This document shows, piece after piece, positions 1 through 64,000 of a DNA stretch of 64,000 nucleotides. The notes beneath the pieces are model-generated. The model was not told where the DNA came from. It worked only from the letters and a program-made list of their open reading frames with translations, and did no database searches. Each line of letters begins with the position of its first letter. Position 1 is the first letter of the stretch. This stretch comes from Bryoerythrophyllum caledonicum (lineage: Eukaryota > Streptophyta > Bryopsida > Pottiales > Pottiaceae): the NCBI GenBank assembly GCA_963971425.1, contig OZ020514.1, positions 17,953,406 through 18,017,405 on the forward strand. The letters are read 5' to 3'. A program made the translations under genes and the position numbers.

Positions 1-173
1 TAAGTATGGTTGATCTCTTCTTCCCTAATAATGCTTTTAAATCTCACAATTTTTAATGATCATTGAAGGCCTCCATTGTAACTTCTTATTTGTTTAATTG
101 TGGCAGGCACACTGAGAACTCTCACGTCAAAATAAAATTGGTACACATGTTGTACCGTGTGTAGAAGTATGGG

Positions 174-2181
174 GTGATGGACATCAACAAGTTTAATGAG
201 CTTCTAAGTCGTGAGGGTGTGAAAACATGCCAACAGAGTGCGCAAAAGACTTCGTACTCTATGCCTCTCGACGTAATTTCAAGCTTCATTCTTAAGATTT
301 TCTTCCAATCCCCATACAGATCTAATCGATTAATAGATGAGCTGATAATGAAATTATCAATTGTTAATTATAAATTACTTACGCAACTTCATTGTGAGTC
401 GTTGCAGCAAGAGATTGTTGTTGCGGCTTATGCGACAGTTCGTAAGTACAATGAGGATACACCTGCAGATGAGATTTTTCAGGAAGGTGTGGCATCTGCA
501 ATGAGGAGATCCATTAAGGAATCAACTAAAAAGTTCTACAAAAAGCTATCTAAGATTGTGTCAATAGCAAATCCGGTGCATGGACGTGAGTTCATGCAAG
601 AGGTAATACTCCTTTGCTATTTGGATGGAATGCTTCTCAATCTCTACATATTATATTTAATTTCTAACTACACTCAATTGCTATCTCATAGACAGAGAGG
701 CACTGGAGCTTGTACGTTGTACCAGAGTTGACTTTTGAGAAATTACAGTTGCTTGCTACGGCTAATGCAAGTCCAATTTTCAAGATTAGGTGGTTGAAGT
801 GGCTCAATGCATCTGGACCCACGCGTGAGGCTAGACGATTTCCAGCGCGCCTTGTTAATGAGGATAGACTGATTTTCTTCCTTGCAAAGGCTTATTGATA
901 TGCTAGTGTAAGTAACTTTCGGCTTATTGATTTGATGATCACCATTAATCTATCTTGTTTATGTTTTCCGCTTTATTTCCTCTTCTACTATCCTTGGTTG
1001 TGGTGGAATTTTCTAATGTGCGGAACTCCATTCAATGCGTGGTTGGAAGAAGCCGCCGTCAAGATGTTTGAGTCAATTACTCGCGCTGACAATTTGCCAA
1101 TTGACTGTTCTGCTCCAACTAAGCCGCACACCCTAACGGAATACATTTAAAGCTGGCGAATGAAGCTATGGGATCAGACATATATGGGTAATTTCAAAGG
1201 GGCTCATGCCTTCAAAAAGTCTGATTCATTTAAGGATTTCATAGGTGTTCTTCTTGCTGTCAAGAGGTTGATATTTAGATGCGTCCTGATCTCTCTTCCT
1301 CTATTGTATGTGATTGATGCATTCTACAAATTCTCTACATGTGTTATATTTCAGTATTCATTCCTTGCTTTTGAATTCTTGGCCTTCTTTACGTTATGAT
1401 TGGTAACCTAAACCTTGGTCTTCATCACAATTATCTTACAATTTTCATATTGCTCTAGACTCCCCTACAACTTTATAATTCTCCATATTTTCCAATCATT
1501 CTGCACATATTTCAAGCAAGAACTTTTGCCCAAGAATGCCATTGAGAAAGCAGACTTACCTCCCTTCCTAAGTACATAGTTGGATCAAACCTCCCCCGAT
1601 TGCATGTTCTCCCCAACTCAGCTAAGGAATTGGACCAGTGGACATCTGCAAGCTTGCCCTTGGTACCTCGAATATACTCAAGGGTTTGCTCCACCTGAAG
1701 AAGCTGCTCTATTTAAGTCCTTGAAGGATTTGGCGGTGGTGGAGCCGAAATACGACGAGTTTGCTGGTTTGGATGTAGACGCCAAAGCTCGAGCAATCCA
1801 AAAGTGGGAGGCATCTGCCAAGAGAAAGGTTGACAAATGGGAAGAAGCAAAGAAGAAAACCGAGGATAAGAGATTGAAGAGGCTTTTCAAGTTGGCTGAG
1901 AAAGAACAAGAGAAGGTTGTGAAGAAAGAAACAAAGAGAAAGGTAGAGATGGCAATGCATGAGCCTGCCACTAGCGTTGGCAACATGGTCGACATCTCCT
2001 CCAATTTCTCCCTCACTCAAGAGCGCTGGCTACATGGACTCTCACCAACACCCCGTAACTTGGACCGTGTGTGCCTGACATCAATGAATTAATCCTGAAT
2101 GTTTCTGTTGGTAATCTTGCAAGTACCGCGAGCGGCTCTAGTTCAAAAAGCTTTAGTGATGTCCTCACCTTCATGACCATG
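174..2181 (+). pseudogene. N-terminal part of a broken multi-exon gene, function unknown
   Basis: I do not recognise this part. A 143-codon opening exon (174-602) runs into a GT donor at 603. A 3' splice site at 690-691 restores the same frame into an exon rich in Leu/Arg/Lys that reads to 898. Further coding-like blocks lie at about 1,030-1,270 (with a TAA at 1,148) and 1,510-2,090. The last block includes a Lys/Glu-rich, probably coiled-coil stretch (about 1,770-1,950) and changes frame near 1,700. A reading frame at 2,060-2,181 ends at a GTACGT donor and joins the downstream exon at 2,368. The splice sites, the consistent phase and the direct continuation into the methyltransferase-like exons make one eukaryotic gene likely. 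Frameshifts and stops make it non-functional. It may belong to a mobile element rather than to the host. Confidence 0.4.
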
Positions 2182-2367
2182 GTACGTCCTATTTTCTCTA
2201 TTTTATTGTATTTGACCGCAAATTGATATGGTATATACTGCGGCAATATTTTCATCGCTTGAGTATTGTATGTGTGATGGCTGATCTGGTTAAGCAGACG
2301 TTTCATAGGATTGTTTATTTATAATTTTGAGAGATTAATTTCCTTCTTTCTCGTTTGTTCCTTGCAG

Positions 2368-3690
2368 CATTCTAGTGACAAGGACCGGTATTTCAATAGG
2401 ATTTTGAGTAAGAAGCCTACGGTGGACCTCATACTGGTGGATGTTCCTGAAGGTCTACATGTGCCGAACATCTCCTCTCCGCCTGCACCCATCCCTCTTT
2501 GGAATAGTTGATGCCCGTATTTGACTTCGCTCAAGCAGTCCCCCATGACCATGGTGGAATTTTGGTGATGTATCCTATCAGCCGTGACCACAAATCTAAC
2601 CTACTTGGTTGTTGCATGAAATACGGGTACAAGATTGTCCACCCTTGGATGGGCATGAATCGTCTGCATCTCACTTCGACTGCTGATCCAACAACAACGG
2701 TAATGCTTATCTGATGTTTTTTATTATCTTTCAAAGTTGTCTGTAATCTACTTTGGATTACAATCTGAATTTTTTCGCATACTTCGTTCTTTTGTATATC
2801 TCTCTTGGTGAAAGAGTCTGTTGGAAAATTTTCAATCCAATTTGTCCGATCTCATCATGCGGTTGGCGTCGATGTTGATAAAGACGATTCTATTCAAAAC
2901 TTTTGTGGCCGAGATGACGTAGCCATGAATGGTAACGTGCCATGGCAAGGTCCTCGCAAAAAATCCCGCACTCTCATGCAGATGCTGATTGAGGCATAAT
3001 CTGCACCTGACAACATCATAATGGATTGCACAACGACAAGATGTGAGTCTACCTTTATCTTCTAAGTCTTTTTTTCAATATGAATACTTTATTCAATGTA
3101 ATGTTGCAATGCTCTCATCTTGTACATTGTCTTGTCATAGGGTCCAACATTTATGCTTGTCGTGCTTCACATCGCCACATACTGGCATTCAAAGAGGACA
3201 AGGCTATTTTCGATGCCCTCATTGCTCCAATCATGTGCTCACTAGTAGTTCTCCAAGCAGATTTTCCATTGCCTTCACTAGCTTCTATTGATTTGGATGA
3301 CGACAAAGTACCAGTCCAACGAATCGTGAAGACATCTATATTCAGTAAGTAAGTTTGCCCTTGATTTTCCATTCTTTGAACTATTTAATTAATGTAATTG
3401 TACTCTGATATGTTTTTCAGGTGTTTCTCTAGGCTTGTTGATGAAGTGAGGAATTCCAATATTCCTTTCTTTGAGAATCGTGGATTCTTCCCAAGTTCTT
3501 CCAGACCATTTCAACTATATGTATACGTTGAGGCCCTTTCTAGAGATTTTATGAAGTCTAGGCCAACTTCTAGGGTCCATTACTAGATCCCCGCATTTTA
3601 GAGTTCATCAACGACCACGCCATGGACTCTAATGTGGAGACCTCGGACGACAATTGTAGTTCATCTTCAGTCCACTCGTGTTGAAGTTCT
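2368..3690 (+). pseudogene. Beta-class DNA amino-methyltransferase-like domain (degenerate, intron-split)
   Basis: The exon after the TTGCAG acceptor (2,366-2,367) encodes a VDLILVDVPEGL segment. It matches the position of motif IV (DPPY/NPPY) of N6-adenine/N4-cytosine DNA methyltransferases, but the core is degraded to DVPE. Then come a hydrophobic strand plus GYKIVHPW (2,610-2,650), an NVPWQGPRKKS block (2,935-2,965) and NIIMDCTTTR (3,013-3,042). After an intron (GTGAGT donor about 3,042, CATAG acceptor about 3,140) follows SNIYACRASHRHILAFKEDKAIF. The last parts resemble the motif I region (DPFxGSGT...A...GR...E.D). Motif IV before motif I is the beta-class order, and the motif I glycines are missing. 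TAG/TAA stops at 2,508 and 2,997 and a frame change near 2,510 break the gene. The assignment rests on motif pattern only. Confidence 0.5.
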
Positions 3691-3699
3691 TTCATATTG

Positions 3700-4530
3700 T
3701 AGTTCAACTTTTACTATGCACGGTGCTACTCCATTCATTTGAGATTTTTGATTTCTTTATTATTATAGGTTGTTGCATTTTATGTGCTTTGTAGTCACTA
3801 AATTTGTACTTTGTCTGGCCTATATGAAGCCTTTAAATGGTATTTATGTGTTTTTTTTATCATCTCGCAATTTTTTTGTTTGAATTTTTGATATATAACT
3901 TGCAATTGTTATTATTAATATATATGCATCTCAATCTTATGTGACTTAATTCAGTTCACAATTTCATCAGTTTTAACTTTCACGGCCATAGGTCAAACTT
4001 TGATAGTCAAGTTTCTTATCTTCAATTTTTATTTTGTAATAGAATCCACGGTTATACGTGACCGTTCTTCTTTTTAGAATTCATATTTTTTTCCAAAAAA
4101 TCTTTGCTTCTCTCTCACTTTTCCATGCTCTATGCTCCATGCTCCATGCTCTACGCTCGTGCTTCACACTCACATACTAGCATTCTCCTATTTCGGTTGT
4201 GGCCGGATGGATCTAGGCGTATAGTTCTTAAGCCATATTAGAAGGTTTTTTTGGTACGGCAAATACATTAAGACCTTGGACATTTTGGTGTTGAGCAAAC
4301 TCATTCCATGTTGCACAACTAGAATTGGTGGACCAAAAGGTACCAACTCTTTGCCACTTATTTTTCACAGCAAAAAGTCTGTGATTTCGTTAGACCCAAC
4401 TTCAAGACCATGTCAATAGAGTTGCAACCCTTGCTTGTCGGTCCGTGGATTTTTTCCAGGCCGCTTTTTGTCACCCCAATTAAAGCTATATACGTGTTGG
4501 TGATGGTGGAGCAATTTAGCAAGCTGACCT
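3700..4530. other. Gene-free AT-rich spacer
   Basis: AT-rich sequence with no coding block I can recognise. A short run of near-repeats of the word ATGCTC/ATGCTCC occurs at about 4,126-4,155. The part just upstream of 4,535 should hold the start of the copia Gag, but no Gag motif or 5' LTR can be made out. Confidence 0.5.
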
Positions 4531-4534
4531 CACC

Positions 4535-6429
4535 ATGGAGTTTGTGGTTGCACCGATGATGCACGTAGTATCTAAGCGCAAGGAGAAGGAGGCGCGTGGC
4601 GATGATGTGACCTTAGTATCAAGGGAAAGCAAGAGGGGCAGCTCATCCTCACGTGGCAAGCCCAAGGTATGTAACAATTGTGGCAAACCGGACCATTTTG
4701 CACAAAATACTTCCAGTCAAAAGAATGGGAGCAGGACAAACCTAAACCAAGTAAAGGAGAAGGAGGATGCCAACCATGCCAAGGAGGACAACGACTATGC
4801 ATTTGCATCTCACGATGGACCTCATTCCAAATTCATGTGTAAGTGGATTTTGGATTCGGGCGCCACAAAATACATGATACCACATCGGGCATCATTTCAT
4901 ACGTTTGAGGTAATTCCATCACGCAACGTGCGCTTGAATGATGATAGTGTTGTGGATGCAATTGGATTTGGTGCCATTGTTGTCAAATCGCTCGTGAAGG
5001 GGCGTTTGAAGAGGATGACAATTAGAAATGTCTTTTATGTGCCCAAGTTGCAAGCAAACTTGCTCTCGATGAGCAAGCTTGTGTCAATCAATATGAAGGT
5101 GCAATTCAATGTAGAGGGGTGCTCAATGATGGCACCAAATGGAGATATACGTGCGGTAGCAACTCGTGAAGACAACTTATACCAAGTGGCCTTCACCAAG
5201 GTGTATCAGGCGGATGCGGCAAATTTGGCACAACCATGAAGCAAGAATGGCGCCATGGAGCTTTGGCATGGTCAACTTGGTCATTTGAAGGTTAGGAGCG
5301 TGCATTTGCTTCAAAGCATGGTAAATGGCATGACCTTTGGCAAAGATGAGTCATCTATACCATTTTCTGAAGGGTGTGTGCAAGGCAAGCAACATAGAGC
5401 ATCATTTCCAAGGGATGGAGGGTCTCTTCCACAAAGCCTTTGGAGATTGTACATTCAGATGAGTGCGGCCCCATGAGGACCACGTTGATTGGCGGGGCAA
5501 GGTACTTTGTGACCTTCATTGATGAATTTTCAAGGAAGGTGTGATTGTACACGTTGAAGACAAAGGAAGAGTGCCTTGAGAAGTTGAAGGAGTTCAAGGC
5601 GCTTGCGGAGAAGCAATCGTAGCACATGATTAAGGTGTTTTGGCTCCGACAATGGTGGAGAGTCCATCTCCAAGGCATTTCAAGGCTACTTGAAGCATCA
5701 CGGCATCAAAAGGAAACCATCAACACCGTACACGCTCGAGCAAAACGGAGTGGCCGAGCAAACTATCAGCACCATTGTGGAGATGGCAAGGAGTATGATC
5801 CATGGCCAACGGCTCACGCTTGCTTTTTGGGCAGAAGCGGTGACTAATGGGGTGTACATCTGCAATCAGTGTCTGACAAGGGCGTTTGTCACCATGACAC
5901 CACAAGAGGCTTGGAGCGGCGGCTAGCCATGCATTGCACATATGTGTATGTTTGGATGCATTGCATATGCAATGGTGCGGGATGCATAGAGGGGTAAACT
6001 TGATGCAAAAAACACAGACAATGGATGGTGAAGAAGAAGGTGCAGCTGTTGGGCCTTCAACAACACCTACATCAACATCAAGTAGTGATGAGGATAGTAA
6101 GAACACTTAAGGGCCACGATATCCAAGAAAGGATCGGCGGCCGCCTGGAGAGTTGTTGATGACCGACATCTTGCCGCAACATGAAGTGGAGCAGGCCAAG
6201 GAGGCCACTGTGGAGGATCCATTGAACGTGTGCAAAGCCACGCAATCCGAGGATATGAGCAAGTAGGAGGCGGCCATGCAAGAGGAGTATGACTTGCTCA
6301 TGACAAATAAACTTGGAGGTTGATTCCCCTTCCTAAGGGTCGCAAGAGGGTCAGTTGTAAGTAGGTGTTTTGCACAAAGAAGGATGCTTCGGTTCAAGTT
6401 GTGTGCTACAGCGTACAGTTGGTGGCAAA
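4535..6429 (+). pseudogene. Ty1/copia retrotransposon, 5' part (Gag knuckle, protease, integrase, start of RT)
   Basis: The first 234 codons hold a CCHC-type zinc knuckle (CNNCGKPDHFAQN, with the last Cys lost), then the aspartic protease core WILDSGATKYM at about 4,850. A GAG-pre-integrase segment (ELWHGQLGHLKV) starts at 5,255. The integrase core is broken by stops and frame changes, but its C-terminal part is clear at 5,690-5,926 (STPYTLEQNGVAEQT, with the catalytic-type Glu in NGVAEQT). From 6,240 come an EAAMQEEYDLLMTNK block and the PLPKGRKRVSCK block that begins copia reverse transcriptase. The domain order protease-integrase-RT is diagnostic of Ty1/copia. The frame stops abruptly at 6,429, where a large insertion begins, and the remainder lies at 30,683-31,995. 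Decay is heavy and the element cannot be autonomous. Confidence 0.85.
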
Positions 6430-6440
6430 CTGAGTTGTCA
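6422..6440. repeat. Left target-site duplication and terminal inverted repeat of the 24-kb insertion
   Basis: GTGGCAAA (6,422-6,429) belongs to the copia RT reading frame and is followed by CTGAGTTGTCA (6,430-6,440). The far end shows TGATAACTCAG followed by ATGGCAAA. The duplication is 7/8 identical and the inverted ends are 10/11 identical. Confidence 0.6.
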
Positions 6441-6640
6441 GGACGGTGGACGTCCTTGATGTCCAGACGTTGAAACTCTGGAAGTCTTCTGCCACCCGAG
6501 GACGTCCTGTGATATCTTGGATTCTGGGTGGTTTACTCTAATGTGAAACCTAAAAGGCTGTCCGCCTTGCGGACGGCTCGTGGCTGTCCGCTTGGCAGAG
6601 CACTTGGCGGAGGACTTCCGCCTTGTCCGCCACGCCTCTG
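6439..6640. repeat. GGACG/CCGTCC-rich subterminal repeat cluster (left)
   Basis: About 200 bp with many copies of GGACG or CGTCC in both orientations, including the hairpin-like GTCCGCCTTGCGGAC at about 6,561. It is GC-rich against an AT-rich surround and lies immediately inside the left end of the 24-kb insertion. Similar clusters occur at 9,735-9,835, 23,230-23,450 and 30,305-30,655. Short GC-rich words repeated in both orientations near the ends are typical of hAT subterminal binding sites; that role is inferred. Confidence 0.45.
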
Positions 6641-6907
6641 ATCTTGCAACGGTCACCAACTTTTAAGTGGCAAAGATTATTTTTGGTTTCTATGGCCCAT
6701 GGGTATAAAAAGGACGAGAGATGACGCCTTGGTTCACTTCTAAACTTTCATTTCCCAAGGGCTATGAGCTGCATTTTGCATCCACTGCTTGGTGATTATT
6801 AAGTTTGGAAGTTGGAGGTATTGGAGTTTCTTTAGAAACTTATGACACCTTATTTTCCTCATACCGCATATTACATTCATTCATTGGAAGATATTTAACT
6901 CATCAAA

Positions 6908-8511
6908 ATGGCTACAAAGCCTTGGTCTCCTTGGTACTCGGAAATAACAGTAATTCAAGGGAAAAAGACTGATTTTCTTAATTGCAGTCTTTGTTCCCGC
7001 TTTTTTTGCAAGAAGGCTTAAACGGCAACTTAGTCTTTTTGGTTACAAAGAAGTTCTTGACAAGTGCGACAGTGGTGTTGGCATGTGCACGAGACTGACA
7101 CTGCATACTCATAGTCTTTTTCAGAAATTGTGCTGGTCATTATCCTGGACATAACGGAGAGCTTTTCCTGTGAACATTGTGTCACCCTAACCATGAAAAT
7201 TGTGTCTCTCGCAGAACATAGCACACCTACATCACAGGTGGGGATTCATGTGTAGGATCCACCCTAGTTCCCTATGCAATCTCTGAAACAAATAAGGTTG
7301 CATCAATCATTTCCCACACTGATGAAACATGAAGGTATAGTTGGCATCCTTCCTCGATTGATAAGGGAATCCTAGTTGTCCAAGGGATTTCAAGAAGTAG
7401 AGCGACAAGAGCTAAATAAAGTGAGGGTTGAGCTTTTACACCAGTCCAATGTTTTGTTTGCAGTAGCACATAGTGTTGCATTCAAGAAAGTTGTGATGAA
7501 GAGCGTTGCTTTCAAAAAATCTTATGTTTCGCCGTCTTACCATGACATTCAAACAAGGTTGTTGGTACAAGCAAAGGCTGATTTGGAAGCCGATCTAAAT
7601 AGTAGAATGGAGGAGAGTGTTCAAAACTTTGGAAGAACTCTAGCCTTGGACGGATGAAGCTCTGTAACTAGTCGCCCTTTGTGCAATGCAATGCTTGTTT
7701 TTCCTCTCGGAGAGCTTTTCTTGGGATCAGTTGATACCACCGGGAACGAAAAGACTCTTGAGTACATGGCATCTATTATTGACAAGTTTATTGATAAGGT
7801 TGGCCCCCGTAATATTGTTCAAGTCTATACTGATAATGCGAGTGCAATGCTCAAGGCAGGACGGTTAATCACAAAGAAATATCCACACATATAGAGTCAA
7901 GGATGTGCAACACATGCCATGGACTTATTTTTGGAGGATTGGAGAAGATAACATGGATAAGAGACGCTCTAGGAAAGGCTAGGCAGTTGGTGAGGGTTGT
8001 GAAGAATCGACAAATGTCCGTTGTGTTTTGTAGACACGAGGCAAAGTTCAGTTTGTTGTTGCTGGGGTCACCTAGATTTGCATCCAATTTCATGATGGTA
8101 GATTGCTTGTTGAAGGTCAAAGAAGAATTAGAGCAAAGTATTGTTGATCCCGACTAATTGGCGCATGTGACAAACCTTAGAGATAAACGTAAAGACAAAG
8201 CACGGACCTTGTCTTAGGACATCAAAAGAGTTGTTCTTGACATACACTTTTGAGAACGATGTACAAACTTTTGGAAGACGGTAGCACCTGTAGTATACGC
8301 TTTGAGAAAATTTGATGCTAAAGAACAATGTATGGGGAAGATTTTGCTCATCCTCCGCAATCTTGAGAAGCATGTTCAAGCTCTCTCTTCATTCGCTCCG
8401 GCATCACCTTCTTTTTTTACCTTTGCAAATGCTTTAGCCCATTGCACATCAAAGCCAAACAACTCCTTTAACTCATCCTTGTTTAGCATGATTGTCAGTA
8501 TTTTGCGATGA
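6908..8511 (+). pseudogene. hAT-superfamily transposase, DUF659 type (degenerate)
   Basis: A possible start at 6,908 opens MATKPWSPWYSEITV with a short CSLCSRFF segment that could be the remains of a BED zinc finger. The block 7,376-7,657 contains VSPSYHDIQTRLL. The block 7,665-7,894 contains RPLCNAMLVFPLGELFLGSVD and GPRNIVQVYTDNASAM, the conserved core of DUF659, where VYTDNA carries the presumed catalytic Asp. After a frame change, GCATHAMDLFLED and KITWIRDALGKAR (about 7,900-7,975) and SPRFASNFMM (about 8,070) follow the DUF659/hAT order. The C-terminal dimerisation domain is not visible here. Stops at 7,655 and 7,892 and several frameshifts make it dead. It probably belongs to the element that split the copia copy. 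Confidence 0.75.
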
Positions 8512-9429
8512 AAAATATAATATTTTTTGCGGTCATGGAATCAACAAGGTGTGGTTCTAATCTTGTTGGCATTGTAGTACTTGGCCCAACATTAGTTGCC
8601 TCTTCAGTGTTACTTTCTAGCGTTTAAATCTTTGTAAAGGAAGGTTTTGCACACTCAATAGTCTTAACTTCTAGTTGAGGAGTAACAATGTCTTCTCCTC
8701 CACCCAATCTAGTATCCTAAACACCTATTTCCATAGGATCATTGCCTATCTTCTCGTCCACGTACACTATTGGAGAAATTGTTGGCAATATGTTGGCCAC
8801 CACGTTCTCTAATTTCTTGTGGGACTTTTATTTTATCGTCTCATCATCTAGATGCTCCTTCGAACATTGAATGCTATCTAGATGCTCTTTTAAACATTGA
8901 ATGCCATTGTGCTCTGTTTGTGTTGTTGGAAGTACGTCCTTTATCTTAGGTTTTGGATGTCGTAGACTACCTCCATGAGTTGTCTTCGTCAGTTGTTCCA
9001 AATCGTTCTTTGTAGCAACTGATTTCTAATTATATAAATCAGGAGTATGCTTCTGAGTCCTTGCAATCTTAAGTAGAAACTGTGCAGTAGTTGGGAACGT
9101 GGTCCAATCCACCTTCTTTTTCAATATCAACTCGATATATACCATTGATACTAAGCTGTAATTAAAGAACTCCTTACTTCTAGGACAATCTCCAAATAAA
9201 GCCAGCCATACCTCCTTTGTTCGATGATTGAAATGATCATTTTGCACATCCAAAGTCTGCATACAAAATCCCTAGTATGACTCTGGTGGCAACCTCTAGA
9301 CAACACTTTATCAATGTGATACATTTTTACGTATTTCTTGCACGTTTTGAATGTCAAGAAATCCTCCATTTCCATTTTCCAATTGTCCTCTGCTTTCATG
9401 TCCTCATTATTCGAAATCTCCCCTTCCAA
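8500..9429 (-). pseudogene. Unrecognised degenerate ORF
   Basis: On the minus strand a reading frame from 9,429 (MEGEISNNEDM) shifts near 9,262 into a second frame that continues to about 8,500, interrupted only by isolated stops. It is Lys/Glu-rich and hydrophilic. It contains a short internal duplication (CLKEHLDS / CSKEHLDD, about 8,850-8,905). I see no known domain. Persistence of one frame over more than 700 bp suggests an old coding sequence, perhaps an accessory gene of the surrounding insertion. Confidence 0.3.
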
Positions 9430-9734
9430 AACGTGAGCAACTCCTTTCTATTTAATCCTCTACTTCAAGCCCGCGTTTCCACTCAAGTCTAGGTCTACGT
9501 GCGCCGTCACCTCTTCTGCTGACATGGTAGCTAATATATTTCATAATACACTTATAATGTTTGCCTTGTTCTTGTATGAATCCCACAATTGAAAAAACAC
9601 TAAAGGCGTCTACTGTGTAGCACAGGTGGACCCCCACCACTTCACCAAGTAGGAGCAACAAGTACAAAGGCAATTCCTACTTGAATAGCGAAGAGTAGAA
9701 GTGAAGAGAGAAAGGATGGCAATCAGCTTCCAAA

Positions 9735-9835
9735 GGAGGACGGCTAGACCTAGAGTCGCGGTCGTTCAAAGCAGCGGACGGCCCGACTGCCTGTTCATTT
9801 GGGCGGAGGGCCAAACCTTAACCGCCCGTCTGACC
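9735..9835. repeat. GGACGG/CCGTC-rich GC block
   Basis: A short GC-rich block with GGACGGCTAG, GCGGACGGCCCGAC, GGGCGGAGGG and CCGCCCGTCTG. The words match those at 6,439-6,640, and together the two blocks flank the hAT-like coding remnant. Confidence 0.35.
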
Positions 9836-9934
9836 AAAATCAATTTTCTCTACTTCTTAGACTAGAATCCTTCCAAATTTGCCAATTCACCGAATGCGTT
9901 TTTTGTGAACTTACTATGTTTGCGACCAATAATC

Positions 9935-10450
9935 CGAATGATTAATAAGAAGGTTAACACCACATATTGTTGTGAAAAAATTGAAAGTGAAATATGTAAA
10001 GAAATCTAGGTTTTATGTGGGAAAAAAATATGTTTTTTTGGAACCTTGCCTGACAATGAGTGACAATGTGTAAAAAAGTTTGACTTGGGTTGGTATGACA
10101 ATTTTTACTAAAGACAATAAATTTTTTTGACAATATGAAGGGAAACAATATTACCTGCGAATATTGGAATCTCACATTCAATAGAGTGTCCTAGCAGAAG
10201 TTTTTGGAGGTGCCCAAGGTGCCCGCTCTCTTCATATGAAATTCAAAACGCTATAACTTTTCTATCAAATGCCGGATTTAGGAAATAATTTTTTTCACTA
10301 AGGTCTTGGTAATGCCTTTCTACATTAAAAATTTCAAAGAGGAATGTTGGAAATTGACACCATAAGAACCTGACCAAAGGTTCCAAAGGCCCATTTTTGA
10401 CTCTTGGTCCTTTAGGGGTTGAATAAGTCTAAACTAAAATCATACGGTTA
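9935..10450 (+). repeat. Non-coding repeat family, distant copy
   Basis: AT-rich sequence aligning by eye with 26,830-27,310. Shared stretches include TGCCCGCTCTCTTCAT, ACATTAAAAATTTCAAAGAG and AATCTCACATTC in the same order and spacing. No coding capacity is visible. The downstream part (10,450-11,000) continues AT-rich and gene-free, with the TTGCACTAC motif also found in the other copies. Confidence 0.65.
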
Positions 10451-11012
10451 AGTTTGGAAAGTAAAAGCTTTTGTTTCCTTTCTTGCTCATTGCACTACAA
10501 CAAGTTGTTCTAAAGTGTTATTGGCGTAGAAATGCCTTGTTGTCTTTGGGATTAATACAAAAAACCACAAAATGAAGATGAAATACATGCTTTAATGCAC
10601 AATAATGTTTAATGTAGGTCATTCACGATGTCCAGTAAACTACTACACTCCATGCTTTTCATTCTATGAAGAATTATCAATTGCTATTCTCAAAAATGTT
10701 GATTTCCATGAATGAAAGTTTTATACATGTTGATTCTTGAAGGTGATGTTTTACAATACCCAAAAGGCAATATAAAATAAGTTTGGCTTCATTCCAACTT
10801 TTGTTTAAACACATTTGAATTTTGCCCACTTATGCTCACTGTATGTTTTTTCAACGAAAGTGACTCGAAATTGGACATTGTTTTTTGGTCACAATATATA
10901 GAATCTAACAAGTCTTGAGGATGCCAAAAATAAAATTCCTCTCTTTCATAAAAACTAGCACGTCAACCCAAGTCACATAGTTTCACATAATGTTGGGCAA
11001 GGTATCCATAAT

Positions 11013-11560
11013 GTTGTCAGGTTCGGCGCGTTGGAGGGTTTGTGGAGGTTGGTTTATGCGTTGTAAACCAACTAGGAGGTTAAACGGCCCAAGGAAGACC
11101 TAGACTCTAGCTCTAGTTAGTAATTAGAGTTAGTATTAGAGTCTTTTGACTTTTAGGGCCTTGGTGGTGTCTTTTGACACCTCATTTGGGACTTGGAGTC
11201 CAAATGACCTCCACGTGTAGTGTGGGGAGACTCACCTTTCTCAAGTTGAGTCTCCCATGTGATGGAGTGAGAGAGTGCGTGCGTGCGTGCACTTCTTAAA
11301 CTTCATTGTTATTATGCGACCATTCTTTAAGAATGGCATTGGCTTGACTATGTGTAGTTTATGAGTATTTTCTACTTGTTTATTACTTGAGAAAGATCAT
11401 CACTAAGATATGAGTGTATTCCTAGTGATTTAGTAACACTTAAAACCCTCAAAATGTTGTGTTTAGGGTGTTTTTGAGCAATGTTTTAGTGCTGAAATTT
11501 TTGTTGCAAAAGCTCAAGCATACTTAGAAGTGAAAGGGATGAATGTTATGGATAAGGTTG
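11013..11560. other. Possible LTR-like segment, no gene
   Basis: Begins TGTTGTCAGGTTCGG and contains CCACGTGTAGTGTGG, a short (GTGC)n run and several CTCATTTGGGACTTGGAGT-like words. The composition resembles a plant LTR, but no second copy exists in the window. The following 11,560-12,300 is GC-richer and contains nothing I can name. Confidence 0.15.
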
Positions 11561-12799
11561 GAAAGAAGTGGCGGAGGATGGCCATATGCCAACCAACATA
11601 GATGAAACTCCGTTGACTTGGAGATTCATCCGTAGTCGGTGGATGAAGCAAGATCCGCTTTGGGCGGACTGTTGACGTTGGAGCTTGCTGGAGGCTGCGT
11701 GCGGCAGACCTGCTTGGTGCGACGTGAGGAGTTGACTAGCGCTGCATGGAAGCGGCTGCGAGGGGCAACGTTGGCGTATCGTTTACAACAAGGAGGGCGT
11801 GGGTGATGCAGCGGACTCGTAGGCTTACAACGGGAGGCGCATGTGCAAGTGGAGCCTCCATAGACGACTCCGAATCTTGCCACGTCCAGCAACGTCTGCA
11901 ATGGTGGTGATAGTGGTTTGTGTATTTTGGTTGCAGGTCAAGAGCAGGAGGCTGCTGGAGGTGTAGCTCGCATGGTGATGCGGGCGTCGATATTGCCGAT
12001 CTTACGGGCTTCCATGTGAAGTGCGCACTCGTGTGAAGTATTGGGCGCGACTGTCACCGTGTGTCGACAACTTGTTTTTTTTTGGGCACCTTTTCCCTGC
12101 TCGCCATCGCTTCCTCTTGGTTTATAATCTCCAAGTTCACATCGTCCTTCGTGGCTAGCCTCAGAGCGTATTGTACCTGAGTGCCAGATACAACAGTCTC
12201 CTAGGAGTGCAGTTCAGTCGTCTTAGAATTATACCAGTTGATCAGGTTCGTGCTGGTTTCAAGTTTACACCAATTTGAATAGGTTGCGCACATGTAATTG
12301 GTGTTCGATCAGACTGCGGGAACTAGGACTGGAGAGGTTGTTGGAATGTGAGCTTGGGAGTTGACGACGTTGAAGTTGACGTTATTAGTGCTAGAGGCGG
12401 AGTGGCCTCGGGTGATTGACGTCGAGACAGGAAGTGAGAGCCTGCTAGGAGAGGCATTGATTTTAGGAGTGAGGTTTGGCGTAGGGTGCGGACGCAGGGT
12501 TGTGTGTGGAAGCGGGGTTGCGGTGTATGCAGACAGGGCGGCGTTGATAGGAGTATGCAATAACCTGCTCTTGTCAGTGCTCGAGGACGCCGTGATTTGT
12601 TGCAAGTTTTCTAGCAAACTTCGTAGCTGCAGCGAGCGAGCAAGAGAGGTAGGCAGGCAGGTGCATTCACAGGTGCAACGACAGTCGAGGTAGAATGCAG
12701 AAGAGTGTTGTGTGCTTATTCGGAGGATTGTTGGTACGGTGCTCATTTGTCCACACAGACACGAGGTGCGAGGTGTGCACAGACACGCATCTCATTTTC

Positions 12800-13770
12800 G
12801 GCCTGTCGATACCCTACTCGGTCTTATTTATAACCTGCCCGACTATACCCTACCCGGCTGCTCCTATTGCTACCCTGCTGCCACTGATACTCGACCGTGG
12901 TAAAGACACCCGGTAGGTGTTGGTACCCGGCAGTTGAGACCCTACTCGGCTAGGGTATGATATATGGCTCTGATATCCGTTTGGTCCCTGATACCAAGAT
13001 ACTGTGTCGATACCCGGATTCTCGACTGATACCCGAATTCTCTTCTGATACCCGGATATTCTTCTGATACCGGGATACTCTTCTGATACCCGGATACTCT
13101 TCTGATGCCCGGATACTCATCTGATACCCGTTTCACCTGCTGATATCCGGTATAGGGTTGGTAAACGGCTGTGGGGTTGATGACCTGTAGTCGGGTTGAG
13201 ATCCTGCAGTCAGGTTGATGACCGGCTGTGGGGGATTGATAACCAACAGAGGTGTTGTTACCCAACATTAGTTTTGATACCCTGTCCGCGTGATATCTGA
13301 TCCGTTTCAGACCCTGTTTGCTGATACCCGGTACCTTGTGGCTGATACCCTCGAGCTGATTAATACCCTCACGTTCATTTGAAGCTCGGTTTGGGTTGAT
13401 CAATGGGTAGGGCTGCTACCTGATACCCTGATCTTAGTTGATATCCGGTGTTGTAGCTGATATCCGGTTCTAGCTAATACCCGGATTGGATATCTATACC
13501 CGCCTGTGCTGCTACCCGGTTGTAAGACTAGTACCCTGGTCGCTTGGTTTATACCTAGCCCCTTGGTTGTTGATCGGCTGTCAGGTTGATGACCTGTAGT
13601 TGGGTTGATAACCGGCAGTCAGGTTGATGACCGGCTGTGGGGGTTGGTAACCGAGCATGGGACTGATGACCGGTAGTAAGAAACACCCGCCTGGTTGCAG
13701 ACACACGGGTTTACGGTATATGCTCAGATTTGCGCACGATACCCGCACTGGGACCGTACGTGTGGTTGCC
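12800..13770. repeat. Degenerate minisatellite of the TGATACCCGG type
   Basis: A tandem array with a unit of about 21 bp (CTGATACCCGGATACTCTTCT), best preserved at 13,005-13,140. It decays on both sides into TGATATCCGG, TGATACCCTG and TTGATGACCGGCTGTGGG variants. Because the unit is a multiple of three it creates long spurious ORFs on the minus strand. It ends about 180 bp before the Gag start of the methyltransferase-bearing gypsy element, so it may be that element's leader or part of its 5' LTR; no matching array exists at the 3' end. Confidence 0.8.
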
Positions 13771-13951
13771 ATACTCGTATGAGGTCAGGAAGGGCTTGCA
13801 TGTGAGGTAATGTGAGAATCAAGGTTTATTATGAGGGGTGATTGCATACACAGCGCCTGATAGGGGGCAAAGTGGACGCTTGAAAGCTTGCGGGGACTCT
13901 ATTAATATGGTTTGAGAATTTTAAGGATATTTTAGACTTGAGTTATGGACC

Positions 13952-14593
13952 ATGGAGGGAAGAGGTAAGTCTAAGAAACCCGAGAGGACTAGTGGGCCGA
14001 AGGTGGAAATTGATGGCGAGGTGTTGGACACCTTGATCGATTGTTTGCAGAGCCTACGAGTGAAAGGTTCCCCAACCACAACAAGTGGTAGCCACGGAGA
14101 CTTTGAGCTTTCATCCATAGCCAAATCTTGCACGGGGCCTCAGAGTTTGCGTAAACTAGGCACGAAGGTGTTGAGTGCGAAATCAATGAAGTATTGGACT
14201 TCACTAGGTGGGGTGCAGAAGATTGGCTCACTTCGGGTGAAGGACGGAATTCTAGCACCTTTGTGCTGTGCACGTGGGAAAGTGAGGGTCAAAGACTTGG
14301 TGATTGGAGGTAAGGCAGTAATTCTTCGAAATTCTGGGTCAAGGTATGGTGTAGAAGTAGAGGATTTCTCTACCGGCATACAGTTACCCACCTTCTCCTT
14401 CATTTTCACCGAGTTCGAGAGTGAAGGGTTCTTATTCCACACTACGTGGCAGTCAGAGGTCAATACGTGGCAAGAGCGTGCCTCGAGTGTGTGGGATATT
14501 CTTACCTTAGAGTTACTGGACTGGGAAGTGACACCTACGATTTATGCTCCAGAGATGAGAGGAACTCATGAGGCCTGGCAATTGTTCGAGTAG
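13952..14593 (+). pseudogene. Gag N-terminal region of the methyltransferase-bearing gypsy element
   Basis: 213 codons starting at ATG 13,952 (MEGRGKSKK). No recognised domain, consistent with a divergent Gag N-terminus. It runs toward a tryptophan-rich segment (EVNTWQERASSVWDIL). Near 14,580 the coding sense moves to another frame (VEHPSSNLDNWKGP), so the apparent stop at 14,591 follows a one-base indel and is probably not an original stop. It is joined to the rest of the element by position and similar codon use. Confidence 0.55.
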
Positions 14594-15063
14594 AGCACCC
14601 AAGTAGCAATCTGGATAACTGGAAGGGTCCCGGTTTTACACGTAGAAACACCCCCTTCTCAGTGGATGCTAGTGAGAGAGTGTTGATAGAAAATTGGAGC
14701 CAACCAGAAGAGGCAGAGGAGAGTGTTTTGCCACTGGTGGAAGAAGAGGAATTTTTAGAAAGCCCGCAAGTGAGTGTTCTGGTCCCAGTTTTACCCACAA
14801 AGTCTTACCAATCATACTTTGATTGGCAGGAGATGGCTTCACCATATAGAGGTGGAGAACGAGGGGTACGGAGATTTTTGGGTGCCAGAGGCACCATCGA
14901 AGTCGATGACTTCAAGAGGGAGTTCACCATGTGGTGTGAACTTCAGAAGTCCCGTAATCCCAACTTCAATCCGTACATGGTGTAGAGAGCGTTATTTGGG
15001 TGTCTAGAGGGAGCTCCACTAGCGGACTACGGAGAAATCGAGGCGGCTCATTTCATCGAAATT
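14584..15063 (+). pseudogene. Gag middle region, in frame with the downstream polyprotein
   Basis: Begins after the indel near 14,580 and runs in the same frame as the long downstream ORF. It includes a Glu-rich stretch (14,700-14,770) and TRD-like basic/acidic segments. A single TAG at 14,983 interrupts it. The frame continues past that stop through LFGCLEGAPLADYGEIEAAH and into the long ORF at 15,064. This is the usual place of a Gag matrix-like region; no specific motif is recognised. Confidence 0.55.
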
Positions 15064-17226
15064 ATGGCCTGGAGGGACTTCTACGCACCGAGCTACGTGG
15101 ACGTGTTTGGTGGAGCACCGAGGGTGACACCCCCACTCTTGTCCAAGGGGAAGATGGAGGAAAGCACGAGCGGAACAAAGGATGTGGAGCAGCCAGAGGT
15201 ACTGGTAAATCATCCACCTCCATTTAATCCCACCGTGGGATTCTTCGTGCAACTTCATAGAGACTACCAAGGACACAGGGTGGATAAGATGAAGGCCCTA
15301 CGTTCCTTCACACATGGAGATGACGAGTCTCAGAGAGAGGCTCATGCGAGATTAAGGAGACTAATCTCAGCCACTCATGGAGTTACAGAACAACAGGCAG
15401 TGCAACATTGGTACAGTATCCTGAACAAGGAGTTGAAAACCTTGGTTCGCAATGAGGCGTTGCAATTGGAAGTACCCACGACACTACAGTTTGTTTTTGA
15501 GACTTCGGAGCGGATTGAGATAAACTTGTTGGAAGAGAAGGCAGCCATGGGATTTTTCAAATGTGAAGAGAAGGTCCTAGAGAAGGTTAAGGTGGCCAAG
15601 GTGGCTATCCCTTCATTTACTGCAGACTCTGGTGCCTTGTGCTTCAAATGTGGGAAGCCTGGACATCAGAGGAAGGATTGCAAGGAAGGTAAGACTTCCA
15701 CACCTCAGACTGGAGGTTTTTGCTTAGGTTGTGGTGCCAAGGGGCATGCAGAGGCGAGCTGCTGGAAGCTTCATCCAGAGTTGAAGCCCACGGGGAGCAA
15801 GGGAGCTAAAGGAGGCAAGGAGAAGGAGTCCAAGACCGTTGGAGGGGAGAAGAAGAGTTGGAAGGCCAAATTTGCGGAGTTGGGAGCCAAAATGGAAGCT
15901 ATGAGTGCCAATACTAATGTGGTAGGTGGCAATCCTCAGGTTACTCCCAGTTTTCATGCAGGGGGCGGATTTAGCTCCGTGGATGATGAGTTTGGAGACT
16001 TCATGTTGAGCGGCATGGCACTTGCCATTAGAGATGGCACACATGAGGCCTATGCTCTCACACGGAGCCATATTCCAATTTCTAAGGATATTCCACGTAG
16101 AGCTACTCCAACTTTAGATCCTCACCATGGAAAGGACAACCAACAAGCCAGGTTGCCACAATCCTTCACGTTAGAAGAGATGGTGCCTACGTCGTCCATG
16201 GTGCTTCCACCACGACCAGTGGCGACATCCACACGAGCCTCACCACGAGCTGGAGGACTCACAGGAGGTTTGGGAGCACTTATGGAGGCAACTACTTCCG
16301 TGTGGAAAGCCTCGTTATTTTCTGCTAAGATGTTGTCACAAGATGGCTTCAGTGTGGGAGAAGTTTTCAAGAATGTAGCCTCAATGTGTGAGTTGGACAA
16401 CTCCACGGGGGTTAATGTCTTGAAGACGGAGATAATCAATGCAGAGGAGAGCCAGAGTGACAACGTAGAGGGGCTGCTTTCAGCAGCCATGCGTGTGAAG
16501 ACAATGGCCGCTAGACCTGCAATTGAGAGATCATCTATTACCCCTGGTGTGGTAGTGGTTGATAATTCCCAAGGTATTTTCCAACTCGTTGGACCTAAGG
16601 GGAAGATATTTGTACCTCGACGTGTGCTTCTGGATTCGGGAGCTCAACCTTTGATGCTGGGAGCGTCTGCTATGGAAGGGTTGGGATTAACTGGGGATAC
16701 TTTGGAGAAGTGTCCCTGGACCATTAGCACATCCATGGGGGGTACAAAGCACGCTACAGGGATCACAAGGGCTGAGTTGGTGTTACAACTCAACCAAAGT
16801 GATGTAGCAGATGCCAGTTCTATGAAGGTGAAGGCGATCGTTACGGAGGCCAAGTCGTATGTTGTCTTGGTGGGCTCAGCGGTACTATACCCTATGGGAT
16901 TCACCTTGGATTTCTGGGAGGAGTTAGCAAGCTATAGACGAGAATGGCAAGCAGGAGATGGGCGGAAGGCTCAGCTGCCAGCTCGATTTGTTCGAGTTCT
17001 TACTAATAACTTTGCTGACGTGTTTGCCCTCTCTGGATTTGATGACCACACTTCAGAGAAAGTGGGTGTCTACACAGGCAATACGAGTGGCGGAGTGGAA
17101 GAAGGTCACCAACTTGGGATTGAAGCGGCGTGGAGTACCACAACCCAGTTGAGGGAGGCCGTGGAGTTAGCAGTGGAAGAAGCATGGCAACACTCTATGC
17201 TACCACAGATGCAACAGGAGCCTTGA
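15064..17226 (+). CDS. Gag capsid / CCHC nucleocapsid / aspartic protease
   Basis: 720 open codons. Residues about 60-175 form a helical Gag capsid-like block (WYSILNKELKTLV). Two CCHC zinc knuckles follow: CFKCGKPGHQRKDC at about 193-206 and CLGCGAKGHAEASC at about 220-233, the RNA-binding part of nucleocapsid. After a long low-complexity linker comes the retroviral-type aspartic protease with VLLDSGAQPLMLG, catalytic Asp at about 524. The first Met is not a real start, because the frame is open upstream to the stop at 14,983. It ends in a single TGA (17,224) and the next ORF lies in the same frame 12 bases on, so protease and methyltransferase were probably contiguous. Confidence 0.85.
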   Translation: MAWRDFYAPSYVDVFGGAPRVTPPLLSKGKMEESTSGTKDVEQPEVLVNHPPPFNPTVGFFVQLHRDYQGHRVDKMKALRSFTHGDDESQREAHARLRRLISATHGVTEQQAVQHWYSILNKELKTLVRNEALQLEVPTTLQFVFETSERIEINLLEEKAAMGFFKCEEKVLEKVKVAKVAIPSFTADSGALCFKCGKPGHQRKDCKEGKTSTPQTGGFCLGCGAKGHAEASCWKLHPELKPTGSKGAKGGKEKESKTVGGEKKSWKAKFAELGAKMEAMSANTNVVGGNPQVTPSFHAGGGFSSVDDEFGDFMLSGMALAIRDGTHEAYALTRSHIPISKDIPRRATPTLDPHHGKDNQQARLPQSFTLEEMVPTSSMVLPPRPVATSTRASPRAGGLTGGLGALMEATTSVWKASLFSAKMLSQDGFSVGEVFKNVASMCELDNSTGVNVLKTEIINAEESQSDNVEGLLSAAMRVKTMAARPAIERSSITPGVVVVDNSQGIFQLVGPKGKIFVPRRVLLDSGAQPLMLGASAMEGLGLTGDTLEKCPWTISTSMGGTKHATGITRAELVLQLNQSDVADASSMKVKAIVTEAKSYVVLVGSAVLYPMGFTLDFWEELASYRREWQAGDGRKAQLPARFVRVLTNNFADVFALSGFDDHTSEKVGVYTGNTSGGVEEGHQLGIEAAWSTTTQLREAVELAVEEAWQHSMLPQMQQEP

Positions 17227-17238
17227 GTTGACCAAGAC

Positions 17239-18282
17239 ATGGGGCCTCCATTAGACACTGCTACCATCCATTGGAAGGCACCAATGGATGGCATCGTATT
17301 GTTGGAGCTCTTTAGAGGAATTGGCATAGGATTGGCAGCTATTTTACAAGCTGGGATCAAAGTTAAGCGTTACATTTACATGGATGTGGATGAAGCAGCA
17401 AAGCATGTGGCCAAGCGTCACACACGGCGACTAAGGACTCAATTTCCAGAGTTGTTGGCCACTAGTGCCATCAAAACCTCCTTCTCTACACTTATGGATG
17501 ATATTTCCTTGTTGTTAGACGATGACATTCACTATGTGGGTCATGTGGACCTTGTCATTGCAGGATGGCCTTGCCAAGGCATGTCTATGGCAGGCAATCA
17601 GAATGGGTTAAAGGATTCCGGTTCTTCCAGGTTTTTGGACATGATTCGAGTGCTTCGGTTGCTTCAGACTTCTCAGAGGCAACCGCCTGGTTACATTGTA
17701 GAAAACGTGCCCGTGGTGAGCAGTTCGAGGTTCAGGACACTCGAGAGTATGCATAGGATCCATCAGACTCTGGGTTTGCCAATGTTAATTGATGCGGCTG
17801 CAGTAGAATCCAGGGCACATAGACCTCGCTTGTGGTGGACAAACCTGGCACCAACAGAGTTGCTACAGTCCGCGGTAGGTCGCATTAAACGCCCAGATGT
17901 GTATGTGAGTGATATTTTGGATCCTCATAGGACACCACGACGCGTGTATTACGATGACCAAGCACCATTAGCGGTGGTTAACCGCAAGGGGGAACCACGT
18001 AGGGCCTTGCCCACGTTGGTTAGTTTTGCACGGTCTTATGCTTTCAAGGATAATGGCCCTGGACTTGTTTGGGATTCATTGTCTCAGGAGATGGTAGAGC
18101 CCAATGCAGATGAGAGAGAGAGAGCCATGGGCTTTCCCACTGGCACCATCGATGTGCCTGGGATTTCAGAACCACTGAGACGGTTTCTACTTGGTCAGGC
18201 AATGGATTTAAATTGCCTGACTTGGATTGTTTCATTAGTGGTTGCTGAACAGAAGCGTTTAGCTTCTAGTTTGACTAGTTAG
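17239..18282 (+). CDS. C5-cytosine DNA methyltransferase domain carried by the gypsy element
   Basis: 347 uninterrupted codons with the full set of C5-MTase motifs. Motif I is ELFRGIGIGLAAI (residues 23-35; AdoMet binding), followed by YIYMDVDE (45-52). Motif IV is GWPCQGMSMAG with catalytic Cys112, and motif VI is YIVENVP with Glu155. Motif VIII is SRAHRPRLWW (191-200). A target-recognition region spans about 200-290, and motifs IX/X are RERAMGFP (293-300) and RRFLLGQAMD (314-323). The layout from motif I (GLAAILQAG, KRYIYMDVDE) and motif X recalls DNMT3/DRM-type enzymes. The catalytic triplet is PCQ, as in DNMT1 and bacterial enzymes, rather than PCN. The reaction would be transfer of methyl from AdoMet to cytosine C5. 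It lies between protease and RT in the same frame as both. Its lack of stops contrasts with the decayed neighbours. It could also be a recently captured, still selected module; family placement needs a tree. Confidence 0.9.
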   Translation: MGPPLDTATIHWKAPMDGIVLLELFRGIGIGLAAILQAGIKVKRYIYMDVDEAAKHVAKRHTRRLRTQFPELLATSAIKTSFSTLMDDISLLLDDDIHYVGHVDLVIAGWPCQGMSMAGNQNGLKDSGSSRFLDMIRVLRLLQTSQRQPPGYIVENVPVVSSSRFRTLESMHRIHQTLGLPMLIDAAAVESRAHRPRLWWTNLAPTELLQSAVGRIKRPDVYVSDILDPHRTPRRVYYDDQAPLAVVNRKGEPRRALPTLVSFARSYAFKDNGPGLVWDSLSQEMVEPNADERERAMGFPTGTIDVPGISEPLRRFLLGQAMDLNCLTWIVSLVVAEQKRLASSLTS

Positions 18283-18636
18283 ATGGGTTATTATGAGTTG
18301 CGGTCGGCAGGAGAACCACTTGCCTCTGTCAGGGTGACAAGCAAGGTGGTTGGGGGCGAGAGGGCCTTTGCAACTCATCCATGGAACATCAGGGATACCG
18401 CAAACATTTTTGCGACCACCAAGGCAACAGATCTTCACTATGGAGGGGAGAACTACAGTGAAGGGAGCAGATTGGCTCACCAGAGGATGGATTTGGAGGA
18501 TGTTGTGGAAAAGATCTTCTTGGAAGAACACACAGTTCTTCACATGGAAGAAATTGACAAACTTGGTCAGTTGGAAGGACTTGGGAGCGTTATTGAGGAG
18601 GAAGGAAGAGAGTCTCCTTCACAGGGGATTCAATAG
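18283..18636 (+). pseudogene. Linker between methyltransferase and reverse transcriptase
   Basis: 117 codons in the frame of the upstream methyltransferase and the downstream RT, bounded by single TAG codons at 18,280 and 18,634. Acidic and hydrophilic (ending EEEGRESPSQGIQ). No motif is recognised; it is probably a spacer or the processed N-terminus of RT. Confidence 0.5.
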
Positions 18637-18645
18637 CAACCAAGG

Positions 18646-19707
18646 GTGGAAAACCCTGCTCCAAAGGAACCGAAGGAGGTGGTGACTAAGGACACTTGGA
18701 AACCAAGAGTAGGCTTGGCGGATGGAGCAGTGGATGTGGAGGAACATGAGTTCCTGAAGGAGTATCTAGATTGTTTTGCTTTCAGTTTATATGATTTGGG
18801 AGTGTTGAAGGGGCAAAAAGTGCGTATTAACTTAACCGACGAAGCACCAATTTATCGAAAGCCATACAAGTGTAGCGACATGGAGCGAATGATGATTCGT
18901 GCTCGCACAGAAGAATTGATGGCTGCAGGGTTGGTGGAGTTGGCTCCCCCAGAGTGTGAGTATGCATCAACAACGGTTATGCCATCGAAGAAGGACATAT
19001 ATGGTAATTGGACTGAGAAACTGATGTATGGTGACTATAGGAGAATTAATAAATTCACTAAGTCAGACCGCTATGCCATGCCAACTCCGGAGGAGAACTT
19101 TGAGGCCATTGGCCATGCCAAGGTATTTAGTACGTTGGATTTACGCTCTGGATACCACCAGATTGGATTGAGAGAGAAAGACAAGGAGAAAACCGCGTTC
19201 TGAGGCATTGACAAAGATGGGAAGGACCGGTTGTTTCAATGGAAGTTTCTACCGTTTGGATTGAAGAATGCTCCAGCAAAATTTCAAAGGGTTATAGACA
19301 GAGTATTCTCGGGGTTGGATTTTGTGAGATGCTATATCGATGACATCATTGTCTTTAGCAGGAATCGAAAGCAACATAGACTACACTTAATGGAGGTTTT
19401 TGCTAGATTGAGGCTTCATGGATTAAAGATGCACCCTGGTAAGTGCAAATTCTACTTTGATCGCATTGAGTATATAGGCCACATGATTTATCCAAGTGGA
19501 TTAGGTGTGGTAGCCAGCAAAGTGGAAGTAGTAATGTCTATTCCTAGACCACGAGATGTTAGTAGGCTGAAAGCATTTCTGGGATTGTGTAACTATTATA
19601 GAAAGTTTGTCAAAACTTTCAGTGCTATTGCCAAGCCATTAACCATGTTGACAAGGAATGATCAACCTTGGATCTGGAGAGATGAGCAAGAGGCGGCCTT
19701 TCAATAA
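18646..19707 (+). pseudogene. Ty3/gypsy reverse transcriptase
   Basis: The fingers/palm start with IYRKPYKCSDMERMMIR and continue through DYRRINKFTKSDRYAMPTPE to FSTLDLRSGYHQI, with the first catalytic Asp (about 19,139). A TGA at 19,201 follows KTAF, where gypsy RTs usually have Arg. The frame then continues unchanged through FQWKFLPFGLKNAPAKFQ to CYIDDIIVFS at about 19,330, with both catalytic Asp present, and on to KAFLGLCNYYRKF. A TAA at 19,705 separates it from RNase H, again without a frame change. All core motifs are readable, so only the stops inactivate it. Confidence 0.9.
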
Positions 19708-20949
19708 TTGAAAGACCGTTTGGCATCAGCACCAATACTTCGGAGGCCTATAGTAGGAAGGACGTACCAGCTACACACAGATTGGAGCTCGTTGGGGATT
19801 GGTGCAGTATTGACGCAAATGGATGATGATGGCAAGGAATTTGTGATTGTGTATGCCAACCGGTCCAACAACAATGTTAAGGCTCAGTATAGTTCGTACG
19901 AGGAGGAATGTTTGGCTGCAATATGGGCAATTGCTCATTTTCGATGTTATCTTTATGGTAATCAATTTCTGTTAGTTACAGATCATCGGCCTTTGAAATG
20001 GTTGATGGAATCTTATAAATTGACAGGAAAATTAGCACGGTGGGCCTTGATGATGATGGAGTATGACTTCAAGGTGGTTCACAGGGCAGGTTTGGTCAAT
20101 ATGGATGCTGATGGCCTTAGCCGCAATCCAATTCCAAACCAAGAGGATGATACAGGTGCTAGGTGGCATACTGAGGGTGAAACTGACCCTTTGCCAGGTT
20201 GGCATTGTTCGGGCTTTCTGGGGATATTGGCAATGTATGGAGACACCACCGGGGAAGCTACTGTGGCCACAATAGATGAGGATGGAGATGAAGAGTCTGG
20301 GGGCGCCAGAGATATCCACGAAGACACGAATGTGATGCAGTTCTTGAAGGATGGAGAAGCAGTGGCTTCATGGTCTCATAAAGAGAGAGATAGGGTTCTA
20401 CAACAAGCTAAGAGGTTTGTGTGGGAGAAGACTCACCTTGTGAGAGTGTGGCCAGATGGTACTAAGAAGGTGGTACCAACTCCTACAGAAAGAGTGAAAC
20501 TGATTAAAGATACATATGAGGACCTTGGACACTTTGGAGTGCGGAGGACTTATAGTCTACTTCAGATTCACTATTGGTGGCGTAGAATGCAATCCGAAGT
20601 GCAAGCTTTAGTGGCCCGGTGTATGGTCTATGACCGGGTACGAGCGTCTTTTAACGCTCCAATGCCTCAGTCACAATCTTTGCCAATTATGGGCTTAGGA
20701 TATAGATGGAGCTTGGATTTTGCAGGTCCATTGTCAGTGACACCTCGACACAATAAGTATGTGTTGGTAATCATCGAGCATTTCTCAAAATGGATAGAGT
20801 TAGTGGCATTACCTGATAAGTTCAATGAGGGAGCCGCTTATTCATTTCTTGACCGTGTTCTGAGTCGTTTTGGAGCTCCAGCAGAGGTACTCATAGACCA
20901 AGGTAGAGAGTTTTGGGTGAGTTTCAAACGTTGTGTGAGCAAGCGATGA
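19708..20949 (+). pseudogene. RNase H and integrase N-terminal/core domains
   Basis: RNase H: the acidic set appears in order as HTDWSSLGIGAVL, SSYEEECLAAIWAIAHF, LLVTDHRPLKWLM and NMDADGLSRNP. Integrase: the HHCC finger is HFGVRRTYSLLQIHYWW...ARCMVYDR, where the last Cys is Tyr, a probable G-to-A change. The core begins WSLDFAGPL (first Asp) and reaches VLIDQGREF (second Asp). Near 20,910 a small indel throws the frame out, so this ORF ends early at 20,947. The integrase continues in another frame. Confidence 0.85.
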
Positions 20950-21410
20950 TTGATCATCGCACTACTTCGAGGAATCACTCCGAAGCAGATGGATTGGCGG
21001 TGCGCATGGTGCAAACTGTTAAGAGGGGGCTCCGGAAGTTTAGCTTGAAGTAAGGACACCACCAAGATTGGGATTTGCACCTACCATGGACAGCAATGGG
21101 CTATCGGTTCAGCAAACACGCATCCTTAGCGTCTTTTTCACCTTACTATCTATTGTTTGGAAGGCACCCGGTTTTACCGAAGGCCATTCAAGCAGATGCT
21201 GACACCGTGTTGGCTAACATGGACAATCCAGACATGTGGGCTCAAGTATGTGAGCAACGTGTAGATTTGTTCAAAAGGGTGATGTCTATGGCATTGGAGA
21301 ACCTCTCCATTGCTCAACATCGGGATACATTGCGCTATGCTACAATACGGGGAGGCGGTTATCGACCGCAGGTGCGGCGTTTCATGCCTGGAGACTATGT
21401 GTATTTGTAG
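20912..21410 (+). pseudogene. Integrase core, C-terminal part
   Basis: After the indel near 20,910 the coding frame resumes as LGEFQTLCEQAMIDHRTTS, then NHSEADGLAVRMVQTVKRGLR. In relatives the catalytic Glu lies in ADGLAE. Here the residue is Val (GTG), while the related copy at 33.2-33.5 kb keeps ADNLAE, so this integrase probably lost its catalytic Glu. A TAA lies at 21,051. The frame then continues through the usual GYRFSKHASLASFSPYYLLFGRHPVLP segment and FMPGDYVYL to the TAG at 21,408. Confidence 0.8.
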
Positions 21411-21761
21411 CAAGCAGCGCCCTCTACCTTGGATGTGACAGTAGGAAGGGTAATCTTGGAAGTTCGTGAGGTGAAGGACTCAGGAGTGTTAGTGTTGGAG
21501 GATCGTGATGGCAAGAAGTGGAAGGATCACACACGTAATTGTGCACTTTGCCACTTGCCACACATTGATGGGACAATACACCATGGTCTCTCTCACATCT
21601 CTGCTGGATTACGTTGTCGGTTGTGTGGTAGTGCCAAACAAGCAGCCACTATGGTTATTTGTGACTTATGTTCTACGGGGTGGCATTTAGAATGCTTAAC
21701 TCCACCTCTTTTGGAGGTACGAGTGGGTCAATGGTCTTGTCCTGAGTGTTTAGCACGTTGA
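21411..21761 (+). pseudogene. Integrase C-terminal tail ending in a PHD zinc finger
   Basis: In frame with the integrase across the stop at 21,408. The first about 60 residues form an SH3-like tail (VILEVREVKDSGVLVLEDRDG), then RNCALCHLPHIDG, shared with the gypsy copy at 32.4-35.0 kb. The last about 50 residues are a complete C4HC3 PHD finger: CRLC, then C-x2-C in VICDLC, His-x2-Cys in GWHLEC, LTPPL, and the final W-x-C-x2-C in QWSCPEC. It ends naturally at TGA 21,759. PHD fingers commonly bind histone H3 tails. Some retroelements carry integrase C-terminal chromodomains for targeting, so a targeting or tethering role is plausible but inferred. The related copy shows no PHD finger. Confidence 0.85.
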
Positions 21762-21959
21762 GGGTCTGAGTAGACAAAGTCTAGCATTAAAAATATATTG
21801 AAGGCGATTAACGATGGGGCTCTACTTGCACCTGGCCTGCCCTTTGTTTGTTCAGTCTTTTAGCATCTTTTTATGTGGATCACATTGGTTCTATGGTTCT
21901 GAGAGGTTTTCATTCGCGGTTATCATTCACTTTATATAAACTGTGTGGTTCATCGGTGT

Positions 21960-22005
21960 GAAAGGGGCTTCAGCACGGGCGAAGGGGGCGAGTAAAGGGG
22001 TACTT
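21960..22005 (+). promoter_or_regulatory. Candidate polypurine tract of the methyltransferase-bearing gypsy element
   Basis: GCGAAGGGGGCGAGTAAAGGGG (about 21,980-22,001), purine-rich and 0.2 kb after the integrase stop, at the position expected for plus-strand priming. The downstream sequence should begin the 3' LTR, but no matching 5' copy was found. Confidence 0.35.
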
Positions 22006-22009
22006 GGAG

Positions 22010-23200
22010 ACCGCTTATTATTTCTTGGTGTACGAGGTTATGGGCCATTTATTTCTTTTCCCTAAGTCTGGATTGCTGAAAGTGTGTAAGTGTGTATTGT
22101 ACTATTGTTTGATAGAGGTAACGGTGGTGGTTATGACACCGTTACTCTCGAGTTGTCTCTGACTGTGCGCTCTCACCTGATTAGCACAATGTTATCTTGG
22201 CACGATGCGGTAGTGCACGACATTGTTTCCAAATCCTCGTACTGTTTTCGTCAATATTGAAGTGATGCAAGACCATCATGTCAATCATTGTACAATGGAC
22301 TTTTTTTTGTGATTTTATATATCTTCATTTCTTATGTATGCAATAGAACTGATTATTTGATTTTATTTCTTAATTTGTATTTGAAATAATTAATTTGAAA
22401 ATGGATAACACAAGATTTGCAAATGACATGTGCATAATTATCGGCATTGGTCATGACGTGTGCAATTTTGGGTTGCTCTACTTCAATTGAGCTCTCATTG
22501 GTGGCATCGCCTTGTTAGTCAAACAAAACCAATCGGCACTAGGTACTGTCCATGAGTTGGTTATCCATGGCATGTCTTCTCCCTTTTACTCACTCTCACT
22601 TGTGGCTTTAGACAAAGGAGGGCACTAAATCTCACCTACTCTATACTTTGGTTATGGGCTCCCATGGTTTTTGGGCTTTTTAATTCTATATCAATTCTAG
22701 ATCTTTGAGATTAGATTTGAAAAAATATTTGTTGAGTTTCAACTTCTAAATTCCGCATCTTCTACATAAATGTTTGTGACATACAATGTCATTTGAGTCC
22801 TGAACTAGCTTAAGTGATCAGAATTGGGTGCCTCTAACTTACCTTACTAGGAATGGAATGTCCTCCGAAGCGATAAACCTCCCCACTCACATTGAAGACA
22901 TGCAGACCCCTTAAGCAAGAAACCATTGGTGCGAGGTGGGGCCAAAATTCCCGTATTATTTTATACTTGATAAGTAATATTCATAATTAAAAGATGTTTT
23001 AGTGCATGCCTAGGATCTTCAAAAGATGAGCATCAAATCTTGAAGACATTCTTCTGTGCAGCATTTAACGTGCCTGAATTTCCAGATTTAGATTGCACGT
23101 GTGATGTTCTTGAACCCAAAAAGGAAAGTTGCAAAACTACTTCCACCCTACACCTTTGGGTTGCAAAAGGATTCAAAGGAAAGAGAGGCTTGAGCAGAGG
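22010..23200. other. Gene-free stretch after the gypsy element
   Basis: May include 3' LTR remains of the gypsy element (to about 22,300), then AT-rich sequence. No coding block, inverted repeat or known motif was found. Confidence 0.4.
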
Positions 23201-23229
23201 GGACTCAAGTTTTGAGCGGTGGTGTCAAG

Positions 23230-23450
23230 GTCATCGTCCGCTGGTCGTGGAGGGGAAAGGCGTGGTGCACGGTCAAGAGCGATCGCAAATGTGACACGCA
23301 TCCCCCTATCGCGACGCAGCTAGCCTTGGTTGTTTGATCCTTTGAGGCCGTTTGATTAGGCGGTCTATCCGAGGTTGACAATTGGACAGCCTCCAACACA
23401 TCCTACCGGTCGATGGCATGCGTCCGCCCTACGCGGACGGCATAAATAGC
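23230..23450. repeat. GGACG/CGTCC-rich block with a hairpin-like palindrome
   Basis: GC-rich block ending in GCGTCCGCCCTACGCGGACGGC at about 23,420, a stem of CGTCCGC and GCGGACG with a 4-base loop, followed by a TATA-like ATAAATAG. The words match the clusters near both ends of the 24-kb insertion. Confidence 0.45.
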
Positions 23451-23646
23451 AGGCGAATCGCCACTCACCAAAACTTTAGTGGGTGAGCTAGACGCTATGA
23501 CTAGGAGCCTTATCTATCACCCCTTAAAGTCGCCACTTTACACTTCCACGTGCACCTAATCAATTAACTTAATTTCCGTACATGTTAATTTGTTTAGTAA
23601 CTTGTCAATTCAGTTAATTCTCAAGTAGGCGACATGCCTAGACGTC

Positions 23647-24660
23647 TGATTGCTTCAAAAGGGAAAGCCCTCAAGATTCATTGGGAAGAATAGGACGATC
23701 CCAATTGTAAAGTTGAAGAAAGATGGCAGGATGAAGAACAAAAACCTTGAATGTGCTCCACATGCAAAAAATATGTGAAAATGATCCACTTGGTGAAATT
23801 GTGGCCTACAGCCCAAGCGAGAATATGAGGGCCGCGGCGGGAAGGTCTTGCTAGCAGTTGCCTAAGTTCTCATTTCAGACATTGCTATCATGAAGTCACA
23901 ATTGCGGTTGGTGTATGCAATGCAAGGCCAAAGATAATGTTATATTCAAACATGGCTATGGTTTGGGTTGAAATTGTATTGCACAAAGATGTGCATTGGC
24001 GCACCATGGCCGGTCGTATCGTTGACCTCTTAGATTGTAGCCAACATTTTATTTACACTACTTGGAGTCAACCAAGTGATTGTTGGCCTTGTGGATTAAA
24101 CCAACACTCTGGCGGGAACTTGGATGAAATACAACCACGGCGAGCGCATGCGAAAGAGTTTCACGCCCATAACTATAGAGACTATCCTTATGGCAAAGAT
24201 CAACATGCCTCCCCCTTTACATATGGTAATCCAAGTGAAGGCCATTATTACAAGAGCGGTCAATACAATACCGGAAGCTACACCCCTTCTACTTTTACAG
24301 ATGCACATACGAGGAATACATATGAGACGTACTTGAATCCTTGGAGGGAGGAGCCGCAACAAATCATACCAGATAATGTTCCTGCTACCTTCTATGAATA
24401 TGGAAGAAGCATGCATGGAAATTATCATACTCCACCTGCATCCATTTGAAGTTCTCGTGACCGAAGAGTGGATGATTTTGAGAGGCAAATGCGTGAAGCC
24501 ACCATCCAAAGCCAAGAAGAATACATCCGCAAACTTGAAGACGATTCCCGCTTCATGTAATAGCAATATAATTCAATGTGTGACATGTATTCAGGTGGGC
24601 CACATTCTAGTGGTGCAGGGCCAGGTCATAGATATGATAGCGACTCTAGTGAAGATTGAG
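23647..24660 (+). pseudogene. Unrecognised degenerate gene remnant, possible BED-finger/hAT relation
   Basis: A short start at 23,637 (MPRRLIASKGKALKIHW) runs to a CSTCKKYVKM segment that could be half of a BED-type zinc finger. A 170-codon ORF (23,937-24,449) follows, rich in His/Tyr/Asn/Pro, then a frame with RRVDDFERQMREATIQSQEEY (coiled coil) and an acidic end DSDSSED at about 24,655. I do not recognise a transposase core, and several stops and frame changes are present. The order zinc finger - long gap - disordered acidic tail would suit an internally deleted transposon gene. This is a guess from composition. Confidence 0.25.
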
Positions 24661-25129
24661 TATGCATTAACGTACTTTAAATATAGTCTAGATAAGTGAT
24701 GTCGTAGTAGTTGATCACAATTTTTAGTATTATTAGAAATATTTGAATGTTTTTTCCAGTAGGATATATGTTAATATTGCGGCCAATTCAATATATACGA
24801 GGAATGTATGTTACCTTATTAGTAATCAGATGTTTTGATTTATTGTGAATGTTATATGAGATGTAAGAAGTGTCTACGAAGTATGTTTGGTGTGAAATTG
24901 CCTTAAGCTCTTACGGGTTATACATCATGTTTGTCTTCAAAACAATTGCTCATGTAATATTTTTCAACACCATTATTTAGGGAATTTGCCTCCATGACTT
25001 CCACTCTTCTCCAAGTTCCAATTTCTCTATCCATCAATGACATATTATAGAGTTTGGTAGGGAAATTTTTCAAATTTTCACATTTTTTACTGAGCATAAA
25101 TGCATGTTCCAGTGGCATGAGTAAGAGGG

Positions 25130-27310
25130 AAACATAAAATTTTGTTTTATATGATTAATCGTAGGATCTTAATTAAAAATTATCTAGTGATGTAGTAACA
25201 AAATTTCACAAAATTTGACTGCACAGATTGTATAAATATGTTTTGGGATGACAATCAAACGGTCAAGAAGAAGGGACACACCATATGTTGTAGTAGAAAA
25301 AAGAAAATGTAAAAAATAGGAAGATCTCTAAGTCTTACGTATAGAAGAAGAAGATTCTTTTGGGTTCCTTGAATTACAATGCTTGAAAAGGTATGGCTTT
25401 GATTGATGTGCTATTTTTTTTGACACGAAGGAATTTTCTTTTCACATATTGAAAAAAAGTAATACCTTGTATATGTGTGAAAACTCTGAACATGAATGTG
25501 AACTTTTAGAAAATTTAATGTGAATGCCCGAAGTCCCCATATTTCTATTTTTTAGGTACTAACTCTCAAACCATGAATCCAGAGGAACTATCAAAAAGAC
25601 TTCCACGAAACTCTTCTTAAGGATAATTTCGTGAAACATTCTCAAAAGGGAAAAAAAATCCCAAATTTTGGAACATGTATACAATCAATAAAAACCCCAC
25701 GAGGATGAATGGGCAAATAGGGGTTGAATATCTCTATATTTATATCCCCTAAAGGCCCATGGCATTTTCACACCACAAGCACTTCAAAACTGCTCGTTAG
25801 AGTGCAATGAGTAATGAGGTAATCAAAAACTTTTATTTGTACATCTAACCATAGGATCTAAATTAAGACTTGTTCATTAATGTCTATTAAAAAAATCATA
25901 AACTTTGACCACATGGATTGAAAGATTGTAGTGTTTGAAGTCGAGAAAATCGTTCTTTTTCTTCCTTGCGTTGAGTAGATGAGCTGACTTTGACTTTACT
26001 TGGTGATATTTTTTTGCAATACACAAGGTTTGAAAACATTACCATCATGTTAATCATGATGTCCTTTCCTTGCACAACAATTTTTAGAGGTAGAAAAGGA
26101 GTGTAGCGTATTCAAAACAAATGTAAATGGAGTAGAGGTTCAAAAATTGCCAATTCACGTTATATTTTTTTGTAAACTAAATATATTTTAGAATGATAAT
26201 CCGAATGGTCAATGTAAAGGTTTAGACCACATCTTGTAGTAGAAAATATAAAATGTAAGAATATAAAGATATCATAGTTTTATGTGGAAAAGAAGAAATT
26301 TTTGGTACCTTGTTTGATAAGGTGTGACAATGCAATGTATGTTTGACTTAGATTGTTATGCTATTTTCCACTTAATCCCTAGGGTACTATGACAATTTCA
26401 CACCAAAAACACTTCAAAATAGTTGGATTCCAGTGCAATGAATAAAGAAGTAAACAAAACCTTTGATTTCTAGTTTTGACCATAGGATCTCAAATACAAC
26501 TTATTCATTAAAATACTCAAAAAAATTCACAAACTACGATAGCACGGATTGAAAGATCTACGTGTTTCAAATCAAACAAGCGGTTCATTTTCTTCCTTGT
26601 GTTCAATGGATCAGCAGACTTTGATATCACTTGGTATGAAATGTTTGCACTACACTAAGTCTGAATCTATTACCATTGTTTGAGCATGATGTAAATTCCT
26701 TACACACCAAATTTTAGAGGTAGAGGAGGGGGGTAGCATATTCAAAACAATTGTGCATGGAGTAGAGGTTCAAGAACTGCCAATTTGTGTTTTAATTTTT
26801 TGTGAAATTAATATGTTTTAGATTGATAATCCAAAAGGTCAATAAGATGATTTACACTACACATTGCTGCCAGAAAAAAAAAGTAAAAAAAATAATATCT
26901 CTAAGTTTTATGTGGATAAGAAGTTTTTTTCGTACCTTGCTCGACAATGTGTGAAAATGTTTGACTTGGTTTTGTCTGCTATTTTTCACTAAAGACGATA
27001 ACCTTTTTTTGACAGTGTAAAGGGAAAAAATATTACTTGCTAGTATTGAAAATCTCACATTCGATAGAGTGTTCCAACAAAAGTTTTTAGAGGTGCCTGA
27101 CGTGCCCGCTCTCTTCATCAGAAATTCAAAACCCTATAACTTTTTTCATAGAATGTCCGATTTAGGAAAGAATTAGACTGATACAAAGCTTTTAGCAATT
27201 TCCATCTACATTAAAAATTTCAAAGAGGAATGTTACAAATTGACACCACAGGAACTTGCCCAAATCTTCATGAGTCCCTGGAGGGCACTCTTGAGCCTTT
27301 AGAGGTTAAA
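25130..27310 (+). repeat. Non-coding repeat array, about 625-bp tandem units
   Basis: The unit starting at 25,768 (TTTTCACACCACAAGCACTTC) recurs at 26,393 (TTTCACACCAAAAACACTTC). It keeps the same internal order: ACCATAGGATCT, a GATTGAAAGAT segment, TCTTCCTTG, TTTTAGAGGTAGA, GGAGTAGAGGTTCAA and a GATAATCC segment. A partial third copy lies at 25,130-25,470. The array passes at about 26,830 into the segment shared with 9,935-10,450. No ORF of interest is present. The copies are clearly diverged, so the array is old. Confidence 0.7.
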
Positions 27311-28370
27311 CATGTTTTATTCTTGATATATATAGGACGTGAACAAATGATGAAATGGGATTCCTTCAAATACAAACAATACATTGTACAAAATAGTAAC
27401 CGCATAGACAATTTGATATTGTCAAAGAAGCTATAAGTATTAACCCATTAAGAGGCAAAGTTTCAAGGTGAGCTTCTATAAATCTAGGGCACAATTTTAG
27501 AAAGTGGATTTTTGATTCAAAGTCTTCAGAGTATGTGTGAGGATGGGATTAGGTATGAGGTACGTGGGAATGTAATTGTTTTTCCTTTGGGAGCTATAGA
27601 ATAATACTTACGCCGAACCCGACTTTTGTTTGAAAGAAGGCAGTTCGGAAAAGTTGAACCAAAATGAGAGATTTATTATGCAACTCAATAACACATTACA
27701 GTCTGAATTCTAAAAAATATGACGTTTCATAGTGTATAAAGTGCACTCCAAAAAGATTCATGTTTGTTGGGCACAATGAAAAAACACTCAATCAACATTT
27801 TCCTTTGTTTCCACAAGAATAGAGGAGATTTTGACTTGATTTTCATTTTATTTTTTATGCAACAAAAAACAATCAAGACGTTTTTTTCACCATTTGGATT
27901 TGCAAAAAATAAAAATGAATTTATAAGAAATTACAAAGGTTTTGGTCATTTTTTGTATCCCCGCACCTTTCACAATATTTTTGGAAATGAAGAAACCCCT
28001 AATTAGTAGAACGGGGTCCATCATAGTAAATTTTGGACACTTGATAATCTTTAGAGTTTCTTTTTTATTTTAAAAATAAGCAATGGCACAAAATAGGGGG
28101 GTACTGCTACACAAATGAGTGCCCGCTTGAGGGGCCCACTCGTCTTCAATGCAAAGACTAGGTTTATTGTCCGGGTCCAAGGCCTACTAATTGTGTATAA
28201 AACCTTCTTCATCCTATGTACACAAATTTTTGGATTCATAATTTGAATGTAAGTACCACACAAAGTTAGAAATGGATACTTTGAGCAACTCCAAAATTTT
28301 GCTAGATGTCTCTATTGACATTGAGATTTTCCATACATGCAGAGAATATTACGTTCTTTGAAGATGTCAA
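27310..28370. other. Gene-free AT-rich stretch
   Basis: No recognisable gene. Short ORFs here are low-complexity Phe/Lys-rich noise. Confidence 0.4.
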
Positions 28371-28374
28371 AAAA

Positions 28375-28995
28375 ATTCTTATTTTTAGTGTATAAAAACC
28401 TTTTTACACATTTTTATACATTTCAAGCTAGCGGAGAAAAAAAACTTCATCTTTTATACATAAAACGTAGAGATCTTCATATTTTTTACTTTTCATTTTT
28501 TTATAACAATATGTGGTGTAAACCTTCTAATTGACTGTTTAGATTATCATTCATAAACACATTAAGTTCTCAAAAAAATAAATCGTGAATCAACAATATT
28601 TGAACCTCCACTCCTTATACACTTGTTTTGAACATGCTACACCCCTTTTCTACCTCTAGAAAAAGTTGTACACGAGACTAACATCATGCTCAACACAATG
28701 GTAAAAGATTAAGACCTTGTATAGTGCAACAATTTATTACCAAGCGAAGTCAAAATCTTGCGACCTACTCAAGGCAAGGAAGAAGATGAACCATTTTCTT
28801 GACTTCTAACAATGTAATCCTTCAATCCGTGCAGTCAAAGTGTATGAGATTTTGTGGTTATGTTACTTAGTTAGTCTATATGGAGATCCTATGATAAAAA
28901 GAATAAATATAAGGTTTTGTTTGTTCCTTACTCATTGCACTAGAATCAACAATTTTGAAATGTTTTTGGTGTGAAATTGTCACGAGGTTTGTGGG
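28375..28995 (-). repeat. Inverted copy of the about 625-bp repeat unit
   Basis: Read on the minus strand this segment follows the same order as 25,768-26,990, including the reverse complements of ACCACATATTGTT, GGAGGTTCAAA, TCTACCTCTA, TCTTCCTTGC and CACCAAAAACATTTC. It forms, with the direct copies, a large inverted arrangement around about 27.7 kb. Confidence 0.65.
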
Positions 28996-29447
28996 GTTAT
29001 AGAAATATAATTTAATAGAATTAAAAATACACCCTTGCATAAGAATATCCAAAAAAAATATTTAAAAAATTAAGAATAGATATGTATATACCATCCAAAT
29101 TTCAAAAGCATGTAATGCGTTTTGAACTAATACTATAGTTCCATGTGTCGTTGAAGCGTGTGATGCCCATGCAAGTTCAGTCCGTTTCTTGCAAAAAAAA
29201 AACTAGTTGATGGACAGGAATAATCTTATCACCTGGAAAATTCCCATATGATAGATGTAATATGTCATCTCCGTACTGGAAGTCACAATTGAGAATCTCT
29301 CGTATCGTCCACCATTCTACCAGTACGCATACCCTTTGAACTTGGAGGCATGAATGGCTGCAAATTGTATGACGCCCGGGTGTGGATTCTCACTGCCATT
29401 TATTCGTTCTGGTGTTTCATTTTTGTTGGGTCTGGTCTTGATTGCGC

Positions 29448-30266
29448 TTAATTAGACAATTTTGCAGCAAACTCCCAAAACAGTTCAATGCCAGGGGCTG
29501 CTTCAATCTGAATTTTTAAAATATTGGCATCTCGACCTCTCTTGGATACGTTGTCCACTGCAGTCACTCTCGCCGTTGCAAGAATTGCAATTAAATGCGC
29601 TATTAGAACTTGTTCCTCTCGTCTTCCCTCTTCAGAGTTCCACAAGCCCACAGATCGACGCATGTTCCGATTTATAGCAAACGGCTTCATTTGAGCGACA
29701 AACAAATCCGCCTTCAAAACTACACCATTGAAAGCTTCGTCATCTCCTCAATGTTCTCTCCCATATTTTGCCAGCAGGTTCTTTGAATTCCATAGTGCAT
29801 CATGCATCCTACTCTCTAGAAACTTCAAATACCCTTGCTTTTTTGTCTCTGCGAACGAATTCAACATATGCAACACACCCATCATGTATTGTGACATTTC
29901 AATCTTAAATTTGTTGAAGCCTTCATCAGGATATCTCACATACTTGCTTTTTAAAGCTTGTACAATATTTTCTTCATAGAATTTTACGATCAATTCCATG
30001 AAAAAATCCTTCTTCTCCTGTTATAGGATGTCCTAAATTGGGTGCAAGTTTGGCGCACCAAAAACACCTTCTGTTTCTTCTTGTCCATTGGCATCTTTGT
30101 TTGGTGATGAATTGGAACTTGAAAGTTCAAACTCTTCAAAGTTTTTAATAAAAACTTTGGAAATTTTGACGGAATCTTCCCCTCCCAAAATAAATATTAC
30201 TTTTCTACTTCCAAAGATGGGGAGCCAATGGATGGATTGCGCTAGCCACAACCACTCTGCATTCAC
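29448..30266 (-). pseudogene. Hypothetical protein, one frame with three or four stops
   Basis: On the minus strand a single frame starting at ATG 30,266 (MNAEWLWLAQSIHW) continues to 29,448, interrupted only at 30,033, shortly after it, and at 29,748. The N-terminus is hydrophobic. The middle is acidic with a Ser/Asn-rich linker (ELSSSNSSPNKDANGQE), then a helical block (FYEENIVQALKSKYVRYPDEG, IEMSQYMMGVLHML). I recognise no domain. Conservation of one frame over 270 codons suggests a former gene of the 24-kb insertion. Confidence 0.35.
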
Positions 30267-30304
30267 TCAAAAAATGAGAGGGGAGTAGAAAAGTGAGGAA
30301 AAAG

Positions 30305-30655
30305 AGGAGGCGGATGGCTTTTTACAGATGTCGTTCGGCCACTCGGGCATCCGCCTGATTGGACGGCAGAGATCAATTGGTCAATCAATCGAACGGTTGT
30401 TTGCCATCCGCACAAGCAAACCTCCTTAAGCCATCCGCCCGATTGGACGCCGGCGTGCCGTCTGCCATATTGGACGGCCGTGAAGCCCTTTAACATAATC
30501 CAACAGCCACGATTTTTGCCAATAATTTATCCCAATTTTATTTTTAACATCATTTTTATTCTATGTCCGTGGTAAATTCTTATTTCCACCAGACGTTCCA
30601 TTCGAACGGACGTTCGGACGTTGCCGACCGCCGGACGTATCTGGACGCTTCGGCC
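30305..30655. repeat. GGACG/ACGTT-rich subterminal cluster (right)
   Basis: About 350 bp with repeated ATCCGCC, TTGGACGGC, AACGGACGTTCGGACGTTG and GGACGTATCTGGACG. It lies just inside the right end of the 24-kb insertion and shares the words CCAGACGTT and GGACG with the left cluster at 6,439-6,640. Confidence 0.45.
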
Positions 30656-30671
30656 CTTTAGAACGTTAGAT

Positions 30672-30690
30672 TGATAACTCAGATGGCAAA
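30672..30690. repeat. Right terminal inverted repeat and target-site duplication
   Basis: TGATAACTCAG (30,672-30,682) is the reverse complement of CTGAGTTATCA and matches the left end at 10 of 11 positions. ATGGCAAA (30,683-30,690) repeats the 8 bp left of the insertion with one transition, and the copia reading frame resumes within it. Confidence 0.6.
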
Positions 30691-31995
30691 GAGACACTCT
30701 CAAGTTGAAAGAGTGGACTTCCTTGCGACCTTTATCTCATTGCAAAATTCAACATTATTCGGTGCATTGTTGCGCTTGGAGCCGCATTAGATTTGAAGAT
30801 TTATCAAATGGATGTGAAGATCGCATTTTTGAATGGCGATTTGGAAGAGGACATCTACATGAGCCAACCACAAGATTTTGAGAAGATGGACTTTGACCAT
30901 CTTGTGTGGAAGCTCACAATTTGTTGTACAGACTGATGCAATCACCTAGGGCTAGGTACGAACGGATCGAATCATTTTCCATCAAAGAGAGCTTTACAAG
31001 AAGTGAAGCGGATTACACATTGTACATCAAGCAAACAAGTGAGTACTTGTTGATAGAATTCATCTATGAGGATGACTTCATCACTTGGCTAGCCTTTTGA
31101 TGTGGCTCAAAGTTGATGTGACTCAAAGGCAAGCTCGATGAGGAGTTTAACATGATTCATCTTGACGAGTTCAAATTTTGTCTTGGTGTGGAATTTGTAA
31201 GGAACCGCAAGGCACACACCACGACCATGAACCAAAAAAATTCATTGAAAAGGTACTCAAGCGCTTTAATATGGAAGAGTGCAAGCCCATCGGTACACCA
31301 CTTGATTCAAATGTCAAGTTTTTGAAGATCTTGGAGGATGAGTTTCAAGCCATTCAAGGTGATACAAACGGCGTGCTATACAAGAGTGGAGTTGGGTCAT
31401 TGATGTATGCCATAGTGGCCACATGGGCTGAATTTGCTTTTGCGGTGAGCATGGTGAGCCAATTCATCTCTTAGAGTGGTCCATCTCTTTGAAGTGTGGT
31501 GAAGCGCAAATGCGGTATTTGCAAGGTACCAAGAACGACAAATTGTTGTTTGGTGAATAGGATATTGTTTTAAGGGGCTATAGCGATGCACATTGGGTTG
31601 GAGATGCAAACAAATGTCGTTCAACAACGAAATATGTGTTCTTTGTTGAAGATGGTGCCATTTCTTGGAATTGCATAAGGCAACCCACCATTTCTTTGTC
31701 TATGACGGAGGCGAAGTACATGGAAACTAGCCAAAATACGAAGGAGGTCATTTGGCTTTGCAAGTTTTTGGCAGATGTGGGTTTTGTTTAAGAAATAGCA
31801 ATGACCATCATGGGTGACAATCAAAGGTGCATAGCCCTTGCAAAGAACCCAACACACCACTTCCGCACAAAGCACATTGATGTGCAACATCACTTCATTC
31901 GTGAGAAGTTGGAGATAGCGGAAATTGGCTTGAAGTATTGCCCAATGGAAAACATGGTGGCCGATGTGTTGACGAAGGCACTTGCGAGAGAGTAA
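30683..31995 (+). pseudogene. Ty1/copia retrotransposon, 3' part (RT and RNase H)
   Basis: Resumes where the copy at 4.5-6.4 kb stops, with a SQVE..VDF segment and AKFNIIRCIVALGAALDLK (frame changes aside). Then come YQMDVKIAFLNGDLEEDIYM (first RT Asp) and LLIEFIYEDDFI (the YVDD site, now YEDD). CLGVEF and KFIEKVLKRFNMEECKPIGTPLD lead to the RNase H with YSDAHWVGD, MTEAKYM and GDNQRCIALAKNP. The end HFIREKLEIAEIGLKYCPMENMVADVLTKAL is typical of copia, with the stop at 31,993. Stops and frame changes occur at about 31,100, 31,475, 31,558 and 31,789. It complements the left half without overlap apart from the target duplication. Confidence 0.88.
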
Positions 31996-32054
31996 CATCA
32001 ATGGATAGCTATGGCAATAGGATTGCGAGACGGAAAATACTCTCAAAGTGAGAG

Positions 32055-32445
32055 TGTAAAGTTTAGAGTTGCTCGTAGTTTTTACAACATTGTAAATAGC
32101 TATCGAGGTATATTTAGAGGAGAAAGTAAATGGGGAGAAAAAGCGGAGAGGTGAACGAAACTTGAGAGGTACATGTATGGTGCAAGGTCAAAAAGGTAGG
32201 ACCAATCCACATGTCTTGTATGGGATAAGCAAGGACAAGTGGGTGGCCATGAGTTGGCATAGAAGAACTTGCAAGTTGCTTGAGAAGCCACTTATAAGAT
32301 GCATGAGAGGTCACTAAGTCGTAGTATAAGTAAAGGCCATTGAAAGAAGGCAAGATCTCAGTTTAAACATTGTTTGTACTACCTTGTGTGTCTTTCACTT
32401 GCTTGTGGAACCATCTCTCTACTTCTTTTAACATCAATAAATAGT
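32055..32445 (+). repeat. Candidate 3' LTR of the split copia element
   Basis: A purine-rich CAAAGTGAGAG (32,044-32,054) is directly followed by TGTAAAGTTTAG, a plausible LTR start. The segment contains a TATA-like GTATAAGTAAAGG and a late CAATAAATAG. No 5' copy is visible in front of the left half, so the boundaries are estimates. Confidence 0.4.
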
Positions 32446-34995
32446 TCTGAGAAGACAATCGCCATGATGATGTAGCTGCAACAATTCTACGCATCCAATC
32501 AAAGATTTTGCCCGTTGCCAAATCAACAAGCGTATACATGAGTAACTAAGAGAGGATAGGTTGAGTGCAATGTGTGCCCTATCCTTAATAGCCTTAGGCA
32601 ACTGTGTTGTCAATCCCTTAGTCAATTCCCACTTTGCCTCTCCTTGAGATAAAACCCAAACTTCCATCTACGTGGTAGGGCACGATACCACTAACATGTC
32701 CGCGAGACATCAAGTCATTTCTTTGAATGAACGTGATACCTGGATCTACGGAGCCATAAATAGTTTAATGGCATGGAGCACAATTTTTAGGATGCTCTTG
32801 ATACTCCTGGCCATCTTTGCCTTACAGCAATAAGATACCAATGGACAATACATCCTTCACGCAAAGAATAGTGCGCCAAACCTTGACATTAAGTGTTGTT
32901 GGTGCCTTACGCTATAGATAAATGTGATCTCCCTTGGAGAATCTTTGCAATTGAGGTTGGTAGGCTGATTGCAAATAAGAGCGTACTACAGTATGTAACT
33001 GTGTTGAACGATGGATAAGTTCTTCATGGCCATCAACATGGTTTGCTTGAAGAGATCTTCTCAATTTTGTAGACCCTAGGTCTACGCCTCTTGATCGTCC
33101 AAATCCATAAGTAGGGCCAAATTTCCTATACGAAATTTGGAAAATTGGCTTCCAACCATTGAACAATTGATATGGGCTGAAAGTAGCCAGTGAAGCCTAC
33201 TGGCTAAATCGTTGCCTCATTGCAATCCATGGAATCATTAAATTCCAATTATAGTGGCCACCATGAAGTTGTCCATACCATCGCAAGCTACGCTTGATAG
33301 TTAAAGCCACAAGCTCTGCCAAATTGTCCGCTTCCAGATGATTGTGAGAGGTGGTACAGTGGTCAACTGAAGCTTTGGTATACAAAGCTACTATAGCACT
33401 AAAGAAATCGCGGCCATGGTCAATCAACTCCTTGACTGGAGCTCCAAAACGTGCAAACACCTAGTCAAGAATTGCCTTGGCTACCAATCCCTAGGAGTTC
33501 GGCAGTAGAGCCACAAACTTGATCCATTGCTTAAGTGCTTCACCATCACCAAAATGTATGTGGCTCCACATGGGGTGATTACAAGTGGTCTGGCAAAATG
33601 TCAAAATCCAAGGACCAACAGTGGCCAAACCCCAATATGGACAAAGGCTGCAACTTTAGTTATAAGGTGTTGAGGTTGGAATGAATTTAATCACACTGTT
33701 CACATTAGAAAACATACACTGCGATCTGTTGATATATGCTCGTCCCCTAGTATAGGCTATGCAACATCAAATGAGTCTATTGCACACCTACGGTGAGTCT
33801 TTATATAATTGATGTACCAACAAAGCCTTCTAATCTAGCCTGAGAACTATGCGCCTATTTCCATTTAGCCACAGCTAAAATAGAAAGTCGTCCTCTTAAT
33901 AGAACCTTACTATTTGGTGTCCAACTCAATCATGCACTACTGCAAAAAAAAGGGAAGTTTCCTACATTGTAGCTTCTGCAAGATTGGACAAACTTTCCAT
34001 GCATCCCTAACAACCTAGGCCTTATCCAACTCTTTATCTATTGCGTGATCGGACAATGTAGATGCAAAGCGAGACATCACTATAAGGTTAGATGTTGCTT
34101 GTCACCCTGGAAGTGACTCTTTGTCACAATCTTCATGCCACCTAGGATCACTTTGATCCTCTCTCAATAGACTTTGACTGCAACACATGCTATCCGCATC
34201 ACAGTTTGTGATGCCGACCCTATGTACAACCTCAAAGTCATACTCCTGAAGCAAGAAAGCCCACCTGGCAAGCTTTCTAGTAAGCTTGTCAGACTCCATG
34301 AGCCACTTCAAAGGCTCATGGTCAGTCACCAACAAAGAGCTTTGCCTATACAAATAGGGAATAAAATGGGCTATGGCCCAAACCGCGGCCAAAGCCTTCC
34401 TCTAATAGGACAAATAGTTGGACTCCGCATTCTTGTTGCTTCTAGAAGCAAACGCCACAACGTACTCCGGCCCTTTCTCATCCTTTTTAATCAAGAAAAC
34501 TCCTAATGCTACAACACTCCAATTTGTGTGCAAGTGGAAAGGTCGTGCAACATCTAGATGCTGCAACACAAGCGCTAAACTAAGCTTTAGCTTCAAAGTA
34601 GCAAAGGCGTGTTGTAGCTCCCGTCTCCAAGTCTATGGCTCATCCTTCTTCATTAATATTGTCAAACGGCTAGGAAATCAAGCTAAGATTCTTGACAAAT
34701 AGGCAATAGTAATTTGCCAAGCCAAGAAAAGCCTTAAGCCGTGACACGCCTATTGGAACCAAAATCTTTTGCAATGCATCTTGTTTGGCCTACTACACGC
34801 AAAGACCTCTTGGAACAATCATATGTCCTATATATGGTAACTAGTAATGGAAGGTCTTGCACTTTCCATGGTGCAAGCGCAATCCCCATTGCCAAAACTT
34901 CTCGAATGCTCCTTCAAAATGCCCTACGCTCCTATATGTTGCTACTAAAAAATGATAACATCATCAATGTAGCAATCGGCAACGACGCTAGTATG
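32440..34995 (-). pseudogene. Truncated Ty3/gypsy fragment (RT end, RNase H, integrase), relative of the methyltransferase-bearing element
   Basis: Minus strand. It begins abruptly inside RT at the CYIDDVIIF site (about 34,985) and runs through a SRLKAFLGLANYY segment. RNase H (34,596-34,102) keeps LVTDHEPLKWLMESDKLT and FEVVHRVG. The integrase (33,460-33,197) keeps LIDHGRDF and EADNLAEL, the catalytic Asp and Glu. The C-terminus (33,166-32,912) ends KGDHIYL. A tail with KNCAPCH (about 32,780) matches the RNCALCH tail of the 13.9-22.0 kb element. Many segments match that element almost residue for residue, so both belong to one lineage. No PHD finger is recognisable downstream. Everything upstream of the YIDD site, including any methyltransferase, is absent. 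Confidence 0.8.
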
Positions 34996-34999
34996 TAAG

Positions 35000-36020
35000 T
35001 GGTGAGCAGTTATTGGCAAGCGATAAACATTGAGTAATGAGCAGTGATGCTAAATTTAGTTAGGATTTTTCCAAATTCAAGAATATTCATATTTTTTAAA
35101 ATTCCATTTTTACTAATAATAGATTTTGGAGGATCCTATTAATGTGGATTTTGCAAGGTCTTTAGTGATAGCTAAGTTGTGAATGGAAGGTTCTACAACT
35201 TCTTTGAAAGTGAATTGTCAAATTTTTTTGAAGGGTTCAGATCAAGACTTTGTTTTGTAGTGCCCATAACACCATATTCGTTATGATGGGAAAATTCCAT
35301 GATTTTGGGAAAATATAGCTTAGGTCGAGTCGATGATATATTTCTTGGATGATATATTTCTTGGATGTACAATTTTTTTTATCGTCTGTCTTATTAACAA
35401 TCGTTTCTCATCATAACATGGATCATTCATTGAACTTCTCAACATGAAAATAGGAATCATCCATTGGTACCTAATAGCGCGATGTACACTTGTATAGGTT
35501 CATTTGCTATTGAAGTATTTTGTTTCGGGACGTGGCGTTGAGGGCCTCTTTGCATTGTAGTGTATCAGCGTAGATTAGTTTGTTACAAATCTATGGATTT
35601 AGGAACATACAACAGCGTTTTTCATTCACCCATGGATGATTTTCATCCACTTAGAGTTGTGTGTGTGCATATATCACCGCACACGTCTATAACTTGACGT
35701 CTTTGTCAAGTCAAACTTTGTGAGTAAGTTTGATAGTGTTTGGTGATTATCTTTGCTTATAAGTGATTGTTTATCATTAATAAAGGCTTTGCATTCTCTT
35801 ATACCACTTGCACTTGTTGATTCTCTCTTCAAGGAGTGGAAGATGCTTAACTACTCTTGTAATTTACTAGTTGTTCACTTCACAAAGATCCTTCCTCATT
35901 CTTTCGTTTAGCTCTAGAATTTGAGCTTGGGTGACTATAGAAAAATCTTGGGTGCTTAGATTGATGATGTAGGGCGTGTCAAGATGGAGTCAACACAATA
36001 AACGGCGCCCGAATTGGACA
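35000..36020 (+). other. Possible LTR end with tRNA-Lys-like primer-binding site
   Basis: AT-rich region whose last part (35,650-36,000) has LTR-like features: AATAAAGGCTTTG at about 35,780 and TTGTAATTTACTAG. Then GAGTCAACACAATAAA is followed by CGGCGCCCGAATTGGAC (36,002-36,018). GGCGCCCGAA is the core of tRNA-Lys-type primer-binding sites. No gag-pol follows on this strand. Confidence 0.25.
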
Positions 36021-36419
36021 ATTTTGGAGCAAGATGTAAGCAGCGCAAAAATTCAAAGAAGAAGAACAGCTACTGGACCTATTTCAGCAATTTGTCATCC
36101 ACTGCGTTGTTCTCATCCGCGGTCAAGTTTCATCCGCTGCGGGCAATTTTCATGAAACAATAATTTGGACATAATTCATTTACCTGTGAGTTAATATATC
36201 TCAAAATATTTTATTTTTTTGAATACCAAATTTGGATTTGAGCTCTCCATTAGGGTTTTTGATATGGGAGAAGGAAAAATTTGAGTGGAATTTTTTTTCC
36301 AAAACCACATTTTTGTAGGTTGTTACAAGAAAAAAAGATTAGTGTCTAAACTTTGGAGGTATAAACTAGGGCAATTTAATTCGGTTTTGAGTGAAATTTG
36401 CACCTATATTTAGGGCATT

Positions 36420-37060
36420 TCACTCTTAATCCAATTTTGGTATAAGATTGGTAAGGGATGTCTGCGCCGAGGGCACGAAGCATAAACTAGGTGCGTTGGT
36501 CTCTCTCCCCTCCTTCCCTCGCCCTTTGCGGGCTCCTGCCTCGGGTCGGGTCAGGTGACCCGGAGGCCAGCCTTTCCTTGGATTTGTCAAAATCACATCC
36601 CACCAAGCAACAGAACGCATCCAAAACATGTCAATTCACCCAATTCCAACGCTATCTATTAGTTATCCAGAATCGACGCTTGTAGGTGTAGATACTGCTA
36701 GGTTTAGGTGCAGTGGGCGATTTTGGGTTTTGGCCACACCTCGCCGACTGGCTCTCAGAGTCAATGACTATTCAAAGCGGTCACCACACCTAGAACGAGT
36801 AGTATCTACCTTTTTGGTACAACCACGGGCACTATATGATTGACGGCGTTGGGGTTGAGAGAGGTGACAGCTTTGGGATTGCGACGACGAAGTTTGTTCG
36901 TGGAGGTCGAGTTAGATTCAAAGGAAAACTATTCTTTAGTGGGAACAACATGTCCGCCACATCATCCATATGTAGCAGGTGCCACAAGTGATTCTTTATG
37001 ATGTGGATACCGTTGATGCGTGGAACACGGAGGTTTACGCTTTGGTGTTGTCTTGACATT
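36420..37060. other. Moderately GC-rich segment without a recognisable gene
   Basis: Short ORFs exist on both strands, but none has recognisable motifs or consistent coding character. I do not call a gene. Confidence 0.3.
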
Positions 37061-37106
37061 CTTCTTTCAGTCGGATTCTTTGGCTCTGTTTTCTTGAAAC
37101 CTCAAT

Positions 37107-37807
37107 AGAATTTTCTTGAAAGTGCTTTCTGAAGGGGAAAGTCAGCATGACAGTGGTGCCAGATTGGATGAAATTTATTTAGCACAAGAGTGAACTTCCA
37201 AAAATCACATACTCCCTTTCTTTTGCACCAATGAGATGTCTGGCAATCAATGCTCGTGAGCCCTAATGTGTACAAGCTAAAGTTCCCCAGTAGTATCCTA
37301 AGTTCCCAAAAAGTTGACCGATGGTTCCCCCACACCTTTCCTAAGCCAAGTCACCATGTGCATGTGGTCCAGTTAATATCATAAGACTCTAAGATTCCGG
37401 GTGACATGCACGATCATGTTCCTTTACTATTATGAAAACTTTAATCAATCCCTTGATATACTAGAGTTTTCCTAAGAGTAAAGGGAGGTGACCCCGCATG
37501 TCACCCGGAATCTTGGAGTCTTATGTTAGTAAGTGGGTCCACATGCAGATGGTGACTTGGCTTGGGAAAAGTGTGGGGGATTCATTGGTCGACTTTTTGG
37601 AAACTTGGGGTACTACGGAGGAGCTTTAGTTTGCATGGGGTAGGGCTCATGAGCATTGATTGTCATTACCACTCATGCATTTCATTGGTGCAAAAAAAAA
37701 AAATGCAATTTTTGAGAGTCTTTTGTGGTGCATAAAAAAATCTCACCCTATTTGGCACCTCTACCATTCTATCTTTCTTCTTTAGAAAGCACTTTCAAGA
37801 AAACTCC
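37107..37807. mobile_element. Foldback element, about 700 bp, nearly complete inverted repeat
   Basis: Left arm 37,107-37,445 and right arm 37,465-37,807 are reverse complements at roughly 85 percent by eye. Outer ends are TTTTCTTGAAAGTGCTTTCT and AGAAAGCACTTTCAAGAAAA. Inner matches include GACTTGGCTT, GTGTGGGGGA, CAACTTTTTGG and GTCACCCGGAATCTTNGAGTC. The loop is only about 20-30 bases (CAATCCCTTGATATAC). No coding capacity; it resembles a foldback-type MITE. A clear target duplication was not found. Confidence 0.75.
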
Positions 37808-37809
37808 AC

Positions 37810-40800
37810 TATATTCTAAAAAATGTGTGGAAAATAAATGTCTAGAAATAGATGTATAGCATTTTAAAATTATACTTTTAAAAAATACTACCTATTGGTA
37901 ATACTTTCTTTTTCAAAAAAGTATTTTTTGAAATTTAATTAGTTACTTGGCAATAAAGTACATAATTTGGCTCCTGAGTACGATATTTGTAACCCACATT
38001 CCAACTTTTTAGGTCAATGGATATAAGATGACACCCATAGGAAATAGAATCAAGGACCACTTCCTTTCACTCCATCCCAACTTAGTTAGATTCTTTCATG
38101 CCTATTTCCACTACAAGTCAAGTTTTTGTAGAACCTCATGAAAAGCTAAACAACAATCATTTAATTGATTTTCAACTGTATCAATAGAGAGGGTCTCTAA
38201 CCTCTACGTTTTAAATGAATATATGTATTAATACAAATATTATTAGTTCTATCATAGTAGAATTTGGATGATTATGGCTTTGAAGTGATGGTGAAGACTA
38301 TTTTGGACATGTTATTGAATCGGCCCATTGCAACTTTACATGATGAATGACAATCTTACAGTATGAAAAAAAAATTGCCATTATTATATACAATTTGTGT
38401 TATATACATTTTTCACCTACTCTATAGGCTTGTATATATCATACTCAAAAACTTCCTGTAGTGAACGCATATCAAAGACACTGGGATAATACAATATTTT
38501 TTTGTAATTTCTTGTTTTTGGAAGATTTATGATTAAACAATTGAGTTACTATATTTAACCTTCTTCTTTTTGTGATAGCACATATATAAAAATCAAAAAT
38601 ATCATTCCAAAGTTTGTATATGTTCAAAACAATTAATATTGTTTAAAAGACATGCATAGATTTTGGCCTACTGGCAATATCATGGATAAAATAGTGAGTT
38701 TAAATTAATATCTAAGTAGATTGGAATCTAGTGATTGGATGAGGGGGCTTCAAATTAAAAATCTGATTTTGAAAACTATCAAATATCTTTCATGGATTGA
38801 GAATCCTAATCTATTGTGAAACGAAACTTCAATAATGAGATTGTATTTTTAAATACATATGCAATAAGTCATTGATTTTGAAATTGAAGGTTCTCAATCA
38901 TATCAAAGCTACCTCAAATGATCACTGTTTATTCCTAAGATATATCAAATTCCTACGATTGGACAATAAGACTCCAAATTTATTTGAAATTTAACTATAG
39001 ATTTCTAAAAGGAAAAAATGTGCAATTGATCAAGAATTTATAATCATTGATTATCATTACCGTACCTAGTGGTCGTTTCAACACCTCTAAGTCAAAAGAA
39101 TTATTTTTCTTTGTCCCAATGATTTAGACACAGTGGGTTTCACCTAAGTATTACATGGATATCACCTGTGCATTATAGGGGTAGCACCTTAACATTACAT
39201 GGATAATCACCTGGACAAAAAGTTTATACTTTCCAAAATTTTGGACAACTCTCCATTTTAAATGAATTATGTACAAAAGCAACCACATTACATCGTTTTG
39301 GTCAAATTCCACAAATCATTTCTATTATTTGAATTATCTATACCATGATTTTTATTTTATTTCAACACATTTGATTGTACTATTGATAAATGTAAATATA
39401 AATAAAGTTAAACTTGTTGTACACTTCTTTTTAAAGGTCATCTTCTAAATCCAATGAGTCATTAATAATTGCCATTTTGTTAGTTGAATATTTTTACAAG
39501 ATTAATCATTGAATATCTAAAAATATAATTTTAAAAATACATTAAAATAAATATTAAAAAATAATAGAAGCTTGATCACTAAGTATAAATTCTAGGGATT
39601 AAATGTTACAAATAGAATTGATAGTTATTTGCTTAAGATTTTGAAAATAAACTTGGCACTAAATATCTTTGAATGAATGATATTAGTCTGATGAACCTCC
39701 AAGTATTTAATTACTATCAATTGACTCTACCTGTATTTATAAATTTATATCATATCATAATTTATCTTTATATATAACAATTTTCACTGTATACTTAATG
39801 AAGCCAAAACCTAGATGATACCCACATAGGGTCCCTCGCTAAGACAAGATATTACAATGGAGATCAATATTGATACAAAGATCATGTCGATAATTATTGA
39901 AGAATTTGATAGTTTTTTATTCTTTTAATTGCCTTTAGATATTATCAATGAGGTCAAAATCAAATTTGTATTGAGTTACCACCAAGGGTGTTGGAGCATT
40001 TTGAAATATTAAAATGGACATGTAAGCTTGTCGTTAACATACTAGATGAACTACGTATGTTTGTTGATGAACAAGAACAAAAAAAATAAAAATTATTGAT
40101 GCAAATCTAATACTCAAATTAATTTTGTAAACATGTGTAACACTCTACTGTTGAAACAAGGGAGGCCTAAGAGTAAACTTTACCATTGCTTTTCAACCGG
40201 AGTACTAGTGGTTTTCAATGGAAAATATTGATACAAGTATAATTGTAGATAATGAACTTTAGTTTTTTAAACAAATGTTTTCACATATGCATGTGATCTT
40301 TGACCCTTATTCATGTGGGAGAAAAGATAGTAGAAAATACTTATGTATAATATGTAATGCATGAATTTTTGTGAAAGAATGCATATGTAAGGTAGTACCC
40401 TTTGCAATAAAGGGAAGAGTGATGGAACCAAACTTTTGCAAGTGCGCAAAGTTACACATCAACTTGCAATATGTTTGAATGACATTAAAAAACATTGCGA
40501 TCATAACTTTTTGAAGGCACTCAAACTTATATCCATAATGGCAACAATTGCATAATGTTGCGATCAAAGGATACGGATGCGCTTTTAGAGCCAACACCAA
40601 AAAGCTTATAAACTGACTCTATAGGAACTTCCAAAAATTCTTAGAATCCTTCGAGGGGACTCTTGGGCCTTTGGGGGTCAAAGATGGTTTGAATTATAAA
40701 ACACATAAATTAATAATAACAAGTGAATCGATATTGCATGAGACAATATCATCTTGCAAAGTCAACTCAAAGGAGTATATATTAATTCACAACAAATGAG

Positions 40801-40930
40801 ATGAAATAGTGACTTCTTAAATTGTATCTTTAGGTGATGTGTAATGAATTTTGTTCAATCAATAGCAAGGCACAATTCAATTTTGATACAATAAACAATC
40901 TTATAGAAATGAAATTTTGATTCAGTCGTA
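37810..40930. other. Long AT-rich gene-free stretch
   Basis: About 3 kb with no coding block. A short piece at 40,565-40,690 (CTCTATAGGAACTTCC, GGGGACTCTTGGGCCTTTGGGGG) resembles the ends of the repeat copies at about 10,360 and 27,250. Confidence 0.45.
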
Positions 40931-40939
40931 ATCTCGATG

Positions 40940-41230
40940 CTAATCTAAACCTTAATCCTAAACCCCAAACACTAAACTCTAAATCGCTAAATTCTAAACT
41001 TTAAATCATTACACCTAAGTAATAAACTATAAACCCTAAATCCTTAAAACTAAAACCTTAAACCTAAACCCTAAATCCGAATCCGTAAATCTAATCCTAG
41101 AATTGTCTACTATGAAATCCTAAACCCTATAATTTTCACTTCATTCCATGGACTTGCAATTCCAAACCTTAAATCCTAAACCCTCAATGTCAAAATTTAA
41201 TTTGAACCCTAAACCTAAATCCTTACTTTT
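40940..41230. repeat. Degenerate telomere-like (CCCTAAA)n tract
   Basis: Repeated CCCTAAA-type words (AACCCCAAACACTAAACTC, AAACCCTAAATCC, TAAACCCTAAATCCG, TAAACCCTCAATG) mixed with variants. The plant-type telomere repeat is TTTAGGG, so this is an interstitial, decayed telomere-like tract. Confidence 0.65.
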
Positions 41231-41576
41231 AAAATCTAGTCATAATCAATATCTTTAATATGGAAGTAAATTACTGTAATCAAATACCCATAACTCCAAT
41301 TGATAACCTTAAATTGATATATAATTCTATATCTTAAATTTAAATTGATTCTAGCAAATTTAAATTGATACCCATAACCCCAATCCATAACGTTAATTGA
41401 TCATGTAAATAGAAACTTCCATTACATCGAGATATGAGGAGAAACTTATGTAGTTGTTAATTTTTTGGTCATTTTTGGAAGATGCTTTATTTGGAATAGC
41501 TCCACCCCGCCAAACATGATGTCATTCCCGCTCTTTTCTTAACGGCAACTTGTTCAACGTGGTCAATACACCGCAA

Positions 41577-41582
<6 letters not shown>

Positions 41583-41638
<56 letters not shown>
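41583..41638. repeat. (CT)n microsatellite
   Basis: About 28 uninterrupted CT units, flanked by short T and C runs. A nearby ORF on the minus strand with an Arg-Glu repeat is produced by it. Confidence 0.95.
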
Positions 41639-41642
<4 letters not shown>

Positions 41643-42222
41643 GCACCTTTCTAATACTCGGCAAGCCTTCGTGAATCTATACTGTCTCGAAGTACGCCTT
41701 GACATTTGAAAGACCTATTGCATTTGAAGTCAAATTTATGTGCAAGAAGTGGATACATTATTCTAGGTCAACTGAGTTGTCTTTGGAATTTCTAGACATG
41801 CGGAGGTGTGTGGTCGTGAATGGTTGTTGCGGCCGTGACAGAGAGTAGGGTTTTCTCTTCCTTCTTCATTCAAGACGTTTTGGTGCACGCAATCAGACCA
41901 TTTGTAAGTGACTTTAGTCTAAACTTTATGGTGATTCACTTGGCACTTGGTTCGCACATTTGATACTATCATTTTCAATGTAATGAAAAAGTTGTAGGAA
42001 GGAGGTGATGCTTCGGCGTCGACACGATCGCCTCCTCAATACATGTTTAGGGATTTGTTTTTTTATTTGTACGTCAGTATGACATATATGTTCTTGCAAC
42101 TGTCAAAATGCGTAGTTTTTGTTGGTATGAGTGCTTCAGGTTTTGATTTAGTACTCTTGGTTAAAGCAATCATCAATTGTGCCTGATATTGTCGCTATAA
42201 ATTTTGGACATAGAATACGTTG

Positions 42223-42415
42223 TGCACATTTAGCTCGACTCAAGCTGAATGTGCATTGAACATGCTATGAATATTTTTACAAAACCTATGCACTGCACAT
42301 TCAGCTCGACTCGAGCTGAATATGCATAGTATCTCTTCTGCACATTCAGCTCGACTCGAGCTGAATGTGCACAGTATGTGTTCTAAGCATTCAGCTCGAG
42401 TCAAGCAGAATGTGC
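42223..42415. repeat. Four copies of a 31-bp palindrome (left flank)
   Basis: Copies at 42,223-42,255, 42,295-42,325, 42,340-42,370 and 42,387-42,415. The best (third) has 15-base arms GCACATTCAGCTCGA and TCGAGCTGAATGTGC with one central base. They lie just upstream of the transposase-like gene at 42,551. Confidence 0.85.
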
Positions 42416-42550
42416 TTTGTTTTCACCTAAGCGTGGAGATGAACAATGATGCTATTTTTTTGTTCACTCTGTTTGATGTGGGATGAACCTTGGAGTACTA
42501 TTGTACTACGTTAACTAATTACACTTTTGCCTTAACTTTGTAGTGCCGAG

Positions 42551-44738
42551 ATGGGCACTTTAACCGGTGCCTCAATTGACAATGATTTTGATTTGTCAAG
42601 TGATAGCTTGTCTTTCCACAATCCAATAGATGCTGATTTGATGGAATTTGAAGTTCTCCCAAGGCATTCTAGGGTTGGTAAGATAGTCGAAATGAAAAAC
42701 CTATCTGGTGTTACAATTGCCACTGGAATACTTTGTAACCTTCACACCACGGCTAATCTTCGGACTGATGCTCCATTAGGTGATACTCACGTTGCCATTC
42801 AGGTCTCGAGGACATTAGTTGAAGATGAAGCACCAGACAAATGGCGTTATTGTGTTTAAATTTGGCCTGTTGGTCAAATTTACTATAATAGTGTCAGTCT
42901 CTTGCATCACCAGCAACGTGATACTTACAATTCTATAATGGCAATGAAAACCCGGTCGCTTGGAGAGAGGACTTGCTCTTATAAAAGTTCATCTAGGATC
43001 CCTCCTGCCATGGTTTTAACAAAATCATCATTTCTCCTCTCTGACGAATCTATCAACTCTGTTGCTAGAAACCGCTGTTGCTCCAAGAGTTGTGTTCAAC
43101 GCTTCCCATGATTGAAGATTAAGGTATTGCGGATGAGGATGTATTTTGGTACCTCCGTTCAATTTCGAAGGCATATGAAGCTAGATGTTCACGGACATTT
43201 AAATGTGGACAATAAAGGTAGAAATGTGGTAACCATTGAGGGCGTTGATGTGTGCGCAGCTGCCTGGTAGCACATCATGGGCGTCAGTGAAACCTTGTTC
43301 TATGAATATGCCAAGGATGCATTGGCTAGTGTAGTTGCGCAGCCCCATGGTAATTCTGGGAAATGGAAACCTATAAATCACATAGTAGTCGCTACCACAG
43401 CATTACGTGTCATCCTTAATAGGAATGTTGACAACATGCCCCACAAGTCCCGCATCTTGCCTTCGGGTGAGACATCCATGGCGGAAATTCTTCCCGCAAA
43501 TTTCAAGTAGAAAGATCAAATTCCTGCAATTGATGCCCATTTAGTTAATTGCGGACTTGCCCAAATTTCCACTTCAAAGGTGTGTAAGATTAGGCGGGTC
43601 CATTTTTCCAATTACAATGCAAAACAACCTAGGGATAACTTTGCACGTTGTTCAACGTGTGATAAGTACCATTCTCGTCGGAGGTTGCAGCAGCCTGGAA
43701 CAGAAGCTGCGCTATTGTGGCAGCAAAGGTTGAATCTCATTAGGATTCAGCATGGGCTCATCGAGAGTTGTATTATTCCAATCGTTACCGCTCTCAAGAG
43801 TTGCTGGATGAATGTGTTACGATTATGCACGACAAAATGGATCACTCAAACACTGCATCTCTTGTCCTTTCTCACAAGACAAAACATTTGGATGGTCTGA
43901 TGAAGATGACCATCTCTGTTACTGGAATGCTTGCACATGGTCATGGCGATGTTCGTTATGCTCATTATGGCTTGGACAATTATCCACATGATGTCAATTA
44001 TACAGTGGGCTCCTTTGCTAGATTGTTGCGAGATTTAGAACAACCTCCAAAGACATCGTCCCGACAATTATTTCAGGGTTCGGGGAGAACTGCATTGTTT
44101 TGAGTTGTTTTGCAAGGAGCTTAAGACACTTGTGTCCCATTCCTCCGCGCCGCACCTGAGTCTCTAGCTACAGCAAAACCTTTGCCGCCTATATTGCATT
44201 GGTTGGCTAACCTCTCTACAGGATGGTTTTGGCCTTCTAGTCATATTGGTCAGACTGTCGAGGACCAATTCACTAGTGTGGGCGTTGTTCGTGAGGAGCA
44301 TGATGAGGATGACCACTTTGTTGGGCAGAGTCGAGATAGGCCAGCCCCTTCTTTTCGGATTAATCGAGACATTTACTCAAGCTATTTTGTTGCATTAAGA
44401 CCCTCTGATGGATATGAATGCCCTGTTTGGATTGTACAAGCGCTCTTTGATCCTAATTCGGATCTAGAAAGGCCTTATTCTATCAAAATACTGTACTTCT
44501 GCCCCACTTCGCACGATGCAGATGTCCAAAGATGCTATGCGGGATGGGCCTCTTCCAACGGTACCCATGGACAATTGATGACGAGCAACTTCCGCAATGG
44601 GAGGACACCGGATCTCTGTTGACTGCATGGAAGTCTAAAAGTAGGAGTGAATTTCTTGTTGTGAAAATACCTAGAAATCAAGTTCAAATCATTCAAGATA
44701 GTTTGATCAAGGATGCCGAGCCATCTCCTTCGCAATGA
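42551..44738 (+). pseudogene. Degenerate transposase-like gene (QLDN/GHTH-type, DUF7869-like family)
   Basis: Starts at ATG 42,551 and encodes blocks in different frames. These are GDTHVAIQVSRTLVEDE (to 42,859), a CCSKSCVQRF cysteine motif (about 43,080), RRHMKLDVHGHLNVD (about 43,165-43,215) and HGNSGKWKP (about 43,340). Next come FARCSTCDKYHSRR (about 43,640), CVTIMHDKMDHSNTAS, then GMLAHGHGDVRYAHYGLDNYPHD and SFARLLRDLEQPPKTSSR (to 44,100). LPPILH at about 44,185 should lead into a conserved QLDN-type motif but jumps to SSHIGQTVEDQF, which looks like a decayed VGHTHEDID motif, so an internal deletion is likely. A conserved-looking C-terminus (PVWIVQALFDPNS, PWTIDDEQLPQWEDTGSLL) ends at 44,736. 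I recognise the motif series from a widespread transposon-associated family but cannot verify the name. Confidence 0.55.
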
Positions 44739-44819
44739 TTTTTTAGTACAAAGATGTTGCTCTTATACTAGTATCCAAGAATGTGTGCATAAGATCAAAA
44801 TATGTTGGCATGATATAAG

Positions 44820-45077
44820 CTCAAATCGAGCTAAAAGTGTACACCCATTTCTTGTGGAGATTAATACATTTCAGAGTTTTGATATTTTGTTATTTGCTAT
44901 TCTGAATGTTTTATTGCATAGGAATTGTTGGGGCACATTCAGCTTGACTCGAGTTGATAGTGTGCTTCGATTCAAGAAATGCATTTTCGTGCCTTGACAT
45001 TTGATCTTTGGTTTTTGAATGATATTTGGAGTTGTAAATGTTGCTTGCTTTCACCTCGACTGAAGCTAAAAATGTAC
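44820..45077. repeat. Decayed copies of the GCACATTCAGCTCGA palindrome (right flank)
   Basis: GCACATTCAGCTTGACTCG at 44,933-44,965 is the clearest. Weaker copies lie at about 44,820-44,842 and 45,049-45,077. Together with 42,223-42,415 they bracket the transposase-like gene. Confidence 0.55.
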
Positions 45078-45529
45078 TTCAATTTCTATCTAGCCTGATT
45101 TTAAGTTGAAAATAATTCTGCACCTCCCATTTTAGTGGATACCAAACTCGAAGATAGTATTCAAAGGTTATTGTACAAATCACTAAACATTTGCATATTT
45201 AGGTTAGCTCAAGCTTTTCGTATTATTTTGGGAGGCTCCTAATCTCCCAATATAATGAATATGGTGTTCGAGTGAAGTGCCTACTTTTGTCCCTTCCATG
45301 TTACTTTAGCTGATTTTCCAATATGATGAGATTTTTCCACTTAAAGACAAAGACGCTTCTCACAGATTTCCCATCAACTCAATCATTATCTTTATTTTCT
45401 TTACTATTTCCATTTATCATAATTTTCTTCGGCATACTTCTGCCATAAGGCATCCCTTTCATAAGTCTATTGTTGTTTCACAACTTTACTCCTAAAGATG
45501 AACTCACAGACAAACCTCTGACTTGTTGT

Positions 45530-46000
45530 CTTAAGACGTCCCACTCGAGTTCATTAGACACTTGGAGTTCAGACGTCTCGTTGAGTTCTTTAAGACAACT
45601 TGAGTTCTTAAGTCACTTGTGTCTTTAAGACCACTCGAATTCTTAAGACGACTATCTTGACATCACACTTATGACCTCAGTTCTGTGACTTGACTTTTTG
45701 AGATGACTTCTTAAGTATTGTTCCTTTATGCAAAATGGTTTAGCTCTTAAGAATTTTTTATTTATTGTTATTTTTATTATTTTATTATTTAATTATTTTT
45801 TTTTTAAATAAAAAAAATTGAAGAATTTTTTAAATTTTTTTAAATTAATAATACCCATGACAAGGTTTCTTTCAAGAAAGTTTTTTTTTTTTTTGTGAAT
45901 GATCATAAATTAACTATGACTGAAAACACAATATTTTTAAACTTTCCTTCCGATAGTTTGAGGTCGTTTCAGACCACTTAAAAACTTTTCTTAAGATCTT
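45530..46000. repeat. CTTAAG-rich segment next to the 3' end of the minus-strand gypsy element
   Basis: About six CTTAAG hexamers in 0.5 kb, then an A/T homopolymer-rich stretch (45,745-45,900). It may be the 3' LTR of the element, matching in character the segment at 54,060-55,230, but no clear base-by-base alignment was found. A purine run AAAGAGGGGGG (minus strand, about 46,015-46,030) could be the polypurine tract. Confidence 0.4.
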
Positions 46001-46045
46001 TCTTAGATGGAGGTGTAGCCCCCCTCTTTAAAGTGTAACTTGCCT

Positions 46046-47521
46046 TCAATTTACATACTTTTTGAGCCAGTGGCCATTATAGCGTGTTGCATGTACGTTA
46101 CCTGCAAAATCTTGTAATTCTACATAACCATCAGGATAGGATTTAAGTATTTTGTATGGTCCAAACCATCTCATTTTAAATTTCCCTAGAAATTTGTGAA
46201 ATCTACTGTCATAGAGTAAGACTAGATTATTTTCTTTTAGAATTTTGGGTTGTAATTTACTATCATAATAAGTCTTTCTTTGTTTTTGTATAGCTTCCAT
46301 GTTCATGTAAGCTTGACCTCTAATTTCATCTAGGCGTTCAAGATTATCTAATCTTTCTCTTAAAGATTGTTCATCACCTAATCTTTCAGAAATTGCAACT
46401 CGTAGGGAAGGTAATGTTACTTCTATCGGGAGCATAGCTTCCAATCCATACACTAATTGGAAAGGGGTTGCTTCAGTTGTAGTTTTTATGGTACATCTAT
46501 ATGCCCATAATGCATTATTTAGTTTATTGTCCCAATTAGATGCATTTCCTTGTAATGACTTAGTGATGATCTTACAAAGAATACCATTAGACTTCTCAGT
46601 TTGTCCATTAGCTCTAGGGTAATAGGGTGATGACTTACGATGTTTAATAAAATACTTTTGCAACATTTTCTCAATAGTGTCATTGATGAAGTGACTTCTC
46701 CTATCACTAACAATTTCTTTTGGACACCCAAACCTAGTGATGATATGTTCATAAATGAATTTGGCAACAGTGTCTACATCATCATTTTTAGTGGCAAGGG
46801 CCTCTACCCACTTAGTCACATATTTTGTTGCAACCAAGATATAATGTTTTTGACCCTCACGACTAGGTGATTTAATAGGACCGACAAAGTCAATTCCCCA
46901 GTTTTCAAAAGGAATTTGTACTAAAATTGGTGTTAATGGCATAGCCTCAGTGGCTGTCGGTTTACCGACTTGCTGACAAGGAACACATTTTTTAACATAA
47001 TTAGTGGCATCAGCAAAAAATGTGGGCCACCAATATCCAACTCTCAATGCTTTTTGAGCCGTAGCCCAACCCGCGAAATGCCCTCCACAAACATCATCAT
47101 GACATCCTACTAAAATCATTGACACTTCACTAGGGTTTACACATCGTCTAAGTACATCATCTTTACCTCGCTTATAGAGAACACCACTAATCATGGTGTA
47201 TGGTAAAGATTGATGGACTAATTTAGTTTTATCTTTGCTAGTGTATTCAATAGGACAAGTAGCCTTAGTTAAATAGTAGATGATGTCGGCATATTCTTTT
47301 GGAATTACATCAAGTACCTCTACACCCTCTCTAAAACGAAAGATATGTGTATCTCGAAAGTTATCATCTATGAAGTGTAGATTTATAGTCTCACTGAGTT
47401 GTGATAAAAAATCTGCATTTTGATGTATTTTTGCTGATCTGACATTAATGGTAAAATCAAACTCTTGTAATAATAAAATCCACCTTGCAATTTGACCACT
47501 TAGTTGAGGCTTATTGATCAT
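46046..47521 (-). CDS. Ty3/gypsy RNase H end and integrase
   Basis: 491 open codons on the minus strand. The first about 60 residues are the end of RNase H (NKPQLSGQIARWILLLQEFDF, KIHQNADFLSQL). The integrase HHCC finger is intact (HDDVCGGHFAGW...YWWP...CVPCQQ). The core has GIDFVGPI (Asp), IVSDRRSHF (Asp) and SPYYPRANGQTEKSNG (Glu), so the DDE triad is complete. The C-terminal domain (LPSLRVAI, GPYKILKSYPDGYVELQDFAG) is typical of plant gypsy elements of the Athila/Tat type. A single TAG upstream (DHDAL*Y) cuts it from the rest of RNase H. It is the best preserved part of the element. Confidence 0.92.
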   Translation of the reverse strand: MINKPQLSGQIARWILLLQEFDFTINVRSAKIHQNADFLSQLSETINLHFIDDNFRDTHIFRFREGVEVLDVIPKEYADIIYYLTKATCPIEYTSKDKTKLVHQSLPYTMISGVLYKRGKDDVLRRCVNPSEVSMILVGCHDDVCGGHFAGWATAQKALRVGYWWPTFFADATNYVKKCVPCQQVGKPTATEAMPLTPILVQIPFENWGIDFVGPIKSPSREGQKHYILVATKYVTKWVEALATKNDDVDTVAKFIYEHIITRFGCPKEIVSDRRSHFINDTIEKMLQKYFIKHRKSSPYYPRANGQTEKSNGILCKIITKSLQGNASNWDNKLNNALWAYRCTIKTTTEATPFQLVYGLEAMLPIEVTLPSLRVAISERLGDEQSLRERLDNLERLDEIRGQAYMNMEAIQKQRKTYYDSKLQPKILKENNLVLLYDSRFHKFLGKFKMRWFGPYKILKSYPDGYVELQDFAGNVHATRYNGHWLKKYVN

Positions 47522-48660
47522 GTACTATAAAGCATCATGATCAATATGGAAAGTGAATTTATAACCCAATAAATAATGTCTATATTTCTGAAGAGAGAAA
47601 ATCATGCGAAGACCTTCTCGTTCAGTTATAGAAAAATTCCTTTCTGGAGCACTCAACTGTCGACTTGCAAAGTAAATTGGTCAATCATGACCTTTAGAAT
47701 TTTTCTGACTTAAAACACTTCCAATTGCCATATTAGAAGCATCAACATACACTACAAAAGGCTTAGTCCAATCTAGGGGAATTAGGACAGGTGCCTTATT
47801 AAGACGGCATTTTAACTTGATAAAAGCTTTAGTTTAATCATTTGTCCATACCTCTGGTAGTAAAGTTTGTTTCGTTAAAACATTCAGAGGTGCTGCTATA
47901 AAAGAAAACTTATAAATCAATTTTCTATAATAACCTGTTGCATCTAGAAAGCCTTTTAGTCTCGTTAGATGTTCAGGTATTTCCATTTCAAGAATAATGT
48001 CTACTATGTCTGGATCGACTGATATTCCTTCTTTTGAAACAACATGACATTATAATTTACCGCATACAGTGGCAAACTCAGACTTAGCAGCATTTATAGA
48101 TATGCCATACTCTCTACATTGATCAAAACATTTCTTTAAATTTTGTGCATGATCTTTCTTAGAACCAAATACACAAAAACCCTCTTAAAAAATCTCCATA
48201 AATTTTCTAAGATATTTTGGAAAGGCTTGAATCATAACTTCTCAGAATGTTGCCGGAGCACTACACAATCCAAATGGCATGACATTATATGCAGAAGCCC
48301 CCCAATCTGTGGTGAAAGTGGTCTATGGTCTATCTTCTAGGGCTACTTGTACTTGATTATAACCTGAGAATACATCAAGGAAAGAATAGCACTTATGGCC
48401 AACTACACCATCTAGTACTGCATCAGAAAATGGTAAAGGAAAGAAATCTTTCTTAGTTGCTTTGTTCAACTGTACAAAATCCTGACAAATACGGATATTA
48501 CCATTGTTTTTAGGTACTATGACAATAGGTGACACCCACTCACTAAATGGCACAGGATAAATAAAATTACACTCCAGTAATTTATCAGTTTCCTCTTTAA
48601 CCATTAGAGATTACTTTGGATTCATCCTATATTGGCTTTGCCTAACAGGTTTAGCATCTG
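47522..48660 (-). pseudogene. Ty3/gypsy reverse transcriptase and RNase H start (degenerate)
   Basis: Minus strand. FSEWVSPIVIVPKNNGNIRICQDF, KDFFPLPFSDAVLDGV and SFLDVFSGYNQVQV (first Asp, about 48,380) are readable. Further on are NVMPFGLCSAPATF and the active-site loop (about 48,180). There the usual DD is replaced by a stop, Glu and Gly (F*EGFCVFG), so RT is dead. RNase H follows with PFVVYVDASNMAIGSVLSQK, FASRQLSAPERNFS and FTFHIDHDAL. Several stops are scattered through it. Confidence 0.85.
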
Positions 48661-48855
48661 CTTCTAGGATAATTCAATGTTGATAAACATCAAGAGGGAT
48701 GCCTTTCAAGTCTTTGTAAGTCCAAGCAAAGGCATCTTTCTCCTTCTTAAAGAATTCCAGCCATTCATCATATTCTTTAGAACTTAATTCATCATATATT
48801 TAAAAAGGCTTAGGATCTTCCGTAGTGCCTAAATTCATTTCTATAGTAATTTTTA

Positions 48856-49590
48856 CTAAAGGACAACACTAGGTATTTTCTTGTTATCTAGCAACTGATC
48901 ACAGTCTGACACATAGGGGAGTTCTTTATCCGATTCTCTCTCACTAGTAATAATAAAATTAGGAGCATTTTGCCATGCTTCAATAGTTGCATCCGAGTCA
49001 TCTACTTGACTAGGCGGGACAAAATACTCTCCAGGGCCTAAGCCTTTAAACGTAGGCAAGTCTTGGACAACATTAGTGTCTTCAGGCTCAGATTCTGAAT
49101 TGGAATCAGTAGTCCAATTTGAATCATCGTCTTGGGTGACCTTGATAGTTTGCAGGAAACATGGGAAGAATGATTTTACTTTTATCCTTCCCAATTGTTA
49201 AATTTCCTTACCCCAATCGTCCTTGGCTTTGGCTTATGACAACCAAGGCCTGCCAAAGAGAATAGGATATGTGGAAATAGACTCACTCACCTTAAAGACA
49301 ATATAGTCAATTTTATAATCAATTCCACCAATTATTGTATTTAATTGTATTAATTTTCCCAAAGATTTGACTCTATTTTGATCGCCCATTCGTAGAATAA
49401 TAGGAGTAGGTGCTATGTTAATTATGCCTAACTCTTCCATAGTGTCAACATTCATAAGGTTGAGACTACTCCCACTATCAATTTAGACTCCATCAATTAA
49501 AGTTCCATCTATAATTACATCAACTGTGGGTGCACCTGGATCTAGAGAGATATCATGAACATTCACAATTTTAGGTTGAGATTTACTTGT
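48856..49590 (-). pseudogene. Aspartic protease region of the minus-strand gypsy element
   Basis: Minus strand. IDSGSSLNLMN (about 49,480-49,440) is the aspartic protease core, preceded by a stop. MEELGIINIAPTPIILRMGDQN and YPILFGRPWLS follow (49,455-49,234), as in plant gypsy proteases. An acidic 112-codon linker (49,194-48,856) then leads to RT. Confidence 0.75.
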
Positions 49591-49614
49591 TTCCTTATTT
49601 ATTTTTTGCTTAGT

Positions 49615-51560
49615 TTATTTCACATTGCCCTCCTCTTGTATTTTTGCTCTCTTTCTAATTAGAGAAGATGTTATCTCATTTTTACAATAAGGTGACAATG
49701 CAAGTAATTGTCTCAAAGAAATTTGAGGTTGTAATCTATCTAAATCTGTAAGGATATCATATGGATGCATACTTACGGCTAATCTCATAATTCTATTGTG
49801 TTTTCTCCCTTTTAAAGACATAGATGATTCTTTACTATCTTTTTTGAAGGCTTATAAAAAGTAGGTTGTTCTAATGGTTTCATGGAAGTACTTGTTTTTT
49901 TCCACATTTAAAATTGTAGGTACAACTTTCTCTGGTAAAGTAGGTATCATAGGTACTTGAGTAGGATTTTGCCGAGAATCACTACTTGTCATTTCTATTA
50001 TTTGTGGTGATGGTTTAAGAATTTCCGGTCTTTTTAGTATGGTTGGCATATTTCTATCAAGCATAGGATTAAGTTTCTCTTTACTATAATCATTCTCTGA
50101 GCTACTAGTAGGCTCTTTTTCGAGAGCTTTCTTAGCTTGTGATCTAGTGATAAAGACATCATGGGGTGTATCAATAGCCATATAATTAACATTTTGAGTA
50201 TTAGAGGACTCTACTTCTTGAATTTGAACTTGTTTCCTAACATTAGAAAACTCAGTAATTATTGTTGTGCAAAAGGTAGAAACATGCTCTGTTTGCCCAC
50301 ATCTCCCACACAAGGGATTAAAACCAACTTGTTGTCGCTCATTTGTGCATTCCCTAGAATAATGACCTGGCTCTCCACATCTATAACATACTACTTCTTT
50401 GTTTCTATCTTGATTAGGTCCTCTCCAAACTTGGTGTTGACTATTACCATTATTTCCTCTCGGATGGTTATTATTATTCCCTGGTTTGATAAAAAGTTGT
50501 TTGAATGTAATCCTATCATGGCCCTTTGCACCACAATAAACACATTTAAGTTTAGGAATTCCTCCTATTGGATATCTACATCTGGTCGCCAGGTGTCCAT
50601 GACCTTTACAATTATTGCACCAAATATTAGTTCGTTGATTAGTAGCCTTAGGTCTTTTATTTCTACCTTCATTACCTTGGACTGACAATTCCTTAAATTG
50701 TTTTTGTAAGGCTTGTATCTCACTTTCCTCATGACTTGGAGGCATCAATGCAAGTTGTTGCTCTCTAGGATGAGGTGGTCCTTGTATAGTTAATTGGGGT
50801 TGGCTAGATATTGACCTGGGATAATAATCTCTTCCACTATTATCCATTCCATAATGAGTAGATGTAGGTAAAAGATATGGATCTTGATATGGAGTTCTTT
50901 TTGTCTCTAACAACATATTAGATCGTTGCATAGCAGCTTCCTAATTTCTAGCAGCTTCATATGCCGTAGTTAAATTTTCAGGATTAGAAAGTTTAACTTG
51001 GTATATGCACATAGGATCTAATAATCCTCGGATGAAGGTAGTGGTGATCCATGCCTCTGGCATATTATGATCTCGCCATCTATTCAACAAGTTTCTAAGT
51101 CGAGTATAATATCCAGCTATAGTTTCAGTGGAATACAGTTGAGAACTTTGCAACTGATCCTGCAAAGTATTTTGATAGGACTGAGGTCTAAACCTTCTTA
51201 AAAAGGAATCTTTTGAAGCTTCCCAATCCACCGGTCTAGGATTTAGAGCTGCATACCACCGTTGAGCTTCCCCTAATAAATTACGAGGGAAACTGGTGAT
51301 CTACTTATCAGTAGCCAAATTATGTGTTGTTGCCACTACTTGAAATCGTTCCAAGTAGGAATCTGGATCTTCCCCTAAATCTCCATAAAATATAGGAAAA
51401 TGGGCAATATTTAACATTTTGTGATGACCCATAGTAAATGGATTTTCTACACCCTCTTTAGGAGTAGATGGAATTGTGGGTGGAGTAGAAGGTGGAGATT
51501 CTTCAGAAGAAGATGAGGTAGGAAAAATCACAGGACGGGGTGGTACTCTAGGAGATAGTG
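49615..51560 (-). pseudogene. Gag with four zinc knuckles (gypsy, minus strand)
   Basis: Minus strand. HFPIFYGDLGEDPDSYLERFQ (51,531-51,301) and, after a TAG, FPRNLLGEAQRWYAAL and WEASKDSFLRRFRP (to 50,941) form the retrotransposon Gag domain. After another TAG a 359-codon ORF (50,931-49,852) carries the knuckles CNNCKGHGHLATRC, CVYCGAKGHD (last Cys replaced), CYRCGEPGHYSREC and CGRCGQTEHVSTFC, followed by a Ser/Pro-rich linker. Further coding (KRAKIQEEG, PYDILTDLDRLQPQISLRQLL) at 49,821-49,615 links to protease. Four knuckles is more than the one or two usual for Gag. Confidence 0.85.
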
Positions 51561-51576
51561 ACCATCTAGGTGAATC

Positions 51577-52490
51577 TCATGAAAAAGATTCATTTTTTCC
51601 TTTGTCACTTGTACTATACTTATTAGCTTTACAACCCTGTGGTTTACTATCCTCACTTTCAAAGACACCTCCTTTTAAACTACTAGACCCTACTTCTTCT
51701 TCATTTACACTTGATTGATCTATCACATCTTGTGCATAAAAATCTAATGTTATTGGTTCAAGAGAATGTCTAAAAACATCTATCATACTTTGATAGAATT
51801 TCTTCTCTTTTTTGTCCAATTGTATGGAGCTCTCAACACCTTCTGTTCTTATTTTTTGATTGAACTTTTCTAGGGATGTAATTGCTTCCTCATTAGTAAA
51901 GTTGGAAATATCCTTTAGTTCTTTTTTAATTTTAAAATCTAACTTTTGATTAAAGGATTTCGGATATGGGATTTTAAACTCTGTTTAGTGGGAAGAACTA
52001 TCGTCCTCTAGAACACTTTAAGTGGTGGATATAGTGGCTAATGGAGTCTAGAAGGATGGATCTTCTTCCTTAGGTTGATTTATTAGACTTCTATCCGACT
52101 TATATCCTCTCTCCCTAGTCTTTGAACTAGATTGGTCACTCCTGGTTTTTAGTCTTAATTTCTTTGGACTAGAGTTACCTGATCGTGAAATGTAGTGTTG
52201 CCTTTTTTTCCGTATCCTTACTCTAAAACTTTTTGAGGTAAGTCCTTTAGTTGGTATACTGAACTTGAGTGAATTAGGAAGAGCTTGAACTTGTGTGTCT
52301 TGTTGAGTGAATTATAAGTATTTTGTCGGCAACTTAACATCTTCGGGTATAGATGAAGGTGTATTATTAAAGGTTGGATTTATCGTTAGCAATATAGGTC
52401 TATCCCTTATTGCTATCATTTTCTTGTAACGCTCGGCTCTTTCTAGCCTTTAAATGTCAATTTTGCCTTTACCTCTATCGGACATTGGTA
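51577..52490 (-). pseudogene. Extra coding block upstream of gag
   Basis: Minus strand. From about 52,484 a frame (MSDRGKGKIDI, then RLERAERYKKMIA) continues with isolated stops through a basic Ser/Arg/Lys-rich part (KRQHYISRSGNSSPKKLR). It goes on to an 80-codon acidic ORF (51,819-51,577: DKKEKKFYQSMIDVFRHSLEP). I do not recognise it. Some plant Tat/Ogre gypsy elements carry an additional ORF before gag, and this block would fit that position. Confidence 0.4.
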
Positions 52491-52553
52491 GGTGCCATAA
52501 ACATTTGAAATATTTAACTCTCTCAGTTAATTGTTCAAAAAAGGTTGAGTGTA

Positions 52554-53165
52554 TTAATTTAAACAAAGGTACCTCGCTTCATCCGTTAAGTTCATTCCTT
52601 CGACTTCCCATGCAATGTTTCTAGGATACTTATACATAGTTAATAAGGCTCCCATTTCATTTTCTCCCAACCATTCACTGGCTATAACTATTAAAAGATC
52701 TATCTCATTTTCAGCCATTTTCAAATATTCCCCATCATAAGAACTTATATTGTGGTACATACAAATTGAGTTGATTAATCTTCTAATTATTTTCCTCCAT
52801 TAACTGGGTATATAGAGGATCACTCTCTTGACTCATTTTGTCATTGGTATATTTGTTTGGTATTTAATAAACTGCAAAGAGTTTTAATTTGAGCAAAGAT
52901 AGACAGTTTCCATAGATAGGTTTAATTCATTCACTTTATTTACAAGATAACCCAAATATGTCAACAATTCTCCTATCTGAAGTTCACTCAACCACTCTTC
53001 TGCCTGTTCAATTAATCTATCTATTTGAGTTTCTACTATTTCCAAATATTTCCTGTCATAACTGCTAAAATTTTGGTAGTAATTTATTCTTGCATACAAA
53101 AATTTAAGGGATTTATTTTTTTCACTTTTAGAATCTAGGCGTTCAATTTTTCTCATTTGTTCCAT
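52554..53165 (-). pseudogene. Tandemly duplicated protein module upstream of gag
   Basis: Minus strand. Two ORFs, 53,165-52,884 and 52,760-52,554, encode related segments: YYQNFSSYDRKYLEIVE / YHNISSYDGEYLKMAE, then IDRLIEQAEEWLSE / IDLLIVIASEWLGE, then NLSMETVYLCSN / NLTDEARYLCLN. Similarity extends over about 65 residues, so the module was duplicated in tandem. Predicted mostly helical. No known domain. It lies between the Gag region and the distal ORFs, in the same orientation. Confidence 0.5.
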
Positions 53166-53240
53166 TTAGGAAACAATATTGACGCCAATCAGTAAGTGAA
53201 AATTGTTCTATCTTAAACTCTCCTAACAATGGTTCTATTA

Positions 53241-53947
53241 TTAATTCTCTTGGGTGATTGAATTTCTGTAAGAAGTTCTTGATGATTTTTTCTTATTAAT
53301 GGAATGTTGGTTGTTTTCTCTAATGTGTTCTAATTCTGTCCCCAAAAGTTCAAATAATTTATACTCATTGAATTGAATTTTAGAATACATTGGTAATAAT
53401 GTTTTTAATCTTGTTCGTTGTTCCTTAAAAGTGTCATTTAAGGAACTCATTTCTTAAATACATAATAAATCAAAGGCTACACTAAGAGGAACTTCTGGAT
53501 CTTTAGAGAAAAAGTCGGGAAAAAATACTTTACTCTCAAAGTTTTGTTTACTATAAACAAAGATATAAAGTTCCCTATTAAACTTATATCCATTCCAAGC
53601 CCCAATACCTTTAGAAGTTAATGGTTGTGTTTGAAGTTTTAATCTACCATATTAGGCTAAAAGATCGTGTAGTTGAAATTTTAAGTATAATGTCTTTATG
53701 TTAACAATTACTTCATTAAAACCTTCGCCTTTACTCCATACTTTGTTTAAAATAATTGTTTAATTTCTAAAGGTAGCTGTTCAAAATTTTGCTGAAATGA
53801 TTTATCAATTTTTAGGTGAGCTCCATAAAATTGGAACCCTGGTCCGTAATATGCACCTCTATAGACACGGTAAGGGGCGCTGAAAAAATACGGACCACAA
53901 AAGAAGTCACTCAAAGCTTCAGAAACTTTCCATGGAAAAGTCAACAT
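53241..53947 (-). pseudogene. Distal upstream ORF(s) of the minus-strand gypsy element
   Basis: Minus strand. ATG 53,947 opens an aromatic-rich segment (FFCGPYFFSAPYRVYRGAYYG, GFQFYGAHLKID) ending at 53,747. After degenerate sequence with scattered coding character, 53,450-53,241 encodes a helical basic block (TFKEQRTRLKTLLPMYSKIQF). Same strand and spacing as the duplicated module, probably parts of one former long protein. No domain recognised. Confidence 0.35.
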
Positions 53948-54059
53948 GTTGTAACAACATGTCTTTATCCATTAATAAAAGTTTTTTATTTTTTTTATTA
54001 AAAAAAAAAACTATTATCGTTAATTCCAAAGGTTGTAAATTCACACAAAATTGAATGCC

Positions 54060-55230
54060 ATAATAGTTTACTTAAGTAATTGGCTTAAGTCACGACAACT
54101 TTCCTAAATTAAAAACTACTTAAAAACTTAACGGTACCATCCTCACTAAATAGTTAAAGCTATCCTCTTGGTTAATTCTTAAGATTATCTATCTTGATTT
54201 TAGGAAAATAGGGCTGTTAGCATCACTCTTAAGGGGTCCATCCACAAAGTATAACCCCAAAGGATCTCTCGTGCCTTAAACATGAACATTAGTCCTTTTA
54301 AGATTGTGCTTGTGCCACTAACTCCATTACATATGCCACACAGGGCTAATGGAAGATTTCATTAGTTCTCATTGCATTGGTTCCTTAATTAAGTCCTTAA
54401 ATAATTCAAAGTCTTACCTCATGCAAATCGTTCCACTTTTCACGTTCGTCCATTTGATCCACGTGATCAAGTCGTTAATACAAGGGTTAGTTTCCAATAA
54501 TCATACACACAAGTTAACTCAAGTCTTAAGGAGTTCACCTCTTAAGTCTTCACTTAAGTTCACTCATCCACATTTAATTCTTTAAGACAAACGGTATCCT
54601 ACACTTACTCTTATCTTTCATAAACCATAACACTTAGTCTTTAAGATATCTGATTGTTACTTAAGTCTTCACTCATGGTCGATTTCATATTCTTAAGGAC
54701 ACAACCTTTGGTCGTTCGGTTCTTAAGCACTTTACACTCTTACTTAGGACTGATCCTTTAAGAACCCGAACAGTTCAGATCAAATCAGCCTTACCGTGTT
54801 CTTAAGTTTCCGGCTTGAGACTACCAAAATAGGGAGTGCATCTTACTTAATGCAAATGTTGTTCTATGTTCTCGCCCATACAACCTTTAAGTCCTAGCCC
54901 TTAAACTTAAAGGTTACTTGGTACTTAAGGCCTTAATCTTCATAAACTTGTGTTATCCAATCTTGGATTTAAGATTCTTAAGTTTCTATGCTCTTTTCTT
55001 AAGTCTTCCTTAAGGATTTGTACCTTACTTATTCTCTTATGATAGATTCTTTAAATGCTCACAAATTAGCCTACTTTAAAGAATCCCTTCTGTTAAGGCT
55101 AGACTTATTGCTAATTATATGTATGCATAATATGACACTCTTTGCCATGCATCAAGGTGTGCTTTCTTGATGTTTTATTGCATAAATTATATTAACATGA
55201 ATAAGAACTCCACTCTTATTCTTAAGATCC
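54060..55230. repeat. Segment with extreme CTTAAG density
   Basis: About 17 CTTAAG hexamers in 1.2 kb (one per about 4 kb expected for equal base use), many within ACTTAAGT or TCTTAAGT contexts. It lies upstream of the 5' end of the minus-strand gypsy element and is a candidate for its 5' LTR. The LTR could extend to about 56,040, where the minus strand reads TGTAGAGCC. Confidence 0.5.
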
Positions 55231-56040
55231 TCAAGTTATGCTCACTCACACTTGAGATCATATTAAGTACTTATGCACCACACTCTTTATGCATTAAATC
55301 ACTTAATTTCGCATCATCTCCATTAATCTTCACACTTATGATAAATGCTCCAACACACACTAGGTCTCACACACACAACCTTAGTAGTTAGGGTATTCCC
55401 CTATCTTATATCATGAAGAATAAATATACAATGCATTCATGCATAGGAATTTTATCCACAATTAATACCTAATGCATGCACTTGCATTTACAAAACCAGA
55501 ATATCAACTTTATTCAATGAAAATCACATATTATTGCAATTATACATATGACTCAAGTCACACACAAGGCTCTATATATGCAAATTCAATAATAAATATA
55601 TATAAAATAAAATACTCTTACAACATTAAGAGTCATCAACTAGCTTTTTTACCTAAAGCTAAGGCTCACTCCAACCTTCCTCCAAGGAATTTCCATGGTA
55701 ATGGCAAAGAATGCTAAAAATTCAAGCTAGTCATTCTACTCATCATCCAAGAGGTACACCTTTTGACAAGAGGTTTTCCCTATCATTAACCATTAAGATT
55801 AATTCCACTAAATCTTCAAATCTCTTCATGTCTATTCATGAAAAGGCACATTCTACCCAAAGGCTGCGAGTTCAACCCTTTTCCCATTATTTCCTAATTC
55901 TTGAGTATGAATAAGTACTTTTTGATTATTTAACTACTTAGTGTAAACTTAATCATTAAATATTTAATTCTCCATATATCTACAACCCTTTTTACACTTA
56001 ATTTTTGGAAAAAAGCTATTTTTGTCATTTTGGCTCTACA
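55230..56040. other. AT-rich gene-free stretch
   Basis: No coding block recognised; possible distal part of a gypsy LTR or older spacer. A short CACACA run is present near 55,370. Confidence 0.35.
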
Positions 56041-56059
56041 AGAGGACCCCAACATCAGT

Positions 56060-56330
56060 GTCTCCTACAATCTTTGAATCGCATGCCTCATGTGGCAAGC
56101 ACACTTGGATCATGGCACGCCCAATAGAAGCGAAGTTGTCATCTAGGAGCTGGTAGTACTTGTTCCGCCATTGTGGTCGGTCTCGGAACAAATTCGGATC
56201 ACATAAACCATCCAAGGTAGCGGATGGATTCTTAGAAGAGTGATAATTATGTTGTTGGTGGCTCGCCGATCAGATATCTTCGTCACTTCCAGTGGCCACT
56301 TCAGTCTTCGATTCGGATCCCTCCATATAA
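56060..56330 (-). pseudogene. Short coding remnant, function unknown
   Basis: Minus strand frame beginning at an ATG at about 56,323 (MEGSESKTEVATGSDEDI), one TGA, then a continuing segment NPSATLDGLCDPNLFRDRP and WRNKYYQLLDDNFASIGRAM to about 56,060. The acidic N-terminus and the helical rest look like a genuine exon. It stands alone next to the presumed gypsy boundary, so the gypsy insertion may have cut the gene. Confidence 0.3.
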
Positions 56331-56339
56331 CTATGGGTC

Positions 56340-58270
56340 TGTAGATGGAAAATTTGTCTTGTAAATATAAATAAATCCAAGATAATTTCCTAGTGGGGGG
56401 TCTTAGGGAGGCTTAATTCAGTCTATTGTTATCTTAAGTCGGTCACATGTTAGATACAAATTAAGATAACGAATTATCCATTATAGGTGTATTAATTAAC
56501 CCTTGTGCTTTTCTCGTGAGTAAACTCTACACTCTTACACTCAATTAGTGGTTAAACATGCATTTGTGATTGTGTGGGATCCTCTCACTGAAGGACACAA
56601 ATAGTCTTTAAGTGTTTTAGTGAGTGATACTATTTGTCTTGTTCATAATCAATGCATCATAACCAATTCCATTGCCAATTCTAATTGCTAATTCCTTTTT
56701 ATTAGAATTGACAACTATGCTAGCTATTCTACTTTTCCATGAGCTTTTGGGTTCGGAATTCTATCATGGCTTTCCACTTTCGCTCCACTGGTCTGCCTTA
56801 AGTTAATCATTTCATCATACCTGCAAAACTTTCCATTCAAAGAAACACCGGACAACAATTATATCTTACTCTTTGTATAATTGTTGTTATTGATAATCCT
56901 TTGCTATCAAATCTATGTGTTCTCTCACTAATACTTCCTCATGGCAAATGGTCTTGTTTTATGTCGTCAATCTCATGACACATACAAACAATCTCTTTTT
57001 CTTTAGCTTGACTTAATGGCCACTTGGTCAAACTTTAATTTAAAAGGCATCTAGCCAAACTTATGACAACATGGTAATTAACATAAATTCTCAAGACTCT
57101 CTCGGCCCACTCTTGGCTCTTTGGTCTTATTCTCCATTGCTCTCTTTTAGCAATTCTTTTCTTCTCAATTTACCTTCACTACTTGTCATGCTTCACCCAC
57201 ATGATCTTTTAATGCTTCAATTCATACTACAATGACATAAATTGCTTTTGGGAAAATTATTATTGTCTTATAATTTAATGACTATGGGTGATCAATCCTT
57301 ATTTCACACATTATAGACTTAATTTCACTCAGCAATTCTATGAGACAAATAGTATAATTGTATGCATTTCACCTCACCCGCTATCCACTCATCTTAGTTT
57401 TAGACTTAGGGGAAATTACAAGTCATACATGACTAATTGTAATCATTACTTTATGATTTTTTATAATTCGTCAAATCACTCGGTGTTTACCATCGGAAAG
57501 GATTTGACAAATGGTAATATAATAAAAGGTCTCAATTACTACAGTGCTTCACAGATTCTTTATTTATGATACTCAATTTAGTTATAGATACTGGTAGTAT
57601 TTAAGACAAATTATATATTATAGCATTTTCAATGTGGTGATTGAAAAAAGGGCTGCAGCATCGATTAATTGTATCCTGGATACACTCGTTCATTCTTGAG
57701 CCATTAATTGTGCTCCATTATTACAAATCAACATCTTGTGAAAATAGGCTCAATCAACAACTACTGGTCCTCTGCAATCAGCCATCAAATCCCAAGGACT
57801 CTAACTTCCTCATCCTCTAATCTCCAATCCACATGTCTGATGTAATGTAGACCACTAATAATGCATAATTTACACCAACAGATTCGAAATCATAAAACTA
57901 GGCTTGTATTCCATAAAAGTTTGAGAGTTACAATCACCAGCCTAGGACACACATTCAAAGTGAGAAAAAATGTGGTGTCTCCAAAGCTGGATTCAGTTCC
58001 TTTATATCCCTCTCATGACTATTGGTTTCTCGACCTAGACCAATGATCTTCTCTCTCAACTTCCATAACTACTCGTGTAATTTACTCTTGATAACTTCCC
58101 CCTGATAACTTCTTTTACTAACTTACTTAACCGCCAATTGGTCTTTTTTTACACTATTCCAAAAAATTAGGATAAATATTCACACTGTTTCATACTATTT
58201 GTAAACTAGTGCTACTTATGATCCCTATTCACAGAGTAAAGACAAATAGTGTTCAAAAAGTAAAATTTCT
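56340..58270. other. AT-rich gene-free stretch
   Basis: About 1.9 kb with no recognisable gene or repeat; short ORFs lack coding character. Confidence 0.45.
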
Positions 58271-58273
58271 GCA

Positions 58274-59028
58274 CTACAGGGTTCCATGATTATTATTGTC
58301 CTCATATACCCTATCGGAACGGTTGTCGTCGTCCGATGCTTCAATGTCAATATGGCTCAATGTAGAGTCAACCCCCAGGGCATTATCGGAGCTAACATCA
58401 AGTGGAAAGGGACAAACCCAATAGCCACTCCATAGGACTAGGTAGCCCACAGAATTGTTGAGAGCGCCGATGGAGGAAATCGTGCATTGTGTGGGATGGA
58501 CGACGTATTTGGCATTGATAGATTGAACTGTCACAAGCAGAAAGAAGCTGTGAGGAATGAGAAATCCCTCCCACGTATCCTTTGGTGAGCATTTGTCGAT
58601 GACTCCAACTCCTGCACAACGTCTCTGATTGCCGCTGACATCATGTAGGACCACCTCCATGCCGTTGCAAAGGTCCAGAAACTCTTGGATGGACTTCGGG
58701 TCATGAACTAAGAGAGTAGGTTTCTCCGCAGGCTCCTCCATAAGTTCATCGATGTCAACGTAAGGCCTAAGATCAGCGGCCTTCCTGTTAATCAACCGAC
58801 CTTTGCAGTCCCGCAACATGGAAATGGAATGGGCATCTCCAGTGCATTGGACATTTCAATAACCTTCAGACGTATAATCCATGGGTCCCTAAGATCGACT
58901 CTCTCGACAATCACCCTACCTGCAAAGTAGAGGCCGGAATGAGTAAGAGCAACAACAATACCTCTACGAGGCTTCCATTGTCCAGACTTCCCGTTCCTTA
59001 TGAACGACAGCATGGGTTCAAGATCCAT
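58274..59028 (-). pseudogene. Hypothetical protein, divergent partner of the ParB-like gene
   Basis: Minus strand. ATG 59,028 opens MDLEPMLSFIRNGKSGQWKP, a beta-rich segment (GIVVALTHSGLYFAGRVIVERVD) that closes at 58,792. A second frame overlapping by 28 bp (ATG 58,819) continues for 181 codons with EVVLHDVSGNQRRCAGVG and an acidic C-terminus (DDDNRSDRVYEDNN). A single frameshift, or an undetected intron, probably joins them into a protein of about 250 residues. No known domain. GC content and codon use resemble the plus-strand gene at 60.8 kb, from which it is separated by 1.8 kb full of GC-rich palindromes. Confidence 0.45.
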
Positions 59029-59090
59029 GCTATCGTTAGTGATATGAAATCACTTGAGACAAAAGATAAGGGAATGGCAACTACAATGAT

Positions 59091-60677
59091 TTCGTCGGCC
59101 GCTCGCCGATGAAGGTGGCTTTGAAATCTCAAAGTCGATGAACCTGACCAACAACCACACCAATCTCTAAATTAGCTTCACAATTCTGGGCAATGGGTCT
59201 TATAAACCATGCCGTCGGCTGCCCGCCGACGGCTGAATGTTACACGTAAAATCTACCATGTGAAGGATGTAACAAGCATCCGCCGAGTGGATATTATCAT
59301 CCGCCGACAGACTTTGGAACAAAAAACAAAATTGGTGGATACATAGTCTGTAGTACTTGATTTCTAATGAATAATCTAATTTAATTAAGTACTCGTTTCA
59401 TGACAGTGAATACTCAAGCACACTCAGGTGAAGGAGTGAGATAAAAAAAGGACCTAAGTTGGACCAGTGATAACGGACTTGTGCATGACCAGATATATGG
59501 ACTTGTGACGAAAGGACTCTAAGAGAATCAATACGAGTTGCGAGCGTGAGAAGGCAGAGCATTGAATGGGAGGCGTGCGAGTCCAAAAATGACGAGTGAG
59601 TTCTAGGTGTTGAGTTCATATCCTCACCATCATGCAAACTTTATCGCACGCAAACTTCAAATTTGAAATTAGCCGCCAAAATCCATCAACGACACCCGCT
59701 CAAGGGTTGTCGAGAGCACACCAAATTTTGCAGATTCAAAATGAGGTGACAAGATGAAATCTAATAAGTCAAAGTGACATTGTAGGTGTAGGACCCTATA
59801 CCCTAGGCCAAATGATAGCCGAGGCAACATTAATGATGTCACATCAATTCGAGGTATCATGGCTCTAAAACCCTAGTTCTATGTTTTTATCCGAGACGAC
59901 ACTTCGAGATGGCATGTCACTTGGGAATTGATACCTGGATCAGGCTGAGCACAAGAGCATGAAGTCTCAGTTGTCCGTCATCCTTCTTATGAAGATCGAA
60001 CGGCTGCGACGATCCATCGGATCCGAGTACAAAACCCTGCCGTCTTCCTATCTCTGGTCATTTGTAATCGTGCTCTTCTTGATTTCGTGCTCTCGCTTAT
60101 ATAAGCATGATTACGGCTTTAAGCTTCGGGTTTGGATCCATCTGCCGATCATCACCAGCCGACGGTCGTCGGAGGCTAGCAGAGGCGCTTCAGCGCAAGC
60201 CATCAGCCGAGGAGTAATTCCCACCCGCCGATGAAATGGCAACAGTAGAAAGGTGTGTACATCATCACCGTCGGCGGCCAACCGACAGATTTCGAGTACC
60301 GTATTAGAGATGTCCTTGTAGTTTATAATGTTTCGTCGGCGGCCCGTTGATGGATGTTGTGTTCAATGTAGTTAAATTTATTGTTGTGTTTGATTTTCGT
60401 ACAGAAGTGATTATAGATGGATGTAGTCAGGTTTCAGAGTGAATACGTCATAGGGTCTTCAAGAATGTTATTTTGTGATACACATTTGACTGTGTCCGAT
60501 GGCGGCCCGTCGACGAATGCTGAGTTCAGTCTAGTAAAAGCCTTTGTGGTATTAGGTCTATTGCACAGAGGTAATAAGCAGAGTGTGCAGTGAGGTTTCC
60601 CAGGTCATATTGTCTCCAAACATCCTTTTATGTGGTATACACTTATCACTGTGGTTGTCGGCGGCCCGCCAATGAAG
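59091..60677. repeat. Dispersed GC-rich palindromes between divergent genes
   Basis: At least seven copies of a GTCGGCGGCCCGCCGAC-like palindrome: 59,091-59,113, 59,211-59,233, 59,278-59,312 (split), 60,141-60,175, 60,267-60,289, 60,331-60,353, 60,494-60,517 and 60,655-60,677. Further copies lie at 62,136-62,152 and 63,551-63,573. Typical frame: TTCGTCGGC, GGCC, then GCCGACGAA. All visible copies fall outside the coding blocks. Confidence 0.8.
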
Positions 60678-60824
60678 TCTATGGCAGGTGGTTTGATCAA
60701 GGTCTTCCTTTATGTCGCGGAAGACTGTAATTCCAAATAAGCCGAAGTGGCTCATCGGTAGTGCTGTAGACCTCGAAGTGGACATGGGATGGCCGGCTGA
60801 TAGCAAGCCATGAGTCACATGTGA

Positions 60825-63800
60825 GGTTCACCCACAATTAACGTTGTGGGGCATCACATGGAGAAAGGAGGTGATTGCCGAGTTGGGTGTCAACTGGAAC
60901 CACAACTCTAAAACATTTGCGGGTGGGAGCCTAGTGTCCGTGCTTGACATGAAGGACGACACAAAGGACGAGTCAAAAATGCGACTCCTAATTCAGGTGA
61001 AGGTCAAAATGGTTGACAAAAATCCGGACATCATCGCAGTCCAAATTCCCTGGATGACCTGCACTCAAGAGCTATGCATCACTACTCAGGAGAGCGGGAT
61101 GCAGTTCATCGACGTTATCCCTGAAGAGAGGAAGGATTTGCTTACCTATATAGGAGAACCGAAAGAGCTTAAGGACGCAGAGAACTCCAGGGCCGAGATC
61201 ATGACTGCCTCAAAGTCGAAGACGGTGAGGAAGCCCAGGAACTCCAAGAAAGCGGCTAGCGACGCTCTGACTGAAGTTGCTGGAATCCCGATAGCGGAGA
61301 GTCGAGTTTGAAGGTGGTCAAGAAGAGGGCGTCAAACAAGAAGCCGAAGGTGAAGTTCGTGGCCGATGGGCTTTCATTTGCCAACCACCTGTCTGTCAAG
61401 ACGAGTGATCAGGAGCTGGACATCATGTACAAGGCGTTAGAAGATGGTCTTAGCACCTGTTATCCATTCGGGCAAACACGCTCCTACCAAAGATTTCCTC
61501 CGCAAAAATTCATGTCGCTCCTGACTCGATGAAGTACAGACCCATCATCGCAAAGCACATAGAACAACTCGTGCTATTCTACAAAGGATTGGGACCATGG
61601 CGGGCAAAGCCGCCTCTGTACTGTGTTCCTTTGTGGGGTCCCCCGGGAACAAAAGAGAATGGGAGGAAGCTTCATGGAATTGAGCTTGTGCTGCCAAGGA
61701 TTCCAGCGTCCATGGACGTCGAGGGTGTACTTGACGAAATACACTATAAGTGGTGGAATTCTCCAACATGCCACTGGTACATCATTGGTGGCCAACACAC
61801 GTACCTAACATGCAAAGCACTCGGCAAGTTAGAGCCCGTGGATTTGGACAGGGCGAAGTACTTCCTCGAACACGATATTATCCCATTATGGTCAAGGGAC
61901 CTGGAAAACCTTGTGAAGATCTCCAACCTCTTGAAAATCGAAATCAAGGACAAGAAAGCGGAGGAGACCTTCGTGTCGCAGCTCCGGAAGATGAGGGATA
62001 AGTGGATCAAGCATGGTCGACTCGACACGAGGACCAACTACAAGAAATGGAAGGTAATGTGTCACTTCACCCAACAAATTTGCTCTCCATTATTGACAAT
62101 CTCATGAGCATGGCGAAATTAAATTATTGATTAAGTTTCGTCGGCGGCCAGGAGACAACATTATAGTTGAGCTCATGTAATTGTATTCTATATCATTATG
62201 CAGGAGTTCTGCAAGGAATACCTTGCAACATAGTTGGGAAAGGACTCCAAGACGAACACGTTGAAGCTGCCGCTTGTCTTTGCACCAGACAATCTTTACA
62301 ACAAGTGGCAGGAAGTCTTCGATGCATGGGATCGGGGCAACCTGATTGGTGAGGATGGAAAAAAGCCCCAAAACATCCTTAAAATTCCTCAACGGGACCT
62401 CACCCTCCTTGACCTTCAACACATTCTTGCCCTCCGGGACGAGGAATCCATGAAGCTTACTCATGAAATCCTTGCGAAGAAGGTATACTTGAAGGTAACG
62501 AGGAGGGCGCGACAAGGATGCAAAAGGAGTTTCGTTGAAATCCTGGTGTCAGGATAAGAAGATGGAATACATCATCAAGAACAAGCTCATGCTGATGTAT
62601 TGGAAGTATCCATTGAAGAAGGCTCGCAATAACACCTACTTACCTTGGCCGGTTGAAGAATACATGCAGCTGGCGGACGAGAAGGGCATCGACGACGAAA
62701 CCATCATGAACATCAGACGCGAGCTGGAGCTTAGTGATCCGGGGAAGGCCTACCTCAAAGGGAGGTACAACGCAATTATTCCAAGTACCACCCCAGCTCC
62801 ATCGGAGTTCCATGCAGCGTTACGGAAGTATGCCCTCAACTGCAGCGATGTTGTTGATGAGTATAGTGTCCGTCACGACATTCGGGTTGCGCACGAGCTT
62901 AACGATGTCGTGTGCCAGATCGACCAACCCGGACTTTTCAATCTTGAGAAGGCAGCGCGCGAGATGTTCACCGTGTTTGGCTTCGATAAGTACGGGGTGG
63001 CGATCTACTGCAAAAAAGACAGACTCAAGGTTCTTGCAGAGAGGGTGTTGTGGAGTGAGGGGGATGACAAGGAACTTTTTGCCCCTTCAGTCTTCATTAT
63101 AGACGACAAGTCCAATTTCGTGATTGAGACTGAATGTTGTTCGAAGAAGCTGGATTGCGCAGTCCACACCATCCGCTACCTTCGAGACTCCAGCTGTAGA
63201 TTCACTCCCTTTGCCATGGATGAGAGACCCATCGTGCCTGTCGGCATCCTCTTTAACCAGCCCGGAACTCTACGGGACCGCCTGCGCCAGTTCCAAAAGG
63301 TAACTGGATTGACGAAGCCTCTTAGTCTACTCTACGACAACGTTGCCTCGCCCTCGGCTGGAAGTTGGGCTGGAGATGAATGCCATCCAAGCTTAGGGTT
63401 GCTCTCATCAATTTTGCAACCCACACTCGTGAAGGGCAACTCAAGTGTGACCGTCTTCAACACTTGGGGTGGAGGCAACGTGACTGCATTGGCCTTGATA
63501 AGTCACCTCTCCTTCATCCATTCATTTCTTCTTTCCTTCACCTTCTCGTGTTCGTCGACGGCCCGCTGATGAGACAGTTTTCATACTGATCATTGACCGA
63601 GACTGTTTGCCCAACAGCGACACAAAGCGACAGTGATCAAGTTTGTTTGCGAGGAGGTGGAGGTTGCTGTCGCAATGGAGCAAGTGCAGGCTATGTCCTT
63701 CCTACCGAGGAGAGCTCATCTGCTTGCGGTAACACATCCAGCTCAGCCCGCTGTGGAACCTAAGGAGGTGGTCACATTGACTAAAACTGACTAGGATTCA

Positions 63801-64000
63801 GAGAATTGGACCGAGATAAGCGACCATGCCATGGACGACAGCTTATTCCGCGGCAACGTGCAAAACAATGGACTGCTCACAGTAGCTGACTTAGGTGTTC
63901 GTCTCCATGAAACATACTTGATAAGGCCTCAGAAAGGAGGAAATGCACCAACTGTGGTGCAATTAGAGGTGGAGCCGCGGTGCAATGACCATCCCCCTGC
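60825..64000 (+). pseudogene. Multi-exon protein with ParB-like domain, running off the window
   Basis: First coding block 60,825-61,310 (FAGGSLVSVLDMKDD; basic tail SKSKTVRKPRNSKKAA), then frame changes near 61,308 and about 61,470. A ParB-like N-terminal domain follows at 61,490-61,850: KIHVAPDSMKYRPIIAKHIE and, after a strand region, WYIIGGQHTYLTCKALGKLE, where GGQHT sits at the ParB box normally containing GxHR. It ends at a donor (GT at 62,054), and an acceptor at 62,202-62,203 keeps phase. The next exon (EFCKEYLA, one TAG at 62,231) continues with DNLYNKWQEVFDAWDRGNL. A frame change near 62,500 leads to the longest block (to about 63,400: HDIRVAHELNDVVCQI). After a probable intron containing another palindrome, coding resumes at 63,619 (MEQVQAMSFLPRRAHLL) and leaves the window. 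The ParB assignment rests on pattern only, and everything after it is unrecognised. Confidence 0.45.
62054..62203 (+). other. 150-bp intron of the ParB-like gene
   Basis: GTAATG donor after KKWK, TTATGCAG acceptor before EFCKEY; both exons keep the same phase. It contains a copy of the GTCGGCGGCC motif (62,136-62,152). Confidence 0.55.

Follow-up and report, generated by a model that had tools for sequence, protein, structure and literature searches.

The locus raises the question of what a Ty3/gypsy-type retrotransposon does with two chromatin-related domains, a cytosine DNA methyltransferase (DNMT) and a PHD finger, and whether both belong to the element. The window, meaning the whole 64-kb stretch of Bryoerythrophyllum caledonicum DNA analysed, holds one such element. 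The best explanation, which we hold to be somewhat probable, is a streptophyte lineage of Ty3/gypsy type with a DNMT in its particle, an integrase aimed by the PHD finger, and joined cDNA that is opened at a palindrome.

The window copy

Alignment to the ends of another copy in the genome (L030/L012) places the whole element at 11015..22222, on the forward strand like all of its features given below; the extent of 13952..21761 proposed by a sequence-only reading was therefore too short. A conventional LTR pair around 13.9-21.8 kb was considered, and none is present, the element's ends lying further out. The copy is of Form I, with a repeat unit A at its 5' end, a unit X at its 3' end and no terminal repeat pair. 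It starts with TGTCAGG and finishes with CACGACA, and its flanks, ATGT and TTGT, match at three of four bases, which is at best a decayed duplication.

A leader with imperfect repeats (12969..13662) is followed by a leader ORF of 213 aa (13952..14593), which had no match in Pfam and NCBIfam scans and is also open in the L030/L012 copy at 88% identity. Its interpretation as a piece of gag is unsupported, as its frame differs and it has its own stop. The gag-protease frame (14572..17238) contains a zinc knuckle at about 15640-15687, and the methyltransferase domain comes next. Beyond it lie the reverse transcriptase (18643..19707; PF00078), RNase H (19708..20090; PF17917, PF17919) and the integrase (20400..21400; H2C2 and rve, PF17921 and PF00665), and this order of Pfam domains, together with the rve (DDE) integrase, is that of Ty3/gypsy elements. 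By Pfam, no tyrosine recombinase was detected in the scanned window ORFs or in the proteins P0273, P0274 and P0279, which have H2C2 and rve instead. The window contains no tRNA gene and no Rfam family, and the viral contigs and plasmids searched hold no relative of the element.

Gag-protease, DNMT and reverse transcriptase do share one frame, as had been read from the letters, but in the window copy this frame is broken at 14983, 17224 (both in gag-protease), 18280, 18634, 19201 (in the reverse transcriptase) and 19705. A frameshift near 20.9 kb in the integrase puts the PHD finger in a frame other than that of the DNMT, and a further stop follows at 21408; the claim that the finger ends the integrase frame thus holds for its position after the integrase and fails for the continuity of the frame in this copy. 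Among nine same-subfamily copies from the same genome, position 18634 is a stop in eight and a gap in one, while 14983, 17224, 18280, 19201, 19705 and 21408 are sense in 9, 9, 9, 8, 9 and 9 of the nine, respectively, which identifies 18634 as a conserved stop and the remainder as decay. The window copy, which carries no fewer than six decay stops as well as one frameshift, is dead.

Other copies and relatives

The 437-Mb genome contains more than 100 DNMT copies. Twenty were fetched, chosen for long open frames, and the DNMT was found in 20, the reverse transcriptase in 19 and the PHD finger in 19; the architecture is shared, with the methyltransferase ahead of the reverse transcriptase and the finger past the integrase in most of the 20. 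The same arrangement occurs on a contig from elsewhere (L001) and in database proteins. A chance insertion or an assembly artefact is ruled out by the many copies, the dN/dS values given below, L001 and the database proteins. The ends of L001 overlap exactly over 127 nt, as those of a circle would, but collapsed repeats produce such an overlap too.

Named relatives among the matches listed come from Riccia, Calypogeia, Marchantia, Sphagnum, Klebsormidium and Closterium and, judged by these sequences, the lineage spans streptophyte plants, comprising liverworts, mosses and streptophyte algae. A Klebsormidium nitens protein with DNMT, reverse transcriptase and integrase (P0305) was placed in the reverse transcriptase tree. 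A second lineage has the DNMT before the integrase. Among 77 DNMT proteins, 10 show the window's domain order with the integrase in the same protein; the PHD finger was scored in one of these 10, which include several truncated or odd gene models. P0281, P0286, P0291 and P0296 form one clade in which the integrase is present and the finger was not detected. The window itself contains a relative without DNMT (32726-34980), which is 5'-truncated.

Retention of the methyltransferase and the PHD finger

The proposed 347-codon C5-methyltransferase between protease and reverse transcriptase is borne out by Pfam (PF00145, E 7e-11) at 17239-18282, the stop at 18280 included. The domain is DNMT3-like, and the predicted structure of a relative with 52% identity matches DNMT3A/3B. 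The PHD finger (21615..21749; PF00628, E 2.8e-10) is of the canonical C4HC3 type, again as had been recognised. By Pfam, no chromodomain was found at the integrase C-terminus in the window piece, P0273, P0274 or P0279, the PHD finger standing there instead. PHD-only Foldseek rows for the model of the integrase end have an rmsd of 0.7-2.4; the top rows, the multidomain chains PHF1 and MTF2, were disregarded (TM 0.19, rmsd above 12).

Both domains might be functionless passengers, and stops inside the DNMT in many genome copies, together with relatives that lack the finger, would fit such a reading. Selection and residue conservation make it very improbable. Between subfamilies, dN/dS is 0.04 for the DNMT (dS 1.7, near saturation) and 0.08 for the PHD finger, and within subfamilies it is 0.14 and 0.17 for the DNMT, all in copies chosen for open frames; the suggested check thus indicates purifying selection on both domains. 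The Glu of ENV is kept in 100% and the Cys of PCQ/ECQ in 98% of 68 DNMT domain sequences, and the C4HC3 spacing is retained in 31 of 33 PHD fingers, the remaining two being cut short. These comparisons support a lineage that stably keeps a writer-type DNMT, with DNMT3 fold and conserved catalytic residues, and a reader-type PHD finger. The finger is a predicted histone-tail reader by its likeness to known fingers that read histone H3. Since the PHD-fold matches take in the DPF3 and MOZ fingers, which read acyl-lysine, the predicted specificity for H3K4me0 is unsure.

A leaky-type stop places the methyltransferase on the Gag side

A linker runs from the DNMT, at its decay stop 18280, to the conserved stop (18280..18633). 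That stop belongs to the sequence TAG-CAACCA (18634..18642), an instance of UAG-CARYYA, which we take to be the TMV-type readthrough motif. TAG-CARYYA stands at the equivalent place in 18 of the 20 genome copies and in L001, with an open frame beyond. ORF1 is therefore Gag-protease-DNMT, ended by this stop, after which reverse transcriptase, RNase H, integrase and PHD finger follow in frame; as the stop falls between DNMT and reverse transcriptase, the DNMT is on the Gag side. The suggestion that DNMT and PHD finger form one uninterrupted polyprotein does not stand, because the family retains the leaky-type stop, quite apart from the degeneration of the window copy.

Low-rate readthrough of the stop would yield the DNMT in Gag amounts, to be packed into the particle, where it may methylate CG sites of new cDNA so that copies reach the genome pre-marked. 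Alternatively, the DNMT may shield particle or cytoplasmic cDNA from a host nuclease or deaminase, with the PHD finger targeting separately. The position on the Gag side, ahead of the conserved stop, agrees with this shielding, and yet we know of no plant nuclease or deaminase factor of that kind, and the relative at 32726-34980 lacks the DNMT, a weak objection given its 5' truncation. Although protection of cDNA from editing or degradation appears as an option in PMC5890265, we consider it unlikely.

Relative to one younger copy, the window copy shows C-to-T (G-to-A) changes at 47 of 482 CpG, 57 of 602 CHG and 154 of 2813 CHH sites. The excess at CpG and CHG over CHH looks like ordinary plant silencing and, as a sequence trace, does not favour CG-only self-methylation; because CHG shows it like CpG, the genomic methylation looks host-made. 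The trace bears on another reading, in which the DNMT pre-silences new copies and spares the host, the PHD finger is a general chromatin tether, and the element gains through host survival and not through evasion. This self-restraint is one option named in the discussion of PMC5890265; the strong purifying selection on the DNMT is consistent with it, and, to judge by the C-to-T excess in an old copy, copies do get methylated. That CHG sites are affected no less than CpG sites points instead to the host's plant-type machinery, and in theory an element's own gene is only weakly selected for benefit to the host, which leaves this reading doubtful.

Repeats, termini and self-priming

Repeat unit A (11015..11385; 371 bp, about 90% identical to the L030 5' end) is the putative promoter, RNA start and U5, and it is present twice in Form II copies. 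It includes a putative self-primer site (11234..11245) with one mismatch against the 12-mer of other copies, and directly after A lies a putative primer binding site (11386..11397) complementary to the self-primer of those copies. The primer site and the element's own repeat are complementary over 12-13 nt; this complementarity was found in 12 of 13 5' pieces from two subfamilies, in all three of a third family and in L001, with compensatory changes in the pairing. A tRNA primer was rejected, there being no TGG within the first 15 nt past A in the two subfamilies tested.

At the other end, a purine-rich tract (21977..21991) precedes unit X (21992..22222), which ends in GACA. An internal X|A junction occurs in 16 of the 20 same-genome copies, with the order X-A-X by alignment; the window copy and three others have only A...X, and one copy is cut off. 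The same-genome copies thus show the DIRS-like A-coding-B-A-B repeats. Copies resolved at both ends have A...X-A-X or A...X, and an identical LTR at both ends was not found among them. Integrated copies have TGTC...GACA termini with 4-bp target duplications; TG...CA termini with a 4-6 bp duplication were obtained by script in 13 of 15, with two unresolved, and one was read by eye. All three Form I copies tested have 4-bp duplications. Relative to an LTR element the repeats are circularly permuted: a purine tract ahead of X and a primer site behind A predict X-A LTRs.

Reverse transcription would then produce X-A LTRs, the cDNA ends would become joined, and a palindrome within the LTR, GACA-GC-TGTC, would be where the integrase opens the resulting circle or joined molecule. 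A one-LTR circle would give A...X (Form I) and a two-LTR circle A...X-A-X (Form II), and A|X junction circles with the GACAGCTGTC site intact are expected. The circle step is deduced from the termini alone, and it is weakened by the fact that the nearly constant A|X junction could be inherited instead of remade. The PHD finger, at the integrase C-terminus where chromoviruses have a chromodomain, would bind the unmodified H3 tail (H3K4me0) and steer integration away from active promoters. The full combination falls a little short of probable: a DDE integrase that opens joined cDNA at the LTR palindrome and not at linear ends, with a Gag-level DNMT marking the cDNA and an integrase PHD finger reading unmodified H3, as a self-contained write-and-read insertion. 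On that same tentative reading, its products would be the permuted copies flanked by 4-bp duplications, of which some lack any terminal repeat.

The split repeats could instead be remade by an unusual linear reverse transcription, as in PAT/DIRS, circle-free and with the integrase acting on linear ends. We treat this as a serious possibility that is nevertheless less than probable. The nearly constant A|X junction speaks for it, as does the A-coding-B-A-B order common to DIRS elements and, in the published passages on it, KnitGypsy-Dnmt3. Against a linear scheme stand the X-A LTRs predicted by the purine tract and primer site, and the Form I copies with 4-bp duplications, as expected of a permuted one-LTR form.

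Relation to known elements

PAT, Ngaro and DIRS elements have the same A-coding-B-A-B repeats and a circular intermediate, such as is proposed here; they differ in having a tyrosine recombinase and no target duplication, in place of the DDE integrase and 4-bp duplications of the present element. Kapitonov and Jurka reportedly described CR1-like non-LTR elements with a PHD finger in 2003. These share a PHD finger in a retrotransposon protein but, unlike the present element, are non-LTR and have no integrase.

DNMT capture by retrotransposons, noted in the sequence-only reading for charophytes and dinoflagellates, is published for a Gypsy element whose repeats are arranged alike: KnitGypsy-Dnmt3 of Klebsormidium nitens (de Mendoza et al. 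2018, PMC5890265). Because this DNMT-bearing Gypsy with DIRS-like repeats appeared in 2018, the kind of element is already known. It resembles the moss element in its Dnmt3-type DNMT within the polyprotein, its A-coding-B-A-B repeats and the purifying selection on the DNMT; in contrast to that account, the moss element has more than 100 copies in a land plant. The main text of PMC5890265 has no occurrence of 'phd', 'target site' or 'circular', and its passages on KnitGypsy-Dnmt3 contain neither a leaky stop nor self-priming. In the same paper, SymbioDIRS-Dnmt3 and SymbioLINE-Dnmt likewise have captured DNMTs, but they are tyrosine-recombinase or LINE elements of a dinoflagellate host; SymbioDIRS has two Pol domain orders side by side, as found here, and de novo CG methylation activity is reported for SymbioDIRS-Dnmt3 in the discussion (PMC5890265).

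Chromoviruses, in passages of PMC6317226 and PMC9033089, also have a histone-reader domain fused to the integrase end, although theirs is a chromodomain, whereas the moss element has a PHD finger and permuted repeats. The Tf1/sushi group, including plant Tcn1, shares a primer site complementary to its own RNA and differs in its conventional LTRs, its chromodomain and the absence of a DNMT (PMC6317226, in passages). Open-access PMC titles and abstract openings yielded no DNMT and PHD finger in one element. In open-access PMC, no account was found of the PHD finger, the leaky DNMT/RT stop, the second lineage with the DNMT before the integrase, self-priming with compensatory changes, TGTC...GACA termini with 4-bp duplications, or circularly permuted repeats.

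The element suggests that DNMT capture by plant retrotransposons, far from being the curiosity of one alga, is a long-lived strategy that goes together with a histone reader and is woven into how the element is expressed and integrated. It offers one system in which to test two old questions, namely whether a transposon writes its own chromatin and whether an LTR-type integrase uses circular cDNA. Caution is also due with gene annotation, as some bryophyte DNA methyltransferase gene models, three Marchantia models for example, are transposon proteins.

Structure and decay of the window copy

The sequence-only reading had described a Ty3/gypsy polyprotein with a cytosine DNA methyltransferase (DNMT) ahead of reverse transcriptase (RT) and a PHD finger after integrase, and profile matches and frames confirm both features in the element. 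The DNMT (17239-18282, + strand) matches PF00145, preceded by a zinc knuckle and followed by RT, RNase H, integrase and the PHD finger. A single frame spans gag-protease, DNMT, RT, RNase H and the start of integrase; the integrase end and PHD finger occupy another frame after an integrase frameshift near 20.9 kb. Decay was distinguished from design by comparison with nine same-subfamily copies from the same genome: six stops of the window copy read as sense in at least eight of the nine, whereas the position of stop 18634 is a stop in eight and a gap in one. Judged by these alignments, the window copy is dead and its family is not.

Copies and families in the genome

The window's own assembly (437,360,962 bases, 894 contigs) holds at least 123 scored PF00145 matches (1052 candidates), at least one of a different kind, and at least 117 scored matches to the window DNMT (2125 candidates), the window itself counted; all the others share 84-93% identity with it. 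The PF00145 match of a different kind, L002 (G000:C14:16014858-16018817), is a single intronless C5-methyltransferase ORF that fits the Pfam profile over almost its entire length (E 2e-62), is unlike the element DNMT, and represents a host gene or a contaminant. Twenty copies were retrieved, a sample biased to intact ones because all were selected by open frames above 1100 aa. The architecture expected to recur does so, with DNMT in 20/20, RT in 19/20 and PHD in 19/20. Eight copies run unbroken to a putative leaky stop and on through the PHD end, one of them losing its 5' side at a contig end, and a ninth also has unbroken frames but an internal RT deletion. The element belongs to a genuine, conserved family that includes recent copies.

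Three families were distinguished: the window's, a second with DNMT 84-86% identical to the window's, and a third 85-98% identical, depending on domain, to L001, a 9.3-kb contig (CADCWO010000201.1) assigned to a cyanobacterial metagenome bin, where it is probably plant contamination. Similarly, P0047 is a plant-type retrotransposon sequence under an Obscuribacterales bin, with contamination again probable.

A putative leaky stop between DNMT and RT

ORF1 of L001 (Gag-Pro-DNMT) terminates at TAG-CAATCA, past which the frame is open across RT, integrase and PHD. The window carries TAG-CAACCA at the equivalent place, and one or other form occupies the stop site in 18/20 genome copies, the region being lost in one of the remaining two and reading CAG in the other. 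TAG-CARYYA is kept between families although neighbouring bases vary; UAG-CARYYA is the readthrough context of tobacco mosaic virus. Among 28 database DNMT proteins with neither RT nor integrase, 24 stop 68-164 aa past the DNMT match, as a leaky stop would predict; the proteins themselves hide any stop. If the stop is leaky, DNMT would be produced together with Gag, and may be packaged, while RT-integrase-PHD would be produced only upon readthrough.

Three annotated Marchantia host proteins, Mp_4g09160, Mp_8g17980 and Mp_6g11220 (P0243, P0249, P0254), resemble ORF1. Some other models (P0256, P0261, P0307) begin in DNMT or the linker and continue into RT, as though the stop had been spliced out.

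Termini, self-priming and a proposed circular intermediate

Copies start TGTCAGG or TGTCACG and finish CACGACA. With A denoting the 5' repeat unit (371 bp in the window) and X the 3' unit, 16/20 copies have Form II (A...X-A-X), 3/20 plus the window have Form I (A...X), and one is cut off. Exact 4-bp target duplications flank 13 of 15 script-tested copies, the other two having an unresolved 5' end, and one further copy by eye; they occur in both forms alike, and the window's flanks agree at 3/4 bases. Two A units within one copy are 99.4-100% alike (eight copies), whereas A differs by up to 6% among copies of the window's family, so the two are rebuilt jointly in every cycle, as LTRs are.

A purine-rich tract precedes X, and a primer site lies directly 3' of A, complementary to a 12-13 nt stretch inside A; in the two larger families that stretch sits 144-152 nt upstream of the site. 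The complementary pairs are CTTGAGAAAGAT/ATCTTTCTCAAG in these two families (12/13 5' pieces), CTTGACAAAGAT/ATCTTTGTCAAG in L001 and CTTGACAAAGAC/GTCTTTGTCAAG in the third family (3/3). Complementarity and two compensatory changes among the pairs suggest self-priming resembling that of Tf1.

Since the purine tract precedes X and the primer site follows A, ordinary reverse transcription would yield X-A LTRs. All 16 Form II copies retain the palindrome GACAGCTGTC at X|A. Within a family, the A|X joint is identical in 11 of 12 copies where the script located it, one having an extra T, and is alike in three third-family copies. A circular intermediate can be deduced from these arrangements: integrated copies would be X-A LTR molecules with joined ends, reopened at X|A, so that a two-LTR circle would give A...X-A-X and a one-LTR circle A...X.

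Domain orders among relatives

In 48/77 DNMT proteins, DNMT lies ahead of RT or, in RT-less proteins (29 of the 48), behind protease. In 24/77 it follows RT or RNase H, mostly with integrase next (second order), and 5/77 are unplaced, with too short an upstream part but DNMT ahead of integrase. Quick trees, the DNMT one built without outgroup DNMTs, separate the two orders for RT and for DNMT (SH-aLRT 100 and 98), and DNMT identity correlates with RT identity (Spearman 0.77; 496 non-independent pairs of 32 elements), so that DNMT appears to have travelled with its element. It may have shifted position inside the polyprotein or, equally, been captured twice. Two second-order polyproteins, P0274 and P0279, have an extra C-terminal stretch that by eye resembles a degenerate methyltransferase and has no Pfam match.

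The PHD finger is present in 25/37 integrase-containing DNMT proteins: 19/22 of the second order, 5/5 unplaced and 1/10 of the window's order. Within the last, the finger is apparently missing from one clade (P0281, P0286, P0291, P0296), and several other PHD-less proteins are truncated or odd gene models; 19/20 same-genome copies and L001 combine this order with PHD. For the window's order, PHD is also found in separate proteins that have integrase and no DNMT (P0133, P0150, P0166, P0238, P0240). PF00628 appears in 5/120 among the matches listed, most of which are fragments.

The PHD finger and methylation

C4HC3 spacing is seen in 31/33 PHDs gathered, the other two being cut short, and a tryptophan precedes the last pair in 23/33. 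Sequence matches include CHD4, PHF12, KMT2D, UHRF1, KDM5A/B, PHF21A/BHC80, ATXR5, BAZ2A/B and AIRE fingers. The structure model is poor overall (mean pLDDT 73, pTM 0.40) and good in its PHD part (about 90). PHD-only fold matches include UHRF1, BHC80, BAZ2A, ATXR5, DPF3 and MOZ; several matched structures, including UHRF1 and BAZ2A, are titled as unmodified-H3 complexes, and those of DPF3 and MOZ as complexes with acylated H3K14. Most other matched fingers prefer H3K4me0. The idea of the sequence-only reading, that DNMT would write and PHD would read, is attractive and now testable. With one younger copy as the reference, C-to-T (or G-to-A) changes are found in the window copy at 9.8% of CpG, 9.5% of CHG and 5.5% of CHH sites, a trace compatible with plant-type methylation, with no sign of CG-only self-methylation.

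Relation to known elements

DNMT-bearing Gypsy elements are already known as a kind; the traits described here are new and unusual. Part of the text of PMC6338049 places DNA-methylase transposons of the Gypsy and DIRS clades in algae and charophytes and states that land plants such as tracheophytes lack them; the range now extends to bryophytes, given the proteins from liverworts and mosses described here. KnitGypsy-Dnmt3 of Klebsormidium nitens is reported to have DIRS-like repeats, and sections of its main text mention neither target duplications nor a palindrome (PMC5890265).

Neighbouring features

A leader ORF of 213 aa (13952-14593, +) lies ahead of gag. It has no known domain. A similar ORF is present in the L030/L012 copy, and four further copies from the two larger families resemble its second half; two third-family copies that were compared gave no match. 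A decayed, 5'-truncated relative (32726-34980, -) retains RT, RNase H and integrase; no upstream DNMT was found there and no PHD is recognisable. An integrase fragment of the same group (4110-4523, +) adjoins a Copia-like ORF (4535-5239).
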